Shown: one piece after another, positions 1 to 53,609 of the stretch
Layout of the letters: the number at the start of each line of letters is the position of its first letter
Position numbering within the stretch: the stretch's first letter is position 1
Assembly (NCBI GenBank): GCA_020850475.1
Contig: JADZEO010000143.1
Coordinates: 1 to 53,609, forward strand
Direction: 5' to 3'
From: Bdellovibrionales bacterium
GTDB lineage: Bacteria > Bdellovibrionota > Bdellovibrionia > Bdellovibrionales > UBA1609
Length of the DNA: 53,609 bases
Translations under genes and position numbers: made by a program
The notes under the pieces: generated by a model
Databases searched by the model: none
Told to the model about the DNA's origin: nothing
What the model saw: the letters and a program-made list of their open reading frames with translations, nothing else

Positions 1-1209
1 ACGGCAGCTTCCGGGGCGAGTTGGTTTTTTGTGATCAAGGGAGCGAAGAGTTACAATCAAGGCCTTACCAAAGATTTTTCTACGGTCGGCATTGCCATCG
101 AGGGCGAGAAGCAGGATCAGCTGCGGTTCACCCTAGAAAAACAACTCGCCTACTTCCCAAAGCTACTGGCTATCCAAAACGCCATTCCCGTTCGAAAAGA
201 GCTCATAAGTAAATTTGGCGACAAGTGGACCGAGCCCGCCAATCTCGTCACCTTAGGGGCTTACAAGTTGAAGGATTGGAAACACGACAATTACCTCGTA
301 CTTGAACGAAATCCCAATTTCTTTTTGCCTGCCCCCGCCGTCAAGAGTGTTTTGTTGCGAATCATTCACGACGAATCGACCGGCGTTAATCTCTTTGAAA
401 GCGGACAGCTCGATATTCAGCCCACGATTCCAGCGGGCGAAGTCAATCGACTAAAAACCAAACCTTCCTTTCGTTCGACTCCCGAATACTCCATTCACTT
501 TATCGGGTTTAACACCAAGAAGAAGCCCTTCGACAACTCCCGCGTGCGCCAGGCCATTTCGATGGCCATCGATCGAAACGAAATCGTCAAGATCCTGAGT
601 GGCAGCATGATGCCCAATCGCGCCTGGTTGCCTCCGGGACTACTGGGCTACAGTGAGCTCTTTGGCATGACGTTCGACCCCGACAAAGCTCGCATTCTGC
701 TGGGGCAAGCTGGATTTGGCGGAAGTAACCCCTTCCCCAAAGCGACGATCGCCTACAACACCAACTCCAACCACAAATTGGTGATCGAAAACATTCAAGC
801 TCAACTTAAACGGAATCTCGGTATCGAGCTCGACGTCCAGAACCAAGAATGGAAAAGTTATCTCGCCCAAATTAACTCCGACCCGCCCCACTTGTTTCGC
901 ATGGGTTGGATTGCCATCTTTCCAGACCCCGCTCCGATGTTCGAAGTTTTTCGCAGTGACTCTGAGTTCAACCGGCCCCAGTGGAAGTATCCGGGCTTTG
1001 ACAAACTCCTCGACGAAGCCGCCGGGGAACTCGATGAAGCAAAACGTTACGAGTACTACAAGAATATTCAGTCGCTGTTAAGTACTGAGGAAGTGCCGGC
1101 CTTTGCCCTGTATTCTTCGAACAATCGCTACTTGGTGAATGAACGCGTGCAAAACTTTTTTTTGAATCCCCTTGATCGAGTGGAATTTCGCCATATTAAA
1201 TTCAAGTGA
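1..1209 (+). CDS. Peptide ABC transporter substrate-binding protein, 5'-truncated
   Basis: Binds peptides or similar ligands outside the inner membrane and delivers them to an ABC permease (SBP_bac_5/OppA-DppA family). The reading frame is open from the first base, so the N-terminus and any signal peptide lie outside the window. What remains (about 400 residues) is the family C-terminal two thirds: a block ending in YKLKDWKHDNYLVLERNPNF, the FDNSRVRQAISMAIDR block typical of OppA-like proteins, and a C-terminal DPAPMFEVF...YPGFDKLLDEA segment. No permease or ATPase gene follows; the next gene is unrelated. Family assignment is firm, the ligand is not known. Confidence 0.9.
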   Translation, partial: TAASGASWFFVIKGAKSYNQGLTKDFSTVGIAIEGEKQDQLRFTLEKQLAYFPKLLAIQNAIPVRKELISKFGDKWTEPANLVTLGAYKLKDWKHDNYLVLERNPNFFLPAPAVKSVLLRIIHDESTGVNLFESGQLDIQPTIPAGEVNRLKTKPSFRSTPEYSIHFIGFNTKKKPFDNSRVRQAISMAIDRNEIVKILSGSMMPNRAWLPPGLLGYSELFGMTFDPDKARILLGQAGFGGSNPFPKATIAYNTNSNHKLVIENIQAQLKRNLGIELDVQNQEWKSYLAQINSDPPHLFRMGWIAIFPDPAPMFEVFRSDSEFNRPQWKYPGFDKLLDEAAGELDEAKRYEYYKNIQSLLSTEEVPAFALYSSNNRYLVNERVQNFFLNPLDRVEFRHIKFK

Positions 1210-1261
1210 CAGCAGGAAGAATTGAGTGCTAGTTGTTGGGCCACACAAAAAGGAAATACTG

Positions 1262-1741
1262 ATGGAGTGCCCTTGCCAGAGTGGAAATGAATTTAGCTTG
1301 TGTTGCGAGCCCTACCTCGCAGGCAAAAAGCAGCCGTCGACCGCGGAGCAACTCATGCGCGCCCGCTACACCGCCTTTACCCGCGTCGACATGGATTTTG
1401 TCAATGCCACCCACGATCCCAAAACGCGCAAGGATCTCGACACCGAGGCCAATCGCCAGTGGGCCGAGCGCGCCCAGTGGCAGGGCTTGGAAATTGTCGA
1501 GACCTCGGGCGGTGGCCCCGACGACGAACAGGGCACCGTGGAGTTTAAAGCGACCTTTGATTTGGGCAAGGGCTCCGAAACTCATCACGAGCTCAGCCAG
1601 TTTGTTAAGCGCAACGGTCAGTGGTTTTTTTCTGATGGAAAAAATCCCAAAGTAAAAACGGTCGAACGAAACGACAAAGTCGGTCGCAATGACCCTTGCC
1701 CTTGTGGAAGTGGTCAGAAGTTTAAAAAGTGTTGTGGCTAG
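1262..1741 (+). CDS. YchJ-family protein with two SEC-C zinc motifs
   Basis: 159 residues. Resembles the UPF0225/YchJ family: an N-terminal SEC-C-like cysteine cluster ([13 protein letters not shown]), a central NTF2-like domain ([21 protein letters not shown]), and a C-terminal SEC-C motif ([13 protein letters not shown]) that in SecA-type proteins binds zinc. The biochemical role of YchJ proteins is not established. The ATG at 1262 is preferred over upstream starts because AAGGAAA lies about 6 bases before it and the protein then begins directly at the first cysteine cluster. The next gene begins 8 bases after the stop with its own strong Shine-Dalgarno, so the two are probably co-transcribed. 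Confidence 0.88.
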
Positions 1742-1749
1742 GAGGTCCT

Positions 1750-2211
1750 ATGAAGTTGGTTGTGGTTTTAATTTTGAGCGCGATTTCAGGGTTGGCAAAT
1801 GCCAACGGGGTTAAAGACAAGCCCTACTATGGCAGCCAAATCTCCCGCACCGATGCCGTCGAGTTAACTGAAGCGATCACCAAGATCGCGGAGGTCAAGG
1901 GCAAGGAGATCCTGGTCACTGGGACCGTGGAAAAAGTGTGTTCCAATAAGGGCTGTTGGATGGCAATTAAGTCGGGAGAACACGCCGCCCGTGTGACCTT
2001 TAAAGATTATGGATTTTTTGTGCCCGAGTCGCTCAAGGGCAAGCGCGTGTTAGCCCAAGGTCAACTGAGTGAACAGGTGCTGGAAGTTTCGGAAGCCAAG
2101 CACTTTGCCAAAGACGCCGGGCAAAGCAAAGAGGAAGTCGCCGCCATTAAGGAACCGCAAAAGGAATTTCGCTTTGTGGCCTCTGGAATCGCAATCGCAA
2201 AGGGTCAGTAA
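1750..2211 (+). CDS. Exported DUF4920 protein
   Basis: 153 residues, with a short N-terminal signal peptide (MKLVVVLILSAISGLANA) implying export. The rest matches the DUF4920 pattern: EILVTGTVEKVCSNKGCWM followed by RVTFKDYGFFVP, a small beta-barrel-like domain with a Cys-x4-Cys pair that may bind a metal. Function is unknown. The start at 1750 is set by GGAGGT at 1741-1746, which overlaps the stop codon of the upstream SEC-C gene, suggesting coupled translation. Only 3 bases separate its stop codon from the next gene. Confidence 0.85.
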   Translation: MKLVVVLILSAISGLANANGVKDKPYYGSQISRTDAVELTEAITKIAEVKGKEILVTGTVEKVCSNKGCWMAIKSGEHAARVTFKDYGFFVPESLKGKRVLAQGQLSEQVLEVSEAKHFAKDAGQSKEEVAAIKEPQKEFRFVASGIAIAKGQ

Positions 2212-2214
2212 CCG

Positions 2215-2688
2215 GTGGCATTATTTTCCATTGAACAAGTCGATTTGAGCAAGCCCGAGAGTCGTCAACTCTTGGGCGCCATCAAATTGGATCGTTTGCT
2301 CTTTGGCCATGCTCACTCCTGCACGCTGAGCACGGAAATTCGCAGAAAGTATCGCCCCAGTCTGTTTGTCGCGCTCGCAAGCGACGGCGAGGTGATCGGC
2401 TTCAAGCTCGGCTACGAGCGCAAACACCAGAATTACTATAGCTGGATGGGAGGCGTTGACCCCGAGCATCGCGCCCAGGGCGTCGGGAAGGCTCTCATGA
2501 AAGCCCAACACGCTTGGGCCGAGAGTGAGGGATATCACGCCATTCGCACTCAATCTAAAAATAAGTGGCGCGACATGATCATCTTAAATCTCAAATCTGG
2601 GTTCAACATCATCGGCACTTTTCAAGACGACGAAGGCGACACCAAAATCATGATGGAAAAGCGCTTTCGAAGTGTGGAGGAGGATTAG
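2215..2688 (+). CDS. GNAT-family N-acetyltransferase
   Basis: 157 residues, cytoplasmic. The acetyl-CoA binding motif A is visible as VDPEHRAQGVGKALM (R-x-x-G-x-G/A type), followed by the helix and the LNLKSGFNIIGTFQDD segment typical of motif B. The substrate cannot be inferred. The start is a GTG at 2215, three bases after the DUF4920 stop, so the gene is probably the last of a three-gene unit. The gene runs convergently into selD; a hairpin lies between them. Confidence 0.85.
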   Translation: MALFSIEQVDLSKPESRQLLGAIKLDRLLFGHAHSCTLSTEIRRKYRPSLFVALASDGEVIGFKLGYERKHQNYYSWMGGVDPEHRAQGVGKALMKAQHAWAESEGYHAIRTQSKNKWRDMIILNLKSGFNIIGTFQDDEGDTKIMMEKRFRSVEED

Positions 2689-2721
2689 GGGTCCGCCGAG
2701 CTCGCCCGCGCCTTCGGACCC
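2689..2721. terminator. Inverted repeat between convergent genes, possible bidirectional terminator
   Basis: Perfect 7-bp arms GGGTCCG (2689-2695) and CGGACCC (2715-2721) around a 19-base GC-rich spacer, exactly between the convergent GNAT and selD stop codons. No T-tract follows in either direction, so termination is only suggested by position. Confidence 0.35.
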
Positions 2722-2732
2722 ATCAACCCACG

Positions 2733-3803
2733 TTAATCCGCCTTGAAGCGAAGAGCGGAACCGCCCTGAGTCGACGGCTTCAAGACTCGCCCAATAGTGG
2801 CCGCCCGAGGAAACTGAGCGCGTACGCGACGAAGAACTTCCTCGGCATCCTGCGGAGCCACGGAGAGCAAAAGCCCCCCGGAGGTTTGAGCATCTAAGGC
2901 CAACCACCGCCACTCGGCGGGCAACTGAGACCACTCCACCTTATCAGCCGTGTACTCGAGGTTGGTTTTGTGAGCCCGATTGAGAATTCCTGCGCGCAAC
3001 GACTCCAAAGCTCCGGACAAAATCGGCAATTGGTCAGTATTGATCTCGATTTGCACGCCGCTACCGACGGCCATTTCCATGGCGTGCCCGGCTAAGCCAA
3101 AGCCGGTGATGTCGGTTGCCGCGTGAATTTCAAGGTCCCCCACCAGTTCCGGTACGCGATTGAGCTGGGCCATACTGGCGGTCGCTTCATTGATCCACTC
3201 AGGCTCAGCCTTGCCCTCCTTGGTGGCACTGATCAGCACGCCGGTGCCGAGGGCCTTCGTCAGGATCAGCAGATCGCCGGGTTGAGCGTTGGCGTTGGTC
3301 CACGCGCGAGTTGCCGGAACAAAACCGGTGACCGAAAAACCAAGCTTGAGAGTTTCATCATCGATGCTGTGTCCCCCCGCGAGTCCGGCGCCGGCTTCCT
3401 CAATTTTTTCTACAGCTCCGCGCATGAGCGGCTCAACCAACTCCAAGGGCAGATGAGCCGTGGGAAACGCCAAAATTGTGAGAGCCAAGGCGGGTGAGCC
3501 ACCCATCGCGTAGACATCACTCAAGGCGTTCGCCGCAGCGATGCGGCCAAAATCCACAGGGTCATCAACAATCGGGGTAAAAAAGTCGAGGGTGTTAACC
3601 ATCAGCCGACCATCTCCCAAATCCCACAAGGCGGCGTCATCAAACTTTTCCATGCCGACCAAAAGCGGGGCGGGCCGCGTGAGCTTGAGGGACTGGAGTA
3701 TTTTGCTTAATGCCCCCGCAGGAAGCTTGGCCGCACAGCCACCCCTTTTTACCGTCTTAGTAAGCGCCACGGATTCTGGTTTGGTCTCGATATTTGAGTG
3801 CAT
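2733..3803 (-). CDS. selD: Selenide, water dikinase
   Basis: 356 residues. Makes selenophosphate from selenide and ATP, the selenium donor for selenocysteine and for 2-selenouridine in tRNA. The glycine-rich N-terminus holds GGCAAK with the catalytic Cys23 and Lys26 (C-x2-K); it is a cysteine, not a selenocysteine form. The AIRS-type ATP-binding motifs follow: VNTLDFFTPIVDDP, AANALSDVYAMGG and GLAGGHSID, then TDITGFGLAGHAMEMA. The ATG at 3803 is chosen over an upstream in-frame start because AGGAG precedes it at good spacing. It begins 11 bases after the queD stop, so the two share a transcript. No selA or selB is in view, so the use of selenophosphate cannot be decided here. Confidence 0.95.
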   Translation of the reverse strand: MHSNIETKPESVALTKTVKRGGCAAKLPAGALSKILQSLKLTRPAPLLVGMEKFDDAALWDLGDGRLMVNTLDFFTPIVDDPVDFGRIAAANALSDVYAMGGSPALALTILAFPTAHLPLELVEPLMRGAVEKIEEAGAGLAGGHSIDDETLKLGFSVTGFVPATRAWTNANAQPGDLLILTKALGTGVLISATKEGKAEPEWINEATASMAQLNRVPELVGDLEIHAATDITGFGLAGHAMEMAVGSGVQIEINTDQLPILSGALESLRAGILNRAHKTNLEYTADKVEWSQLPAEWRWLALDAQTSGGLLLSVAPQDAEEVLRRVRAQFPRAATIGRVLKPSTQGGSALRFKAD

Positions 3804-3814
3804 AGCAGCTCCTC

Positions 3815-4240
3815 TTAGGTTCGGCGTACCGTACAAGAGTGAGTACAAGTTTCATCAATGGTCACGGTGCTCAAGGGAAAGCCCAACTCTTCTGACTTTC
3901 CAAGGAGGTATTGAGCGATCACTTCGGAAGTTGGATTGTGGGCAAACAAAAAATGCTTCTGCTCGGTGCCGATCAAAAAATCAATTGTTTCATGATCCGA
4001 CTCCGCCAAAAGGGTCGCATGATCCCATTGTTCCTTGCACCACTCTTTGAGCAACTTGAAATCAGCAAAGTCTTTGACCATGCCAAAGCGGTCGAGCTCG
4101 TCTCCCTCAATCGTGCAAGTCACCCGAAACGAATGCCCATGTAGATTACGGCACTTCCCCGGATAGCCATTGACCAAGCGATGGGCCGCCTCAAAAGTGA
4201 ACGAGGTGCTGAGAGTAAAATGATTTTTCGACTGAGCCAT
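3815..4240 (-). CDS. queD: 6-carboxy-5,6,7,8-tetrahydropterin synthase (QueD)
   Basis: 141 residues. Second step of queuosine/7-deazaguanine synthesis: converts dihydroneopterin triphosphate to 6-carboxytetrahydropterin. Visible motifs: FEAAHRL (zinc His), CRNLHGHSFRV with the catalytic Cys and the HGH zinc ligands, MVKDFADFK, WDHATLL, NPTSEVIAQYL and a C-terminal DETCTHSC. The Cys-x3-HGH arrangement favours QueD over eukaryotic-type pyruvoyltetrahydropterin synthase. It is first in a two-gene unit with selD; both products can end in tRNA wobble modification, which may explain the pairing (inference). Confidence 0.94.
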   Translation of the reverse strand: MAQSKNHFTLSTSFTFEAAHRLVNGYPGKCRNLHGHSFRVTCTIEGDELDRFGMVKDFADFKLLKEWCKEQWDHATLLAESDHETIDFLIGTEQKHFLFAHNPTSEVIAQYLLGKSEELGFPLSTVTIDETCTHSCTVRRT

Positions 4241-4607
4241 GGCGGGAGAATGGGTTATTTGTGACTCTGAGTCAACCCCCCAAGCCTCCCCGCGCCCTCT
4301 TGGGGCCCCGGATCTCGGTCTTGACGTGAATTTTTGCTAAGCAAACCACTCCCCGTCTGGAGCTTTCCAAGGAAAATTTGTCTAACCCGAACGCAGTCAT
4401 AGTCGGGATCTGATTCATGGACTATTCACACCAATGCCAACGGCACCTCCCAACTTCGCTTGCTGAACTCTCTTGGGGAGCCAAGTCAGGGAAGTTTGTT
4501 GAGACTCGATGCTGGTCCGAATCTTCGCCGTCGCGCCGAGCTTATAAGCGAAATTGGGAGGCGCCGTTGGCCAAGTTGAATGGTCCAAAATACCCGGGAG
4601 TCTAAAA
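4241..4607. other. Gene-free stretch with long imperfect inverted repeat
   Basis: 367 bases between divergent genes with no convincing coding sequence. Most of it is taken up by the inverted repeat at 4418-4587. The left part (4241-4417) should hold the queD promoter, but no hexamer pair is clear enough to call. Confidence 0.6.
4418..4587. repeat. Imperfect inverted repeat, about 45 bp per arm
   Basis: Left arm 4418-4462 and right arm about 4545-4587 are reverse complements with few mismatches: the left arm reads TGGACTATTCAC...CCAACGGCACCTCCCAACTTCGCTT and the complement of the right arm TGGACCATTCAA...CCAACGGCGCCTCCCAATTTCGCTT. The interior of about 80 bases holds a further small hairpin (CTTGG-GGAG-CCAAG, 4472-4485). 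It could be a miniature mobile element, or a long stem-loop in the leader of the gene starting at 4608. No second copy was noticed in this window. Confidence 0.75.
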
Positions 4608-5102
4608 ATGTTTAAAGCCCTTGTTCTGAGCGCCGCAGTTATCATGACCCAATTGGCGGGAGCCAGCCTCGAAAAAAACGAAGTTCTTAAAGGCCTGGCG
4701 GGACGCTATGCTCTGGAGTTTAGCCCCAACTCAAGCCTCAATATCGTCATCCGCTCGTCGGGTGCCGTGCAGGTTCTGAACGAATTTGATAACCTCTCAA
4801 TGATGGAAGGCAAACTCACCTTTGCCGGCAGCACCACCTCCGCTTTAATGAGCGGGTTGCCAGTCGGCCATCTGGTGGTGACCCAAGCCGGAGACGAGGA
4901 CACTCGTGACTTTCACGTCCTTCTCACCGTTGAGCAAAGCCCCGAAGGCGAAGATCAAAATCAGGTGAAGGTGATTGCGGCCTTTGAAACCTTTAACGAC
5001 GGCCCCAATGAACTGAGCTCCGTTGAAAAGGCCACCTTTAGCCTTAAAAAGTACAACAAGGCGACCAAGCGATTTGAAACCTTGTACTCAAAAACACGTT
5101 AA
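4608..5102 (+). CDS. Exported protein of unknown function
   Basis: 164 residues with a signal peptide (MFKALVLSAAVIMTQLAGA). The mature part is a predicted beta-rich domain: GRYALEFSPNSSLNIVIRSSGAVQVLNEF, then a hydrophilic C-terminus ending KKYNKATKRFETLYSKTR. I do not recognise a family. The ATG at 4608 is chosen because GGGAG lies 7 bases upstream and the signal peptide begins there; an in-frame upstream ATG would add residues encoded by the right arm of the inverted repeat. A good terminator follows, so the gene is probably monocistronic. Confidence 0.75.
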   Translation: MFKALVLSAAVIMTQLAGASLEKNEVLKGLAGRYALEFSPNSSLNIVIRSSGAVQVLNEFDNLSMMEGKLTFAGSTTSALMSGLPVGHLVVTQAGDEDTRDFHVLLTVEQSPEGEDQNQVKVIAAFETFNDGPNELSSVEKATFSLKKYNKATKRFETLYSKTR

Positions 5103-5132
5103 TTTTATCCTTTTGATTTCAAGTACTTATTA

Positions 5133-5157
5133 GGGGCTTGCAGAGCCCCTTTTATTT
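5133..5157 (+). terminator. Rho-independent terminator
   Basis: GGGGCT (5133-5138), loop TGCAG, AGCCCC (5144-5149), then TTTTATTTT. It lies 30 bases after the stop of the exported protein gene. Confidence 0.9.
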
Positions 5158-5243
5158 TGTCCTAAAGTGATACAGTCTTTGGTCCGATAGATTTCCCATG
5201 GGCTAAGGCCCTGTGGGTATTTGCTGAGTGTTAGGTGCTAAAA

Positions 5244-6665
5244 ATGCAAAGTCACTTTCGCTTTCCGCGGAGAACCCTGATTTGGGCGGTGGTTCTCTGG
5301 GTGAGTTCTGTAGGACTTGTGACCCCAACCCTTGCAGCAAATGATGAGCAACCGACGGAGACAAATTCCAATTGCCCTGCGGATCAGGTGCCGTACCAAG
5401 GGATTTGTGTCCGCTTGCCGAGTTTACAGGAAGTTGAGCTTGATCGCGATTACTGTGAGAGCTCTCAAGAGTCGGCACGAATCTGTTGCAACGATCCCCT
5501 CCGCTGCCTCACCGGGCAAGACGGGCCAAGCATCGGGGCGATAAATGCCGTCGGTAGCTTGGCCTTGGCTGCCGTCGCCATCAGCCATCAAAATGCCGCA
5601 GGCCAAGGCCTGGTCGCGACCTGCAATCTCATGAAGAAGGTCGCCCTCGGCGGTGCCATTGCGAACGCCGCGCTGGGAACTAAATGTTTGAGCGACAAGT
5701 CGAGTTGCGAAGAGCGCTGCCAAGCGGTCAGCGAAAAATACGAACGCGTCCTACGCGATTGCGATGGGCTGAGTCTCCAAGCGCGCACCACTCGCCAAAC
5801 CCCTTCGCTGTGTACGTCTCAATTTCGTCAAGCTTACCTCTCAGCATTGGCCACGGCCCGCGGACGCGGCGAGCGCTGCACCTCATACAATTTAAACATC
5901 GCCCAGATGGGTGCGAGTGCCGTCCAAAGCGTCGCCGCTTCGCAACTGGCAAGCCTCTGCGAATCGACGGCGATGGCAGAAACCCAAGTGCCAGCAATTG
6001 ACACCAAACCCTTCAACAGCGACTGCCTAGATCCCGCCAATGTGGCCAACCCCATTTGCTTTCGCTGTCGAGGACCGCAAGCGGCAACCGACCCCTTGTG
6101 CCGCGGAATCGACAGCGCAAGTGCTCGCCGTCCCTCTGCCACCGACTTCCACAAGGCTGTTAGCGACGGCCGCCGGGTCGATGGTTCGGACCTCGTGGTT
6201 CCAACCAACGACACCCAAAAACAAAACCCACAATTTGACTCGCGCCCAATTTCGCCCGCGTCAGCCCAGGAAATTCCTAACAACGGTGGAGGATTTGCTA
6301 TGGCCGCCAACAATGCCGGCTCTTCCGGTTCCCCTACCTACGTCAATCAAGAAGATCCAGGTTACCCCACTGAGGTTTTGCACGGTGTGGGCTCAATGGG
6401 AGGATTTGTCCCACCCGGCGGCTCAAATTCATTGACCCACTCGGCGGGATTTTATGGGTTTGGCGGACTCCCGCACCCCTCATTGGCCACCGCCCGATTA
6501 AAACTCCAACGCTTTCTTCCCGGGACACTCACCAATCAACGTCACCCTGCCGGGCTAAAGGATCTCACCAGCCGCGAGTTGGGCCAACGTCACGATGATA
6601 TCTTTCAACGCATTTCCCAACGCGTTCGATTTCTTTGCCGAACCAAGCGACTCATTTGCGATTAA
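5244..6665 (+). CDS. Exported cysteine-rich protein of unknown function
   Basis: 473 residues. N-terminal signal peptide (MQSHFRFPRRTLIWAVVLWV... to about LAAND), then a region with many paired cysteines (CPADQVPYQGIC, YCESSQESARICC, CLSDKSSCEERC) that would form disulfides in the periplasm or outside the cell. The middle is Pro/Ser/Thr-rich and probably disordered (about residues 270-400), and the end is basic and compact. No enzyme motif was seen. The ATG at 5244 has AGG 8 bases upstream; an in-frame GTG at 5235 is possible. The phrase ARICCNDPLRCL reminds me of a family of Bdellovibrio secreted proteins, but I cannot confirm it here. Confidence 0.75.
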   Translation: MQSHFRFPRRTLIWAVVLWVSSVGLVTPTLAANDEQPTETNSNCPADQVPYQGICVRLPSLQEVELDRDYCESSQESARICCNDPLRCLTGQDGPSIGAINAVGSLALAAVAISHQNAAGQGLVATCNLMKKVALGGAIANAALGTKCLSDKSSCEERCQAVSEKYERVLRDCDGLSLQARTTRQTPSLCTSQFRQAYLSALATARGRGERCTSYNLNIAQMGASAVQSVAASQLASLCESTAMAETQVPAIDTKPFNSDCLDPANVANPICFRCRGPQAATDPLCRGIDSASARRPSATDFHKAVSDGRRVDGSDLVVPTNDTQKQNPQFDSRPISPASAQEIPNNGGGFAMAANNAGSSGSPTYVNQEDPGYPTEVLHGVGSMGGFVPPGGSNSLTHSAGFYGFGGLPHPSLATARLKLQRFLPGTLTNQRHPAGLKDLTSRELGQRHDDIFQRISQRVRFLCRTKRLICD

Positions 6666-6808
6666 GGAGTGAATGAAACTTAGGTAATGCTTTGAATCAT
6701 GTCTCGCCTAGACCAGTTTTTTAAACGGACACTTCACTCTTGGTTGAGAGTCGTTAATACTTTTTGAGTTATGCAAAAACTGGCGATCCCAACAGTGAGG
6801 AATCTGAC

Positions 6809-8035
6809 ATGAAACCCAACTACTCGCGACGTGATTTTATCGAACTCATTGCCCGCACGGGAGTGCTCTATGCCGCTGCTCCCTGGTTCTCACCCCTGTT
6901 TGCTTGGGCCAATCAAGATCTCGGCTTTGACGCTTTCGTGGTTTCCGACGGGCCGACCGTTCAACCCGATCCCGACTGGAAGGGGTTCGCGCAAGGTGAC
7001 ATGCTCGCGACACCATCAGGCGCTTCCATCTGGGACCTTAAATTTAACTCGATCAAGAAATTTGACCTCAGCTTTCTCGCCCATAAGTTTCAACAAAACC
7101 CCAAACGGCCCAATCAATTAGTCGGGCCCGGCAAGCGCATTCGACGGATGGCAGTTTGTGACTTAAAAGCAGGAACCGTAAAAGATTTTGAGCCACCGGC
7201 AGGGGTTACTTTGTTTGGCCACGGATTTTTCGATGCGACAGGAAAACACTTTTATGCCACGGCCTTTGACCATCAAAAAGGCCTGGGCGTCATTCTCAAA
7301 TACACGACTGATGCCTTTAAACTTGTGAGCACGAGCCCCAGTTACGGCTTGTATCCCCATGATGCTCAAGTGATTCCCGAGCTCGGAGCCACGGTGTGTG
7401 CCGTTTTGAATGTCGGAGCCCTTGAAGGGGGCAAAAGTCGCTACCCCTTCGACCAAAAGACGAACACCAAGACTTCGGTGGCCGTGATTGACTACAGTGA
7501 CGGCAAACTGTTGCGCGAAATCTTTGTGCCCAATATGACCGGAGGACTCGCGCACTATGTGAGAGTCAACGGATCCCAAATTTTTGCTGTCGGTGCGGGC
7601 CGAACCGGTGGCAAGACCGATGTCCCCTCGGCAGCTTTAATCAATTTGCAAACTGGAGTGGCCGAAAACTTTCAAGCCCTGCCGGACTTTTCTCAAGTTC
7701 AAGGAGAGGCTAATAACCCCATTTATATTCCCGACCGCAATTCCATCATGATTAATTCTTACACCTCTTACGATCTGATCGAAATTGGCCTTAAAGAGAA
7801 GAAGATCATCAACCGGCTCACCGTTGCTGACGTGGCTTCGCATCTCTACCTTGGCGCCGGGCAGATGTTGCTCACCAAGAACAAAGCCGACACCCCGATG
7901 CTCGGAATTAATTTGCAAAAGAAGAATTCCGAATTTGGCGTGAACGACGGCAAAGGCAAGTCGCCGATGATTGCGAAGGGTTCGAGCTCACATATTAGCC
8001 CGATTTACCTTGCTCCCAAGGCCTCATCCACCTGA
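6809..8035 (+). CDS. DUF1513 protein with a twin-arginine-like signal
   Basis: 408 residues. N-terminus MKPNYSRRDFIELIARTG carries an S-R-R-x-F-I motif followed by a hydrophobic stretch, so export folded through the Tat system is likely. The body has repeated beta-strand blocks (RIRRMAVCDLKAGTVKDFEPPAG, GHGFFDATGKHFYATAFD, LYPHDAQVIPELGATVCAVLN) as in the DUF1513 beta-propeller-like family, often found beside iron-uptake genes, none of which are visible here. The start at 6809 is supported by GAGGAA 7 bases upstream. Its 3' end overlaps the convergent gene by 31 bases. Confidence 0.85.
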   Translation: MKPNYSRRDFIELIARTGVLYAAAPWFSPLFAWANQDLGFDAFVVSDGPTVQPDPDWKGFAQGDMLATPSGASIWDLKFNSIKKFDLSFLAHKFQQNPKRPNQLVGPGKRIRRMAVCDLKAGTVKDFEPPAGVTLFGHGFFDATGKHFYATAFDHQKGLGVILKYTTDAFKLVSTSPSYGLYPHDAQVIPELGATVCAVLNVGALEGGKSRYPFDQKTNTKTSVAVIDYSDGKLLREIFVPNMTGGLAHYVRVNGSQIFAVGAGRTGGKTDVPSAALINLQTGVAENFQALPDFSQVQGEANNPIYIPDRNSIMINSYTSYDLIEIGLKEKKIINRLTVADVASHLYLGAGQMLLTKNKADTPMLGINLQKKNSEFGVNDGKGKSPMIAKGSSSHISPIYLAPKASST

Positions 8036-8994
8036 AGTCGGTAAAGCTGAAAGGCGCCGGGGGCCAATCGGCCGTTGGCCGCTGGCACCGGAGGCGCAAA
8101 GACTGCGAGTTCGACTCCAGTCTGGCGAATGACTACGACAAAATTGTTCTCAACGCCAAACCAAACCCAAGCACCTGGCGAAAAGATATTTCCTGGAGTG
8201 AAATCTCTTACTTCAACAAGGTGTTGGTCCTCGCTCCGCTCTCGCTGGAGAGTCCGGGCACTGAGGTTTCGCAAATGTTCTTGAAAACGAAACACGAGGT
8301 GGCGACGGATCGACCAGGGCAAATGTGAGTTGAGCCATTCAGCGGCTGCCGATGGCCGATGTTCAAAGACCAGGTCCAAATCAGAGCGTCCCACCAGACC
8401 CCGTCCCTGAGGAGAGCTTCCCACCAAGTAGGCCACATCTTCAGCACCCAGAGCCGACTGCAAGCGGCCCGCGACTTTTTTGATATCGGACCAACGGTAA
8501 ACCGCCAAGTCCTGCGACGTCGCGGTCGTCTCCGTCATCACGGCTTGATATGCTTCGGCCACGCTCAATCCTTGCCCTAAAAATTGTCGGAAGCGCAGAT
8601 CCGGACGAAAAATCCGAGCGAACAAGAGATCGACCATTCGCCGGTTCGGCTCTTTTTTGAGCGTGCGATAATCGCGCATCAAGAGCTGGACGAGGGTCTG
8701 GCGCTCATGGGGATTGAGACTGTCAGCCGCCAAAAGAACCTTAGTATTAAAGGACCCATCTGGAAATCTTTGGTCTGTACGAATTTGCCCCACGATGCGG
8801 GTCCATTCCGCCAAGGACGCAGGTCGCTCGAAGGAAAGGCGATCTTGAGAGCTGGTTTTTACCTCTACCGCACACTCGCCCGCCTGACTCAACGCTGGTT
8901 GAACGAGCTGAAAAAACGCGCAAATTGTCGCTGCTAGCAAACCCTTTGACAGGTCTCTGAGGTTAGATTTTGCCCTTGTCGCTCCTAAGTTCAT
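8005..8994 (-). CDS. Exported protein with nucleotidyltransferase-fold signature
   Basis: 329 residues. A signal peptide is visible after the chosen start (LSKGLLAATICAFFQLVQPALSQA, before Gly-Glu-Cys). In the centre, VGSSPQGRGLVGRSDLDL fits the polymerase-beta-type nucleotidyltransferase rule hG[GS]-x9-13-Dh[DE]h exactly: Gly192-Ser193, then Asp205 and Asp207 after 11 residues. A third acidic residue may lie in the following 60 residues but I cannot assign it. If active, it would transfer a nucleotide to a target outside the cytoplasm, or in a prey cell. The ATG at 8994 is inferred from the signal peptide; the frame stays open to 9129, which would run into the divergent gene. Confidence 0.7.
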   Translation of the reverse strand: MNLGATRAKSNLRDLSKGLLAATICAFFQLVQPALSQAGECAVEVKTSSQDRLSFERPASLAEWTRIVGQIRTDQRFPDGSFNTKVLLAADSLNPHERQTLVQLLMRDYRTLKKEPNRRMVDLLFARIFRPDLRFRQFLGQGLSVAEAYQAVMTETTATSQDLAVYRWSDIKKVAGRLQSALGAEDVAYLVGSSPQGRGLVGRSDLDLVFEHRPSAAAEWLNSHLPWSIRRHLVFRFQEHLRNLSARTLQRERSEDQHLVEVRDFTPGNIFSPGAWVWFGVENNFVVVIRQTGVELAVFAPPVPAANGRLAPGAFQLYRLQVDEALGAR

Positions 8995-9100
8995 ATACCG
9001 TGACTTTGCAAGGAAAAGACCAAGGCCTGTGCTTCTAAGGATGGCACAAATAATGAAAACTCTGGCGGGAGTATTAATAACTCCAGTCAGGACACTGATC

Positions 9101-10957
9101 ATGAACGTTTGGCAGATTTGTGCGACCATTCTAATCGTGGCGGGAACTTTTTCGCCAGCTCAGGCGTTTTCCTCGGCACAAATCGATGCCCTCCACCAAC
9201 TCCTCAAGTCGGCCGGTCAAAATATCCCCAAAGTTATTCACTGCCGAGATCAATTTCTCGGCATCTTGAAGCCTGGTGCCGTCAACTTGATCCGCTCCGA
9301 CGGTTCCTTGGTGCAAATCCCGTTTGCCGTCAGCGACGAACGCTACGCTAGTGTGGTATTTGCCTTCTCTGACGACTGTCAATTTCTGGCGATCGGTGGC
9401 TATCGCACTCAGGGGATCTTGGTGCGCCTGGCGAACGAGGAAGTTCGCCCTTTGCCCGTTGACACCAGAAGCGAGTACAACCAGTACCAGGGTAAGCAAA
9501 TCGAATTGAGTTCTTACTATTCCCGTCTTCAGTTTCACAATCACCAGCTCATTGCCTTACGAATTGGCATCGATCGCGAAGAGAGTTTGGTTTTGTTTAA
9601 CGACCGATTTGCCGAGGTCCCACTGCTGACCGGAGGGTCCATCGGCCTTGCGCACTTTTTTGTTGAGCCCCAGACCCACCAACTCTACTTCACCACGAGT
9701 AAAAGAGACGACAGAACCGATCGCACAACGCTTAAGGCTTTTCGCTTGGCTTTAAACAGTGATGGCCCGGCCCGACCCCAGCTGATTTTTGAAACCACGG
9801 ACAGTAAAGACTCCAATTTTGGACACTTTACGAGAATCACCTTCGTCAACAATTCCTTTGTCGCCTTCGACCCAGATTCTCCGGGTTTACGAATTCAAGC
9901 CATCGCAACCGGCGAGATCATCGCTCAGCTGGAAGAAGTTTACTCCGTCCAACAGATCAGTGAGTTCGAGTTCGTCTATCAAAAGGCTCGGTATACGACT
10001 GAGAACGGACTATTTGTCTTTGACGTAAGAACTCGGCAGGAGCGTGAACTGTTTCCGCGCCTGGAGATTGGTCGCCAAATCATTCAGAGTATTGACCCCG
10101 CCGGAATGGTCGTGTTGACTTCGAATTCTCTGCGCCCCCGAGTTTACCGGTTTTTTTCCCCCAACGGTGAGTCGCAAGAACTCGCCATTAAGGGCCTGCC
10201 AATTGAAAACCAAGTCGAACGAGTGGTGGTCACCAGCCAGAACAACTTTAAATATGCGGCGTACTTGTTTAAACCCGCGCAGGAGCCCAGGGCGGTTCTC
10301 ACTTACGTTCATGGTGGGGGCTGTCACCTGAATTACACCATTGATCCCACGACTCGGCTGATCGAGGAGCTCCAAGAGCTGGTCCGGCGCGGCTACGCGG
10401 TGTTTGCAATCAATTATCGAAACTCGAAGTTTGCACCACCCATCAAGTACTACAAACCCACCATGACTCGCGAGGAATGTGGACGAGACGACATCGAAGA
10501 CATTTTTGCTTCACAAGACCACCTCAAACAGCGAATGCCCAAAACTCCCCGCTTCTTATGGGGTCACTCCCATGGCTCTTATCTCGTCAATTTAGCAGCA
10601 ACCAAATATGCTCAGCGTCTCGAGGTTCGCGGACTGATCACCGGCGCAGGAATGTGGACTTTTAACGAGGAAGTCCCGCCCTTCCACAGCCGCGATACCA
10701 GCAACCATTACAACCGCGCCATGATGCCGCTCGATTTTGTGGACCAATTGCACGTCCCTATTCTGTTGTTTCACGGCCGCCAAGACACTCAAGTCGATAT
10801 TAGCCATGCCGAGGCGTTCGTCAAAGAGGCCAATCTCAGGTCGCTCAAGGTCACACCCTTTATCACGCCAAACCAGGCACACCACATCGACCCAGGCTCC
10901 AAGGACTGGCCGCTTTGGCTCGACCATTTGTTCAAATTTTTAGATGATCATCGTTGA
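9101..10957 (+). CDS. Exported S9/prolyl-oligopeptidase-like alpha/beta hydrolase
   Basis: 618 residues. Signal peptide MNVWQICATILIVAGTFSPAQA, then an N-terminal beta-propeller-like region of about 350 residues and a C-terminal alpha/beta hydrolase. The nucleophile is Ser490 in WGHSHGSYL (G-x-S-x-G), the oxyanion region is VHGGGCHLNY, the acid Asp lies in LLFHGRQDTQVD, and the His in TPNQAHHID, so the triad looks complete. Peptidase or esterase activity in the periplasm or outside the cell is likely. The start at 9101 gives a clean signal peptide with AGGA 9 bases upstream; an in-frame ATG at 9053 is possible. It is divergent from the nucleotidyltransferase-like gene, with about 106 bases shared for promoters. 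Confidence 0.85.
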   Translation: MNVWQICATILIVAGTFSPAQAFSSAQIDALHQLLKSAGQNIPKVIHCRDQFLGILKPGAVNLIRSDGSLVQIPFAVSDERYASVVFAFSDDCQFLAIGGYRTQGILVRLANEEVRPLPVDTRSEYNQYQGKQIELSSYYSRLQFHNHQLIALRIGIDREESLVLFNDRFAEVPLLTGGSIGLAHFFVEPQTHQLYFTTSKRDDRTDRTTLKAFRLALNSDGPARPQLIFETTDSKDSNFGHFTRITFVNNSFVAFDPDSPGLRIQAIATGEIIAQLEEVYSVQQISEFEFVYQKARYTTENGLFVFDVRTRQERELFPRLEIGRQIIQSIDPAGMVVLTSNSLRPRVYRFFSPNGESQELAIKGLPIENQVERVVVTSQNNFKYAAYLFKPAQEPRAVLTYVHGGGCHLNYTIDPTTRLIEELQELVRRGYAVFAINYRNSKFAPPIKYYKPTMTREECGRDDIEDIFASQDHLKQRMPKTPRFLWGHSHGSYLVNLAATKYAQRLEVRGLITGAGMWTFNEEVPPFHSRDTSNHYNRAMMPLDFVDQLHVPILLFHGRQDTQVDISHAEAFVKEANLRSLKVTPFITPNQAHHIDPGSKDWPLWLDHLFKFLDDHR

Positions 10958-10998
10958 ACTTGAAGGTGGCGGGCGATACTCGTGCCCTCGCTTGGAAC

Positions 10999-11715
10999 CT
11001 ACAATCCCCAGGCCTTAAAGCTGTTCCAAGCGTAATCATTGATCACCGCGCCGGTTCCCGGTCGCACAAAAAACCCGACACCTGGATTTCCATCGGTCCA
11101 TTTGTTATCGGGATCCTTGATCGTGTAAACGAGAGTACCGTTCTTGTAGATCTTGACCACATTGCCTACTATTTCAGCCCTTACGACGTCGCCCTCGACC
11201 ACGCCCCCCATTCCGGGTCCGGTCCCATCATTTCCGGGCAAGCTTCCGAGGTCGGTGAATTGCCCCAGCGGTCCTTCCCACCGCACGATTTGCACGTAAC
11301 TTCCGCCAAACCACACATTGATTTCATATCCGCGAGCACTGTGTGGCGTGATTTTAAATCGTAAGAGCAACTCAATCTCGTGAGTACTCGGAGGCGTGTA
11401 GCCCGGCCTTCGGTGGACCACCCCTTCGGCGGCGTGATTCGCGGGAAATCCTTGTAGGTGGGCGATAGGATCGGTGTAGCCATTGACGGTTTGGTCGGAA
11501 AAGGCCAAGCCCCCACTGGTTTGCGGGTTTTGCCAATCAAGCCCAACCTCGCCCCCAGTTACCCAAACGCCGCCCTCACGCAGAGGATTTTCGGTGAGAT
11601 CAAAATTTGTGGAGTAGGTCTTCGGAGTGGACTGCGCAATCACCTTCACCGTCGCCGGACTCGACTCGATCGACACCGCTCCCGCGGCTTGTGCAAAAAA
11701 AAGTACTAGGAGCAT
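10999..11715 (-). CDS. Exported concanavalin A-like domain protein
   Basis: 238 residues. Short signal peptide (MLLVLFFAQAAGAVS), then one beta-sandwich domain resembling the 3-keto-disaccharide hydrolase/LamG type: LLLRFKITPHSARGYEINVWFGGSYVQIVRWEG, ...DVVRAEIVGNVVKIYKNGTLVYTIKD, ...GNPGVGFFVRPG. These strand patterns are typical of carbohydrate-binding or glycoside-acting DUF1080-like folds. Catalytic residues cannot be assigned. The start could also be a GTG at 11724; ATG 11715 has GAGG about 11 bases upstream. It is convergent with the S9-type hydrolase gene. Confidence 0.7.
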   Translation of the reverse strand: MLLVLFFAQAAGAVSIESSPATVKVIAQSTPKTYSTNFDLTENPLREGGVWVTGGEVGLDWQNPQTSGGLAFSDQTVNGYTDPIAHLQGFPANHAAEGVVHRRPGYTPPSTHEIELLLRFKITPHSARGYEINVWFGGSYVQIVRWEGPLGQFTDLGSLPGNDGTGPGMGGVVEGDVVRAEIVGNVVKIYKNGTLVYTIKDPDNKWTDGNPGVGFFVRPGTGAVINDYAWNSFKAWGL

Positions 11716-11897
11716 TCGTTCCACACCCTCATCTTATACCTTATCGATAGTTCGGCATAGGCGCCGCGGCAAGAAATCTCATTTTGACCCGTCGCCCGAT
11801 TGCTAAGTTTAAAGGTCTCGTCGTTGAAAAACAACTTTCAACAGTTTGTTGAAAACAGCTATTGCCTCCGCACTTGGATCGTAATTTAGTAGTCCCC

Positions 11898-12704
11898 ATG
11901 AAAAACACCGAGTACTACCAAGTTTACCTTAGCGAAGAATTAGCCCGCCGCTGCGAGAGAAACCCGCGCTACTCCACTCGAGCCTTTGCTCAAGCCCTCA
12001 CCATTGATGTGGCTTCCGTTTCGCGCATCCTGGCCGGCAAACAAATTCCCTCCTTCAAGATCTGCCAAGTGCTGTTTGATAAGCTCGAAATGTCACCGAC
12101 CGATCAGCGAAAGTTCATGTTGTCGGTGGCTGCTCGGCAAAAGGCCGATGGGTGCAAACGCATTTCCCCTGCTTTTAAAAAACTTCATGACCTCGATGCG
12201 GATCGCGTCCATGTATCGGTGGATACCTGGCGGGTGATCGCGGATTGGTATCACGGGGCCATCATGGAACTCACCTTTACTAAGAGCTTCAAGCCAGACC
12301 CCAAGTGGATCGCTAAAGAACTTGGACTCACCGAGGTCGAAGCTAAATTGGCCCTCCAAAGATTGCTGCGGCTGGGACTACTGACCGAAAAAAATGGACG
12401 AATTGTAAAAGCTCACAGTCAAGTTTCTTCGGCTGACAAAAGTGTGACATCGGCGGCTCATCGGCGACTGCAGCGACAGGTTTTGTCTCGAGCGATCGCC
12501 TCTCTTGAGAGTGATCCCATCGAACAACGTAATATGACCTCGATGGCCATGGCGATCGATCCCGCAAAGATTCCACGCGCTAAAGAAATGATTCAAAAAT
12601 TCTCGCGTGAACTCTGCGCCTTTTTAGAATCAGGAAAACAAACTCAAGTTTATCAACTCGGTATTTGTCTTTATCCAGTATCAAAATCAAAGGGGGAACA
12701 ATGA
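11898..12704 (+). CDS. TIGR02147-family regulator (DUF4423)
   Basis: 268 residues, cytoplasmic. The N-terminus YLSEELARRCERNPRYSTRAFAQALTIDVASVSRILAGKQIPS is the characteristic helix-turn-helix-like start of TIGR02147 proteins, known mainly from Fibrobacter and Bdellovibrio relatives. The middle contains DTWRVIADWYHGAIMEL and a second winged-helix-like part (AKELGLTEVEAKLALQRLLRLGLL). DNA binding is likely; targets are unknown. The start is the ATG at 11898; the SD is weak. Its TGA overlaps the ATG of the next gene (ATGA, 12701-12704), so it is translationally coupled to an exported metalloprotease-like protein, which it may control. Confidence 0.88.
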   Translation: MKNTEYYQVYLSEELARRCERNPRYSTRAFAQALTIDVASVSRILAGKQIPSFKICQVLFDKLEMSPTDQRKFMLSVAARQKADGCKRISPAFKKLHDLDADRVHVSVDTWRVIADWYHGAIMELTFTKSFKPDPKWIAKELGLTEVEAKLALQRLLRLGLLTEKNGRIVKAHSQVSSADKSVTSAAHRRLQRQVLSRAIASLESDPIEQRNMTSMAMAIDPAKIPRAKEMIQKFSRELCAFLESGKQTQVYQLGICLYPVSKSKGEQ

Positions 12705-13756
12705 TATTGCACATTATACGCTCCGCAAGTCTGGCGATGGCGTGCTGCGGGCTGACCGCTCTGGCCGGCACCGAAGGACACGGGGGCGACACGCTTCGCT
12801 TTCAATTCGAAGAAGGTCGCGGCTATGCAGCGGCTCTGGCGATGGAAGCAAAAGCTTGCTCGCTCGGCAACGACGTTCGGCCGGAGGTCAAAGATTGGAT
12901 TATGACCAACAAACTGCACCTGGCCAGCGACATTCAGGATAGTCAGCATGTCTGGATAACGGATCCTCAAGCCACTTGCGCCTTCACGCAAACGAAGGGG
13001 AAGTATCCGATCACGCTCTCGTTTGTCACCTGCCGCAGCGGCATTCAAGATTCCCTCGATGCCGCACAACTGTTGATCCACGAATCAGTCCACCATTTTG
13101 ATATCGTCGATGAAAGCTTTGCCGACGAGGTGGCCATTGCTTTAACGACAACTGATCCGCGACGATGTAACGAACCTCCGCCGGCTGATAGCATGGGCCA
13201 GTGCACCGGGCAGCCAATGAGCGAGAGCGAGGCCGTGTCTCGCCTCCAACCAGGGCGTGTGAATCGGGCCTTTAGTACCGCAATTCGCCAGAAACTCGAG
13301 TTTCGTGATTGCTACATCTCCGGTTGCGGCAGTTGGAGCTCGAAGGATGGTGTTGATTTTGCCTTTGATGTTCCGGGAACACTTTACTTCCGTACTCTCT
13401 GGATCTACTTGCGCCTGGTCAACAATCGGCCCCAAGTCGGAATCCGCTGGGCCAAATCAGGGAGCTCCTGGTGGGGTGCAATTAATCCACGGGAAGATGA
13501 TGTGATTTCTGATTGCGGCGTCGTCACCAAAAACGGCGTTCTCGGCTGTCGAGTTCCCGAACTCTCCGTGATGCATACTTGGCAAGGTAAATGGCGCTTC
13601 GATCGCATCCCCACAACGCAATTTATCGGCACACTTCACGAAGGCGATTGCGTTGACCTCGTGGGACGTTACTCCGTTAACCTGGTGGACGAGCACGGCA
13701 ACTCTCTTCGCCGGGAATTTCGTTGGATCATCAACGGCAAAGGCTTCATGAATTGA
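12701..13756 (+). CDS. Exported zincin-like protein with HExxH motif
   Basis: 351 residues. N-terminal hydrophobic signal (MILHIIRSASLAMACCGLTALAG). LLIHESVHHFDIVDESFADE contains HExxH (His127-Glu128-x-x-His131) followed by acidic residues that could supply the third zinc ligand, as in many metallopeptidases. Six or more cysteines suggest disulfides. The C-terminal half (GKWRFDRIPTTQFIGTLHEGDC...) looks like a separate beta-rich domain. Peptidase activity is an inference from the motif and its hydrophobic flank. The ATG lies directly after GGGGGAACA and overlaps the stop of the regulator gene by 4 bases. Confidence 0.78.
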   Translation: MILHIIRSASLAMACCGLTALAGTEGHGGDTLRFQFEEGRGYAAALAMEAKACSLGNDVRPEVKDWIMTNKLHLASDIQDSQHVWITDPQATCAFTQTKGKYPITLSFVTCRSGIQDSLDAAQLLIHESVHHFDIVDESFADEVAIALTTTDPRRCNEPPPADSMGQCTGQPMSESEAVSRLQPGRVNRAFSTAIRQKLEFRDCYISGCGSWSSKDGVDFAFDVPGTLYFRTLWIYLRLVNNRPQVGIRWAKSGSSWWGAINPREDDVISDCGVVTKNGVLGCRVPELSVMHTWQGKWRFDRIPTTQFIGTLHEGDCVDLVGRYSVNLVDEHGNSLRREFRWIINGKGFMN

Positions 13757-14063
13757 CCTCAATCCCGGAGACGCTTTTGTCGAGTCTCCGGGATGTCGAT
13801 GCCTATTGGAGTTTTACACCTACTCAATTTGAAACGGAAAACTTGTCGACACCGACCACGGGCTGACCAAAGCGCCTCCGAACCCTCTGGAATTCGCTCT
13901 CCGCCACGATTTGGCCTTGGCAACCAGGTTCAAATCTCAATTTGATTAACCGCCCTGACTAAGAACATGACATCTGTGCTCCAGAGTAATCAGTTATTTA
14001 ACTAGCAGCACGACTGGAACCATCTTTGCACTACCTATCACTGGTTGTCCGGGAGAATGAAAC
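13757..14063. other. Gene-free stretch of about 300 bases
   Basis: Holds the hairpin at 13763-13793 and, further right, AT-richer sequence before the papain-family gene that should contain its promoter. No coding sequence or RNA gene was recognised. Confidence 0.5.
13763..13793 (+). terminator. Strong hairpin after the HExxH gene, no T-tract
   Basis: Perfect 10-bp arms TCCCGGAGAC (13763-13772) and GTCTCCGGGA (13784-13793) with an 11-base loop, 6 bases after the stop codon. The missing T-run makes intrinsic termination uncertain; it may instead protect the mRNA 3' end. Confidence 0.5.
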
Positions 14064-16190
14064 ATGTGCGGTACGCGCGGTCTCTCGATGATTAGCCGAG
14101 TTTTATCTATATTAATATTGTCTCTCTGGTCCTTCAGCGCAATAGCGCAAACTCCACGCGAGCAGTTTAAAGATTATCCGACCGGCCTCGACAAGGCCGA
14201 GATGGATCGGGTCAACGCCCGCAATAAATTCAAAATCACTCGGGTCAAACCCAATGACCTCGCTCTCCAAAGAAAAAATGACGAACTGACCCAACAAGGT
14301 CGGTCTCTCATTGATCGACGGACCGCGGTTGACCGCGAAAACGAAATCACCATGGTGCCTGTCAGTGGCGGAGCGGACTCTTCGTCGTCACTTCAAGGTG
14401 AGGTCGTGACGGCCTTGGCGACTGGAGTCGATAACTCCACTCTCAGTGCCTTTCCGCCGATCGGCAATCAAGGCGGAGAGGGCTCCTGCTTTCCGTTCAA
14501 TGTTACCTATTATTTGATGAGCCATGAAACCTGCTTGGTGCGGGGCTGTAACAATAAATCAGGCGACCTAACGAACATCTTTTCTCCGCGCTGGATTTAC
14601 AACCAAGTCAACCAAGGGGCCAATCTCGGTTGCTGCCAAGGAAAACTTTGGGAAGTGCTGGAGAACCACGGAGCGCCCAATCTTTATCAACTTCCTTATA
14701 TTTCAGGCGACTACCGCACCTGGGACCTCAACACCAACAATTGGATTTCAGCCCTTTCAAATCGCATGAATCGATTTGCGCCAATCAACATCACCACTGG
14801 CACCGGAGTTTCCAACCTCAAACAGTGGTTGGCCAACGGTCACGTGGCGATGGTGGGAACTTACATCCACTCATTCATTTACGTTAAGGTGGGTACCAAT
14901 CCCAGTGCCGCGAGCCCTTATGCCGGGCAATGGGTGGTTTCATATCTAAACGGCACCTCGGGCGGGCACGCGATGACAGTTGCTGGTTACGATGACAATG
15001 TTTGGGTCGATATCAATAACAACGGCTCAGTCGATGCAAATGAGCTCGGGGCTTTCAAAGTAGTCAACTCGTGGGGAACTGGGTATTCCAATGGCGGTTG
15101 GGTGTGGGTTTCCTACGACGCCTTTAAATCAGTCACCGCGGTGGCGGGCGGACCGTCATCAGGACGAGTCGCATTTACCCAAGACGGTAACGCTTGGACG
15201 AGCACCGCCAAGCTTTCCTACACACCGAAAATTCTCGCGCAATTTACTGTCAACCATGGTCTACGAAACCAACTTGGCCTCAACATTGGAACCTCGTCTA
15301 CTACTGCGACAAGTCCGAGTGCGCTATGGAATCCCGCCATGATTCAGTTTCAAGGGGGTGCCATGGGCTTTGACGGCTCTTCTAACGCCGTCGATGGAAC
15401 TTTTGTTTTTGATTTTAGTGACCTGGTTCCCGCGGGTTCGAGCTCACTCAAGTATTACTTCCAAATGACGGACAACACCTCGGGCAGTCCGGCAGTCCTC
15501 AAAGACTTTCGCATCATCGACGTGGCCCGCGGCCAAACCATCGTTTACAACGGATCGCTTCCCGTCCAGGCCGATGCGAGCACCTCGCGCGTGAGCGTCT
15601 CTTACAGCTTCACTGACGGCAACATCCCTCCAGTCGCGATTATCAGTGGTTCGTCCCAGACCAGCGGATCTTCAGTGCTCGCCGAATTTGACGGCAGTGG
15701 CTCCTATGACCCAGACGGCTCCATTGCGGGCTACTCCTGGAATTTCGGCGATGGCACCTCGCAATTAGGTAATTCCACGGCCTCGCACACCTACACTCGG
15801 GCCGGCAACTTCACTGCCACCTTGACCGTCACTGACAACAAAGGGGCGACCGGAAGCGCAAGTTACGTCGTGTCAATACCTGATACCGAGGCCCCCACGG
15901 CTCCAACAAACTTGGCCGCTCAAATCGTTACAACTTCTAGCCGGGGAAAGAGCAAAAAAGGCACGACCACAACCAGCGTAAAGCTCACTTGGACAGCTGC
16001 GGTTGACAACGTAGGCGTCGCAAAATATTTGATTTTCCGAAATGGCACTTTACTCACTTCCACCACCTCTACGTCGTTGACCGACTCATCGACCGCTGCG
16101 GGCGGGGGAAGCTACAGCTACACAGTGATCGCAGTCGATGCGGCCGGCAACCAATCTGCCAGCAGTAACGTGGCGACCATTAGCCGATAA
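14064..16190 (+). CDS. Secreted papain-family (C1A) peptidase with PKD and Fn3 domains
   Basis: 708 residues. Signal peptide about residues 1-29 (hydrophobic core SILILSLWSFSAIA), a propeptide-like basic region to about 125, then a papain domain: Gln136 and Cys142 in NQGGEGSCFPFN, His302 in GGHAMTVAGYDD, Asn335 in VVNSWG. Between His and Asn sits DINNNGSVDANE (316-327), an EF-hand/dockerin-like calcium loop. A PKD domain (about 525-610, WNFGDGT and VTDNKGATGSA) and a fibronectin type III domain (about 615-708) follow, as in secreted enzymes that bind surfaces. The GGGAG 8 bases before 14064 supports this start over the internal ATG at 14088. A hydrolytic role on host or prey protein is an inference. 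Confidence 0.9.
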   Translation: MCGTRGLSMISRVLSILILSLWSFSAIAQTPREQFKDYPTGLDKAEMDRVNARNKFKITRVKPNDLALQRKNDELTQQGRSLIDRRTAVDRENEITMVPVSGGADSSSSLQGEVVTALATGVDNSTLSAFPPIGNQGGEGSCFPFNVTYYLMSHETCLVRGCNNKSGDLTNIFSPRWIYNQVNQGANLGCCQGKLWEVLENHGAPNLYQLPYISGDYRTWDLNTNNWISALSNRMNRFAPINITTGTGVSNLKQWLANGHVAMVGTYIHSFIYVKVGTNPSAASPYAGQWVVSYLNGTSGGHAMTVAGYDDNVWVDINNNGSVDANELGAFKVVNSWGTGYSNGGWVWVSYDAFKSVTAVAGGPSSGRVAFTQDGNAWTSTAKLSYTPKILAQFTVNHGLRNQLGLNIGTSSTTATSPSALWNPAMIQFQGGAMGFDGSSNAVDGTFVFDFSDLVPAGSSSLKYYFQMTDNTSGSPAVLKDFRIIDVARGQTIVYNGSLPVQADASTSRVSVSYSFTDGNIPPVAIISGSSQTSGSSVLAEFDGSGSYDPDGSIAGYSWNFGDGTSQLGNSTASHTYTRAGNFTATLTVTDNKGATGSASYVVSIPDTEAPTAPTNLAAQIVTTSSRGKSKKGTTTTSVKLTWTAAVDNVGVAKYLIFRNGTLLTSTTSTSLTDSSTAAGGGSYSYTVIAVDAAGNQSASSNVATISR

Positions 16191-16210
16191 AAGCCTTCAT
16201 TGCTCGCAAC

Positions 16211-16234
16211 GGGCTCAACTCTTCTGGTGAGCCC
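16211..16234 (+). terminator. Hairpin after the papain-family gene
   Basis: GGGCTCA (16211-16217) and TGAGCCC (16228-16234) with a 10-base loop, 20 bases after the stop codon. No T-run follows (ATTAACC), so confidence is limited. Confidence 0.4.
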
Positions 16235-16474
16235 ATTAACCGATTCAGTTCGGGCCTATAACAAAAGCTCGCACGCCCCAGTTTCATTAATTCCCAAGTG
16301 ACGAGATTGGGCTGACCACTTGAAACCGATGACCAATCCGGTCACCAATAACATATCTTGAAGATTCGAACTCTAGCACCCAAGGCATCCAAGTCCTGGC
16401 GCGAGAAGTGCAATGTCTCCGCTACTAGCAAATCGACCGATTTATGGCGAAATGAAAGCGTCCGAGGCACATAA

Positions 16475-17182
16475 ATGTTCTTAATTTTGACTACGATTTT
16501 GACAATTTCGTTTTCCGCATCTGCTCAGTCTAAAATGAAGTACTCTCGGGAAGTACCAGCATCGGTACGACAAACGATAGACGCTGACCTAAATCTTTTG
16601 TACTCGCTAGAACTGTCGGGACAAACCCCTCTGCATTCTGAAATATTTGGCCAGGCCCGGGGGACAACCTATAAGCGGTTTTTCGAAAAGTACGTGCAGG
16701 AGATCGGTTTTCACGACTGCGGAGGCGGCAGTAGCGTAGCCTGTGCCTTTCCTGGATCTGACCCGAGAAAGATATTTTTGACGCCACATTATCTCTCCTC
16801 CCCCAAATCCTCTTCGGTCACCCGGCTCTCCTCCCTGTTCCACGAAACACGTCACCTAGATTCTAACTTTGCGAATTGGCCCCATGAACTATGTCCTACG
16901 CCATTCCTTGACGAGCAGGGCAAGGACATCATCGGAATTGTGAGTGGACTTAAGATGGAAGGGCTCGAGGCCTGCGACTGGAGCGTCTACGGCTCTTATG
17001 CCCATCACATCACTGCAATCATGTTTTACAACATGGCTCGATTTTGTTCCAATTGCAATCGTGAGTTTAGAGCAAAAGCCGAGGAGCTTGGCCTCGATCA
17101 AATGCGTCGGGTGATTAATTCATCTGGAATAAAGGCACAAGAGGCCATTCGTGCTGATTTCGAATCCTCTCCAGTTCGTTAA
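16475..17182 (+). CDS. Exported zincin-like protein with HExxH motif
   Basis: 235 residues with a signal peptide (MFLILTTILTISFSASAQ). SSLFHETRHLDSNF carries HExxH (His123-Glu124-x-x-His127) within a hydrophobic-polar helix, and a C-terminal GLEACDWSVYGSYAHHITAIMF could provide further ligands. Paired cysteines (FHDCGGGSSVAC, CSNCN) suggest disulfides. It is different in sequence from the other HExxH protein at 12701 but of the same general layout. GAGG lies about 8 bases before the ATG. Metallopeptidase activity is likely but unproven. Confidence 0.75.
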   Translation: MFLILTTILTISFSASAQSKMKYSREVPASVRQTIDADLNLLYSLELSGQTPLHSEIFGQARGTTYKRFFEKYVQEIGFHDCGGGSSVACAFPGSDPRKIFLTPHYLSSPKSSSVTRLSSLFHETRHLDSNFANWPHELCPTPFLDEQGKDIIGIVSGLKMEGLEACDWSVYGSYAHHITAIMFYNMARFCSNCNREFRAKAEELGLDQMRRVINSSGIKAQEAIRADFESSPVR

Positions 17183-17475
17183 TGCTTTCCCGTTGATGGT
17201 GAGTCAGGCAAGCTATGAGCATCACCAGTATTTTCAAACATTGCAGATGTCTTTACTAATCGCTGGTGGAGTTGGGCCCTTGCTTGCGCTTAGGAAAATT
17301 GCCAAGTCATAAGGGCGCCAAGCCGAGCTGCCGCCTTGATTGGATGAGAGTATTAATTTGAGCTCGGGCGAGCCGATTGCCGTCTCGCCTCGACCTGCCC
17401 CACCCGCGGCCAGCGGATCGACCACGGGTTAAGGGCACCGGTTATCGTCGTAGACTTTTATTCTTCTTCTCTAAG

Positions 17476-18012
17476 TTACTGCGCAACGTTTTCTAAGGTC
17501 AGTTCAGTTCCAACCATAGTCCCCGCTGGGATTCTCGCTGCGAGCACGGCCACACCGGATGGATTCGGATCAAAATCTGGATAAGGTTCGACAGTGATCA
17601 CGACATGATGTCCGCCGTCCGCTAAATTCATCCCCAGCGTTACAAAGTCCGACCCCGGTACTGGCGGAAAATCAAGAGCTAAAGGACCTGCATATCTACC
17701 AGCAGCGTCAGAGTCGAGAGATCCATTTGGTCGAAATAATCCCGTCGAAATTTTTTGCCCACTGATGTCATCAACTATCCACCCTTCATAAACTCGATTA
17801 GCTCCAAGATCCGGCAGTTCGAGTGAAAACCTCTTGGTCGCAGGGTTAATGTACCAAATTCCTTGATTGGTGGGCCCATTGATCGCAGTAGGTGCCGCGA
17901 TCAGAACAGTTCCCACTGCGGTCCTGAGGTCTGGGTAACTGCCCGCGGACCCGTGTGTGGCCAGTACTGCTGTTGCCAGACTAAGAATTGATTTTACCAT
18001 TGTGTTTTTCAT
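17476..18012 (-). CDS. Exported protein resembling the anti-sigma factor C-terminal domain
   Basis: 178 residues with a signal peptide (MKNTMVKSILSLATAVLATHGSAG). The mature protein has strand patterns like the periplasmic domain of RskA-type anti-sigma factors (NQGIWYINPATKRFSLELPDL, VYEGWIVDDISGQKISTGLF, LGMNLADGGHHVVITVEP), a domain also found alone in exported proteins. No cytoplasmic sigma-binding part or membrane helix is present, so an anti-sigma role is not claimed. It is divergent from a LysR regulator that probably controls it. Confidence 0.6.
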   Translation of the reverse strand: MKNTMVKSILSLATAVLATHGSAGSYPDLRTAVGTVLIAAPTAINGPTNQGIWYINPATKRFSLELPDLGANRVYEGWIVDDISGQKISTGLFRPNGSLDSDAAGRYAGPLALDFPPVPGSDFVTLGMNLADGGHHVVITVEPYPDFDPNPSGVAVLAARIPAGTMVGTELTLENVAQ

Positions 18013-18090
18013 TTTGTGCTTCCCCTGTTTCTTGCGGTTATTCGCATGGACTAGGAGTACGCTGTTGAGGGCAAAATGTATTGATTAGTC

Positions 18091-18108
18091 AATCTAACTC
18101 AATAGATT
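18091..18108. promoter_or_regulatory. Candidate LysR-type operator
   Basis: AATCTA-ACTCAA-TAGATT, perfect 6-bp arms in an AT-rich spot between divergent genes, fitting the T-N11-A dyad of LysR-type regulators. Binding by the neighbouring LysR protein is inferred from position. Confidence 0.5.
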
Positions 18109-18243
18109 AGTTCATCTTACTCACGAGAGCGAGCCGAACTGGGCTTATCCCCCTCACTGGACCACCTGATGCTCGTCGATAACGCCAGTAGGTTAAGGTA
18201 CGAGTTTTATAAATTGGCTTTCGCATCACCGCCCGAATGAAGT

Positions 18244-19167
18244 ATGACTGCTACTATGCCTCGTGATTTAAATGTCGACCAAATTAAGAAGTTATGGGTT
18301 CTGGACTTAGTCATCCGACATGCGAGCCTCAAAAAGGCTTCGCTTCAAGCCAGGGTTTCACCAAGCGCCGTTTCACAGACAGTCACTTCGCTCGAGCATT
18401 CGTTCGGAAAACGCCTCCTAATCCGAGAAAAGGGTGTCGTCACTCCAACTCAGGACGCCATTGCTATACTCGATGTTGTTCGCCCGGCCTTTGATGCCTT
18501 TGCCCGTCTTCGTGACCTAAACGATGCCCCAGTTCCAAAGATTAGTTGGATGAATTTTGGCACCTACGAAAGCATTGCCATCGATCTTCTGCCGGGCCTA
18601 ATTCATAGTTTGAGACAAAAACTGCCAAATTTAAGGCTTGGGTTGCGAATTAGTCGAACCTCAAGTCTTTTAACTATGGTGCGCAAGGGTGAATTGTGTT
18701 CAGCCCTCATTACCGAAGTGGACGATCTCGATCGTTTTTATGTGAAACACGTAGCTGATGATCGCTTGGGTCTCTTTGTTTCAAGAAAGCATGCCATTGC
18801 GGCGGAGGGGTGGTCGGCCGTTGAAAAGTTTGGTTTTGGATCCCTAGCTCCCGGCAAAGACGGACTTCCGCGATACTATACCAAATTTTTGCGGCAATAT
18901 GATTTGTCAAAGCCGGCCATTCTCAGTGATAGCTTTGAAACCTTGCGTGCTGCAGTGGCAGCTGGATCGATTGTTTCCGTTCTGCCTCATCGAGTGGGAA
19001 CTCGGTTTGATGATCTGCTTGAACTCACGCCCAGCGGCTTGGCGGGAAAGGCCCCCCGTGAGACCGGCCTTCATAAAATCTATATTGTGAGTCAGACCAC
19101 CTGCGATCGAGAGGAAACTGACTTTGTTGCCAGCGAAGCGATGCGATTACTCGGAGTACGGCCTTAA
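18244..19167 (+). CDS. LysR-family transcriptional regulator
   Basis: 307 residues. N-terminal winged helix: LWVLDLVIRHASLKKASLQARVSPSAVSQTVTSLEHSFGKRLLIRE, the standard LysR helix-turn-helix with the recognition helix at SPSAVSQTVTSLE. The remaining 200 residues form the periplasmic-binding-like effector domain; the ligand is unknown. It is divergent from the exported protein gene at 17476-18012, the classic LysR arrangement of regulator and target, with a palindrome between them. An in-frame ATG at 18256 is an alternative start. Confidence 0.92.
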   Translation: MTATMPRDLNVDQIKKLWVLDLVIRHASLKKASLQARVSPSAVSQTVTSLEHSFGKRLLIREKGVVTPTQDAIAILDVVRPAFDAFARLRDLNDAPVPKISWMNFGTYESIAIDLLPGLIHSLRQKLPNLRLGLRISRTSSLLTMVRKGELCSALITEVDDLDRFYVKHVADDRLGLFVSRKHAIAAEGWSAVEKFGFGSLAPGKDGLPRYYTKFLRQYDLSKPAILSDSFETLRAAVAAGSIVSVLPHRVGTRFDDLLELTPSGLAGKAPRETGLHKIYIVSQTTCDREETDFVASEAMRLLGVRP

Positions 19168-19269
19168 GGTGGATTCTGGTGCCCCCTAGTGGACGATCTT
19201 GGAACCGCCCTCGCCGCAGACACCGTTACGTTACGGCAAGTAGCTGAAATCACTTTAACTTTCGAACTC

Positions 19270-19339
19270 CTGGAGAACAAGTACTAATTTTCAGGTATTT
19301 GTTCTCCAGGTTGGAGAACGTGTCCTAATCGTTCTCCAA
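19270..19339. repeat. Two nested GGAGAAC/GTTCTCC palindromes at the alkD 3' end
   Basis: First palindrome: CTGGAGAACAA (19270-19280) with TTGTTCTCCAG (19299-19309). Second: TTGGAGAACG (19311-19320) with CGTTCTCCAA (19330-19339). The second is inside the alkD-like coding region and the first spans its stop codon, so four alternating copies of one 7-mer lie within 70 bases. Confidence 0.8.
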
Positions 19340-20081
19340 ATAGCGGCTTGGCCTTTCTCAATTGCTTGAGATGCTGTTTCTGTTTGGGTGGCATTTTTTC
19401 GGTCGCTGCCGAAAATGCATGAGCGCTGATTTTACCGATGTTTTTCTCAACAAAGGCGAAGGTCCTTTCGGGATAGACGTTGTAGGCTTCTCTGAGAGTC
19501 CAGCCGACACCCTTCTGAACATAGTAGTGGTCAAATTCAAGCTGCGGCTGAATCAGATCCAAGATTTTCTTTAGCGGAAGGACCTTTTCTCGTTGTGAAC
19601 TGTAGTAGATGAGACTCACAATTGAGAGGCGTCTCAGCCAAGGATTTTTTGATGAATTCCATTTTACTAAAGTTGGATATATCGTTTCCGGATCTTCTTC
19701 CAGAATTCTCGCATAGATTCCCGAGAGTGTATCGGAGTGTGCCCAGTTGTCGATTCTTAACGACCACTTTCTCAAGAGAGGCCAATGTTGTTTCAGGATG
19801 TGCTTTTGTTTTGGCTCATAGAACCAGGCTAAAGCCATCGACATGACCTCGAAGCACTCTGAATTCATCCACACTTGGTTCCAAATCTTGGCAAGCTCGT
19901 TTGGCGTGTCTTTAGAAAAAGAGAAACCTTTTCGCATAGCTTGTTGAAGATGAGGTACTCGAAGTCCAATGTAACGCAACTTCGACTGGCCTCCGCCAAT
20001 GTAGGCTTCAGGATTTTGCGATGAAGTTCGCTGAGGAAGTGATGACAGAGCAGTTTCAACTTCTAGAATGTATTGGCTCAT
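19284..20081 (-). CDS. DNA alkylation repair enzyme, AlkD-like HEAT-repeat glycosylase family
   Basis: 265 residues, cytoplasmic. The family (PF08713, AlkC/AlkD-like) removes alkylated bases with an alpha-alpha HEAT repeat superhelix. Visible blocks: LRKWSLRIDNWAHSDTLSG (tryptophan and aspartate of the active cleft), NPWLRRLSIVSLI, and YYVQKGVGWTLREAYNVYPE. It is the last gene of an overlapping trio: its ATG overlaps the acetyltransferase stop (ATGA, 20078-20081). The last codons run into a repeat of GGAGAAC palindromes, so the C-terminus may be a recent extension. Part of an AT-rich island. Confidence 0.88.
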   Translation of the reverse strand: MSQYILEVETALSSLPQRTSSQNPEAYIGGGQSKLRYIGLRVPHLQQAMRKGFSFSKDTPNELAKIWNQVWMNSECFEVMSMALAWFYEPKQKHILKQHWPLLRKWSLRIDNWAHSDTLSGIYARILEEDPETIYPTLVKWNSSKNPWLRRLSIVSLIYYSSQREKVLPLKKILDLIQPQLEFDHYYVQKGVGWTLREAYNVYPERTFAFVEKNIGKISAHAFSAATEKMPPKQKQHLKQLRKAKPLFGERLGHVLQPGEQIPEN

Positions 20082-20566
20082 AAGAACTTCCCCATGGCCA
20101 AGCAGTCGAAATACTGTCCGTCGAGTTTGCGATACTTTCTGATGAGGCCTTCTTGTTCAAAGCCAAATTTTTTATAGAGCGCAACGGCGGATACGTTCGA
20201 AGTATAAACGTTGAGTTCGATCTTCTCGAGACCAAAAGTCTTTGCGTGTTCGATCACTTTTTGCAGGAGTTGGGATCCGATACCTTGTCCTCTAAATTCA
20301 GGCAAGATTCCCATACCGAGACCGCCGCGATGGCTTTGTCTCGGATTTTCTTCTGGAAAGACATCACACCATCCAACAACTTTGTCACCGCTGAGGGCGT
20401 AGTACACAGGTCCATTTTTTGAAATAAGATCTTTTTGGAACGACGCCACTTTTTCCAGTGGAGGCGCTTCGATCATCTCGATATACACGCGCTCTTTTGC
20501 CACGATTGAAAGTGCTTGGTGAAAGCTCGGAAAATGCTTTTCATTGGCGTAGATGATTTTAATCAA
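20078..20566 (-). CDS. GNAT-family N-acetyltransferase
   Basis: 162 residues. Full GNAT layout: ILPEFRGQGIGSQLLQKVIEHAKTFGL (motif A, R-G-Q-G-I-G) and ELNVYTSNVSAVALYKKFGFEQEG (motif B, RimI/PhnO-like). Likely acetylates a small molecule or protein N-terminus. The start is TTG at 20566 with GAGG about 8 bases upstream; it overlaps the preceding gene's stop by 8 bases, and its own stop overlaps the AlkD-like start. The tight packing suggests one functional unit. Confidence 0.87.
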   Translation of the reverse strand: MIKIIYANEKHFPSFHQALSIVAKERVYIEMIEAPPLEKVASFQKDLISKNGPVYYALSGDKVVGWCDVFPEENPRQSHRGGLGMGILPEFRGQGIGSQLLQKVIEHAKTFGLEKIELNVYTSNVSAVALYKKFGFEQEGLIRKYRKLDGQYFDCLAMGKFL

Positions 20567-20996
20567 GATGATACCTCGCTTTTAATCCGGCAGGGATTCC
20601 GAGCTTCAATCCGTAGAGATAACGAATGAGCTGCCCTTGATGCTGAATTTCATGCTCTAAAAGTTCAAAAGCTAATTTTTCTTGGGCTGGTAACAGGCTC
20701 TCAAGTTGATTCAAAACTTGTTCGGCTGTTTGCGATGACTTCAACAAAGCATCTGCCACGGATTTCTTTTTCCTGATGTCTTCTTTTGTGAGGGAACAAC
20801 GGAAACCATCCCATTGTCCCTTTTGAATTCCTCTGAGGTAACTCTCGCGTGCTCCGACGACACACCAGAGCTGTTCGCCGATCGTGTTCGAAGGCAGTTC
20901 TGCCAACTTCGATCCAAACGATGTCTCATTGAGATGAGCGACAAGTTCATTATAAAGCTCGAAAGCTTTATTGAGGCGGTCACAGAGCATGTTCAT
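20559..20996 (-). CDS. DinB-like four-helix bundle protein
   Basis: 145 residues. Pattern of the DinB/YfiT-like metalloprotein superfamily: an N-terminal helix with FELYNELVAHLNE, a middle IGEQLWCVVGARESYLRGIQKG, and a C-terminal LLEHEIQHQGQLIRYLYGLKLGIP with the conserved HxxxH-type metal ligands (HEIQHQ). Members of the superfamily include thiol S-transferases; the exact reaction here is unknown. First gene of the trio; GAAGG about 10 bases before the ATG. Confidence 0.75.
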   Translation of the reverse strand: MNMLCDRLNKAFELYNELVAHLNETSFGSKLAELPSNTIGEQLWCVVGARESYLRGIQKGQWDGFRCSLTKEDIRKKKSVADALLKSSQTAEQVLNQLESLLPAQEKLAFELLEHEIQHQGQLIRYLYGLKLGIPAGLKARYHLD

Positions 20997-21033
20997 GATG
21001 AAAACACCTTCTCTATCCCAAGAGGGTATACTC

Positions 21034-21705
21034 CTACCAAAAACCCGGTACGGAACCGGCTGGAGTGTTTTTTAGATTCTTCTGGCAAAACGGAGTGGGC
21101 TTGCATGAGGGATTGCCCTCATTCAATGAATCGACCCACTCCAAAGCTTCTTTCAAACTTTTCTTTCCGTATTCAATACGCAGCTTTTCGGGAAATGAGC
21201 TTTCAATTTCCTCCATGCACCAACATGGATTCGATCCGTCTTTAGATGTTTGAGTCGCAAAAAGCTGTTTGTGTCCTGATTTCGTGAGATAGCGGTCAAT
21301 TCCAGCGGCCATCAGCCACTTCTGTTTTGGATCTCCTAGTTCAACTGCACGTTTGGCCCACAAAAATGTTTGAAAGAAATGATCCGGAATATTTCCGTGT
21401 TGATAAACTAAAGCTGCCGCCGCGTAATCTTCTGCTGTTTTGAAGCAACCCTCTCCAAAGATTTCGCCTACGCGTTTTCGGTGAAGTTCATCTCGTGGTT
21501 GCACTTTTGACCAATCAATCGGTGGAGTTCGGTCCTTTTGGTCTTCATCCACAATTTCTTGGAGTTCTTTGGATCGCAATTTTTGACGGCTAGGATCTTG
21601 ATCGCAAGAAATGAAGGGGGCACTAGCTTGAGCATTGCTGGGAGCTGAGACGCAGCCTGAAATCAGCAACACAAAACAGCAAAGACTGAGATGGAATTTA
21701 GCCAT
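21034..21705 (-). CDS. DUF6624-like lipoprotein
   Basis: 223 residues. Lipobox LISGC at the end of the hydrophobic signal, so the mature protein is lipid-anchored. SKELQEIVDEDQKDR...IDWSKVQPRDELHRKRVGEIF and AAALVYQHGNIPDHFFQTFLWAKRAVELGDPKQKWLMAAGIDRYLTKSG match the pattern of DUF6624 proteins. Function is unknown. It lies upstream of the DinB-like trio on the same strand but 38 bases away with its own signal; co-transcription is possible. Confidence 0.75.
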   Translation of the reverse strand: MAKFHLSLCCFVLLISGCVSAPSNAQASAPFISCDQDPSRQKLRSKELQEIVDEDQKDRTPPIDWSKVQPRDELHRKRVGEIFGEGCFKTAEDYAAAALVYQHGNIPDHFFQTFLWAKRAVELGDPKQKWLMAAGIDRYLTKSGHKQLFATQTSKDGSNPCWCMEEIESSFPEKLRIEYGKKSLKEALEWVDSLNEGNPSCKPTPFCQKNLKNTPAGSVPGFW

Positions 21706-21846
21706 ACCTCTCCTTCAAACAGAGGACTTTAAAGATACGGCATCAGATTGGGCGCGCTACCAAAAGGCGCTCTAGGTCCTCAAAACATCCAGATTATTGA
21801 TTAACCTAGAATGTATAACGCAGAGGGTGAAAGTGAGCAAGATTAA

Positions 21847-22182
21847 GCCGCAATGCCAACCCGCAGAAGGTGGCTATTTGGTTTTCCCAACGATCTGCTG
21901 GTTTACCTTGAGCATGCTAACGAGGCCTAATACCTTTGCCCCGAAGGGGTTAATGCTTTCCATGCTTGGGCTAAAGCCACCGATGAAGAAAAACACCTGA
22001 CCTTCCATGCAATCAGACATTGCTATGCGATTCATTTGATAAGTCGCGGAGTTTCGATGAGTCTTGTAGCTCAGCTTTTAGGAAATTCACTCTCGGTCTG
22101 CCGGCGACACTACGCCGGATTTGAACTGACCACTGATTCGATTGAAGCTATCAACACAATCATGAAAAGATCAGCGAAGTAG
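21847..22182 (+). pseudogene. Remnant of a tyrosine recombinase (integrase)
   Basis: Reading the frame ending at 22182 gives ...LTFHAIRHCYAIHLISRGVSMSLVAQLLGN...CRRHYAGFEL, the C-terminal catalytic part of a phage-type integrase: Arg in HxxRH, the LLGxS box (with Asn where His is usual) and the nucleophile Tyr in RRHY. An in-frame stop at 21928 and loss of the N-terminal domains make it non-functional. It lies 1 kb from tRNA-Leu, as expected for an island integrated at a tRNA. Confidence 0.85.
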
Positions 22183-22390
22183 TTACTTCGGCAGATCTCT
22201 GTTTATCCTCAAGGTTCTCGCTCTCAATTTCGCAAGCAGCCTTGTAGGCCTCGGTACGAGAAATAGGGTTGCCTGTCTGCATGTGCATATCATAAAGGAA
22301 TTTGGATTGAGTCAATGGGTCCATAGAGTCATACGGATTGCTCTTTTTATGTGCCTTGTCCTCAAGCGGTTTGGCCTCTCTTCGCTTCAT
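22160..22390 (-). CDS. Small hypothetical protein, third gene of nucleotidyltransferase operon
   Basis: 76 residues, mostly charged and helical (MKRREAKPLEDKAHKKSN...). I recognise no family. The ATG at 22390 overlaps the nucleotidyltransferase stop in an ATGA, with GGGGA upstream, so translation is coupled. Its last eight or so codons are read from the antisense of the integrase remnant, so the natural C-terminus may have been changed by the insertion history. It could be a partner of the transferase (for example an antitoxin); this is inference. Confidence 0.6.
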   Translation of the reverse strand: MKRREAKPLEDKAHKKSNPYDSMDPLTQSKFLYDMHMQTGNPISRTEAYKAACEIESENLEDKQRSAEVTTSLIFS

Positions 22391-22941
22391 ATTTTTCCCC
22401 ATTCAGTCTTGAGGCCCAGCTTCTCGACCCAAAGTTGCAAGTATTCATCATCAACTTTTGAACCCGCCAGGATTTCACGAATATCTGTGAGATGCTTCTC
22501 TGCTCCACCCTCACGGTAGTAATCAAGTTTCTTGAGAATGATGTTTTCTGGGGCGGCGACATAGACTTCAAATTGAGGCAAGATTTCGACTTTGGCGCGC
22601 CGACTAAACTCTGACTGATGATATTCAGTGTCTTTATACAGAACAATGTCGATCTTGATCCCTGACTGTTGGTGAATCAGGTTGAAGGAGCCACGGCGAA
22701 CGACTTCATCCTTTAGAACCTCAATCGGTGGACAATAGTAATCTTCAAGCGGGAAAATCTGAGTAACTCTTTGAACCAAGCTCGGATGGAGTTGCACGAC
22801 AAGATCAACGTCTTTCGTGAAACGGGGGCGACCGTAGTACATGGAGGCCAATGAGCCCACTAAGAAGTAGGGGATATTTTCCTTATCAAGCCGAACAGCT
22901 ACGTCACGAAGCACTTCAAGAGGGCCTGGTACTTTGGTCAA
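22387..22941 (-). CDS. Nucleotidyltransferase, AbiEii/DUF6036-like
   Basis: 184 residues, cytoplasmic. N-terminal YFLVGSLASMYYGRPRFTKDVDLVV has the nucleotidyltransferase signature Gly29-Ser30 then Asp44-x-Asp46. The C-terminal PENIILKKLDYYREGGAEKHLTDIREIL is typical of DUF6036/AbiEii-type proteins, several of which act as toxins that modify tRNA or other targets. The start is TTG at 22941, overlapping the stop of the previous small gene (TTGA), with AGAGGA about 6 bases upstream. The gene sits between two small genes on a tRNA-linked island. A toxin-antitoxin or defence role is plausible, not shown. Confidence 0.8.
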   Translation of the reverse strand: MTKVPGPLEVLRDVAVRLDKENIPYFLVGSLASMYYGRPRFTKDVDLVVQLHPSLVQRVTQIFPLEDYYCPPIEVLKDEVVRRGSFNLIHQQSGIKIDIVLYKDTEYHQSEFSRRAKVEILPQFEVYVAAPENIILKKLDYYREGGAEKHLTDIREILAGSKVDDEYLQLWVEKLGLKTEWGKI

Positions 22942-23144
22942 AGCTGTCCTCTCTTTCCTTCGTCGTCAGGTAGATTGCGGAAATACTCGATTGTCATTTT
23001 ATGCAGTTCTTCGTCAGAAAGCTCTGGATGCAGTTTGGAAAATCGTGTTTTCTTGACCAAGAAACCGTCCTTGAACATTTGGTTCGCCATTTCAAGGTTA
23101 GTAGGTCTTCTTTTTTGGGTGGGAGATTTTAAAGACTCCGGCAT
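22938..23144 (-). CDS. Small hypothetical protein, first gene of nucleotidyltransferase operon
   Basis: 68 residues (MPESLKSPTQKRRPTNLEMANQM...FSKLHPELSDEELHKMTIEYFRNLPDDEGKRGQL). The end is helical and acidic. I recognise no family. It starts about 40 bases after the tRNA-Leu 3' end on the same strand, so the tRNA promoter could drive the whole operon. ATG 23144 has GGTGG upstream; a longer frame would run through the tRNA and is not believed. It overlaps the transferase start by 4 bases. Confidence 0.65.
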   Translation of the reverse strand: MPESLKSPTQKRRPTNLEMANQMFKDGFLVKKTRFSKLHPELSDEELHKMTIEYFRNLPDDEGKRGQL

Positions 23145-23184
23145 AACGCCACCGGGCCGGAATGTGGCGTCGCCTGCGGCAACG

Positions 23185-23269
23185 TGGTACCCGGGACAGG
23201 ACTTGAACCTGCACACCTTTCGGCACTAGATCCTAAGTCTAGCGTGTCTGCCAATTCCACCACCCGGGC
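23185..23269 (-). tRNA. tRNA-Leu (anticodon UAG)
   Basis: Complete 85-nt cloverleaf with encoded CCA. Acceptor GCCCGGG pairs with CCCGGGT, the D arm contains AATTGGCAGACACGC, the anticodon loop is CTTAGGA (anticodon TAG) with stem CTAGA/TCTAG, a long variable arm TGCCGAAAGGTGT marks class II, and GGTTCAAGTCC is the T arm. Decodes CUA (and by wobble CUG). Its 3' end borders the island at lower coordinates. Confidence 0.97.
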
Positions 23270-23285
23270 ATATTCTTTTTGCTCA

Positions 23286-23352
23286 AAAACCCTGTCCGAC
23301 GCGTCTACCAACGAAGCGTCGAATCGTCTACCAATGACAAAAACAGGGTTTT
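23286..23352 (-). repeat. Nested inverted repeats with two tRNA-Leu-like D-arm fragments
   Basis: Outer arms AAAACCCTGT (23286-23295) and ACAGGGTTTT (23343-23352); inner arms CGACGC (23297-23302) and GCGTCG (23316-23321). On the minus strand TTGGTAGACG occurs twice (23311-23302 and 23334-23325), the same signature as a tRNA-Leu D loop, so this may be debris of other tRNA-Leu copies. On the minus strand the hairpin is followed by a T-run. Confidence 0.6.
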
Positions 23353-23399
23353 CTAAATTCATAATATCCTTAATTAAATCCAAACTCCAAATCACCAAA

Positions 23400-23456
23400 C
23401 GCCCGCGACGTACAAGTTCCTAAGTCTGGCGTGTCTGCCAATTTCACCAGGCGGGC
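23400..23456 (-). pseudogene. Truncated tRNA-Leu copy
   Basis: 39 bases (23419-23457) match the 5' half of the intact tRNA-Leu gene (23232-23270) with 4 mismatches, including the D arm and the CTTAGG of the anticodon loop. The variable and T arms are missing, but a 3' end able to pair with the acceptor (GCCCGC with GCGGGC) remains. It is thus a tRNA with an internal deletion, not merely a half gene. Confidence 0.8.
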
Positions 23457-23464
23457 ACAGACAT

Positions 23465-23486
23465 GAGCGACCAAGAACCGTCGCTC
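23465..23486 (-). terminator. Hairpin after gcvH
   Basis: GAGCGAC (23465-23471) and GTCGCTC (23480-23486) with an 8-base loop, 14 bases beyond the gcvH stop. No T-run on the gcvH side, so low confidence. Confidence 0.35.
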
Positions 23487-23499
23487 GAAACATGTAAAA

Positions 23500-23889
23500 C
23501 TACTTCACTACCAATTTCTTGTAATCAGGTGCTCGCATCAAGTTGGCCAACTCTTTTTCCGTGTCCATCTCGATACGAATCATCCATCCATCATTCATGG
23601 GATCGTCATTGATCGTTCCGGGATCGTCTAACAAGGAGGCGTTTACCTCGATGACAGTTCCTGAAACCGGTGCGTACAAATCATTGGCGGCTTTTACACT
23701 TTCGATCACCCCAAAGACTTCGCCTTGAGTCACCTTTGCGCCTTCTTCGGGCAATTCAACGTAAACCACTTCGCCGAGTTGATCTTGGGCAAACTCGGTA
23801 ATGCCCACAGTAACGACATTCTCGTCGACCTGAGCCCACTCGTGATCCTTAGTGTAATAATTCTCTTCTGGAATGTGATAGGTCGCCAT
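23500..23889 (-). CDS. gcvH: Glycine cleavage system H protein
   Basis: 129 residues. Carries the lipoyl arm that shuttles the aminomethyl group between P, T and L proteins. Lipoylated Lys66 lies in IESVKAAND; the N-terminal YYTKDHEWAQVDENVVTVGITEFAQDQLG and C-terminal DDPMNDGWMIRIE are standard. It follows gcvT on the same strand with a 20-base gap, so the two form an operon. No gcvP follows: the tRNA region comes next, so the P protein must be elsewhere. Confidence 0.97.
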   Translation of the reverse strand: MATYHIPEENYYTKDHEWAQVDENVVTVGITEFAQDQLGEVVYVELPEEGAKVTQGEVFGVIESVKAANDLYAPVSGTVIEVNASLLDDPGTINDDPMNDGWMIRIEMDTEKELANLMRAPDYKKLVVK

Positions 23890-23909
23890 ATTGAATGCCT
23901 CCGCCTACT

Positions 23910-25004
23910 TTAATTTTTCTGCACAAATGGAGTCTTTACCACCGCTGCCTTGAGTTTACGTCCGCGAATTTCCACCAACACTTCGCAGCCCAACTCAGCG
24001 TACTCGTTGTCCAAGTAGCCCACCGCAATGTTGTCACCCAAACTCGGCGAAACGGTGCCACTTGTTACCTTGCCGATTTCTTTATTGTCAAAAGAAAACA
24101 AGGGGTAACCTTGTCGGGCGATCCCGCGGTCCACCATCTTTAGTCCAACGAGTTTGCGTTTGAGTCCGGCTTCTTTGCCCGCCACAATCTTGTCCCGCCC
24201 AATGAAGTCCTTCGAAGCGGGCTTGATCACCCAGCCCAACCCCGCCGCATAGGGATTGGTCGTGTCGTCGATTTCATGCCCGTAGAGCGGGTACTTCATT
24301 TCGGTTCGCAGAGTGTCGCGCGCCCCGAGGCCCACGGGGCCCACTCCTAAATCCTGTCCCTTATCCAACAATAAATTCCACAGCAGCGCCGCTTTGGCGG
24401 CTGGAACAAAAATCTCAAAGCCTTCTTCACCAGTGTATCCGGTGCGAGCCAACAACACTTGCGCCCCTTCAAAATCCGCAGGCAAAAAGTGAAAACCGGG
24501 TACCGACTTTACCTTGGTACCGAATAAACGACTGACCAGCTCAATGGCTTTGGGTCCCTGCACAGCAATCTGACCCCATTGAGCACTTTCGTTACTCACC
24601 TGTGCCCCACGGTTGTTTTTCACCACCCAGGCAAAGTCCTTGTCCGTGTTGGAGGCGTTCACGCACAACAGGTAATCCACAGCTTTTTCCAAACAGTAAA
24701 CGATCAAGTCGTCGACAATCCCGCCTTCAAAATTGGTGAGGAGCGAGTACTGAGCCTGGCCGTTCTCGAGCTTTGCCACAGAGTTGGAGGTCAGCCACTC
24801 GACGGTATCGAGGGCCTTGGGACCCTTCACGCGAATCTCGCCCATGTGTGAAACATCAAACAAACCCACATTGGTGCGAGTGTTCACGTGTTCTGCCCGC
24901 AGCCCCTGATATTCAATGGGCATTTCCCAACCTGCAAACTCCACCATTTTCGCGCCCAGAGCGACATGACAGTCGAAGAGCGGCGTGCGCTTAGCACCTG
25001 ACAT
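23910..25004 (-). CDS. gcvT: Aminomethyltransferase (glycine cleavage T protein)
   Basis: 364 residues. Transfers the methylene group from the H-protein-bound aminomethyl to tetrahydrofolate, releasing ammonia and giving 5,10-methylene-THF. Typical N-terminus (PLFDCHVALGAKMVEFAGWEMPIEY), FDVSHMGEIRVKG, the folate-domain block TGYTGEEGFEIFVP and RTEMKYPLYGHEID are all present. Length is normal for the family. First gene of a gcvT-gcvH operon. GGAGGC lies just before the ATG. No glycine riboswitch was recognised in the leader. Confidence 0.97.
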   Translation of the reverse strand: MSGAKRTPLFDCHVALGAKMVEFAGWEMPIEYQGLRAEHVNTRTNVGLFDVSHMGEIRVKGPKALDTVEWLTSNSVAKLENGQAQYSLLTNFEGGIVDDLIVYCLEKAVDYLLCVNASNTDKDFAWVVKNNRGAQVSNESAQWGQIAVQGPKAIELVSRLFGTKVKSVPGFHFLPADFEGAQVLLARTGYTGEEGFEIFVPAAKAALLWNLLLDKGQDLGVGPVGLGARDTLRTEMKYPLYGHEIDDTTNPYAAGLGWVIKPASKDFIGRDKIVAGKEAGLKRKLVGLKMVDRGIARQGYPLFSFDNKEIGKVTSGTVSPSLGDNIAVGYLDNEYAELGCEVLVEIRGRKLKAAVVKTPFVQKN

Positions 25005-25027
25005 TTCAAGCCTCCATTAGGGTGTCT

Positions 25028-25056
25028 AATTTGCTCCCTCCTATCCGGACTGTCAA
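25028..25056 (-). promoter_or_regulatory. Candidate sigma-70 promoter for gcvT
   Basis: On the minus strand, TTGACA (25056-25051, perfect -35) and, 17 bases on, CAAATT (25033-25028, weak -10). It would leave a leader of only about 20 bases before gcvT, arguing against a riboswitch. Confidence 0.35.
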
Positions 25057-25203
25057 AGACTTGGGTTCCGCGCCTGCGGCTGACAATTTGCGACCCAGGG
25101 GCGCACTTTAAGGCCCGATTTTGGAGAAAATTCCTTAAATAACCAGTAGATAAGCGCCTATTGATGGCCCCATTTTTGCTCTTCCCGGAGGCTGGAGGTC
25201 GCG

Positions 25204-27189
25204 GTGAACTTTAGGCCTTGGATTCAGAACATCTGGAGAGCGTCCCTCGCCTCGGTGGCGATGGGTGTTTTGCTCAGCTGCCAAGGCGCCTTTCAACCCC
25301 GAACTCAGCCCCTGATCAGCACCGGTACCGAGGACTCCGCTCTCACAGGCGCGGCCAAGGTGGTTTACGATCCCTTGGAACAAATCACCAATTTGGTGCC
25401 TTACACGGGCACCGGGCAAACTGAGCTGATGCGCGAGATTCGCCAACAAATCAACCCTCGACGATTCAACCCCGAACTCAGTAAGCAAATCTCCTTTGCT
25501 CGCGTGGTCGTTCATCGCGAGGGCGCGCTCGCCCAACCGACCCGCGTGCAGGTCACCCTGGGGCTTCGGACGGCCGAAGCAGGTTTGACTCGATCACTGG
25601 AATTCGAAGGCCCCCTTCACGTGACGGATTCGGGACTCTTGGGCAACTCCGGAATTCCCGTTAAAGACGGCCACCTCATGACCGAGGTGCGCTTTCAATT
25701 GGTGGTGGGTTGCCGCGATCAGAATTGCGACAAGGTTCAGTTGATACTTCAAAAGATCAACCTGAATGTTCCGGGTCATCAGGCCGCCAAAGTCTCCGAA
25801 GAAACCGGCTTGCTCTACTCGCGCAGTCACACCAACTACCGGGTGAGCCGCTCGACCGGTGATGGCGCCAAACCTTTGTTAGAACCCCTCACCACTCCGC
25901 CACGAGCCGATCGGAGAGCCATCCAGGAATCAGTTGAAGTGCTCGAAGGTCCCGCTTGGGTAAGAATTCGCGTGCCGAGCGACAAGCCCGACTCCGACAT
26001 GTTGGTGGTGGAGGGCGAATTACTCAGAACGACCGACCGCACCTCAGAACTTCAGCGGGTCGAAGTGGGCGATCGCCCCCTCAGGGGTGTTCTGCTCGGC
26101 AACAACGAGCGTGGCGACATCGCCGTGCGCGTGCAACGTTCCAATGAGCAGGGTGAAGCCGAACCACCTTCTGAAGTGACGATCTTTTTTGAACAGCCCA
26201 TCGAAAACGCTCCCCCGGCCGCTCCCGAGTTTAAGGTCGTGGATAGTGAGATCTGGGCCAGCCACCCGACGGCGATCGTGCCGGTGAATTTTTCAGACCC
26301 TAAACTCAGCGGCGCTCAGCAAGTGACTCGCCAACTCGAAAAGTTTCGGGTGAACCCTCGCGTGCAGGAGTTCATGAAGTACTGGACCGGCGAAAGCAAG
26401 TACCGCCAGTGCGGGCGAGGCGCGGCGATAGACATGAAGCCGCGAGCCTTGAACTTTCTCCACAAGATGAAGGCTTTGGTCCCTTACACCACGACGATCT
26501 TTCAACACTTAGACGTGACGCCAGAGATACTTTACATCAGCGCTTTGGAGTCACAGTTTGCGATCACCGACGGTTGGATTATCGAGGCCACCAAACTTCC
26601 AGCCGGAGCGGATCCAGCGCTATTTACGGCTGCGGGTCCCTATCAAATTACCGAGATTGCCGCTAAATACCTCCGCGACAACCGTACGCCCGGCCTCAAC
26701 TTTGTGACCCTGCCGATAGGCGAAGATCGCTCGGTAAATCCCAACGACGATCGCAGTTTCTTTTTACCAACCACTTTTGCCGCTGCGGCTTACGCCAAGG
26801 ATATGTTGACGTGGTTTCCCGACCACCCGGAACTCTGGCCGCTCGGTTACACCGAGGGACAAGGGGCGCTCGCTGTCGCTATGAAATGTTCGCTCGAGCC
26901 CACACCTGCCAAACGCGCTTCCTGTCGCAGGAGTTCGAGCGCCGGTGCAGCCATGAGCCAGCGCGATCGCTACCGCGACGCCACCCTCGACGACATCGTC
27001 AACTACAAGATGGCCCCTTGCGGAAAGATAGACTACATTCTGCTCTATTTGGCTCTCAAGTTTGTCGGCGCCAACATGAAAGAAGTTAAACTCGACTTCG
27101 ACGAAGCCAAGGTTCCTAAGCAGCTGCCCAAGTTGTTCCGGCCACTGCAAAACCTGGAAAACCTCATTCCTACAATGCTCAAAAAGTAA
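25204..27189 (+). CDS. Lipoprotein with lytic-transglycosylase-like domain
   Basis: 661 residues. Lipobox LLSC near residue 26 makes it a lipoprotein. The N-terminal 350 residues are beta-rich and unassigned. The C-terminal part matches the SLT/MltD pattern: TPEILYISALESQF with the presumed catalytic Glu449, then AAGPYQITEIAAKYL (G-x-Y-Q type), and FLPTTFAAAAYAKDML. It would cut peptidoglycan with formation of anhydro-MurNAc. No LysM repeat is seen. Start is GTG at 25204, with GGAGG at 25194-25198 giving an ideal spacing. It is divergent from gcvT and convergent with folD. Confidence 0.82.
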   Translation: MNFRPWIQNIWRASLASVAMGVLLSCQGAFQPRTQPLISTGTEDSALTGAAKVVYDPLEQITNLVPYTGTGQTELMREIRQQINPRRFNPELSKQISFARVVVHREGALAQPTRVQVTLGLRTAEAGLTRSLEFEGPLHVTDSGLLGNSGIPVKDGHLMTEVRFQLVVGCRDQNCDKVQLILQKINLNVPGHQAAKVSEETGLLYSRSHTNYRVSRSTGDGAKPLLEPLTTPPRADRRAIQESVEVLEGPAWVRIRVPSDKPDSDMLVVEGELLRTTDRTSELQRVEVGDRPLRGVLLGNNERGDIAVRVQRSNEQGEAEPPSEVTIFFEQPIENAPPAAPEFKVVDSEIWASHPTAIVPVNFSDPKLSGAQQVTRQLEKFRVNPRVQEFMKYWTGESKYRQCGRGAAIDMKPRALNFLHKMKALVPYTTTIFQHLDVTPEILYISALESQFAITDGWIIEATKLPAGADPALFTAAGPYQITEIAAKYLRDNRTPGLNFVTLPIGEDRSVNPNDDRSFFLPTTFAAAAYAKDMLTWFPDHPELWPLGYTEGQGALAVAMKCSLEPTPAKRASCRRSSSAGAAMSQRDRYRDATLDDIVNYKMAPCGKIDYILLYLALKFVGANMKEVKLDFDEAKVPKQLPKLFRPLQNLENLIPTMLKK

Positions 27190-27237
27190 ATTGCGGACGT
27201 GCCGTTCGGTGTTTTGTACTCGTTACGCAACTTGCAA

Positions 27238-27265
27238 CTAGCTACTAGCTACTAGCTACTAGCTA
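27238..27265. repeat. Tandem heptamer repeat (CTAGCTA) x4
   Basis: Four perfect contiguous copies of CTAGCTA in the gap between the convergent lipoprotein and folD genes. A slippage-prone microsatellite, rare in bacteria; the copy number may differ between strains. Confidence 0.95.
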
Positions 27266-27268
27266 CGG

Positions 27269-28132
27269 CTAGGTCGCGACATTGAGCTCTGCCAAGCGCA
27301 GAGTATTTTCCATCAGCATGGCAATGGTCATGGGACCCACTCCGCCAGGCACCGGAGTCGCGGCCTGCGCCCATCCCTCGAGTTCCTCATAGCGAACGTC
27401 GCCACAAAGTTTGGTCTTGCCATCCGCTGCCGGTTGGCGGTGAATTCCCACGTCGATAACGATCGCACCTTGCTTAAAGTCCTCGCGCCCGAGAAAGCGT
27501 GGGCGCCCAACGGCCACGACCACCAGATCGGCCTGCGACGTGTGCTCGCGCAAATTGGTGGTGCGCGAGTGGCAGATGGTGACGGTCGCGTCGGCTTGCA
27601 CCAGCAAGTGGGCCATAGGTTTACCGACAATGTTGCTTCGGCCAACCACCACGGCAGACTTTCCTGCCACCGAAATTCCATAGTGCTGCAAGATCGCCAT
27701 CACCCCGGCAGGAGTGCAGGAAATTGCCCGCGGCTGCCCCATCCACAACAGGCCCATCGAGTGAGCCGTGAGGCCATCGACATCTTTGTGGGGAGCAATC
27801 CAACTGAGCACTTCGTCGCCCTCCAGTCCTATGGGCAAGGGCAACTGCACGAGAATCCCATCGACTTGGCTGTCGTAATTAAGTTTTTCGATGAGTAGCT
27901 TGAGTTCAGTCCGCTTGCAGGCGGCCGGCAAACGATGCTCAAAACTGCGGATCCCGGTTTCACCACACGCTTTGATCTTTCCGCCAACATAAACTTGGCT
28001 CGCTGGATCCTCGCCCACGAGGACGACCGCCAGGCCGGGGGGCCGACCGTTGCGCTTCTGAAATTCTCGGACTTTTGCACTGAGAGCCGTTTTACGAACA
28101 GCACTGACTTCGTTCCCATTGAGCTTCAGCAT
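27269..28132 (-). CDS. folD: Bifunctional methylene-THF dehydrogenase/cyclohydrolase
   Basis: 287 residues. Oxidises 5,10-methylene-THF with NADP and hydrolyses the product to 10-formyl-THF, supplying purine and formylmethionine synthesis. Visible: the catalytic YVGGK lysine, VDGILVQLPLP, KDVDGLT, CTPAGVMAIL, and the nucleotide-binding VVVGRSNIVGKPMAHLL, then PVPGGVGPMTIAML. ATG 28132 is preferred over the longer frame because AAGGGAG lies 5 bases upstream. With gcvT in the same stretch, this provides the next step for the one-carbon units from glycine. Confidence 0.97.
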   Translation of the reverse strand: MLKLNGNEVSAVRKTALSAKVREFQKRNGRPPGLAVVLVGEDPASQVYVGGKIKACGETGIRSFEHRLPAACKRTELKLLIEKLNYDSQVDGILVQLPLPIGLEGDEVLSWIAPHKDVDGLTAHSMGLLWMGQPRAISCTPAGVMAILQHYGISVAGKSAVVVGRSNIVGKPMAHLLVQADATVTICHSRTTNLREHTSQADLVVVAVGRPRFLGREDFKQGAIVIDVGIHRQPAADGKTKLCGDVRYEELEGWAQAATPVPGGVGPMTIAMLMENTLRLAELNVAT

Positions 28133-28310
28133 GGCACTCCCTTGGGCTAGATTAGCGGCCATCGTCAAATGACCTGGTCATTTATAGGCCCAATCGACTG
28201 AATTTCCAATTCGTGACCGCATTTTTTTGCCCACCCACCGCAACGACCATTGACCCACCCCGTAAAATCCACTACTGATTGAAGATCTAGCCCTTACAAA
28301 GGACCGAAGC

Positions 28311-28529
28311 ATGAGTCGCGTAAAGCTAACTGAAGACGGTAGTGGTATTGATTTTAAGGCATCTGAAACTCTACCCACTTCGCTCAAAAAGTTTCGCCGC
28401 AGTCCTGAGGTTGAGGGATTCTACCGTTTCATTTATGAAAATGACCTGCGGGTTGAAGCCGGAGAGGTCTTGCAAAAGATCATTCTTCGCCGCCGCCAAG
28501 AGCGCAAAGCGAAACGCAAAAAGTCTTAA
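28311..28529 (+). CDS. Small basic hypothetical protein
   Basis: 72 residues, strongly basic at the C-terminus (KIILRRRQERKAKRKKS), no signal or membrane segment. AAGGA lies upstream of the ATG at good spacing and a strong hairpin follows, so it looks like a real monocistronic gene. The RRSPEVEGFYRFIYENDLRVEAGEVLQKII core is helical; nucleic-acid binding is possible from the charge, but nothing specific is recognised. Confidence 0.7.
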   Translation: MSRVKLTEDGSGIDFKASETLPTSLKKFRRSPEVEGFYRFIYENDLRVEAGEVLQKIILRRRQERKAKRKKS

Positions 28530-28531
28530 GC

Positions 28532-28558
28532 ACCCGGTCCGTTATCCGGACCGCGGGT
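28532..28558 (+). terminator. Strong hairpin after small basic gene
   Basis: CGGTCCG (28535-28541) and CGGACCG (28547-28553) with loop TTATC; outer bases ACC/GGGT extend the stem past a small bulge. No T-run follows. Confidence 0.5.
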
Positions 28559-28641
28559 CACCTCGATAGGCCGCAGCTGCCTTAACCACTCGCGACTCCC
28601 ATTTGCAAGAGCTCCAAGGCAAACCAACCGAGGAGTCTCGA

Positions 28642-28902
28642 ATGTGCCCACTCAATCCCCTTCGCCTGAACCAACGCGGACAAAGTTTAATCGAATACCT
28701 AATTCTCGTGGCGCTGATGGGAGTGGCCACGATCGGCATTGTCCGCACCCTACAAGGCGCCCTTAATTCCCGCTACGCCACTGTCATTCACGCGTTGCAA
28801 GGATCACCCAAAAAGGCTCCCGTTGTCGAAGTCCAAGAATCCGATCTCAAGCGCAAAGACTTGTCGGACTTCATGAATGGTGCTGCACAAAGGGCCGACT
28901 AA
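28642..28902 (+). CDS. Flp-type pilin/pseudopilin
   Basis: 86 residues. RGQSLIEYLILVALMGVATIGIV is a Flp-type prepilin start: cleavage Gly then Gln, with Glu at mature position 5 and Tyr at 6, followed by a hydrophobic helix. It would be cut by a TadV/CpaA-type peptidase and assembled into a Tad pilus or surface filament. The ATG at 28642 with GAGGAG upstream is chosen over a longer frame. First gene of a tightly overlapping unit. Confidence 0.85.
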   Translation: MCPLNPLRLNQRGQSLIEYLILVALMGVATIGIVRTLQGALNSRYATVIHALQGSPKKAPVVEVQESDLKRKDLSDFMNGAAQRAD

Positions 28903-29261
28903 TGAAAATGAGCAACTCGCAGTTAGGCTCCAGTGTGGTCGAAACCTGTTTGATTTTGTCATTTCTCTTACCAACCGTGGGCGCTGGCTTGTTGGTGGCC
29001 GCCGCGGCTAGCTGGCGAACCCTGGCCCATCACATTCTTTATGAATCTCTAATCTGTGTCAGCACGGGGCGCTCCGAAAACTTTTGCAGCCGAATGGCGC
29101 GACAGCAATTGGAACAGTCAATCCCCTCAGGAAAGTGCGATCGCTTAAGCATCTCCTCCACGCCCGTCGCTTGGATTGGCACCTTGAGGTGGCAACTTCC
29201 CGGTCCTCTCTCGTTCAAGGTGCACCATCAACTTCCTCGCCAGCTCGTTAGGTCGCAATGA
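28902..29261 (+). CDS. TadE-like pseudopilin
   Basis: 119 residues. LGSSVVETCLILSFLLP has the pilin-like G-x4-E pattern followed by a hydrophobic helix, as in TadE/TadF minor pilins. The body has three cysteines and no known domain. The ATG overlaps the previous stop (TAATG). Part of the Tad-like block; a minor pilin role is inferred from context. Confidence 0.7.
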   Translation: MKMSNSQLGSSVVETCLILSFLLPTVGAGLLVAAAASWRTLAHHILYESLICVSTGRSENFCSRMARQQLEQSIPSGKCDRLSISSTPVAWIGTLRWQLPGPLSFKVHHQLPRQLVRSQ

Positions 29262-29935
29262 AGCCTGTCGTCCACTCCCAGTCCGGATTTGCACTGATTT
29301 GTTTTTTGGCCTTTGTTCCAATGATCATTACTCTCTTTTTTGCCTTTGCCGTCGGTGGACGAGCCCTCGTTCGCCAGGCCGAGATGCGCCACCTTTGCCG
29401 AACCCAGCTCTTAAACAGCCAAGCCAGGGTCGCAGCACTGGTGACTGAGCTCACTGCGCTCAATCCGCAAGCCCGTCAATTGCGCGGGCAACGGCAAGCG
29501 GCGCTCGCGACTTTGGCCGCCGTTGCGGTGAGTGCCCCGCACTTAGTGCCCGCCGCGCGCTCGGCTCTGCAAGCGACCACTGCCCGCCAACAGGCGCTGC
29601 GTTTAAAGCAGCAAAGTCTTCTCAACCGCATTCGGAATTCTTGGCAGAACGGCGCCAGACAAGTTCGCCAGGGCCTGACCGCGAAAGGTGCACAACATTT
29701 GAATTTGCTGCGCCCTCAAGTGGGCCTCATCCCCCTGCCAGCCCCGTCGCTCACCCCCGACTACTTGCCAGCTCCAGGGGCTTCGCGTCTGCATAGGCAA
29801 GGGGCCACTTGGCGCATCACTTTACCAACTCCGGTCACCAGCCACCTACAAACCAAGTCCTGGAACGGAGGCTGTGCCACGACACTCACTCCAAGGGAGG
29901 GACAATGGTTACCACAGCTGAGCGAGGTCAAGTGA
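29258..29935 (+). CDS. TadG-like membrane-anchored protein, Gln/Ala/Leu-rich
   Basis: 225 residues. SGFALICFLAFVPMIITLFFAFAVGGRALV is an N-terminal transmembrane segment with a TadG-like QSGxA start (no Glu at +5). The middle is rich in Gln, Ala, Arg and Leu and predicted long helical, perhaps coiled-coil. It overlaps the TadE-like stop by 4 bases (ATGA). Exact role unknown; a Tad pilus accessory is likely by context. Confidence 0.65.
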   Translation: MKPVVHSQSGFALICFLAFVPMIITLFFAFAVGGRALVRQAEMRHLCRTQLLNSQARVAALVTELTALNPQARQLRGQRQAALATLAAVAVSAPHLVPAARSALQATTARQQALRLKQQSLLNRIRNSWQNGARQVRQGLTAKGAQHLNLLRPQVGLIPLPAPSLTPDYLPAPGASRLHRQGATWRITLPTPVTSHLQTKSWNGGCATTLTPREGQWLPQLSEVK

Positions 29936-30066
29936 TGGTCGAAGCCGTGTGGCTCTGCCTCGTTTTATTTTCGCTGCTGCTGTTCTTGGCGCATTTTGCA
30001 TTTCGCGTCGACCAAGAACAAACTCAGTTTCAATTCAACAGTTGGGTCCTCCGTCATGAACATTAA
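29905..30066 (+). CDS. Small TadE-like pseudopilin
   Basis: 53 residues. ERGQVMVEAVWLCLVLFSLLLFL again has G-x4-E followed by a hydrophobic helix. GGAGGGACA directly precedes the ATG at 29905, giving confidence that this short gene is translated although it overlaps both neighbours. It is the third protein with this signature in the block. Confidence 0.7.
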   Translation: MVTTAERGQVMVEAVWLCLVLFSLLLFLAHFAFRVDQEQTQFQFNSWVLRHEH

Positions 30067-30571
30067 TGCCGCTTGGAACTGGGTTCGCAGTTCATCTCGC
30101 CGCCGCCAGATAATAGCCCTTGTCATCGTGAGTCTCCTGCCGGTTGCTTGGGAGTGGTTTCGACAATCATCAACTCGAGACTCCTCTCCCCCCGCTGATC
30201 CGCTCTCAGTCGACACACTCATTCCTAACGGCTCGGTGCTCGTTCCCATTGAAGTTGAGAATTCCGATTCACTGGACTCCATTCTCGGATCAAAGGGAAT
30301 TGTCGACTTGCATCGACCCGCTCGCGAGCCCGGAGGGCTCAATCGTGTCGTCGCCCGTCGTGTTCCGATCTTACGAGCGCCGTTGAATCCCCACCAATTG
30401 GCCGTATTGGTCCCCGAATCCCAAGCCAGTAACCTCACCAAGGAGTCCGGCGCATTTTGGGTGACGGTTCAAAATCCCAACCGAGTTGGAACGAAGTTTG
30501 AAACGACTGGCTCAGCGAACGCCAGACCCAGAGCGCGTCGCCGGATCATCTTCGACGGAGGTGTAGAATGA
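30056..30571 (+). CDS. CpaB/RcpC-like pilus assembly protein
   Basis: 171 residues. One N-terminal transmembrane helix (QIIALVIVSLLPVAWEWF), then DTLIPNGSVLVPIEVENSDSLDSILGSKGIVDLHRP and VARRVPILRAPLNPHQLAVLVPESQA, matching the periplasmic beta-clip/SAF-like part of CpaB proteins that line the secretin channel of Tad systems. ATG at 30056 overlaps the previous gene by 11 bases; its stop overlaps the next gene by 4. Confidence 0.75.
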   Translation: MNINAAWNWVRSSSRRRQIIALVIVSLLPVAWEWFRQSSTRDSSPPADPLSVDTLIPNGSVLVPIEVENSDSLDSILGSKGIVDLHRPAREPGGLNRVVARRVPILRAPLNPHQLAVLVPESQASNLTKESGAFWVTVQNPNRVGTKFETTGSANARPRARRRIIFDGGVE

Positions 30572-31617
30572 AAAAATCGGTCCTGCCTTTCTGTTTATCT
30601 GTGCTTCTCGGATTTTCTGCCGCTGCTCAAGGGGCCGCCCCCAATGTCTTAGTACTCGCCCATCGGGCCTCACCAATCTCTTATTCTGCGTATCTGCAAA
30701 CCGAAGATCACCAAATTGCCTTTTCTCGGTTTCAGCTCGAGCACTGGCACTCGCCCCAAGAGATTGCCAAGCTTAAAGAATCAATCGCGACTCATTTAGC
30801 CGAACTCGGGCAAGTTCCCGCGCCTTTGCTGACCAAGAAGTATTCGCAGCTGCTCGCGCAGGCCTTTGCCAAGAATTGGCCGCCGACGATTCGCAATGAA
30901 CTGGCCTCGTTGTGGCTGACCACTTACACCTTGGAAACCGATGGGCAAATCAAGACGAAACTTCTCAGCGACCTCGCTCGATTTCACCCGACCTTTCAAC
31001 CCTCACCAACTTCATTTGCCCCTCCGGTTATTGCTTCCTGGCGACAGGCGATCGCTCAAAAGGCGCGCCTCAATTGGCGCCCCGGTTCTGAGTGGCAAGG
31101 CTTTAGGTACATCATCGTCAATGGTGCGGTCACTGATCTCAATGATCAGCAGGAGATTATTCTTCCGGATCAACCGGTGCACCTCACCGCCATTTCAGAC
31201 CAATACTACCCGGTCGAGCGAATCCTCGAGGGGCGGGAGCTACTGACTTGGCAACCGACGAAGGAAATTCTCCTTTCTGGGAATTGTGAACAACCCCAGT
31301 GGAACCAGCGGCTACCGAGCGAAAAAATCCCTCTGGTCGGATACTTCAGTGACGATTGTGTCTTGAAAATGCCTCTACCGGCCAAGGTTGAAGTCGCCGC
31401 TTTGGGCCTCACGCCATCGGTGCCCCCGCCATTGCCGGGCCTGAGCTTTCCCGCCTTGCCTCCAGCGAATCCGCCCACAGTCTCCTGGAAATGGATGATC
31501 CTCGGGGGCTTGGTCGCGGGGCTGGTTGGGGTTCAGCTAGCCAAATCCCACCAAGAAAAGTCCGCCGGACCGGGACCCCAGCCAACGAGCGGGGCCATTT
31601 CTCACCAAGGTTTTTGA
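30568..31617 (+). CDS. Exported protein with C-terminal membrane anchor, Tad block
   Basis: 349 residues. Signal peptide (MKKSVLPFCLSVLLGFSAAAQG), a long unassigned periplasmic part, a Pro-rich stretch (SVPPPLPGLSFPALPPANPP) and a C-terminal membrane helix (WMILGGLVAGLVGVQLA). Translation is coupled to the CpaB-like gene through a 4-base overlap. No family recognised; a scaffold in the pilus machinery is a guess from the gene order. Confidence 0.65.
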   Translation: MKKSVLPFCLSVLLGFSAAAQGAAPNVLVLAHRASPISYSAYLQTEDHQIAFSRFQLEHWHSPQEIAKLKESIATHLAELGQVPAPLLTKKYSQLLAQAFAKNWPPTIRNELASLWLTTYTLETDGQIKTKLLSDLARFHPTFQPSPTSFAPPVIASWRQAIAQKARLNWRPGSEWQGFRYIIVNGAVTDLNDQQEIILPDQPVHLTAISDQYYPVERILEGRELLTWQPTKEILLSGNCEQPQWNQRLPSEKIPLVGYFSDDCVLKMPLPAKVEVAALGLTPSVPPPLPGLSFPALPPANPPTVSWKWMILGGLVAGLVGVQLAKSHQEKSAGPGPQPTSGAISHQGF

Positions 31618-31624
31618 CCCCACT

Positions 31625-32956
31625 TCAGGTCAAGTGAGATCCGTTGAACACGACCTCCGTCGGCTGCCCTCCGTGAAACAGGGAATAGGTATTAGGCACC
31701 CATGTCTTATCCGGATGCGAATGATAAACGAGAGGAGAGCCTAACAAGGGTGGAACGCCTTGAACCACGCTCTCTTCGAGAGCCTTAAAATTGTTGGCTA
31801 CGGACGCAGGCTCAATCGGGCTGTCGGAACCAAAATCAAACTGAATTTGATTTTCTTGAAGCAGGCGCCACGGAAACACCAGTTTTGCCAAGGGCCCCAA
31901 CTTTTCGTTCAGCCACTGCCGGTCAGACAGCCAATGACAGGGCTGAAGATGGCAGGTGAGAGGTCGATTTACCATGTGCGTGACCGTCTCAGGCCGCAAC
32001 ATTTCCACATGCTCCAAATGAAGGTGGCCCGCACACCCCCGATTCCACACTTTTTCCGCAGCAAGAACGACTCGATGGACGGCCTCATCGCCAATGGTGT
32101 GAACGGCCAGACTAAATCCACTCTCCCAGGTTTGGCGCATGAGTTCCTCAAGTTCCTTTGAGGTAAGGAGTTCAAGGCCTTGTCCCGAACCTGACTGGTA
32201 GGGTGCACTTAACAACGCTCCTTCTGATCCTAGAGCCCCATCATAGTAGATCTTGATCCCACTGGCTCGAAGGAGCGGAATTTGTTCCGCGCGAGCGTGC
32301 TTTGCCAAGCGCAAGGCCGTTTCAAAGTATCGGGGGTCATCAGCTGAAAAAAACTGCTCCACAGCGAGAGTCAAAAAACCTGATTCATAAAGGTGACAAG
32401 ACTCATTAAACTGACTTTCCGAACAGGCCATGTCGCGGACGTGGGTAAAACCTGCTCCATTAAAGATATCGACTCCTCTTAAGAGCGCGGTTCGGACTTG
32501 ATTGGAGTCAGGCTCAGGAATTATTTCATCCACCACAGACTTGGCCAGGTCCACTAAGACTCCGGTCGGCAAGCCCATTTCGTCGACCACAAAGCGCCCG
32601 CCCTTGAGTTCGGGCAAAGCTTTGAGCCCGCCCTCCTGATCCAACACACCGATTCGTTGGAGCGCTCGAGTGTTCACCCACGCGGCGTGGCCGTCGGCTC
32701 GCGAAAATGAAACGGGAAAGTCGGGGAACAACTCATCCAATAGTCGTCGCGTAGGAAGTTGTTGGCCGGGCCATTGGTGGTGATCCCAGCCAAATCCAAC
32801 GAGCCACTCGCCTTGAAAATGCGTGGGTAAAATTCGACACTGACGCAGATCATCTTCGCACTTTAAGTGCTGAAGTCGCAAGCGGACCGACATTTGGCCC
32901 GTCGCCAGCCAATGTACGTGACTATCGAAGCAGTTTTGAATTTGAAAGTGCGACAT
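31625..32956 (-). CDS. Amidohydrolase-family (YtcJ-like) metal-dependent hydrolase
   Basis: 443 residues, cytoplasmic. Metal motifs of the amidohydrolase superfamily: DSHVHW (HxH), KIYYDGALGS near the carbamylated-Lys position of the YtcJ group, VHTIGDEAV, and FGSDSPIEP (the final Asp). The substrate, an amide or formamide, is unknown. The ATG lies directly after the terminator of the upstream gene: AGGGG of the hairpin arm would act as Shine-Dalgarno with seven T residues as spacer. It runs against the Tad block. Confidence 0.88.
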   Translation of the reverse strand: MSHFQIQNCFDSHVHWLATGQMSVRLRLQHLKCEDDLRQCRILPTHFQGEWLVGFGWDHHQWPGQQLPTRRLLDELFPDFPVSFSRADGHAAWVNTRALQRIGVLDQEGGLKALPELKGGRFVVDEMGLPTGVLVDLAKSVVDEIIPEPDSNQVRTALLRGVDIFNGAGFTHVRDMACSESQFNESCHLYESGFLTLAVEQFFSADDPRYFETALRLAKHARAEQIPLLRASGIKIYYDGALGSEGALLSAPYQSGSGQGLELLTSKELEELMRQTWESGFSLAVHTIGDEAVHRVVLAAEKVWNRGCAGHLHLEHVEMLRPETVTHMVNRPLTCHLQPCHWLSDRQWLNEKLGPLAKLVFPWRLLQENQIQFDFGSDSPIEPASVANNFKALEESVVQGVPPLLGSPLVYHSHPDKTWVPNTYSLFHGGQPTEVVFNGSHLT

Positions 32957-32988
32957 AAAAAAACCCCTGAGCGCGTTGTCTCAGGGGT
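32957..32988 (-). terminator. Rho-independent terminator of the Met-rich gene
   Basis: On the minus strand ACCCCTGAG (32988-32980), 8-base loop, CTCAGGGGT (32971-32963) and seven T (32963-32957). The T-run ends at the A of the amidohydrolase ATG. Confidence 0.93.
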
Positions 32989-33022
32989 ATCTGGTTTATA
33001 TCTTATGTCAATGTTAATTCCC

Positions 33023-35032
33023 TTAGCGGATGTTACGTCCGCGGGGATTAACTCCGGGCGGAGTGGTCCCACCACCTGGATTGGTTCCAGGGTAAGGCAG
33101 AATGTCAACTTGGCCGGGCATACCCGGCATCATCGAGCCGGGATAGTACCCACCACCATAGCCACCCATCGAAATCATCTGAATCTGCATCTGAATTCGA
33201 TAGAGTTCCTGCTGGAGATTGGCCACCGTTTGGTATCGGGCCATCTGTTGTTGTTGAGCCTGCATCTGCTGAGCCATGTAGACTTGCATTTGCTGCATAT
33301 ACATTTGCTGCATCTGCATTTGCATTTGTCCACCCATCATACCCATCATGCCTTGCATACCCATCATACCCATCATGCCGGGCATTCCCATCATTCCGGG
33401 CATACCCATCATGCCCATCATTCCAGGCATTCCCATCATGCCTTGCATACCCATCATACCCATCATTCCGGGCATTCCCATCATGCCAGGCATACCCATC
33501 ATGCCCATCATTCCGGGCATTCCCATCATGCCAGGCATACCCATCATGCCCATCATTCCAGGCATTCCCATAACGCCCATCATTCCCATCATACCGGGCA
33601 TACCCATCATTCCCATCATGCCGGGCATTCCCATCATGCCCATGGAGCCCATCATGCCAGGCCATCCCATGACGCCCATCATGCCCATCATGCCCATAGA
33701 GCCCATCATACCCATGCCGGGGAAGCCCATACCGGGCCACATTCCTCCACCGCCCCAAGGACCGGGCCATCCCCATGGTCCCATTCCTGGCATGTAGAGC
33801 CCACCGCCAATGCCCAAGCCTCCACCCATCCACGGAGGATATCCAAACGGACCACCCAATCCGCCATAGAGACCAAGGCCGCCCATCATACCCATCGGAC
33901 CAGCGCCAAAACCTCCACCAAAGGCACCGCCGCCGCAGCCAAAGCCGCCGTTGACGCCACCTCCGAGCACTCCATAGAGTCCGTTCATCAAGAACGGGTA
34001 GCCAATGGACGCGGTCATATATGGATTGGTCGGCCAACCCAAGCGTGAGTTTTGATCAGTGGCATACTTGGCGCCCTTGTAAGCCAGGACTCCACCCAAT
34101 ACACCCAAACCGATAGAACCAATCGTTTCCCACATCGAAGGTGCACGCGCATAACCACGGCGACGCGACTCACACCAGGGACACCAAGCCTCGGAGTTTT
34201 CATCCCCGAGAGAGTCTTGGTATTTCGACTGCAAGCGATCACGTTCGCGATCCAACGTGCGGTCGAACTCACGTAAGTCTTCTTTCATCTCGGCCAATTC
34301 GCTGGCCAAGGTGGTAAATTCCTCTGAGGCCTCGTAGTAATCTTGGATTGCCGCCTTACAATCGAGCTTATGCTCAACTGTGGCGGAACTCTTAATAAAC
34401 TGACTGGTACAAATATCAGCATTTACCGCGCCGCTATCCAAAACATAGTCGGGCCACCAGTTCGAGTATTCAACGGGATCACAACCTGCAGTTTGACCAG
34501 GATTACAATTGCCGATTTTGCCATCACCATTCACATCGTGATTAACGGCAATGCAAAAGATCGAAGCCGGAGGGTAATTTCCTGCTCCACCACCACCGAC
34601 CTGACGTCCCACCGCCCGGCTTGCTCGGGTTTGATCCGAACGCGATAGACCTGCGGATCCCACCGCCGTCACGTTGCCAGGATTACACTCAGAGGCATAA
34701 CTGCCGGGTCCCCGCTCGCGATCACCCATGTGCTCAAGCACGGCGCTCGCTGCCGGTGACTGCAAGGTCTTGCGAATGGCCCGCTCGTAACCTTTCATGC
34801 GATTACGAAGCTCATCCTGCCGCTTCTTTTTACGATCGTAGTTCTTTTGCTTCTGCTCTTTCATTCGCTTGATGTTGCGAATTCCATCGTCGTCGTCGAC
34901 CGACCCTTCGGCAGAGCCGTAATCATACGGACAAGCTTGAGCTCCACCCCATACTCCCGCGCCCCATTGGGCCTGGGCCGTATTCGAAATCACAAAACTT
35001 GCCATTACTAACGTGAGGACAAGTCGTCTCAT
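33023..35032 (-). CDS. Exported Met/Gly/Pro-repeat protein
   Basis: 669 residues. Signal peptide MRRLVLTLVMASFVISNTAQA. Residues 30-300 are a cysteine-containing region with an EF-hand-like loop DVNGDGKIGNC (166-176), a charged coiled-coil (about 225-275) and CPWC (284-287); 303-318 is hydrophobic. Then a Gly-rich part and a long MGM/PGMMG repeat (about 430-570), a Gln/Met part (QMQMQMQQMYMQQMQ) and a Gly/Tyr tail. I recognise no family. Possible metal (copper/silver) binding through thioether groups, or a structural/adhesive role, are guesses. ATG 35032 has GAGGAG 9 bases upstream. Confidence 0.85.
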   Translation of the reverse strand: MRRLVLTLVMASFVISNTAQAQWGAGVWGGAQACPYDYGSAEGSVDDDDGIRNIKRMKEQKQKNYDRKKKRQDELRNRMKGYERAIRKTLQSPAASAVLEHMGDRERGPGSYASECNPGNVTAVGSAGLSRSDQTRASRAVGRQVGGGGAGNYPPASIFCIAVNHDVNGDGKIGNCNPGQTAGCDPVEYSNWWPDYVLDSGAVNADICTSQFIKSSATVEHKLDCKAAIQDYYEASEEFTTLASELAEMKEDLREFDRTLDRERDRLQSKYQDSLGDENSEAWCPWCESRRRGYARAPSMWETIGSIGLGVLGGVLAYKGAKYATDQNSRLGWPTNPYMTASIGYPFLMNGLYGVLGGGVNGGFGCGGGAFGGGFGAGPMGMMGGLGLYGGLGGPFGYPPWMGGGLGIGGGLYMPGMGPWGWPGPWGGGGMWPGMGFPGMGMMGSMGMMGMMGVMGWPGMMGSMGMMGMPGMMGMMGMPGMMGMMGVMGMPGMMGMMGMPGMMGMPGMMGMMGMPGMMGMPGMMGMMGMQGMMGMPGMMGMMGMPGMMGMPGMMGMMGMQGMMGMMGGQMQMQMQQMYMQQMQVYMAQQMQAQQQQMARYQTVANLQQELYRIQMQIQMISMGGYGGGYYPGSMMPGMPGQVDILPYPGTNPGGGTTPPGVNPRGRNIR
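33325..33720 (-). repeat. 45-bp higher-order repeat coding for MGM/PGMMG
   Basis: Minus-strand coding of MGMPGMMGMPGMMGM units, 15 residues (45 bases) per higher-order unit, themselves built from 9- and 12-base pieces (GGCATNCCCATCATGCC-type on the plus strand). Copies are near-identical at DNA level, so expansion by slippage is recent. All frames stay open through the repeat and give long shadow reading frames on the plus strand. Confidence 0.92.
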
Positions 35033-35259
35033 ATTCCCGAACTCCTCAAAATATTTAGAGTACTTGACTCTCCACCTATCGACCTTAACCGCGTAAGGCT
35101 TGACTCAAATGTACGCAATCAGGACCTTGATCCAGCAGTTCTGCACTTTGGTCGAGCCGAAATTCGACCTGACCCTCGCTTTGCACAACCGCCCTGCAAC
35201 CGAAATTGCCTAAACTCGATTGCATCCCCTCTCTACTCAATCCTACACTATATTATCGA

Positions 35260-36363
35260 ATGAAACATTCCATTCTTTGTGTTGATGATGAAGTTGACAA
35301 CGTCGATGCGCTCGAGCGCATCTTTCGTCGATCCTACCGAGTTCTCAAGGCCACTTCAGGGGCCGAAGGTCTAGGTCTCCTCAAGGCTGAAAAAGAGGTG
35401 GCGGTCATCATCAGTGACCAACGAATGCCACGCATGACCGGTGTTGAATTTCTTAAGAAGTCAATCACCACTCACCCCGATGCCATTCGCATCCTGTTGA
35501 CCGGTTACACTGACATCGAATCCGTCATTGACGCCATCAACTCCGGCGAAGTGTACCGCTACGTCACCAAGCCGTGGGATCCAGTGGACTTGTCGAACAC
35601 CATTAATAAGGCGGTCGAGAAGTACGACCTCCGACGGGAACTCATCGCCAAAAATGCAGCCCTCGAATCAGCCCTCAACGAACTCAAAACTCTTGATCAG
35701 GCAAAAACTCAATTTATGGTTCTGATTAATCACGAGCTCAAGACCCCGCTCACCGTGTTGTTGAGTTTTCTCGAACTGCTGCAGGAGAGCCCGCTCAATG
35801 ATGAGCAGCAAGTATATTTGAACCGTATCGACCAGAGCGCCCACCGCCTCAAATCCATCATCGACGAAGTTCTGGAACTGGTTTCCGCCGAAACCGGCCA
35901 GCTCAAGATCTCCAAGAGCAAAATTAATCTCAAAGAAATTTTTGCGGAACTGCACCACCAGTGGCAACCGCGGCTCGAGGGGCGCGAACTCGGCTGGTCG
36001 GCCCAGGTGCGAGTCGACAAGGTTAAGTCAGACCCACAGGTACTGACGAAAGTTCTCAACCGCCTGATCGACAACGCCGTCAAATTTGGAAGTAAAGGGA
36101 GCGAAGTTGAAATTGAATCGCGCTCCACCGACGATGATCAAGTCGCAATCACTGTTCGCAACAAGGGTAAGGCCATGGACAAGTCCATGATTGAGCGCAT
36201 CCTTAAGCCCTTTACGCTCAATGAAGAGATGCTTCACCACTCCAAAGGGTTGGGCATGGGTTTAAGCGTGAGCCAAGCTTTGCTGAAAGCGATCGGCAGT
36301 GAAGTTGCCATTAATTGCCCCAAGGGGCACGTCGAAGTGAGTTTCCGACTACCGGCCGGTTGA
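35260..36363 (+). CDS. Receiver-histidine kinase hybrid
   Basis: 367 residues, cytoplasmic. N-terminal response-regulator receiver (SILCVDDEVDN, phosphoacceptor Asp53 in IISDQRMPRMTG, LTGYTD, KPWDP), then a HisKA domain with His158 in INHELKTPL, and a HATPase (RLIDNAVKFG, GLGMGLSVSQAL). The receiver-first layout means it likely gets phosphate from another kinase or phosphorylates itself. No membrane segment. The frame is open further upstream from a TTG, but ATG 35260 starts right at the receiver domain. It lies 72 bases before the secretin and may control pilus genes. Confidence 0.93.
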   Translation: MKHSILCVDDEVDNVDALERIFRRSYRVLKATSGAEGLGLLKAEKEVAVIISDQRMPRMTGVEFLKKSITTHPDAIRILLTGYTDIESVIDAINSGEVYRYVTKPWDPVDLSNTINKAVEKYDLRRELIAKNAALESALNELKTLDQAKTQFMVLINHELKTPLTVLLSFLELLQESPLNDEQQVYLNRIDQSAHRLKSIIDEVLELVSAETGQLKISKSKINLKEIFAELHHQWQPRLEGRELGWSAQVRVDKVKSDPQVLTKVLNRLIDNAVKFGSKGSEVEIESRSTDDDQVAITVRNKGKAMDKSMIERILKPFTLNEEMLHHSKGLGMGLSVSQALLKAIGSEVAINCPKGHVEVSFRLPAG

Positions 36364-36435
36364 CCGAACCCTTGGACGGAACAGCCGCAAGATGAGCGAG
36401 CCCTCCCGGCATGATCACTTGCAACTCCAGCGCCT

Positions 36436-37734
36436 ATGCGAATTTTATTGTTCCTCATTTTGTTCGTTCTCATTCACTCGGCCTCAGCCATGCCCGTCTT
36501 GGTCCTCGCCAAAGGAGAGTTTCGCCAAATTCCCGTTCCTCCGCGGGCGCAAGTTCACAACTCCTCAGGTCGCATTTTGGGAGTGAAGGATCTCGGTTCC
36601 CATCTTCAAGTTCTCGGCAAATCCTTCGGCTCGTCCTACCTCAAGATCGGCCCTGATCTCCGTCGGGTCGTCGTGGTCAGTCGCGATCAAAGACAATTTG
36701 CCGATGCTGTGCAGGGGTACCTCCACGGCCGACCCGGCCTAAGTTGGGTTCCCGAGCACCCCTGCCATCGACTGACGGGTGAACTCTTGCGCTTCTCCGA
36801 CTGGGCCACCATTCGCAATCTGGCGAGCATCCACAGTGGCTGTTTCCGTTTTGAAGCAGAAGTGGCCACCGAAGTCGCCAATGAAACTCGCCAAAGCCTC
36901 GAGAGTGAGCTGCGCCATGCGGGTCTGCCTCGGCCCCGCATCGAACTCCAACCACGTCCAGCGATCTATCTCGAGCCCGCGGCTCCAGCTCAACTCCCCT
37001 TCATTCGCCAAATCTCCGAGTCCTGGGGACTTCGTCCGGAGTTTTCAAGTCAGGAAGTTACCCTCCGTCCTCTCATCCGCACCCAAATCATCGTCGCCGA
37101 GGTGAGCCGCCAACGGTTGACCACTCTGGGTTTGTCGTGGCCCGATTCCGTCAATGCCCGCTTGGTGCCCCGCCCAGAGGCGAGTCAGGATTGGGGATTG
37201 GTGCTCAATGCCATCGAGCAATCGGGAGCCGGGCGCGTGTTGGCCAATCCCAGTCTTCTCAGTCGAAGCGGCGACCCGGCTGAATTTCTCGCCGGTGGCG
37301 AGGTTCCACTGCGCCTCACCAGCTACCGCTCACGTCAGATCACCTATAAAAAATATGGCATCAGCCTTCAGGTCCTCCCTCGCTCCGACCGCCGCGGATA
37401 TTTGGATGTTGACCTAAAGGTTGAGGTCTCGCACCCGGACCTCTCAATGAGTGCCGAGGGCTTGCCTGCGTTCAAGGTCAATCAAATCAAATCTCACTTC
37501 AATCTCGATCAGCGACAAACCATCGCGCTGGGAGGGCTCATTCGCCAAGAATCCGGGACCACGAGCCAAGGTCTCCCTTGGCTCTCCCAGCTTCCCATCT
37601 TGGGCCATCTCTTTGCGAGTAAAGACTTTCGCGAAAGTCGTTCGGAGCTGATCATTTTAGTCACCCCTGAAGTCTATGAACCATCCGCCCTCACTTCGCC
37701 CTCCGTCGAAACACCCGATCATGATTCACCATAA
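36436..37734 (+). CDS. Secretin, RcpA/CpaC type (Tad pilus)
   Basis: 432 residues. Signal peptide MRILLFLILFVLIHSASA. Forms the outer-membrane channel for a pilus. The C-terminal secretin domain is visible: GAGRVLANPSLLSRSGDPAEFLAGGEVPL, YGISLQVLPRSD, HFNLDQRQTIALGGLI and LPWLSQLPILGHLF. The N-terminal part (FRQIPVPPRAQVHN and GSSYLKI) is the short N0/BON-like region of Tad secretins. It overlaps cpaF by 14 bases, so they are coupled. Confidence 0.9.
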   Translation: MRILLFLILFVLIHSASAMPVLVLAKGEFRQIPVPPRAQVHNSSGRILGVKDLGSHLQVLGKSFGSSYLKIGPDLRRVVVVSRDQRQFADAVQGYLHGRPGLSWVPEHPCHRLTGELLRFSDWATIRNLASIHSGCFRFEAEVATEVANETRQSLESELRHAGLPRPRIELQPRPAIYLEPAAPAQLPFIRQISESWGLRPEFSSQEVTLRPLIRTQIIVAEVSRQRLTTLGLSWPDSVNARLVPRPEASQDWGLVLNAIEQSGAGRVLANPSLLSRSGDPAEFLAGGEVPLRLTSYRSRQITYKKYGISLQVLPRSDRRGYLDVDLKVEVSHPDLSMSAEGLPAFKVNQIKSHFNLDQRQTIALGGLIRQESGTTSQGLPWLSQLPILGHLFASKDFRESRSELIILVTPEVYEPSALTSPSVETPDHDSP

Positions 37735-38827
37735 CGACCTTCAACCCATCTGTCGGATGGTGGAAGAGAAGCTCCGCCAAGTTCCCCATCTCAATTTGCG
37801 CTCGCTCGAAGACGATCAAGGCCATGGTACCAAAGATCACTTGCGTGAAATTCTCGGCGCCCACCCTCTCTCCACCGACCACCAACACCGAGTCTTGGAA
37901 GAGTTTTGCGGCTTGGGTCCCATCGGTGACTTGATCACTCGAGCGGACATCACGGAGATTATTCTGAATGGGCCCGAAGCGATATGGTACGAATGCAAGG
38001 GCCGCCTTATTCCCCATTGCGATTGTTTTTTCTCCCAGTCAACTTACCGAAACTTTATCCAACGAGTCTTCTGCGAATCGGGCGTCTTCATCGACCAAGC
38101 CAAACCGGCTGTTGACGGTTGCTGGCGCGGGTTTCGTTTGCACGTCATCGGTGAGCCTTTGACCTCATTGTACCCACATCTCACCCTACGCCGAATACCC
38201 ACCAATCCGTGGACACTCGACCGATTGGTTGAGAGTCAATGGTGTGATCCCCCAACCGCTTCCGCTCTGAGAGAGCTCGTGATCGCCCATCAATCCTTGC
38301 TGATTGTGGGACCAACGGGAAGCGGCAAAACCTCGGTTTTGAACGCCTGTCTACAGGAGATTTCTCCTGACAGTCGCGCCCTGCTTCTTGAGGACACGCC
38401 CGAGCTCGCCCCTCCGAACTCCGTTTCAACTCGACTGGTAACCCGTGATGACTCGCGCTCCCAGTACCCGAGGTATGACCTCAGCGACCTTTTGCGCCAG
38501 TCTTTGCGGATGCGACCGGACCGTCTGATCATGGGTGAAATTCGTGGCGCCGAAGCCAAAGACCTTCTCCTCACTCTCTCCACCGGCCATCGCGGAGGAA
38601 TGGCCACTCTTCATGCCGACAGCGCGCCCGAGGCCCTCTTGCGCCTTGAGATTCTGATCCAAATGGGAGCGCCTCATTGGCAGCTTGAAACCATTCGTCG
38701 ACTGATTTTTTTTGGGATTCAGTATGTGATACTCGCAACCAGAAATGAAGGAAGGCGCCGTTTCGCTGGCGCCTTCCGTTTGGTCTCACTCGAGTCATGT
38801 GGGTTTTTACTGGAGCGGACGTTTTGA
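37721..38827 (+). CDS. cpaF: CpaF/TadA-type pilus assembly ATPase
   Basis: 368 residues, cytoplasmic. Drives Tad/Flp pilus assembly. Walker A GPTGSGKT at 197-204, Walker B RLIMGEIRGAEAKDLL, His box TGHRGGMATLHADS. N-terminal helical part includes GPIGDLITRADITEIILNG as in CpaF proteins. The C-terminal segment holds a perfect inverted repeat (38750-38777) and ends unlike other CpaF proteins (LATRNEGRRRF...LLERTF). ATG 37721 overlaps the secretin stop; a start at 37676 is also possible. tadB/tadC are not in view. Confidence 0.93.
   Translation: MIHHNDLQPICRMVEEKLRQVPHLNLRSLEDDQGHGTKDHLREILGAHPLSTDHQHRVLEEFCGLGPIGDLITRADITEIILNGPEAIWYECKGRLIPHCDCFFSQSTYRNFIQRVFCESGVFIDQAKPAVDGCWRGFRLHVIGEPLTSLYPHLTLRRIPTNPWTLDRLVESQWCDPPTASALRELVIAHQSLLIVGPTGSGKTSVLNACLQEISPDSRALLLEDTPELAPPNSVSTRLVTRDDSRSQYPRYDLSDLLRQSLRMRPDRLIMGEIRGAEAKDLLLTLSTGHRGGMATLHADSAPEALLRLEILIQMGAPHWQLETIRRLIFFGIQYVILATRNEGRRRFAGAFRLVSLESCGFLLERTF
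38750..38777 (+). repeat. Perfect inverted repeat in the cpaF 3' end
   Basis: GGAAGGCGCC (38750-38759) and GGCGCCTTCC (38768-38777) with an 8-base loop, inside the last 30 codons of cpaF. A GTTTGG follows, not a T-run. Confidence 0.85.
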
Positions 38828-38851
38828 GTACAACCGGCGTCGAGCGACCGG

Positions 38852-39274
38852 CTAAACCGCCACGTCGAGATAACTTCCTGGTGGCATCAAATCACCCTCC
38901 ACCATTTCTCCTGACTCAGGATCCTGGTAAAGTGGTGTTCCCGAAGTCGCCGCGGCTTGATTTGGTGGGGGAGCTTCGACTCCCAAATCATAGCGCGGGT
39001 CCACTTCGTTCATTGTCTTACGCATAAAGAAGCCGTCGGAAAGGCGCTTAACGATCTCCGACTCCAACTGCGCTTTGGTTCGCGATTCCATGAGTTGGTT
39101 GTGTTTGTCAGCCGCCATTTGCGCGGTCGTTCGGTTGAGATCGCGGCGATCGGTTCCCGACGAGCCTTCGGGCCGTCCAAAACTGGGCCCCCCGGGGCGA
39201 GCCGCGTGTCCGTCTCGCATATCGACGGCCGCAATTCGCGGGGTACTGGGTAGAATCCCACTGATTTTTTGCAT
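38852..39274 (-). CDS. Hypothetical protein
   Basis: 140 residues (MQKISGILPSTPRIAAVDMRDGH...). Pro/Gly-rich, with no signal peptide, then a helical region (TKAQLESEIVKRLSDGFFMRKTMNEVDPRYDLGVEAPPP). I recognise no family. ATG 39274 is set by GGAGG 7 bases upstream. It is convergent with cpaF (24-base gap) and lies downstream of aspS on the same strand, with a hairpin between them. Confidence 0.65.
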   Translation of the reverse strand: MQKISGILPSTPRIAAVDMRDGHAARPGGPSFGRPEGSSGTDRRDLNRTTAQMAADKHNQLMESRTKAQLESEIVKRLSDGFFMRKTMNEVDPRYDLGVEAPPPNQAAATSGTPLYQDPESGEMVEGDLMPPGSYLDVAV

Positions 39275-39379
39275 TCCACACCTCCATGTGCGGCGTTTCG
39301 AGAGCATCATGCCCTCCCTTACTCTTTCGGAGTGACGACGAAAAACCACACGGTCCCAACGTCTAATTATGGAACAGGA

Positions 39380-39401
39380 CTCGACCCTCGGCGGGGTCGA
39401 G
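39380..39401 (-). terminator. Hairpin after aspS
   Basis: CTCGACCC (39380-39387) and GGGTCGAG (39394-39401), loop TCGGCG, 40 bases beyond the aspS stop. No T-run, so confidence is limited. Confidence 0.5.
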
Positions 39402-39441
39402 GGTCATGATCAAAAGTGAAGAGAATCGGCGAGAGTCCGGC

Positions 39442-41256
39442 TTAGGATTTTTTGCCTTCGGTGGCGCCCTTTTCGGCTGCCGTGCCCAGACGAACGCCGA
39501 GTTCTAGGAGTTGTTCTCGGCTCACGGTGCTTGGCGCATCCGACATCAGACACGTCGCCTTGGCCGTCTTCGGGAAGGCGATCACGTCACGAATGGCATC
39601 GGTGTCACACAAAATCATCAGGAGCCGGTCCACGCCCCAAGCGATTCCACCATGCGGAGGCGTACCGTACGACAGGGCTTCGATGAAAAATCCAAACTTG
39701 TGATGGACCTCTTCTTCAGAAAGCCCCAAGGCCTTAAACAAGGATTTTTGTACCTGTTGATTGTGAATACGGATACTTCCGCCCGCAATTTCGTGGCCGT
39801 TGCAGACAAAATCGTAAGCCTTGGCCAGCAGGGTGTTGTACTCTTTTTCATTCTCATCAAAGAGCGTCTGCAGGTATTCATCCTTGGGTGAAGTAAAGGG
39901 ATGATGGCGCGCCACCCAGCGACGCTCATTGGGGTCATACTCAAGCAGCGGAAAATCCACGACCCACAAAAAGCTGTCGCGGCTCTTGTCGATCAAACCC
40001 AATTGGTGACCGAGCTGATCGCGGAGAGCGGCCAGTGACCGGCAGGCGACTTCAAAGTCATCAGCCACAACGAATACGGCTCCCCCCTTTTGGCCTCCGC
40101 CTTCTGCAAAGAGCTTTTCGACCAGCTCAGCCGACAAAACCTTGCTCACGGACGAAGACAGCCCGCCGCCTTCATCCATCTTGATCCACACCAGTCCCTT
40201 GGCCCCCATTTGTTTGGCAAGATCGGTGAGCTTATCAATTTGAGCGCGCCCAAAACTGCCCGCTTGGGGAACTGCCAAGGCCCGCACCACGCCACCGCGA
40301 GCCAGCACGTCTTCAAAAACTTTAAACCCGGAACCCTTGGCGACCTTGGCCAGGTCTTTGAGTTCCAGCGGATTGCGCAAGTCCGGCTTGTCGCTGCCGA
40401 ACCGATTCATGACTTCAAAAAACGTCAGGCGTGGAATGGGGCCGATGTCCTTGCCTCGCACTTCCTTCCATATCTTACGCGCCAAACCCTCATTGAGTTC
40501 GATGAGGTCTTCGACATCAACAAAACTCATCTCAATGTCGATCTGAGAAAATTCAGGCTGCCGGTCAGCACGCAAATCCTCGTCACGAAAGCAACGGGCA
40601 ATTTGAAAATACCTATCCATGCCACCAATCATCAACAACTGCTTCAGGGTCTGGGGGCTCTGCGGAAGAGCGTAAAAGTGTCCCAAATGCACTCGTGAGG
40701 GCACCAAGTAATCGCGCGCGCCTTCGGGTGTACTCTTGTACAAAATCGGCGTTTCGACTTCGAGGAAGCCTTTATCAGACAAATAGTTGCGAACCAACTG
40801 CGTAACCTGGTGACGGACGATGAGATGGTTTTGCAATTGCGGTGCTCGTAACTCCAAGTACCGGTACTTGAGACGAAGATTTTCACTCACCTTGCTGTCA
40901 CCGATGTGAATGGGTGTCGGCTGGGCCTCAGAGAGAATTTTGCAAACCTGGGCTTCGACCTCGATCTCACCGGTGGTGATCTTTTTGTTGATCATTCCCT
41001 CGGGTCGCGCCCGTACCACGCCCTTAACCGCCACGACAAATTCATTGCGCAAATCTTTGGCAGCCGCCAGTTCCTTCAAAGTGGGATTAAATACCACTTG
41101 CACCAAGCCACCGCGGTCACGCAAATCAACAAAGATCAGACCGCCGTGATCCCGCCGAGTGTCAACCCACCCCATAATCACGACTGCTTGCCCCACATGG
41201 GACTTGTTTAACTCGCCACACCGATGGGTCCTCTTGGTCTCGCTCACAAACTTCAC
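39442..41256 (-). CDS. aspS: Aspartyl-tRNA synthetase
   Basis: 604 residues. Charges tRNA-Asp with aspartate. N-terminal OB-fold (GWVDTRRDHGGLIFVDLRDRGGLVQVVF), class II motif 2 (FRDEDLRADRQPEFSQIDIEMSF), the bacterial insertion domain, and motif 3 (GIAWGVDRLLMIL). Whether it also charges tRNA-Asn cannot be told. The GTG at 41256 has AAGGAG at ideal 6-base spacing; the nearby ATG at 41262 directly abuts that SD and is less likely. Monocistronic. Confidence 0.97.
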   Translation of the reverse strand: MKFVSETKRTHRCGELNKSHVGQAVVIMGWVDTRRDHGGLIFVDLRDRGGLVQVVFNPTLKELAAAKDLRNEFVVAVKGVVRARPEGMINKKITTGEIEVEAQVCKILSEAQPTPIHIGDSKVSENLRLKYRYLELRAPQLQNHLIVRHQVTQLVRNYLSDKGFLEVETPILYKSTPEGARDYLVPSRVHLGHFYALPQSPQTLKQLLMIGGMDRYFQIARCFRDEDLRADRQPEFSQIDIEMSFVDVEDLIELNEGLARKIWKEVRGKDIGPIPRLTFFEVMNRFGSDKPDLRNPLELKDLAKVAKGSGFKVFEDVLARGGVVRALAVPQAGSFGRAQIDKLTDLAKQMGAKGLVWIKMDEGGGLSSSVSKVLSAELVEKLFAEGGGQKGGAVFVVADDFEVACRSLAALRDQLGHQLGLIDKSRDSFLWVVDFPLLEYDPNERRWVARHHPFTSPKDEYLQTLFDENEKEYNTLLAKAYDFVCNGHEIAGGSIRIHNQQVQKSLFKALGLSEEEVHHKFGFFIEALSYGTPPHGGIAWGVDRLLMILCDTDAIRDVIAFPKTAKATCLMSDAPSTVSREQLLELGVRLGTAAEKGATEGKKS

Positions 41257-41524
41257 GGTCATCTCCTTCAGAGCCAATTTGCTGGTTCGATCAATCTCTC
41301 ACGTCCCGCCAAGGCACGCAACAGGTGGAGCCATTTACTGGCCACCCCAGAGTGGCTGACCCCTCAATTTTGGATTTAGACATGAACAAATTTTAGGGAC
41401 TCAGTTAGTTGGAGTTATGCCACGGCGACTCCACACCCCGGTCTGGTGCCAATTTAAAACCAAAGACGAATCACTCCAAGGGATTTGATAGACAGATGCC
41501 TGGGATCGGACTATCTTCTGCCTC

Positions 41525-41833
41525 ATGCCTAAAGTAACTGTGAGTTGCCAATCAAATTGTAGTACCCAAGAGGCCTTTAGTCGCATCCGCAAAGTCCTCG
41601 AACACGATCAAGATCTGCGCAAGCTCGATGCGCACTACAAGTGTCAATTTGATGAAACAAAACTCACGGGCCAAGCCGACGGCAAGCACTTCAAAGCGCA
41701 AATGAGTATCGCTGGTAAGGGCAACGGCTCGGCAGTCGAAATCGTGGTCGATCTTCCCCTCGCCCTGTCCCTGGCCAAGGGCTTGGTGCAAAAGACGCTG
41801 CAACGCAAGTTGGACCAAGCGCTATTAGCCTGA
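41525..41833 (+). CDS. Polyhydroxyalkanoate-granule-associated domain protein
   Basis: 102 residues. Pattern of the PHA system family (PF09650): AFSRIRKVLEHDQDL near the N-terminus, a beta core (YKCQFDETKLTGQADGKHFKAQMSIAG) and VVDLPLALSLAKGLVQKTLQRKLDQAL. No PHA synthase is in view, and the domain also occurs in bacteria without visible PHA genes. It ends 8 bases before the sigma factor gene, so the two are probably co-transcribed. The SD is weak. Confidence 0.75.
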   Translation: MPKVTVSCQSNCSTQEAFSRIRKVLEHDQDLRKLDAHYKCQFDETKLTGQADGKHFKAQMSIAGKGNGSAVEIVVDLPLALSLAKGLVQKTLQRKLDQALLA

Positions 41834-41841
41834 GCTAAACC

Positions 41842-42933
41842 ATGAAAAAAAAGAAGAAAGTTAAGAAAAGCGCGCCCCGACGACGAGCCAAGGTCGCCTC
41901 TCGACCCGTATTGACTCCAGAAATCGTTGAACCCAACAAAGTTCGGCACCACGAACCAGAAGTCGTCGAATCGAATCAGCCTCGCCCGGACCTACCGGAC
42001 GATTTGAGTTTCGATTTACCGGAGCCCGCCCCGCCGACCGCTTTGGTCTCGGCCGACAGCCAGGCCTTGTCCATTTCCGATCCCGTGGCTCGATACATGG
42101 CTGAGGTCAACCGCTACCCTCTATTGACCCGCGAGCAGGAGGAAGAAGTCGCTAAACGCTACTACGAAACGAAAGATCCCCGCCTGGCGGAGGTGTTAGT
42201 GACGTCGAACCTGCGCTTTGTCGTCAAGGTTGCAGCCGAATATTCGAAGTTCGGGTCACGATTGATTGACTTAATTCAAGAGGGCAATGTCGGGCTGATG
42301 CATGCGGTCCGCGAATTTAATCCGTACAAAGGTGTAAAGCTCATCACTTATGCCGTTTGGTGGATTCGCGGCTACATTCAAGAGTATCTCATGCGCCAGT
42401 ACTCTCTCGTTCGGATCGGCACCACGCAAAACCAACGCAAGCTCTTTTATCAACTGCAAAGAGAAAAACAGGAGCTGGATCGGCTCGGCGAAGAGGCTGG
42501 AATTAAGCAGATCAGCGGGCGCTTGGGGATTCCCGAGGATGAAGTCGCAGACATGCGTAACCGCCTGATGGGTCGTGATGTGAGTTTGAGTCAACCCTTG
42601 GGCCCCGAAGAGGGTTCACGCCTGTTGGATCTCCAGTCTGATGACTCCGCCGCCAATGACATTGATACGGTGATTGATCTTAAGGAACACCTCGGCTTGC
42701 TCAATTCCGCCTTGGACCAAATTCGCCCTGGCTTGAGTGAAAAGGAAACTTATATTCTCGAAAATCGCCTGCTAGCCGACGAGCCCCTCACGCTTCAGGA
42801 AATTGGTGAAAGCTGGAAGGTCACCCGCGAGGCCGTTCGGCAAATGGAAGCGCGCCTACTGAGTAAGATTCGCAAGGCTTTACTGGAGAACGGTCTGGTC
42901 GATCCTAATCCCGATTCGTCGGATAGTATCTGA
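41842..42933 (+). CDS. rpoH: RpoH-like (sigma-32 group) RNA polymerase sigma factor
   Basis: 363 residues. Sigma region 2 (LRFVVKVAAEYSKFGSRLIDLIQEGNVGLMHAVREFNPYKGVKLITYAVWWIRGYIQEYLMRQYSLVRIGTTQ is spread over about residues 120-195), and region 4 with a helix-turn-helix (LTLQEIGESWKVTREAVRQMEARLLSKIRKAL). Group assignment rests on the RpoH-box-like QRKLFYQLQREK segment. An N-terminal tail of about 80 basic then acidic residues (MKKKKKVKKSAPRRRAK...) is unusual. Likely directs heat-shock genes; the symbol is given with moderate confidence. Coupled to the PHA-domain gene upstream. Confidence 0.85.
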   Translation: MKKKKKVKKSAPRRRAKVASRPVLTPEIVEPNKVRHHEPEVVESNQPRPDLPDDLSFDLPEPAPPTALVSADSQALSISDPVARYMAEVNRYPLLTREQEEEVAKRYYETKDPRLAEVLVTSNLRFVVKVAAEYSKFGSRLIDLIQEGNVGLMHAVREFNPYKGVKLITYAVWWIRGYIQEYLMRQYSLVRIGTTQNQRKLFYQLQREKQELDRLGEEAGIKQISGRLGIPEDEVADMRNRLMGRDVSLSQPLGPEEGSRLLDLQSDDSAANDIDTVIDLKEHLGLLNSALDQIRPGLSEKETYILENRLLADEPLTLQEIGESWKVTREAVRQMEARLLSKIRKALLENGLVDPNPDSSDSI

Positions 42934-43099
42934 ATTTTTTACCGACCCCGCATCCCTTTGAGACCCTTTGTCCATAAGCCGTACTGATTAATTCCATTCA
43001 AAACTAATGATTTTACGAAACTGGCGCTCTCGGATAATTTCCCGCCCCGTCAAGCAGGGGTCATCCCAAACTTGCAAAAATTTAATTTAGGGGGAAACC

Positions 43100-43552
43100 A
43101 TGAAAGCATTAGGTCTTATTGCCGCAGCCCTGATCGGGTTGAGCGCACACGCCACCAGCATCCAAACTCACAAATTTCAACCGGGCTCATTTAACTTGAA
43201 CCAACCTGGCATGGTGCCCAATCCCAACTGTTACACTTTCGTAAACATGACCCTGGACAAGGGCCAGTTGTTTGGTCCCTTCGCTGTTCTTGAAAACCGC
43301 GTTGGCGGGCTTTGCGAAATTTATGCAGCTCCCAACACTCGCTTTTACGACCTCAAGCTCGCCGGCATTGAGTGCGGCTCGGGCCACTATGAAGCGACCC
43401 GCATCACCGAAGACGGTCCCGAGAAGTTGACTCTCATCGACCACCGCACACGCACTTGCCGCGATATGGTCCCGGCCAAACTGATTGTAATGATCGAGTC
43501 ACCCGATGGCCAAGTAACAACTCTGCATGGAATGGCACCGGTTCGCCGCTAA
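43100..43552 (+). CDS. Small exported protein of unknown function
   Basis: 150 residues. Signal peptide MKALGLIAAALIGLSAHA. The mature part has four cysteines (NPNCYTF, GGLCEIY, GIECGSG, TRTCRD) that could form two disulfides, in a small beta-rich domain. I recognise no family. AGGGGG lies upstream of the ATG. It precedes another exported protein by 43 bases on the same strand; possibly one transcript. Confidence 0.7.
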   Translation: MKALGLIAAALIGLSAHATSIQTHKFQPGSFNLNQPGMVPNPNCYTFVNMTLDKGQLFGPFAVLENRVGGLCEIYAAPNTRFYDLKLAGIECGSGHYEATRITEDGPEKLTLIDHRTRTCRDMVPAKLIVMIESPDGQVTTLHGMAPVRR

Positions 43553-43595
43553 TTGCGCTTTTAACTAGAATCTTAACTCAATACTGGGGGAATTT

Positions 43596-44072
43596 ATGAA
43601 AAAACTATTAGTCATTATGAGTATCGCTTGGACGACCAGCTCTTTTGCCGCGACCGTCATTGCTCAAAAACAGTTCTGGGCGGGATTTTCACCGCGACCC
43701 GTGAACTCTAGGATCTCAATCCTTAGCGATGGCACCGCCATTGCCGAGATCGAGAGCCTGCGCGAAAACAAGACCCGCACAATCAAGTTGGCGAAGCTGA
43801 GCGCCGGCACCCTTAAGGGAGTCAAAGCTCGCATCGAGGCCGTCACCGCTGAAGAGCTCAAAGACTACGAAGAAGACAAACCGAAGTGTACAGATGCTCC
43901 TTCGAAGGCCTACCGCATCTTTAAGGCCGACGGTACCGAGGTTCCGGTTTACCGCTGGGCCAGCTGTCACGAGTGGGTCATGACCACGAGCGAAAATGCT
44001 GACACTGCTCAACGATTGAAGGCACTCCTTGATGGTATGGAGTCATTGATTGAGTACAACTTTGGCTTCTAA
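43596..44072 (+). CDS. Small exported protein of unknown function
   Basis: 158 residues. Signal peptide MKKLLVIMSIAWTTSSFA. Mature part: ISILSDGTAIAEIESLRENKTRTIKLAKLS then a two-cysteine segment (KPKC...ASCHEW), a pattern often seen in small periplasmic proteins. I recognise no family. GGGGGAA precedes the ATG. It is followed by a strong shared terminator. Confidence 0.7.
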   Translation: MKKLLVIMSIAWTTSSFAATVIAQKQFWAGFSPRPVNSRISILSDGTAIAEIESLRENKTRTIKLAKLSAGTLKGVKARIEAVTAEELKDYEEDKPKCTDAPSKAYRIFKADGTEVPVYRWASCHEWVMTTSENADTAQRLKALLDGMESLIEYNFGF

Positions 44073-44093
44073 TCGCGCCTTGCTCTAAAAAGC

Positions 44094-44131
44094 AAAAAGC
44101 CGTCAGCGTATTTGCCTGACGGCTTTTTTTT
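44094..44131. terminator. Bidirectional rho-independent terminator
   Basis: AAGCCGTCAG (44097-44106), 9-base loop, CTGACGGCTT (44116-44125), with T-runs on both strands. It ends both the exported-protein unit and the flagellar operon below fliA. Confidence 0.96.
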
Positions 44132-44150
44132 CGCTCTCTCTAGCCGAGAC

Positions 44151-44945
44151 TCAAACGGCTTCCAGCTCCTGATCTTCAAAATAACTGGCCAGCTTCGCCC
44201 GAAGTCGAGCGATGGCCTGAGCGTGGAGTTGGGAAACCCGACTCTCCGTCACCCGCAAAATCATGCCGATCTCCTTCAAATTGAGATCTTCATAATAATA
44301 TAAGGACAAAACCAACCTTTGTCGTTCGGGCAACTCCTCAATGGCCTTGGTGACCACGTCTTTGACCGACTTCATATTCAGTTGGGTGTACGGATTATTG
44401 AGCTTACAGCCCTCAAGTAGATTCAAAATCGATTTCTTGTCGACGTTACTAAAGGTGGCGGCATCATCAATTGAGAGGATTGATACCGGTCGGACTTGAT
44501 TCACAAGATCGTAGAACTCTTCCATCGACATGCCCAATTGTCCGGCGACCTCTTCGTCCGTGGCGGACCGACCCAACTCTGCTTCCATTTGAATCAGAGT
44601 GCGATCCAACATCTTGGCCTTGTCACGAACAGAACGGGGCACCCAGTCTTGGGCGCGTAACTCATCGAGAATCGAACCGCGAATACGAAACTCCGCATAA
44701 GTCTTAAACTTGTTGTCGCGCGTAGGATCGTACTTTTCAATGGCGTCCATCAGGCCGATCACGCCACTTGAGATCAAATCATCCAGCTCGATGTTTGAAG
44801 GCAAGCGGATCGCGATTTTTTGCGCGATGAACTTGATGAGTGGAGCATACTCCATGATCAGCTTATCTTTCTGCTGAGGAGTGAGCTTACTCGGTTCTTC
44901 TTTGTACTTGTGCAATAACGAATTACTATTGTTATTGTTCGACAT
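44151..44945 (-). CDS. fliA: Flagellar sigma factor FliA (sigma-28)
   Basis: 264 residues. Directs transcription of late flagellar genes (flagellin, motor, chemotaxis). Regions 2 (LIKFIAQKIAIRLPSNIELDDLISSGVIGLMDAIEKYD and FKTYAEFRIRGSILDELR, family signature), 3 (DKAKMLDRTLIQMEAELGRSATDEEVAGQLGM) and 4 (ELPERQRLVLSLYYYEDLNLKEIGMILRVTESRVSQLHAQAI) are complete. Last gene of the flagellar operon, 65 bases after flhG, before a terminator. FlgM, its anti-sigma, is not in view. Confidence 0.97.
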   Translation of the reverse strand: MSNNNNSNSLLHKYKEEPSKLTPQQKDKLIMEYAPLIKFIAQKIAIRLPSNIELDDLISSGVIGLMDAIEKYDPTRDNKFKTYAEFRIRGSILDELRAQDWVPRSVRDKAKMLDRTLIQMEAELGRSATDEEVAGQLGMSMEEFYDLVNQVRPVSILSIDDAATFSNVDKKSILNLLEGCKLNNPYTQLNMKSVKDVVTKAIEELPERQRLVLSLYYYEDLNLKEIGMILRVTESRVSQLHAQAIARLRAKLASYFEDQELEAV

Positions 44946-45010
44946 TCAATTCCCACCTTACCAAGTTCAATTTTATCAAATTGAGAACTAGACAAAAAGT
45001 CCTATTCTCT

Positions 45011-45850
45011 TCATGCCACTCCAACCAATTGCTGCCAGAAGAACTGAATCCCACCCTTAACTTCCTGCACATTCTCAAAACCACTCAACTTTTTGGCAAT
45101 CTGCTGGATCGAGATACTGGCCGGGAGGCGAGGATTGAAGTCTAGTGCTAACTGTTGCAGCTTTGTTGCCTTGTTTAGACCTGAGTCCATAGGAACGAAT
45201 CCACGGTAGGTCAAACTGACACAGAGGAATCGGTCCGCCACTTCGCTCAGGCGCTGAAAGACCGCCATGGCCTCACGATCATCGCGAACCATGTTACACA
45301 AAATCGAAAATTTGTTCTCGCGGTGCCTTTGATTTAGCACTTTGATCAGCGAGTAGGCGTCCGTGAGTGACGAAGGATCTGGCGTCACCACCACCATGAT
45401 TTCATTGGCCGCCGCGTTTAAATACAACACGTTGTCGTCGATTCCTGGAGCGGTATCGATCAACAAGAAATCGTAGTCATCTGGGAGATCGCTGACTTGA
45501 TCCAAAATTCCCTGGCGCAGGGCCGGGGGTAATCGCTGAAGTTCATAAATCCCACTGCCCCCAGGGATCAAATCAAGATTGGGCGCCACATTCATTATGA
45601 CTTCTTCGATTCGCGCACCATCAAACAACACCTGATGGATTGTCTGCTGGGCCCGTCGACCAAACATGATGTCGAGATTCGCCATGCCCAGGTCGCCATC
45701 GAGCATGAGAACTCGACGGCCGCTGCGACTGAGGGCCGCCGCCAAATTGGCGACCATAGTGGATTTACCGACGCCCCCTTTGCCGGAGGTGATGCTGATA
45801 CTGCGCGTGACGCCACTCTTAGAGCTAGTGGCCTGCGATGATGAACTCAT
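45011..45850 (-). CDS. flhG: MinD-like ATPase FlhG/FleN
   Basis: 279 residues. Controls flagellar number. Deviant Walker A TSGKGGVGKS (residues 21-30), DGDLGMANLDIMFG (switch), LIDTAPGIDDNVL (Walker B), and the C-terminal membrane-targeting region. The N-terminal MSSSSQATSSKSGV tail is short and lacks the typical DQAxxLR motif that activates FlhF. It follows flhF by 5 bases and precedes fliA, as in many polar flagellates. Confidence 0.96.
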   Translation of the reverse strand: MSSSSQATSSKSGVTRSISITSGKGGVGKSTMVANLAAALSRSGRRVLMLDGDLGMANLDIMFGRRAQQTIHQVLFDGARIEEVIMNVAPNLDLIPGGSGIYELQRLPPALRQGILDQVSDLPDDYDFLLIDTAPGIDDNVLYLNAAANEIMVVVTPDPSSLTDAYSLIKVLNQRHRENKFSILCNMVRDDREAMAVFQRLSEVADRFLCVSLTYRGFVPMDSGLNKATKLQQLALDFNPRLPASISIQQIAKKLSGFENVQEVKGGIQFFWQQLVGVA

Positions 45851-45855
45851 GAATC

Positions 45856-47337
45856 TTATACTCCTTGTGTCTTGCGGATCTTAGTCAGTTTAAAAATCAA
45901 GTCGACGACCCGTTCTTTGGTGGCCGCCTCAAAATCCTCGGGAACTTTGGGACCAATTCCAAATGAGTGCAGGGGGGTCCCAAACTTCTTCTGGAAGTTG
46001 TAAATCAGACCGTGTTGGACGGATTCATCCAAGCAGGTAAAAACAACGTCATGAAAGCCAATCGTCATGTAGCGACTGGCAATCTCAAAGGCATCGGCGT
46101 CTTTTGCCAGTACCGATTGCACATAATGAATACGACGATCCGAGCCTTCCGGTGGCAAGGTGTCCCTCAAGAAATCCAACTCGCCAATGGAACGCAAATT
46201 GAGACCTGGGAAATCAACCAAAAAGTGATCAATGTGGCCCAAGCGTTGCTGGATGATCTCCCAATCTTTGCGTCGTCGCACAATCGCAAACGGCACATTT
46301 AAGATTTGGGCATAAATCCGCAACTGCTCAGCCGCGCCCACCTTGCTGTTGTCGGTGGTCATGATCGCGATCTTTTTCTTTTCACAAATCACCAAATGAC
46401 TGGCGAGTTTAACCAGCGAACTCGTTTTGCCCTGACCGGCCGGGCCCACGAATGCGTGAAAGCGCGCGCTGGTGCGGTGATCGGCAACCTTAAGCTCATC
46501 AAGAAAGTGCTTGGCCACCCAGGCGTCTACAAAGGCGGGCTTCTTGATCTGTGCCGGGTCCAAGCGATCCTTGCACTGCTTGAGAATTTCCACGACATGC
46601 TCGCGCGCAATTCCCGCCCGGCCGAGTTTTTCATAGGCGCCGGTCAATTCATACGGCAGCCCTTCCTCAGCACCAGGGTGCATACTGACAAACGATTGGG
46701 GAACGTTCTGGAACTTTTCTAGCATCCGCTTGAGATATTGAATTTCATTACGAAGAGCTGAAAGCTCCGGGGTAGGAGCGGCGGCCGGCTGAGCTCCCGG
46801 AACCGATGTCGTCCTTCGCGACTTGTTCTCCTGAGTCGATTCCTCCGACCAACCCGAGGACAGCGCACTTTTGACTGCCGCTCGGATGCGCTCGGCCGCA
46901 ATGGCTTCATTTGGCGGCGCACTTGGGGCTGGCGTAAAAGCCGGGGGCCGCTGCTCGCGCGGTCGTGGGTTTGCCGCTCGAGCCTCATGACTTTCGTCAT
47001 CAATATCTATATACGGTACCGCGGTAATGGGTCTCCGCATTTCTTCCTCCGGCGATGGTGTGGCAAACGCCTTATCGATAAAGGCCTTTTGCAGGCGAGC
47101 GGGACTATTAGCAAACCGACTGCGCATTTCTTCGTTCATTTTCTTTTCGGCCACTTGCTTGCGGCGCAAAGTATCCACTGAGGCCGCGGCCGTTACTTCA
47201 ACGCTGGTATTGCCAAGAAGTCCAAAGCCACTTTGGTGGTCGCGAGCCGATAAGATAATCGCCTCGGGCCCCATGTGGAGCTTAACCATTTCGAGTGCCT
47301 CTTTCATTGAGCGAGCTTCAAATTTCCTAACTTGCAT
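45856..47337 (-). CDS. flhF: Signal-recognition-particle-type GTPase FlhF
   Basis: 493 residues. Marks the pole for flagellar assembly. N-terminal B domain start (MQVRKFEARSMKEALEMVKLHMGPEAIILS), a long disordered linker (about 95-195, Pro/Ala-rich), helical N domain and G domain with P-loop GPAGQGKT at 298-305. The G-domain DFPGL replaces the usual DTAG, a common FlhF variation. It overlaps flhA by 11 bases and is followed 5 bases later by flhG. Confidence 0.96.
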   Translation of the reverse strand: MQVRKFEARSMKEALEMVKLHMGPEAIILSARDHQSGFGLLGNTSVEVTAAASVDTLRRKQVAEKKMNEEMRSRFANSPARLQKAFIDKAFATPSPEEEMRRPITAVPYIDIDDESHEARAANPRPREQRPPAFTPAPSAPPNEAIAAERIRAAVKSALSSGWSEESTQENKSRRTTSVPGAQPAAAPTPELSALRNEIQYLKRMLEKFQNVPQSFVSMHPGAEEGLPYELTGAYEKLGRAGIAREHVVEILKQCKDRLDPAQIKKPAFVDAWVAKHFLDELKVADHRTSARFHAFVGPAGQGKTSSLVKLASHLVICEKKKIAIMTTDNSKVGAAEQLRIYAQILNVPFAIVRRRKDWEIIQQRLGHIDHFLVDFPGLNLRSIGELDFLRDTLPPEGSDRRIHYVQSVLAKDADAFEIASRYMTIGFHDVVFTCLDESVQHGLIYNFQKKFGTPLHSFGIGPKVPEDFEAATKERVVDLIFKLTKIRKTQGV

Positions 47338-49423
47338 GTGCCATCTCCACTAAGCCAACAGCAGAAACGCGGGCATCCGGCGAAACCTCACTATGCGAAA
47401 GGACGATGAGCTGAGGGATAAACCGCGAAATCAATTTATATAGATGTCGCCGGATGGTCGGGCTGGTCAAAAGAATCGGTTGCCCGGCGATTTCAGGATG
47501 GTGCTCGATCGCCGAAGACACTCCGGTGATGAGAGTTTGCGCGGCCCGAGGGTCCATCACCAACTGGACCCCCTGTTCCGTTTGCAGCAGTGAATTGGCG
47601 ATCATCTCCTCGAGACTCGCATCTAGAGTCATTACCGGTAGGGAACCGTCGTCGTTTTTGTATTTATTGGTGATGGTGCGACTCAGAGCCTTGCGCACCG
47701 ACTCCGTCAAGATCTCATGATCTTTAGTTTTAGCACCCTCGTCCCCCAAGGTCTCCATTATCGTGCGGAGATCGCGGATCGAAACCTGTTCTCTCAGCAG
47801 ATTTTGGAGTACGCGCACCACTGTACCGAGCGGCAGAATATTCGGAATCAAATCATCAACTACCTTCGGATAAATCTTTTTGAAGTTCTCGATTAGACTG
47901 TCGGCCTCTTGGCGGCCAAAGAGTTCATGAGCGTGAGTCCGCAGGATTTCAGTTAGATGAGTCGCCATGATCGTGGGCAGATCGACCACGGTGTAGCCGT
48001 TGATTTCCGCCTGTTCCTTTTGGCCACGGGAAATCCAAATCGCATCCAAACCAAAGGCCGGCTCGCGGGTGGGAATTCCCGTCATTTCCTCGGTGACTCC
48101 GCCCGGGTCCATGGCCAAATAGCAGTCCGCCCGTAACGTCCCACCGCCAACGCGATTGCCCTTCATTACCACTCGGTACTCGCCGGGCTCAAGCTGGAGA
48201 TTGTCGCGAATGTGAACACTCGGAACGACAATTCCCAGATCGAGAGCAAACTGCTTGCGAATACTGACAATGCGCTCGAGTAGGTCACCTGACTCACCCG
48301 ACTCAACGATATTGATGAGGCCATACCCAACTTCTAACTCCACCAAATCAAGGGGCAGTAGCTTTTCAACATTTTCCTTCTGCGGCTTAAGGGCCTGCTC
48401 TTCGTCTTGGCGCTTTTTGAGCTCAACTTTCTCTTGATCAAAACGCGAGATCACCCAAGCCAAACCACCCATAGCGCCACCAAGCATAAAAAACGGCAAC
48501 CCGGGTAAACCGGGTACCAGACCAAGGACTCCAAGAATGGCCCCGACAATCGCCGCCGCTCGCGGTTTTAGAAATAACTGGCCGACAATCTCGGCGCCCA
48601 TATTTTTTTCAGTCGAGCTTCGCGTCACCACGGTACCCGCGGCGGTAGAAATGATCAGAGCCGGGATTTGGGTTACCAGACCGTCACCGATGGTTAACAT
48701 TGTATAGTGTTGCGCCGCTGTCGCGAGCGACAGGTCCTTTTGAAAGATTCCAACTAGGAGTCCGCCAACGACGTTGACGATGGTGATGATAATGCCGGCA
48801 ATGGCATCACCGCGCACAAACTTACTGGCACCATCCATGGCTCCATAAAAGTCCGCTTCGCGTTCAATTTCTCGCCGACGGGCGCGAGCATCGGATTCAG
48901 AAATCAAGCCCGCATTAAGATCGGCATCGATCGACATTTGTTTACCAGGCATGGCATCCAAGGTGAAGCGCGCGGCGACCTCAGCGATACGGCCCGAACC
49001 TTTGGTGATCACCACAAAGTTAATTACGACTAAGATCACAAAGACAATAAAGCCGATGACGTAGTTACTGCCGACAACAAAATTTCCAAATGAGGCAATA
49101 ACCTGTCCGGCCGCCTCGGAGCCGTTGTGCCCTTCCGTCAAGATCAAGCGGGTCGAGGCGACGTTGAGCGCCAAGCGAAACAAGGTCGTCATCAAAAGCA
49201 AACTCGGAAACACACTAAAATCAAGCGCGCGGTCAGTGTAAATTGAAACAATCAAGACCAGCAGTGAAACAGCCAGCGACAGTGACAATGAGATGTCCAT
49301 AAACCAAGTGGGCATCGGGATCATCATCACGACGAGAATTCCCACCAGACCCAGGGCTACCAGCAGGTCCACGTTTTTGGCCACACGCTCAAAGCGTTTT
49401 AAGAATTGGAACAACTCATCCAT
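47327..49423 (-). CDS. flhA: Flagellar export gate protein FlhA
   Basis: 698 residues. Forms the nonameric export ring of the flagellar type III machine. Eight membrane segments in the N-terminal half (LLVALGLVGILVVMMIPMP...), the conserved FHIPEP region (TRLILTEG, GSGRIAEVAARFTLDAMPGKQMSIDADLNAG), and a cytoplasmic C-terminal domain. The start abuts the flhB stop and its end overlaps flhF by 11 bases. Confidence 0.97.
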   Translation of the reverse strand: MDELFQFLKRFERVAKNVDLLVALGLVGILVVMMIPMPTWFMDISLSLSLAVSLLVLIVSIYTDRALDFSVFPSLLLMTTLFRLALNVASTRLILTEGHNGSEAAGQVIASFGNFVVGSNYVIGFIVFVILVVINFVVITKGSGRIAEVAARFTLDAMPGKQMSIDADLNAGLISESDARARRREIEREADFYGAMDGASKFVRGDAIAGIIITIVNVVGGLLVGIFQKDLSLATAAQHYTMLTIGDGLVTQIPALIISTAAGTVVTRSSTEKNMGAEIVGQLFLKPRAAAIVGAILGVLGLVPGLPGLPFFMLGGAMGGLAWVISRFDQEKVELKKRQDEEQALKPQKENVEKLLPLDLVELEVGYGLINIVESGESGDLLERIVSIRKQFALDLGIVVPSVHIRDNLQLEPGEYRVVMKGNRVGGGTLRADCYLAMDPGGVTEEMTGIPTREPAFGLDAIWISRGQKEQAEINGYTVVDLPTIMATHLTEILRTHAHELFGRQEADSLIENFKKIYPKVVDDLIPNILPLGTVVRVLQNLLREQVSIRDLRTIMETLGDEGAKTKDHEILTESVRKALSRTITNKYKNDDGSLPVMTLDASLEEMIANSLLQTEQGVQLVMDPRAAQTLITGVSSAIEHHPEIAGQPILLTSPTIRRHLYKLISRFIPQLIVLSHSEVSPDARVSAVGLVEMAHAS

Positions 49424-50491
49424 CTAGCGCACACCCTTTTTCTTGAGTCTAAATACATATGAAAGCACCTCGGCCACCGCGGTGTAGAGCTCACGGGGAA
49501 TGATTTGCCCCAGCTTCATGGTTTTATAAATGGTGCGGGCCAACGGCTTGTTTTCAACAATTGGAATATTCTTTTCTCGAGCGATTTCTTTGATCTTGTC
49601 AGCGATGAACCCCGCGCCCTTGGCGATGAGTCGAGGCGCCACCGTGGTCTCATCGTATTTGAGGGCAATCGCGATATGGGTCGGATTGGTAATGATAACG
49701 TCCGCCTTGGGCACATCGTCCATCATGCGACGGTTGGCAATTTCCCTTTGCACGCGCCGAATGCGAGCCCGAATCAAGGGATCACCCTCGCGAGACTTGT
49801 GTTCGTCTTTAACTTCTTGCTTGGTCATGCGCATGGTCTTTTCAATTTCCCAGCGCTGAAAAAAGTAATCAAAGCCCGCGAGCACAAGCATAAAAAAGCC
49901 AACACCCGCAAAGAGTTTAATGAACACGTCGCCGACATAAACGAACATTTGATTGATCGAAAAGGTGATCACTTGAGGAACGACGACCATTTCTGATTTG
50001 AGAATCACCGCAACAATGGAGCCTACCATCAAAACCTTTATTACGGCTTTGATGCCCTCCATGACCGACCGCAGACTGAAAATGCGTTTGAACCCGTCAA
50101 CGGGATTCATCCGCTCCCACTTGAGACTCAAAGCCTCCTCATTGACGAGAAATCCGGTCTGGAGAAGGGTTGAGGCAAAAGAGAACAACCACATGATTCC
50201 CAAGATGGGTGCGGCAATAAAAAGGCCCTTGAGCCCAGCAAACTTAACCGCCGCTATCCAATCGCCCTCGCGTGCGGCCGCCACCAGATAGGTGGAAAGG
50301 GAACTGGTAAACACAGCGTGAATTTGCTCAAAAAAGAATCGGCCCAATAGCCAAGTGGCCATGACTGACAGAAAAAGCGCAAAAACCGACCCTAACTCCT
50401 TGGTTTGGGCGACTTGGCCACGCCGGCGGAAGTCTTCGCGACGCTGCTGGGTCGCTTCTTCCGTTCTCTCGTCTTGCTCTACATCAGCCAT
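49424..50491 (-). CDS. flhB: Flagellar export protein FlhB
   Basis: 355 residues. Substrate-specificity switch of flagellar export. Four N-terminal membrane helices and a C-terminal domain cleaved at NPTH, seen as DVIITNPTHIAIALKY. N-terminus EQDERTEEATQQRREDFRRRGQVAQTKEL is typical. The stop is directly followed by the flhA start codon. Confidence 0.97.
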   Translation of the reverse strand: MADVEQDERTEEATQQRREDFRRRGQVAQTKELGSVFALFLSVMATWLLGRFFFEQIHAVFTSSLSTYLVAAAREGDWIAAVKFAGLKGLFIAAPILGIMWLFSFASTLLQTGFLVNEEALSLKWERMNPVDGFKRIFSLRSVMEGIKAVIKVLMVGSIVAVILKSEMVVVPQVITFSINQMFVYVGDVFIKLFAGVGFFMLVLAGFDYFFQRWEIEKTMRMTKQEVKDEHKSREGDPLIRARIRRVQREIANRRMMDDVPKADVIITNPTHIAIALKYDETTVAPRLIAKGAGFIADKIKEIAREKNIPIVENKPLARTIYKTMKLGQIIPRELYTAVAEVLSYVFRLKKKGVR

Positions 50492-50516
50492 GTTCCATCC
50501 TAGAACAGGTTTTTAA

Positions 50517-51296
50517 CTAAAAGCTCTTCATCATCTGAAACACTCTCTCGGCCGTCAGATTTAAAATTTCTGGCATCTGCCAGAGAATCAACGGCAAAGA
50601 GACAAACAAAACCAGCAAACCGACAAAGATATTGACTGGAATACTGGTAATCAAAACGTTGATTTGCGGAACAGTTCGCCCAATAACCGCCATCGCGATA
50701 TTGGTAAACAGAATCGCAACTAAGACCGGCCCCGAAATCTTAATGCCGATCACCGTAATTTCTTGAACGATCTCCCCCATGTGTCCAAAGAAGGTCATGG
50801 TCAGGAGGTTGCCGGACAAAGGAATCAAAGTGAAACTGTCTCCCAGACCCCCTAGCAACAGATGATGCCCATTGATTCCCAAAAAGAACAAGGTTCCGAG
50901 GCCGATCAAGAACTGGTCAAAGGCACTCGAACGATCATTGAAAGCCGGATCAAAGAGCTGAATGCTGGTCAAACCCAGACTCACGCTGATCAATTGACCA
51001 GCGACACTCAATACATAGAAGAACGCGCGAGCGATTGAGCCAATGGCCAAGCCAATAAACACTTCTTTGAGGGCGTACCAAATGATCTGCTCGGTCCCCA
51101 AACTCGGTTCGATCGCACCCCAGCCCACCGTAGGAAAAAGCAGAATTGAAATGACCAATGCCATCAAAATTTTTACCGAAGCTGGGATATTATCGGCACC
51201 AAAAACCGGCCAACTTACCAAGAAAGCCGACACTCTGAGCATCACCAGGATGAATGCGAGAATCTCGGCTTCATTAAAGTTGTAGAGTTGGCCCAC
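50517..51296 (-). CDS. fliR: Flagellar export gate protein FliR
   Basis: 259 residues. Core of the export gate, with six membrane segments (FILVMLRVSAFLVSWPVFG and so on) and the conserved ALKEVFIGLAIGSIARAFF. Start is GTG at 51296, with AGGGAG about 5 bases upstream, 2 bases after the fliQ stop; a longer frame from 51371 would cover fliQ and is not believed. Ends 25 bases before flhB. Confidence 0.95.
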   Translation of the reverse strand: MGQLYNFNEAEILAFILVMLRVSAFLVSWPVFGADNIPASVKILMALVISILLFPTVGWGAIEPSLGTEQIIWYALKEVFIGLAIGSIARAFFYVLSVAGQLISVSLGLTSIQLFDPAFNDRSSAFDQFLIGLGTLFFLGINGHHLLLGGLGDSFTLIPLSGNLLTMTFFGHMGEIVQEITVIGIKISGPVLVAILFTNIAMAVIGRTVPQINVLITSIPVNIFVGLLVLFVSLPLILWQMPEILNLTAERVFQMMKSF

Positions 51297-51298
51297 GA

Positions 51299-51571
51299 TT
51301 ACTCCCTTACATACTGCGCGAGATTTTGCAGAATCTCGGTCGTAAAGTGGCTCATTACATCCAGCATCCACGGCCCGGCGATCACAATCACCAATGCCAC
51401 TACCGCCATTTTGGGAATAAAGGTCAGAGTCGCCTCGTTAATTTGGGTGATCGCTTGCAACACGGAGATCACCAAACCGATGATGAGGGCACCGGCGAGC
51501 ATCGGGCTGGCAATCATCGCCGTGGTCTTAATTGTTTCTTGTCCCAACTTTAAAATGAGTTCTTCTGTCAT
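51299..51571 (-). CDS. fliQ: Flagellar export gate protein FliQ
   Basis: 90 residues. Two membrane helices (AMIASPMLAGALIIGLVIS and MAVVALVIVIAGPWM) with the family motif QAITQINEATLTFIPK between them. ATG 51571 with GAGG 6 bases upstream. It follows fliP by 7 bases. Confidence 0.96.
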   Translation of the reverse strand: MTEELILKLGQETIKTTAMIASPMLAGALIIGLVISVLQAITQINEATLTFIPKMAVVALVIVIAGPWMLDVMSHFTTEILQNLAQYVRE

Positions 51572-51578
51572 TTGCGCC

Positions 51579-52334
51579 TCACCCGAAACTTTCGACCAAT
51601 CCGCCGACCAACAGAGTCCAACCATCGACCATCACAAAGAGCATAATCTTAAACGGCAGGGAAATAATGACCGGCGGGAGCATCATCATACCCATCGCCA
51701 TCAACACGCTCGCCGCCACCATATCAATCACCAAAAAGGGTAGATAAATGATGAAGCCAATCTGAAAGGCCGTCTTGAGCTCAGAGATGATGAATGCTGG
51801 AATCAAAACCTGCGACGGGACATCAGCTCGGGTTTTCGGTTGCTCCACCTTTGCCATCTTCACAAACAAACTAAGGTCGCTGTCGCGAGTCTGATTGAAC
51901 ATGAACTTTCTCAATGGGGCCATTGCCGCATCAAAGGCCTGCTCCTGACCGATCGTGCCCTTGAGATAAGGCTGGAGGGCGGTCTCATTGATCGTGTTCA
52001 AGGCCGGCGACATGATGAACAAAGTTAAAAACAGCGCCAAGCCCACCAAGAGCTGGTTGGGCGGCATCTGTTGAGTACCCAGTGCTTGCCGCACGAAAGA
52101 CAACACGATGACGATGCGGGTAAAGCTCGTCATGAGGATCAAGATCGCCGGTGCCAGCGTCAGAACTGTTAAAACTCCCAAAATCTTGATGGCGTTGACG
52201 ACTTCATTCGGATCGTTCGTCGTTTTAAATCCCAAATTGACTGAAGGCAAAGTCACTTGAGCTGAAGCCAACTGAGCCAGGCCCAGGGCTCCAAACAAAA
52301 CCAAAAGAGCTTGCGTTAGAGGTCGCAACTTCAC
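51579..52334 (-). CDS. fliP: Flagellar export gate protein FliP
   Basis: 251 residues. Signal-like N-terminus and four membrane segments, forming the gate with FliQ and FliR. Signature TSFTRIVIVLSFVRQALGTQQMPPNQ and LIPAFIISELKTAFQIGFIIYLPFLVIDMV. The ATG overlaps the fliO stop by 4 bases. Confidence 0.97.
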   Translation of the reverse strand: MKLRPLTQALLVLFGALGLAQLASAQVTLPSVNLGFKTTNDPNEVVNAIKILGVLTVLTLAPAILILMTSFTRIVIVLSFVRQALGTQQMPPNQLLVGLALFLTLFIMSPALNTINETALQPYLKGTIGQEQAFDAAMAPLRKFMFNQTRDSDLSLFVKMAKVEQPKTRADVPSQVLIPAFIISELKTAFQIGFIIYLPFLVIDMVAASVLMAMGMMMLPPVIISLPFKIMLFVMVDGWTLLVGGLVESFG

Positions 52335-53464
52335 AGGGACCTCATTTCCTTCAATCGGTCCGCGATTTGACTTTGAATTTTTCCTAAAGAAATCTCGTCG
52401 TCTTCGGACTTACGTACCACCCCGGACGGGCGACGCAGGTTCGGTCGGTCGACGACCTCGTCTTCGCCAATTCCCGCGCGGTTGAGTTCCTTTGCAAACG
52501 AGGCCGGGGCATCAGCCGGAATTTCCTCGTCCAAGAGAGCTAAGGTTTTAATCAAATTAATGTTGTGATCAGTGACACCGATTAAAATGCTCTCGCCTGC
52601 CACCTGAATAATTGCCAGAGTCTTTTTCGGCCCCAGATGATGTTGGGTGAGAACTCGAATTTTAGTTTGATCTTGGACTCGCACCCGATTGCGAGTCCAG
52701 TACTTAGCACCCATCATGAGGGCCCCAGCAAATACGATGATAATAACCAGGCTCGCTGCCATTCGCCAATAAGGGGACTTGGTCGAGGTCTTTTCAGCAC
52801 TCGACTTGTCTGCTGACAAAACCGGAATTTTGTCTTCCGGCAGGTTGGACTGGCTTTTCGGAGTCTCGGCCAGCGGTGCGGCGGACTCCGCCAGTTCGTT
52901 GGCTACAATGTCGGCTGCCGCAGAGGAGGACTTAGTCGAAACTGTCATCAGAGCATCACCCGCCTCAGGAGCCGCTGACTCCAAAGCCCTAGCCAGTTCA
53001 CTATCTAAGTCATTGGGCGGAATGAGGGGAAGCGCTTCTGCACTCTTAGCCGGAACCGCGACGGCCGAGTCCACAATCGAGACCAGAATGGTGTTGTCTT
53101 TGCTTTCTACCTTAATTTTTCCTGCCAGCCCCTCGGACTTGTGCTTCGAAAAATAAATGATGCGCGATCTCACTAATCCCGTTTCGGCTTGGTAAGTGTA
53201 GATGCTTTTAATCTTTTGATCTTTTACCGGCTGAATGGTCTTTTTTTGGACGAAGTTTGTTTTAGGTAGATTCAGTTGAACGGTGTGGTTAATCAAATCC
53301 ACGCTCACCTGGCTGGCGTCATAGGGCCGGTCGAACTCCAGTTGGAGCTGGAAGCCACTGCCCGTCGTCGAATAATTGACCAGCTGCAGTTGGGGCTGAC
53401 TATCTGCCTGGGCCACACTTGCACTCACTACGGCAATCAACAAGCACCATATCCCGCGAATCAC
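52331..53464 (-). CDS. fliO: FliO-like protein with large N-terminal exported domain
   Basis: 377 residues, about three times the usual FliO (100-140). A signal peptide (MIRGIWCLLIAVVSASVAQA) leads a beta-rich domain of about 25-132 that resembles AMIN domains (QLQLVNYSTTGSGFQLQLEFDRPYDASQVSVD). A disordered Ala/Ser-rich linker follows (to about 230), one transmembrane helix (234-253) and a FliO core (KIRVLTQHHLGPKKTLAIIQVAGESILIGVTDHNINLIKTL). The C-terminal tail is charged. FliO stabilises FliP during assembly. Position directly before fliP (4-base overlap) supports the call. Confidence 0.88.
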   Translation of the reverse strand: MIRGIWCLLIAVVSASVAQADSQPQLQLVNYSTTGSGFQLQLEFDRPYDASQVSVDLINHTVQLNLPKTNFVQKKTIQPVKDQKIKSIYTYQAETGLVRSRIIYFSKHKSEGLAGKIKVESKDNTILVSIVDSAVAVPAKSAEALPLIPPNDLDSELARALESAAPEAGDALMTVSTKSSSAAADIVANELAESAAPLAETPKSQSNLPEDKIPVLSADKSSAEKTSTKSPYWRMAASLVIIIVFAGALMMGAKYWTRNRVRVQDQTKIRVLTQHHLGPKKTLAIIQVAGESILIGVTDHNINLIKTLALLDEEIPADAPASFAKELNRAGIGEDEVVDRPNLRRPSGVVRKSEDDEISLGKIQSQIADRLKEMRSL

Positions 53465-53494
53465 AAAGCCTCCACTTGGCGAAAAATTGACCCT

Positions 53495-53609
53495 TTAGCT
53501 ACCCAGTTGCTCAACGCGTTCGGTAGGCGAAATGATGTCGGTGAGGCGCACCCCAAACTTCTCGTTGACGACCACCGCCTCACCGCGCGCGACCAGCTTG
53601 TCGTTAACG
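53495..53609 (-). CDS. fliN: Flagellar motor switch protein FliN, N-terminally cut
   Basis: Partial, 37 codons plus stop, running off the window edge. VNDKLVARGEAVVVNEKFGVRLTDIISPTERVEQLGS is the C-terminal SpoA domain end of FliN, part of the C-ring that sets rotation direction. It lies upstream of fliO on the same strand, 30 bases away. Confidence 0.93.
   Translation of the reverse strand, partial: VNDKLVARGEAVVVNEKFGVRLTDIISPTERVEQLGS

Follow-up and report, generated by a model that had tools for sequence, protein, structure and literature searches.

A patchily distributed Bdellovibrionota family of predicted exported proteins with a probable nucleotidyltransferase active site

Introduction

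Could a bacterium of the order Bdellovibrionales export a nucleotidyltransferase, and where would such an enzyme act? The question is raised by a gene in a 53,609-nucleotide stretch of DNA from contig JADZEO010000143.1 (hereafter the window, to which the positions below refer), whose product (the target) had been described in a sequence-only reading as an exported protein with a complete nucleotidyltransferase signature that might act inside prey. Little ATP is normally available beyond the cytoplasm. To our knowledge, nucleotidyltransferases are always either cytoplasmic or injected by dedicated machines. The features of the gene are collected in Table 1.

Table 1. Target gene and features of its product, in window coordinates
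Feature	Position	Strand	Basis
CDS, predicted exported nucleotidyltransferase-fold protein, 329 aa; start ATG at 8994	8005..8994	-	ORF reading and family conservation
Predicted Sec signal sequence, residues 1-38, cleavage SQA/GEC	8881..8994	-	Hydropathy and inspection by eye
Cys41, sole cysteine of the mature protein, just past predicted cleavage	8872..8874	-	Sequence; family-conserved
Helical domain, residues 60-181, with invariant Arg119 and near-invariant Asp122	8452..8817	-	Alignment, model
Arg119 codon	8638-8640	-	
Nucleotidyltransferase signature VGS-x11-DLDL, residues 191-208	8371..8424	-	Sequence and 21-row alignment
D205 codon	8380-8382	-	
D207 codon	8374-8376	-	
Glu261, candidate third metal ligand	8212..8214	-	Alignment; predicted strand in a relative's model
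C-terminal two-strand segment, residues 278-303, family G-x-x-N-P ... h-x-V-F block	8086..8163	-	Alignment, model

Results

Predicted export and the N-terminal cysteine

The N-terminus of the target contains Lys/Arg residues as far as residue 17, followed by a hydrophobic stretch at residues 19-31 (Kyte-Doolittle 2.1 over 12 residues) and a likely cleavage site between residues 38 and 39; the n-region, the h-region, and a signal-peptidase-like site are thus all present, and hydropathy and inspection agree on the signal peptide that had been claimed. In-frame start codons lie at residues -44, -35, 1, 19, 35, and 61, a protein begun at any of the first four would retain the hydrophobic segment, and no cytoplasmic start that would remove the signal peptide was indicated. 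A signal-like hydrophobic segment also stands at the start of every family member (described below) with an intact 5' end; the members without one (L006, L071, L072, and one L078 frame) are gapped, located at a contig end, or broken in frame. A mis-called start is very unlikely because the segment has been kept across such a divergent set, and predicted export is a trait of the whole family, not a start-codon error.

A cysteine follows shortly after the predicted cleavage site in nearly every family member, including all of those with an intact 5' end. It is seen in the target and in L007-L013, L018, L029-L039, L069, and L073-L079, usually within C-x-x-[VIL]-[FLY], and most members have no other cysteine in the mature protein. 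The lone cysteine could form an intermolecular disulphide. A lipoprotein reading was rejected, as no lipobox precedes the cysteine, and so was the idea that C-x-x-[VIL]-F is a genome-wide export tag: of 99 signal-like ORFs in ∼0.35 Mb of this genome, 2 fit the pattern loosely, but neither is truly like it. Because no other signal-like ORF in this ∼0.35 Mb matches convincingly, the N-terminal cysteine pattern looks family-specific. The gene that follows one relative (L037:2121-3227) encodes a C-terminal end, ...PSRCSKIFAL, that is like the C-x-x-I-F of the family, possibly by coincidence.

A divergent family in Bdellovibrionota

When used alone, the target sequence gave no match in Pfam, NCBIfam, PADLOC, or the PDB, nothing in the genome_contigs collection, no second copy in its own genome, and nothing in viral contigs and phages; a relative used as query likewise gave nothing in plasmids. 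A search of 99 related genomes yielded one further place, in G091, where the best-matching part falls within the latter half of an exported ORF of 786 aa with two copies of the domain. With one G091 domain copy as query, further genes were found over the order, and profiles built from them matched in 21 of its 141 genomes; the weakest of these matches, L040 at E 1e-4, was not taken into the family, being a nucleotidyltransferase of the ordinary cytoplasmic kind. At E 1e-5, a profile search found the family in 31 of 369 Bdellovibrionota genomes. Within the target's own taxonomic family, G027 and G004 are the only other genomes that carry a member, and counterparts of two family loci occur in Bdellovibrio sp. 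UBA4095 and a Bdellovibrionaceae bacterium. This sparse distribution argues that the family is not a core predation gene. Tandem-duplicated relatives were also encountered (L003:4664-7024, L005:1327-3570, and L006).

Membership of the target was assessed with a profile from which it had been left out, so as to avoid circularity (database size set to 4000). With this profile, residues 84-303 of the target were recovered at E 1.5e-18, and there was no match to the reversed target or to 20 shuffled versions of it. A model built without both the L018 group and the target recovered L018 at E 3.5e-17. By profile homology, the target is therefore a member of a divergent, unnamed family that is patchily spread in Bdellovibrionota. 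The earlier remark that it has no obvious cytoplasmic relatives holds in that the target matches no database family and its recognizable relatives are exported too, as predicted from their N-termini.

Signature, third acid, and selection

Residues 191-208 of the target, VGSSPQGRGLVGRSDLDL, match hG[GS]-x11-DhDh exactly, with G192, S193, D205, and D207 all as the sequence-only reading had them. The motif is not decisive by itself because shuffled copies of the target contain it at ∼0.5%: hG[GS]x9-13Dh[DE]h was found in 1000 of 200,000 shuffles and its x11 form in 190 of 200,000, and with ∼4,000 genes a genome would be expected to contain ∼20 chance instances of the x9-13 form. What raises it above chance is that G-S, D-x-D, and the signal sequence are conserved across a divergent family. 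Patterns could not be scanned in the first family alignment because of its diversity; in a 21-row alignment, R119, G192, S193, D205, and D207 are invariant, with G-S and D-x-D kept in domains at 13 to 25% identity to the target.

As to a third acidic residue, Glu261 of the target aligns with Glu in its closest relatives, and this position falls on predicted strand 238-243 of the model of relative L048, the expected place of a third metal ligand. From the alignment, and from models whose 3D geometry is not reliable, Glu261 is probably the third acid of the target. In the 21-row alignment this acid is absent from the L018/L031 subgroup. Some repeat copies (in L005, L006, and L074) have lost G-S or D-x-D; because of these degenerate copies and the missing acid in L018/L031, catalysis is not universal in the family. 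The second copies in L005 and L006 lack G-S and one Asp (GRFPNGRAEMDDLSIE), which suggests one catalytic and one non-catalytic half.

The relatives are under purifying selection. In close pairs, dN/dS is far below 1, at about 0.1 (L008/L011), 0.007 (L043/L044), and 0.12 (L038/L039); the value for L018/L043 is 0.045 at a dS already of 2.1. The remaining pairs are saturated at silent sites, and dN/dS was read from close pairs only.

Fold assignment

Among the relatives, L018 exceeds Pfam's own cut-offs for PF18765 Polbeta (27.6 versus 26.9 bits) and PF01909 NTP_transf_2 (24.5 versus 21). PF01909 was matched by 8 of 21 members and PF18765 by 6 of 21 (E up to 1), and the MntA model NF047752 was matched by 7 of 21 (best 1.4e-6). 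The family profile searched against the PDB placed minimal nucleotidyltransferases (MNTs) first, namely 1ylq (0.0011) and 1no5 (0.0023), aligned over the motif. Sequence homology through the family and the Pfam matches of L018 thus supports the nucleotidyltransferase identity that had been claimed for the target; its link to the DNA polymerase beta superfamily is indirect, running from the target to the family, from the family to L018, and from L018 to the Pfam cut-offs.

Structure prediction, used to look for the palm fold with its mixed beta sheet, pointed weakly in the same direction. The AF2 model of the target and the model of L048 each rest on three sequences. With the target model, which is poor (pLDDT 58, pTM 0.63, motif loop under 50), the top VIA match was MNT 1no5 (Z 4.1, 89 residues, rmsd 3.2); CCA-adding enzymes and one MNT antitoxin ranked lower. 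With the L048 model (pLDDT 69), the top two Foldseek entries were 1no5 chains (prob 0.77-0.87), followed by many MNT and TUTase entries, and VIA gave 1no5 at Z 5.2, tied with the KH domains of ribosomal S3 and Era. Foldseek gave no hit below 1e-3 for either model. Because the models are of low confidence and the VIA Z scores only 4-5, it is sequence homology that carries the fold claim, and structure supports it weakly. Structure prediction had also been named as the step that could overturn the assignment; it indicated no different fold, the target model itself being weak. The Fic motif HxFx[DE]GNGRxxR is absent from the target sequence, which has no Pfam Fic match either. A PN-RR-D-RPDL-F pattern in the helical domain is common to the target and its closest relatives.

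Genomic context

The 5' neighbor of the target is an exported S9-type hydrolase gene in divergent orientation, and a DUF1513 gene (window 6764-8035, +) converges on it with an overlap of ∼30 bases at the target 3' end. The DUF1513 protein has a twin-arginine-like N-terminus (SRRDFIEL). No HEPN or AbiEi gene adjoins the target. In the relatives' loci that were read, the flanking genes vary with no common neighbor, and the family genes are solitary and unlinked to secretion systems. Elsewhere in the window, 33023-35032 (-) encodes an exported protein in which Met and Gly dominate a long repeat (GMMGMPGMMGM...), with long His-rich and Ile/Pro-rich open frames on the opposite strand as a by-product, and 14064-16190 (+) encodes an exported 708-aa protein that by eye resembles a peptidase of the papain type and has what look like PKD and FnIII-like repeats. 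As to predator status, the matches of three GHMP-type kinases to mevalonate kinase stay below the cut-off and are not counted as evidence.

Discussion

We favor, with a probability of roughly 0.6, the reading that the target is an exported, probably catalytic nucleotidyltransferase from a patchy Bdellovibrionota family that has kept both export and the active site. The protein would be Sec-exported, with a helical domain in its N-terminal part and, C-terminal to it, a minimal nucleotidyltransferase domain that belongs to the DNA polymerase beta superfamily. Catalysis, nucleotide, substrate, and prey delivery we infer as follows. D205, D207, and probably E261 would bind Mg-NTP, and the nucleotide would pass to a substrate located beyond the producer's own cytoplasm; if the bacterium lives in or on prey, the reaction would most naturally take place in the prey or the bdelloplast, with prey ATP at hand.

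The strongest alternative is an exported pseudo-enzyme, in which the fold is kept as a module that binds nucleotide, RNA, or protein in the envelope or the extracellular space and has no transferase activity. The L018/L031 subgroup without a third acid, the degenerate copies in L005, L006, and L074, and the scarcity of ATP outside the cytoplasm are all in keeping with such a protein, but against it stand the invariance of G-S and D-x-D in 21 domains of such low identity to the target and the Glu at the third position in the target and its nearest relatives; we consider it unlikely, although worth serious attention. A periplasmic enzyme that serves the producer itself, unrelated to prey and acting on a small molecule (with an antibiotic-type logic) or an envelope component, appears less credible still. 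The solitary genes without secretion-system linkage are consistent with it, as are the AadA-type aminoglycoside nucleotidyltransferases among the weak structural matches of the L048 model; however, the ANT families reached only E 0.05-0.13, none above threshold, and such an enzyme would likewise depend on NTPs from somewhere beyond the cytoplasm. That the motif arose by chance in an unrelated exported helical protein might be entertained from its frequency in shuffled sequences, the lack of any family match to the target alone, and the weak target model, but the leave-one-out homology strongly disfavors it and the conserved motif and above-cut-off scores of L018 speak against it, so that we regard it as highly improbable. 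To half of a toxin-antitoxin pair, of the MntA-HepT (type VII) or AbiE type, we give almost no credence despite the seven MntA-model matches: the signal-like sequence in all intact members (by hydropathy) is at odds with a cytoplasmic location, the neighbors of the target are an S9-type hydrolase and DUF1513 and those of its relatives differ, and the MntA-HepT module was rejected and its mode of action judged unfit because no adjacent HEPN partner gene exists.

Returning to an exported, probably catalytic enzyme, its action in prey is plausible by analogy, because exported Bdellovibrio proteins reach prey and superfamily members serve as delivered effectors elsewhere. Exported Bdellovibrio proteins have been found inside prey, and secreted proteins appear sufficient for prey killing, with the killers among them still open (PMC11003981). 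An injected polymerase-beta-type nucleotidyltransferase effector is known in DrrA (PMC8097203), and RelA/SpoT-type toxins are delivered nucleotidyltransferase-type toxins (PMC3482391). A literature search on Bdellovibrio and nucleotidyltransferases found no relevant paper. The objection from ATP scarcity is weaker for an organism that grows inside killed prey. The bolder proposal, that Bdellovibrio-like predators release Sec-exported nucleotidyltransferases which nucleotidylate prey proteins or RNA with prey ATP and so shut down prey metabolism during invasion, is tentative and, in our estimate, more doubtful than not by a good way. An exported family with the active-site signature of nucleotide transfer is a concrete candidate for Bdellovibrio prey killing that can be tested by knock-out and, if the proposal is true, nucleotidyltransferases would extend into the Sec-exported repertoire.

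Among known systems, the family's best sequence and structure matches are the minimal nucleotidyltransferases, including MntA (PF01909, NF047752; 1no5, 1ylq, 8xeo), which share with the target the hGS...D-x-D motif and, by low-confidence prediction, the order of strands in the catalytic core. The target differs from them in being exported by prediction, in its fused N-terminal helical domain, in its lack of a HEPN partner, and in its single N-terminal cysteine. The window also encodes an AbiEii-type nucleotidyltransferase (22387-22941, -; PF08843, 4.9e-7) that has hGS...D-x-D like the target; in contrast to it, this protein lacks a signal sequence and is recognizable by Pfam, and it is not detectably related to the target, whose own-genome search did not find it. 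The adenylyltransferase domain of Legionella DrrA/SidM is, by description, like the proposed target in being polymerase-beta-type, with Gly-x11-Asp-x-Asp plus a further acid, and in acting outside the producing bacterium (PMC8097203). Unlike the target, DrrA/SidM has type IV delivery, not a Sec signal, and its substrate is a eukaryotic Rab GTPase. The RelA/SpoT-type toxin domains have a catalytic motif that differs from that of the target, and they are fused to polymorphic-toxin delivery modules, which are absent from the target. Found in polymorphic toxins, these domains have a related nucleotidyltransferase-like fold that is used as a delivered toxin (PMC3482391). Set beside these systems, the target is new as an exported form, with a helical N-domain and a single cysteine, within a known superfamily.

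Follow-up and report, generated by a model that had tools for sequence, protein, structure and literature searches.

The locus lies within a window of 53,609 nucleotides (the whole stretch of DNA that was analysed) from a member of the Bdellovibrionales. It comprises three short genes on the minus strand, preceded by a tRNA gene and followed by what is left of an integrase. Read along the minus strand, the features are:

23412..23457, minus strand: 5' half of a tRNA-Leu, truncated and ending in the anticodon loop (comparison with the full tRNA-Leu)
23297..23337, minus strand: two TTGGTAGACG direct repeats, copies of the tRNA D-arm, 23 nt apart (element-end signature)
23269-23185, minus strand: tRNA-Leu(UAG), 3' CCA encoded (ARAGORN and sequence)
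23144-22938, minus strand: ORF1, 68 aa, ATG start, predicted menA-like antitoxin gene of the PF18993 type
22941-22387, minus strand: ORF2, 184 aa, TTG start, predicted menT-like nucleotidyltransferase toxin gene
22390-22160, minus strand: ORF3, 76 aa, putative gene of a tRNA-integrating element
21931-22182, plus strand: C-terminal end of a tyrosine integrase, a remnant with an internal deletion (PF00589 match)

ORF1 starts 40 nt downstream of the 3' end of tRNA-Leu(UAG). Its stop codon and the start of ORF2 share a 4-nt TTGA overlap, and the ORF2/ORF3 junction is a 4-nt ATGA overlap; starting ORF3 at the ATG at 22402 instead would lengthen it to 80 aa. Checked against the sequence and its open reading frames, the coordinates, sizes and stop/start overlaps given for the three genes in a first-pass annotation of this DNA are correct, as is their position right behind tRNA-Leu. 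The frames are not due to chance, because relatives of each exist in other genomes. ORF2 and ORF3 each have a single match in the 3.9-Mb genome; ORF2 matches 24 of the 144 genomes of the class, some of them weakly, and relatives of ORF1 and ORF2 are also present across many phyla. A simple scan of the minus strand from the tRNA to ORF1 showed no promoter-like site, which is weak evidence, and scanning for a promoter or terminator shared by tRNA-Leu and ORF1 gave nothing usable. The leader RNA between the tRNA and ORF1 folds no better than shuffled sequences.

Judged from its sequence and predicted structure, ORF2 is a nucleotidyltransferase of the MenT fold, with Mycobacterium tuberculosis MenT1 as the nearest solved structure. 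It matches the Pfam family AbiEii (PF08843) above the cut-off (E 4.9e-7), and a profile search of the PDB recovers MenT1 (8an4/8an5/8rr5, E 1.9e-5), the sole near-full-length sequence relative in that database. An AlphaFold model built with 62 sequences from the window and other genomes has a pLDDT of 94.4, and its five best fold matches in the PDB are all MenT1 chains, the MenAT1 complex among them. Overall, ORF2 and MenT1 are about 20% identical. In the alignment, MenT1 residues T39, D41, K137 and D152 map to T42, D44, K138 and D153 of ORF2, positions that are invariant or at least 90% conserved among the 62 sequences; three of the MenT1 residues, D41, K137 and D152, are reported to be needed for toxicity (PMC10435456). 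The PADLOC defence models gave no strong match, the best being AbiEii at E 0.006. No MenT relatives were found in viral and phage records, and six plasmid records hold distant ones (five from cyanobacteria, one from Herpetosiphon).

One of the two small proteins had been regarded as a possible undescribed partner. On its own, ORF1 reaches only one Pfam family, PF18993 (Rv0078B-related antitoxin), with an E-value of 0.0012 that is below the cut-off. In a control scan of its own genome an unrelated stretch scores as well against PF18993, and the Pfam score by itself was therefore set aside as proof. Family membership therefore rests on profile, neighbourhood and fold. PF18993 is matched by 55 of the 66 aligned relatives of ORF1, with a best E-value of 1.4e-14. 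When a profile built from 14 close relatives was run against 3,170 ORFs (cut-off E <= 0.01), it retrieved 24 ORFs that lie directly upstream of a toxin and one other, the latter a MenA copy behind tRNA-Leu that is followed by a truncated MenT. The top PDB match of the predicted ORF1 structure is MenA1 (8an5_C, probability 0.97, rmsd 1.3 over 43 columns), with an E-value of 0.75 that is poor, which is no surprise in a small helical protein, and not significant alone. Other apparent similarities were discarded as composition artefacts: the designed coiled coils that head the PDB profile search share a Lys/Ile-rich helix with ORF1, and an HMG-box match was of the same kind. By sequence and model, ORF1 is a divergent member of the Rv0078B/MenA1 family, so the partner is not an undescribed one. 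The first-pass annotation had rightly recognised an AbiEii-like nucleotidyltransferase with a small partner in toxin-antitoxin order.

The homologue and neighbourhood search that had been proposed for the two small proteins separated them: a relative of ORF1 immediately precedes the transferase gene in 74 of 80 toxin loci, whereas the relatives of ORF3 have no MenT beside them. The 80 loci span Bdellovibrionota, Planctomycetota, Verrucomicrobiota, Nitrospirota, 'Deltaproteobacteria' and others. At one locus (L088:1228-2012) a MenT-type toxin has no PF18993-like ORF upstream; a 67-aa ORF in that place resembles, by eye, an AbrB-type antitoxin. Elsewhere (L038:3900-4540, the same as L005) a MenA-like first helix seems to continue in frame into a MenT that looks intact, giving a fusion ORF of about 213 aa. 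The N-terminal helix of MenA1 is reported to inhibit MenT1 by itself (PMC11375011), so this fusion could be a single-chain toxin-antitoxin, or it could be a mere deletion product. Broken MenAT copies were also seen (L018/L121, L019, L029 and L058:6833-7054). Several keep an intact antitoxin beside a deleted toxin, and some lie directly behind tRNA genes or the remnant of a tRNA 3' end.

ORF3 has no family in Pfam, NCBIfam, PADLOC or PHROG, and no ORF3-like ORF (E <= 1) was found in the 80 MenT loci. Its six clearest relatives, in four genomes (two in G068, one each in G002 and G085, two in G305), each have a tRNA-Leu (five) or tRNA-Ser (one) on one side and, on the other, a tyrosine integrase pointing towards them, and none adjoins a MenT; a further, partial match occurs in G296 (E 6e-4). 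The integrase fragment in the window (PF00589, E 7.8e-8) is likewise convergent with ORF3 and shares 51% identity with an intact integrase that adjoins another ORF3. At ORF3 loci the complete tRNA is preceded by a tRNA 5' half that ends in the anticodon loop and by two D-arm copies 23 nt apart. Across 359 genomes this pattern of repeats and tRNA was detected four times, in each case at an ORF3 locus, and a reversed control pattern found no match in the same genomes. The window has all of its parts, including a 46-nt truncated tRNA-Leu that is 87% identical to the full one, but with slightly different spacing, and was thus missed by the strict pattern. Taken together, the ORF3 relatives, the integrase remnant and the repeat signature indicate that ORF3 belongs to a tRNA-targeting integrative element. 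By its distribution, ORF3 is a gene of that element, outside the toxin-antitoxin pair, and the pair is positioned between the tRNA of the element and ORF3. The island proposed in the first-pass annotation holds up as an element context, although a decayed one, in which the integrase persists as a 3' fragment with an in-frame stop just upstream.

The layout of the element end is fixed, in the order tRNA-Leu/Ser 5' half, D-arm repeats, complete tRNA, ORF3 and convergent integrase, and was seen at window positions 23297-23457 and at L033, L034, L035, L036, L129 and L132. At the tRNA-Ser locus the repeats resemble the D-arm of tRNA-Ser. The element may interrupt a host tRNA gene at its anticodon loop while supplying a full copy of its own; no tRNA 3' half was found at the distal end of the ORF3-integrase elements on the contigs examined.

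These observations bear directly on whether the three genes form one unit, in which ORF3 would act on the transferase as a second regulator, chaperone or antitoxin. The 4-nt overlap of ORF2 with ORF3 would fit such a system, as would hints, in two related copies (G070 and G128), of a comparable start codon context beyond the end of the toxin gene. We nevertheless consider it very unlikely, given that ORF3 is missing from every MenT locus surveyed, that its relatives stand between tRNA and integrase with no MenT and that the upstream repeats, among 359 genomes, turned up at ORF3 loci only; the proposed three-gene unit is thereby reduced to two genes.

An abortive-infection unit against phages, akin to AbiE, is an unlikely reading of the pair, if a less far-fetched one. 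The toxin has the AbiEii fold, AbiE is described as a phage-abortive toxin-antitoxin system (PMC3985639), and the weak PADLOC match points the same way. Against this, the partner is of the PF18993 type and not an AbiEi antitoxin (winged-helix/COG5340), phage records hold no match, and the literature that we found, in its accessible parts, contains no phage results for MenAT1-type pairs. Since PADLOC gave no strong match, the anti-phage reading stands without independent support. It is very unlikely that ORF2 is a housekeeping or decayed, non-toxic transferase, such as a small-molecule nucleotidyltransferase. Aminoglycoside and lincosamide nucleotidyltransferases do share the fold, more distantly, and relatives in other genomes (L018, L019, L029 and L058) are broken; the copy in the window, however, is intact with all catalytic residues present, its MenA1-type pairing is conserved and MenT1 is the top structural match.

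We therefore return to the two-gene reading and conclude that ORF1 and ORF2 are very probably a MenAT1-type pair, a toxin acting on tRNA 3' ends with its antitoxin, on a tRNA-Leu integrase element of which ORF3 is a leftover. The assignment draws on homology and fold, on the catalytic residues, on the conserved pairing and the overlap of the genes in their order, and on element context. What had been flagged as a new toxin-antitoxin or defence unit is thus a toxin-antitoxin pair, but of a known kind and not evidently anti-phage: a further member of the MenAT1 kind rather than a new system.

MenT1 is reported to add CMP to tRNA 3' ends, stopping translation (PMC10435456, PMC11375011), and to act with no preference for specific tRNAs (PMC10435456); the first-pass suggestion that the transferase could modify the adjacent tRNA-Leu itself is conjectural. 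MenA1 is described as bridging two MenT1 protomers and as inducing autophosphorylation of T39, chiefly by way of its first helix (PMC10435456, PMC11375011). For the window pair we infer toxicity, a tRNA target, neutralisation, phosphorylation, read-through from the tRNA promoter and element stabilisation, which would combine as follows. ORF2 would most likely transfer nucleotides onto the 3' CCA ends of tRNAs, and the extended ends would block aminoacylation and so stop translation. The 68-aa antitoxin would be translated ahead of the toxin and bind it with its long first helix; as MenA1 does, it would bridge two toxin protomers and cover their active sites, and it may drive autophosphorylation of the active-site threonine T42. 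The pair would have been carried into, or have lain on, a tyrosine-integrase element at tRNA-Leu whose integrase later decayed, ORF3 being left behind. Transcription of the pair by read-through from the tRNA-Leu promoter is plausible, and the benefit to the element would be stabilisation.

In Bdellovibrionota, 8 of about 30 MenAT loci stand directly behind a tRNA gene of the same direction, compared with 0 of 58 elsewhere (Fisher p 9e-5; counted by hand, with loci that are partly non-independent). The tRNAs ahead of these eight are Leu in five cases and Arg, Val and His in one each, separated from the pair by 17-112 nt in the cases that were measured. In G070 the MenAT occupies the same gcvH-tRNA-Leu position as in the window. 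The adjacency is a lead and not proof of coupled expression, because the loci are not fully independent and mobile elements commonly insert at tRNA genes. In the MenAT flanks examined, integrase motifs were confined to the window and the ORF3 elements. The same tRNA-Leu(UAG) is flanked by gcvH (and gcvT) in the window (23500-25004), in G068 (L117:9135-10681) and, with the end of gcvH, in G070 (L012), and therefore looks like a recurrent insertion site; in G068 the element encodes a 909-aa DNA polymerase-like protein in addition to ORF3 and an integrase. That the Bdellovibrionota pairs are tRNA-tail cassettes, expressible from the tRNA promoter, is a doubtful proposition; if true, a toxin directed at tRNA ends would have its dose tied to tRNA transcription. 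The repeated siting behind tRNA genes thus raises the question of tRNA-coupled expression of a tRNA-directed toxin.

Among known systems, HEPN/MNT pairs resemble the window pair in having a small nucleotidyltransferase beside a partner. In those pairs HEPN acts as the toxin and MNT as the antitoxin, and family searches found no HEPN domain in ORF1 or ORF3. AbiE (AbiEi-AbiEii, type IV) shares with ORF2 the DUF1814/AbiEii transferase, but AbiEi is a winged-helix antitoxin of two domains, unlike the 68-aa helical ORF1. Neither ORF1 (PF18993 only) nor ORF3 (no match) is of the winged-helix/COG5340 type, and the first-pass annotation was right that the usual partners, AbiEi and HEPN, are missing. 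MenAT3 of M. tuberculosis (Rv1044-Rv1045) is an analogue in its tRNA-extending MenT fold, which ORF2 may share, but MenA3 is a larger, unrelated antitoxin and MenT3 is also larger (PMC10435456).

The closest likeness is to MenAT1 of M. tuberculosis (Rv0078B-Rv0078A, PDB 8AN4/8AN5/8RR5), which likewise consists of a 68-aa antitoxin followed by the transferase. The two pairs agree in toxin fold and the four catalytic residues, in the predicted helical antitoxin fold with a long first helix, and in PF18993, reached for ORF1 through its relatives. They differ in the TTG start of the window toxin, in its location downstream of tRNA-Leu, within a decayed integrase element, and in two interface residues, R38 in place of MenT1 E35 and L42 in place of MenA1 W47, so the contact between ORF1 and ORF2 must differ in detail. 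This change is common to the clade of the window pair: where the toxin site is R, the MenA position is W in 0 of 11 cases, and where it is E, in 46 of 61. Co-variation of the two sites was dropped as independent support, the R type being a single clade. The MenAT1/PF18993 family, a widespread and strictly ordered antitoxin-toxin pair for which the experimental work that we found concerns M. tuberculosis only, is thus extended to a Bdellovibrionota branch, whose changed contact residues make it a useful natural variant for studying MenA1-MenT1 recognition.
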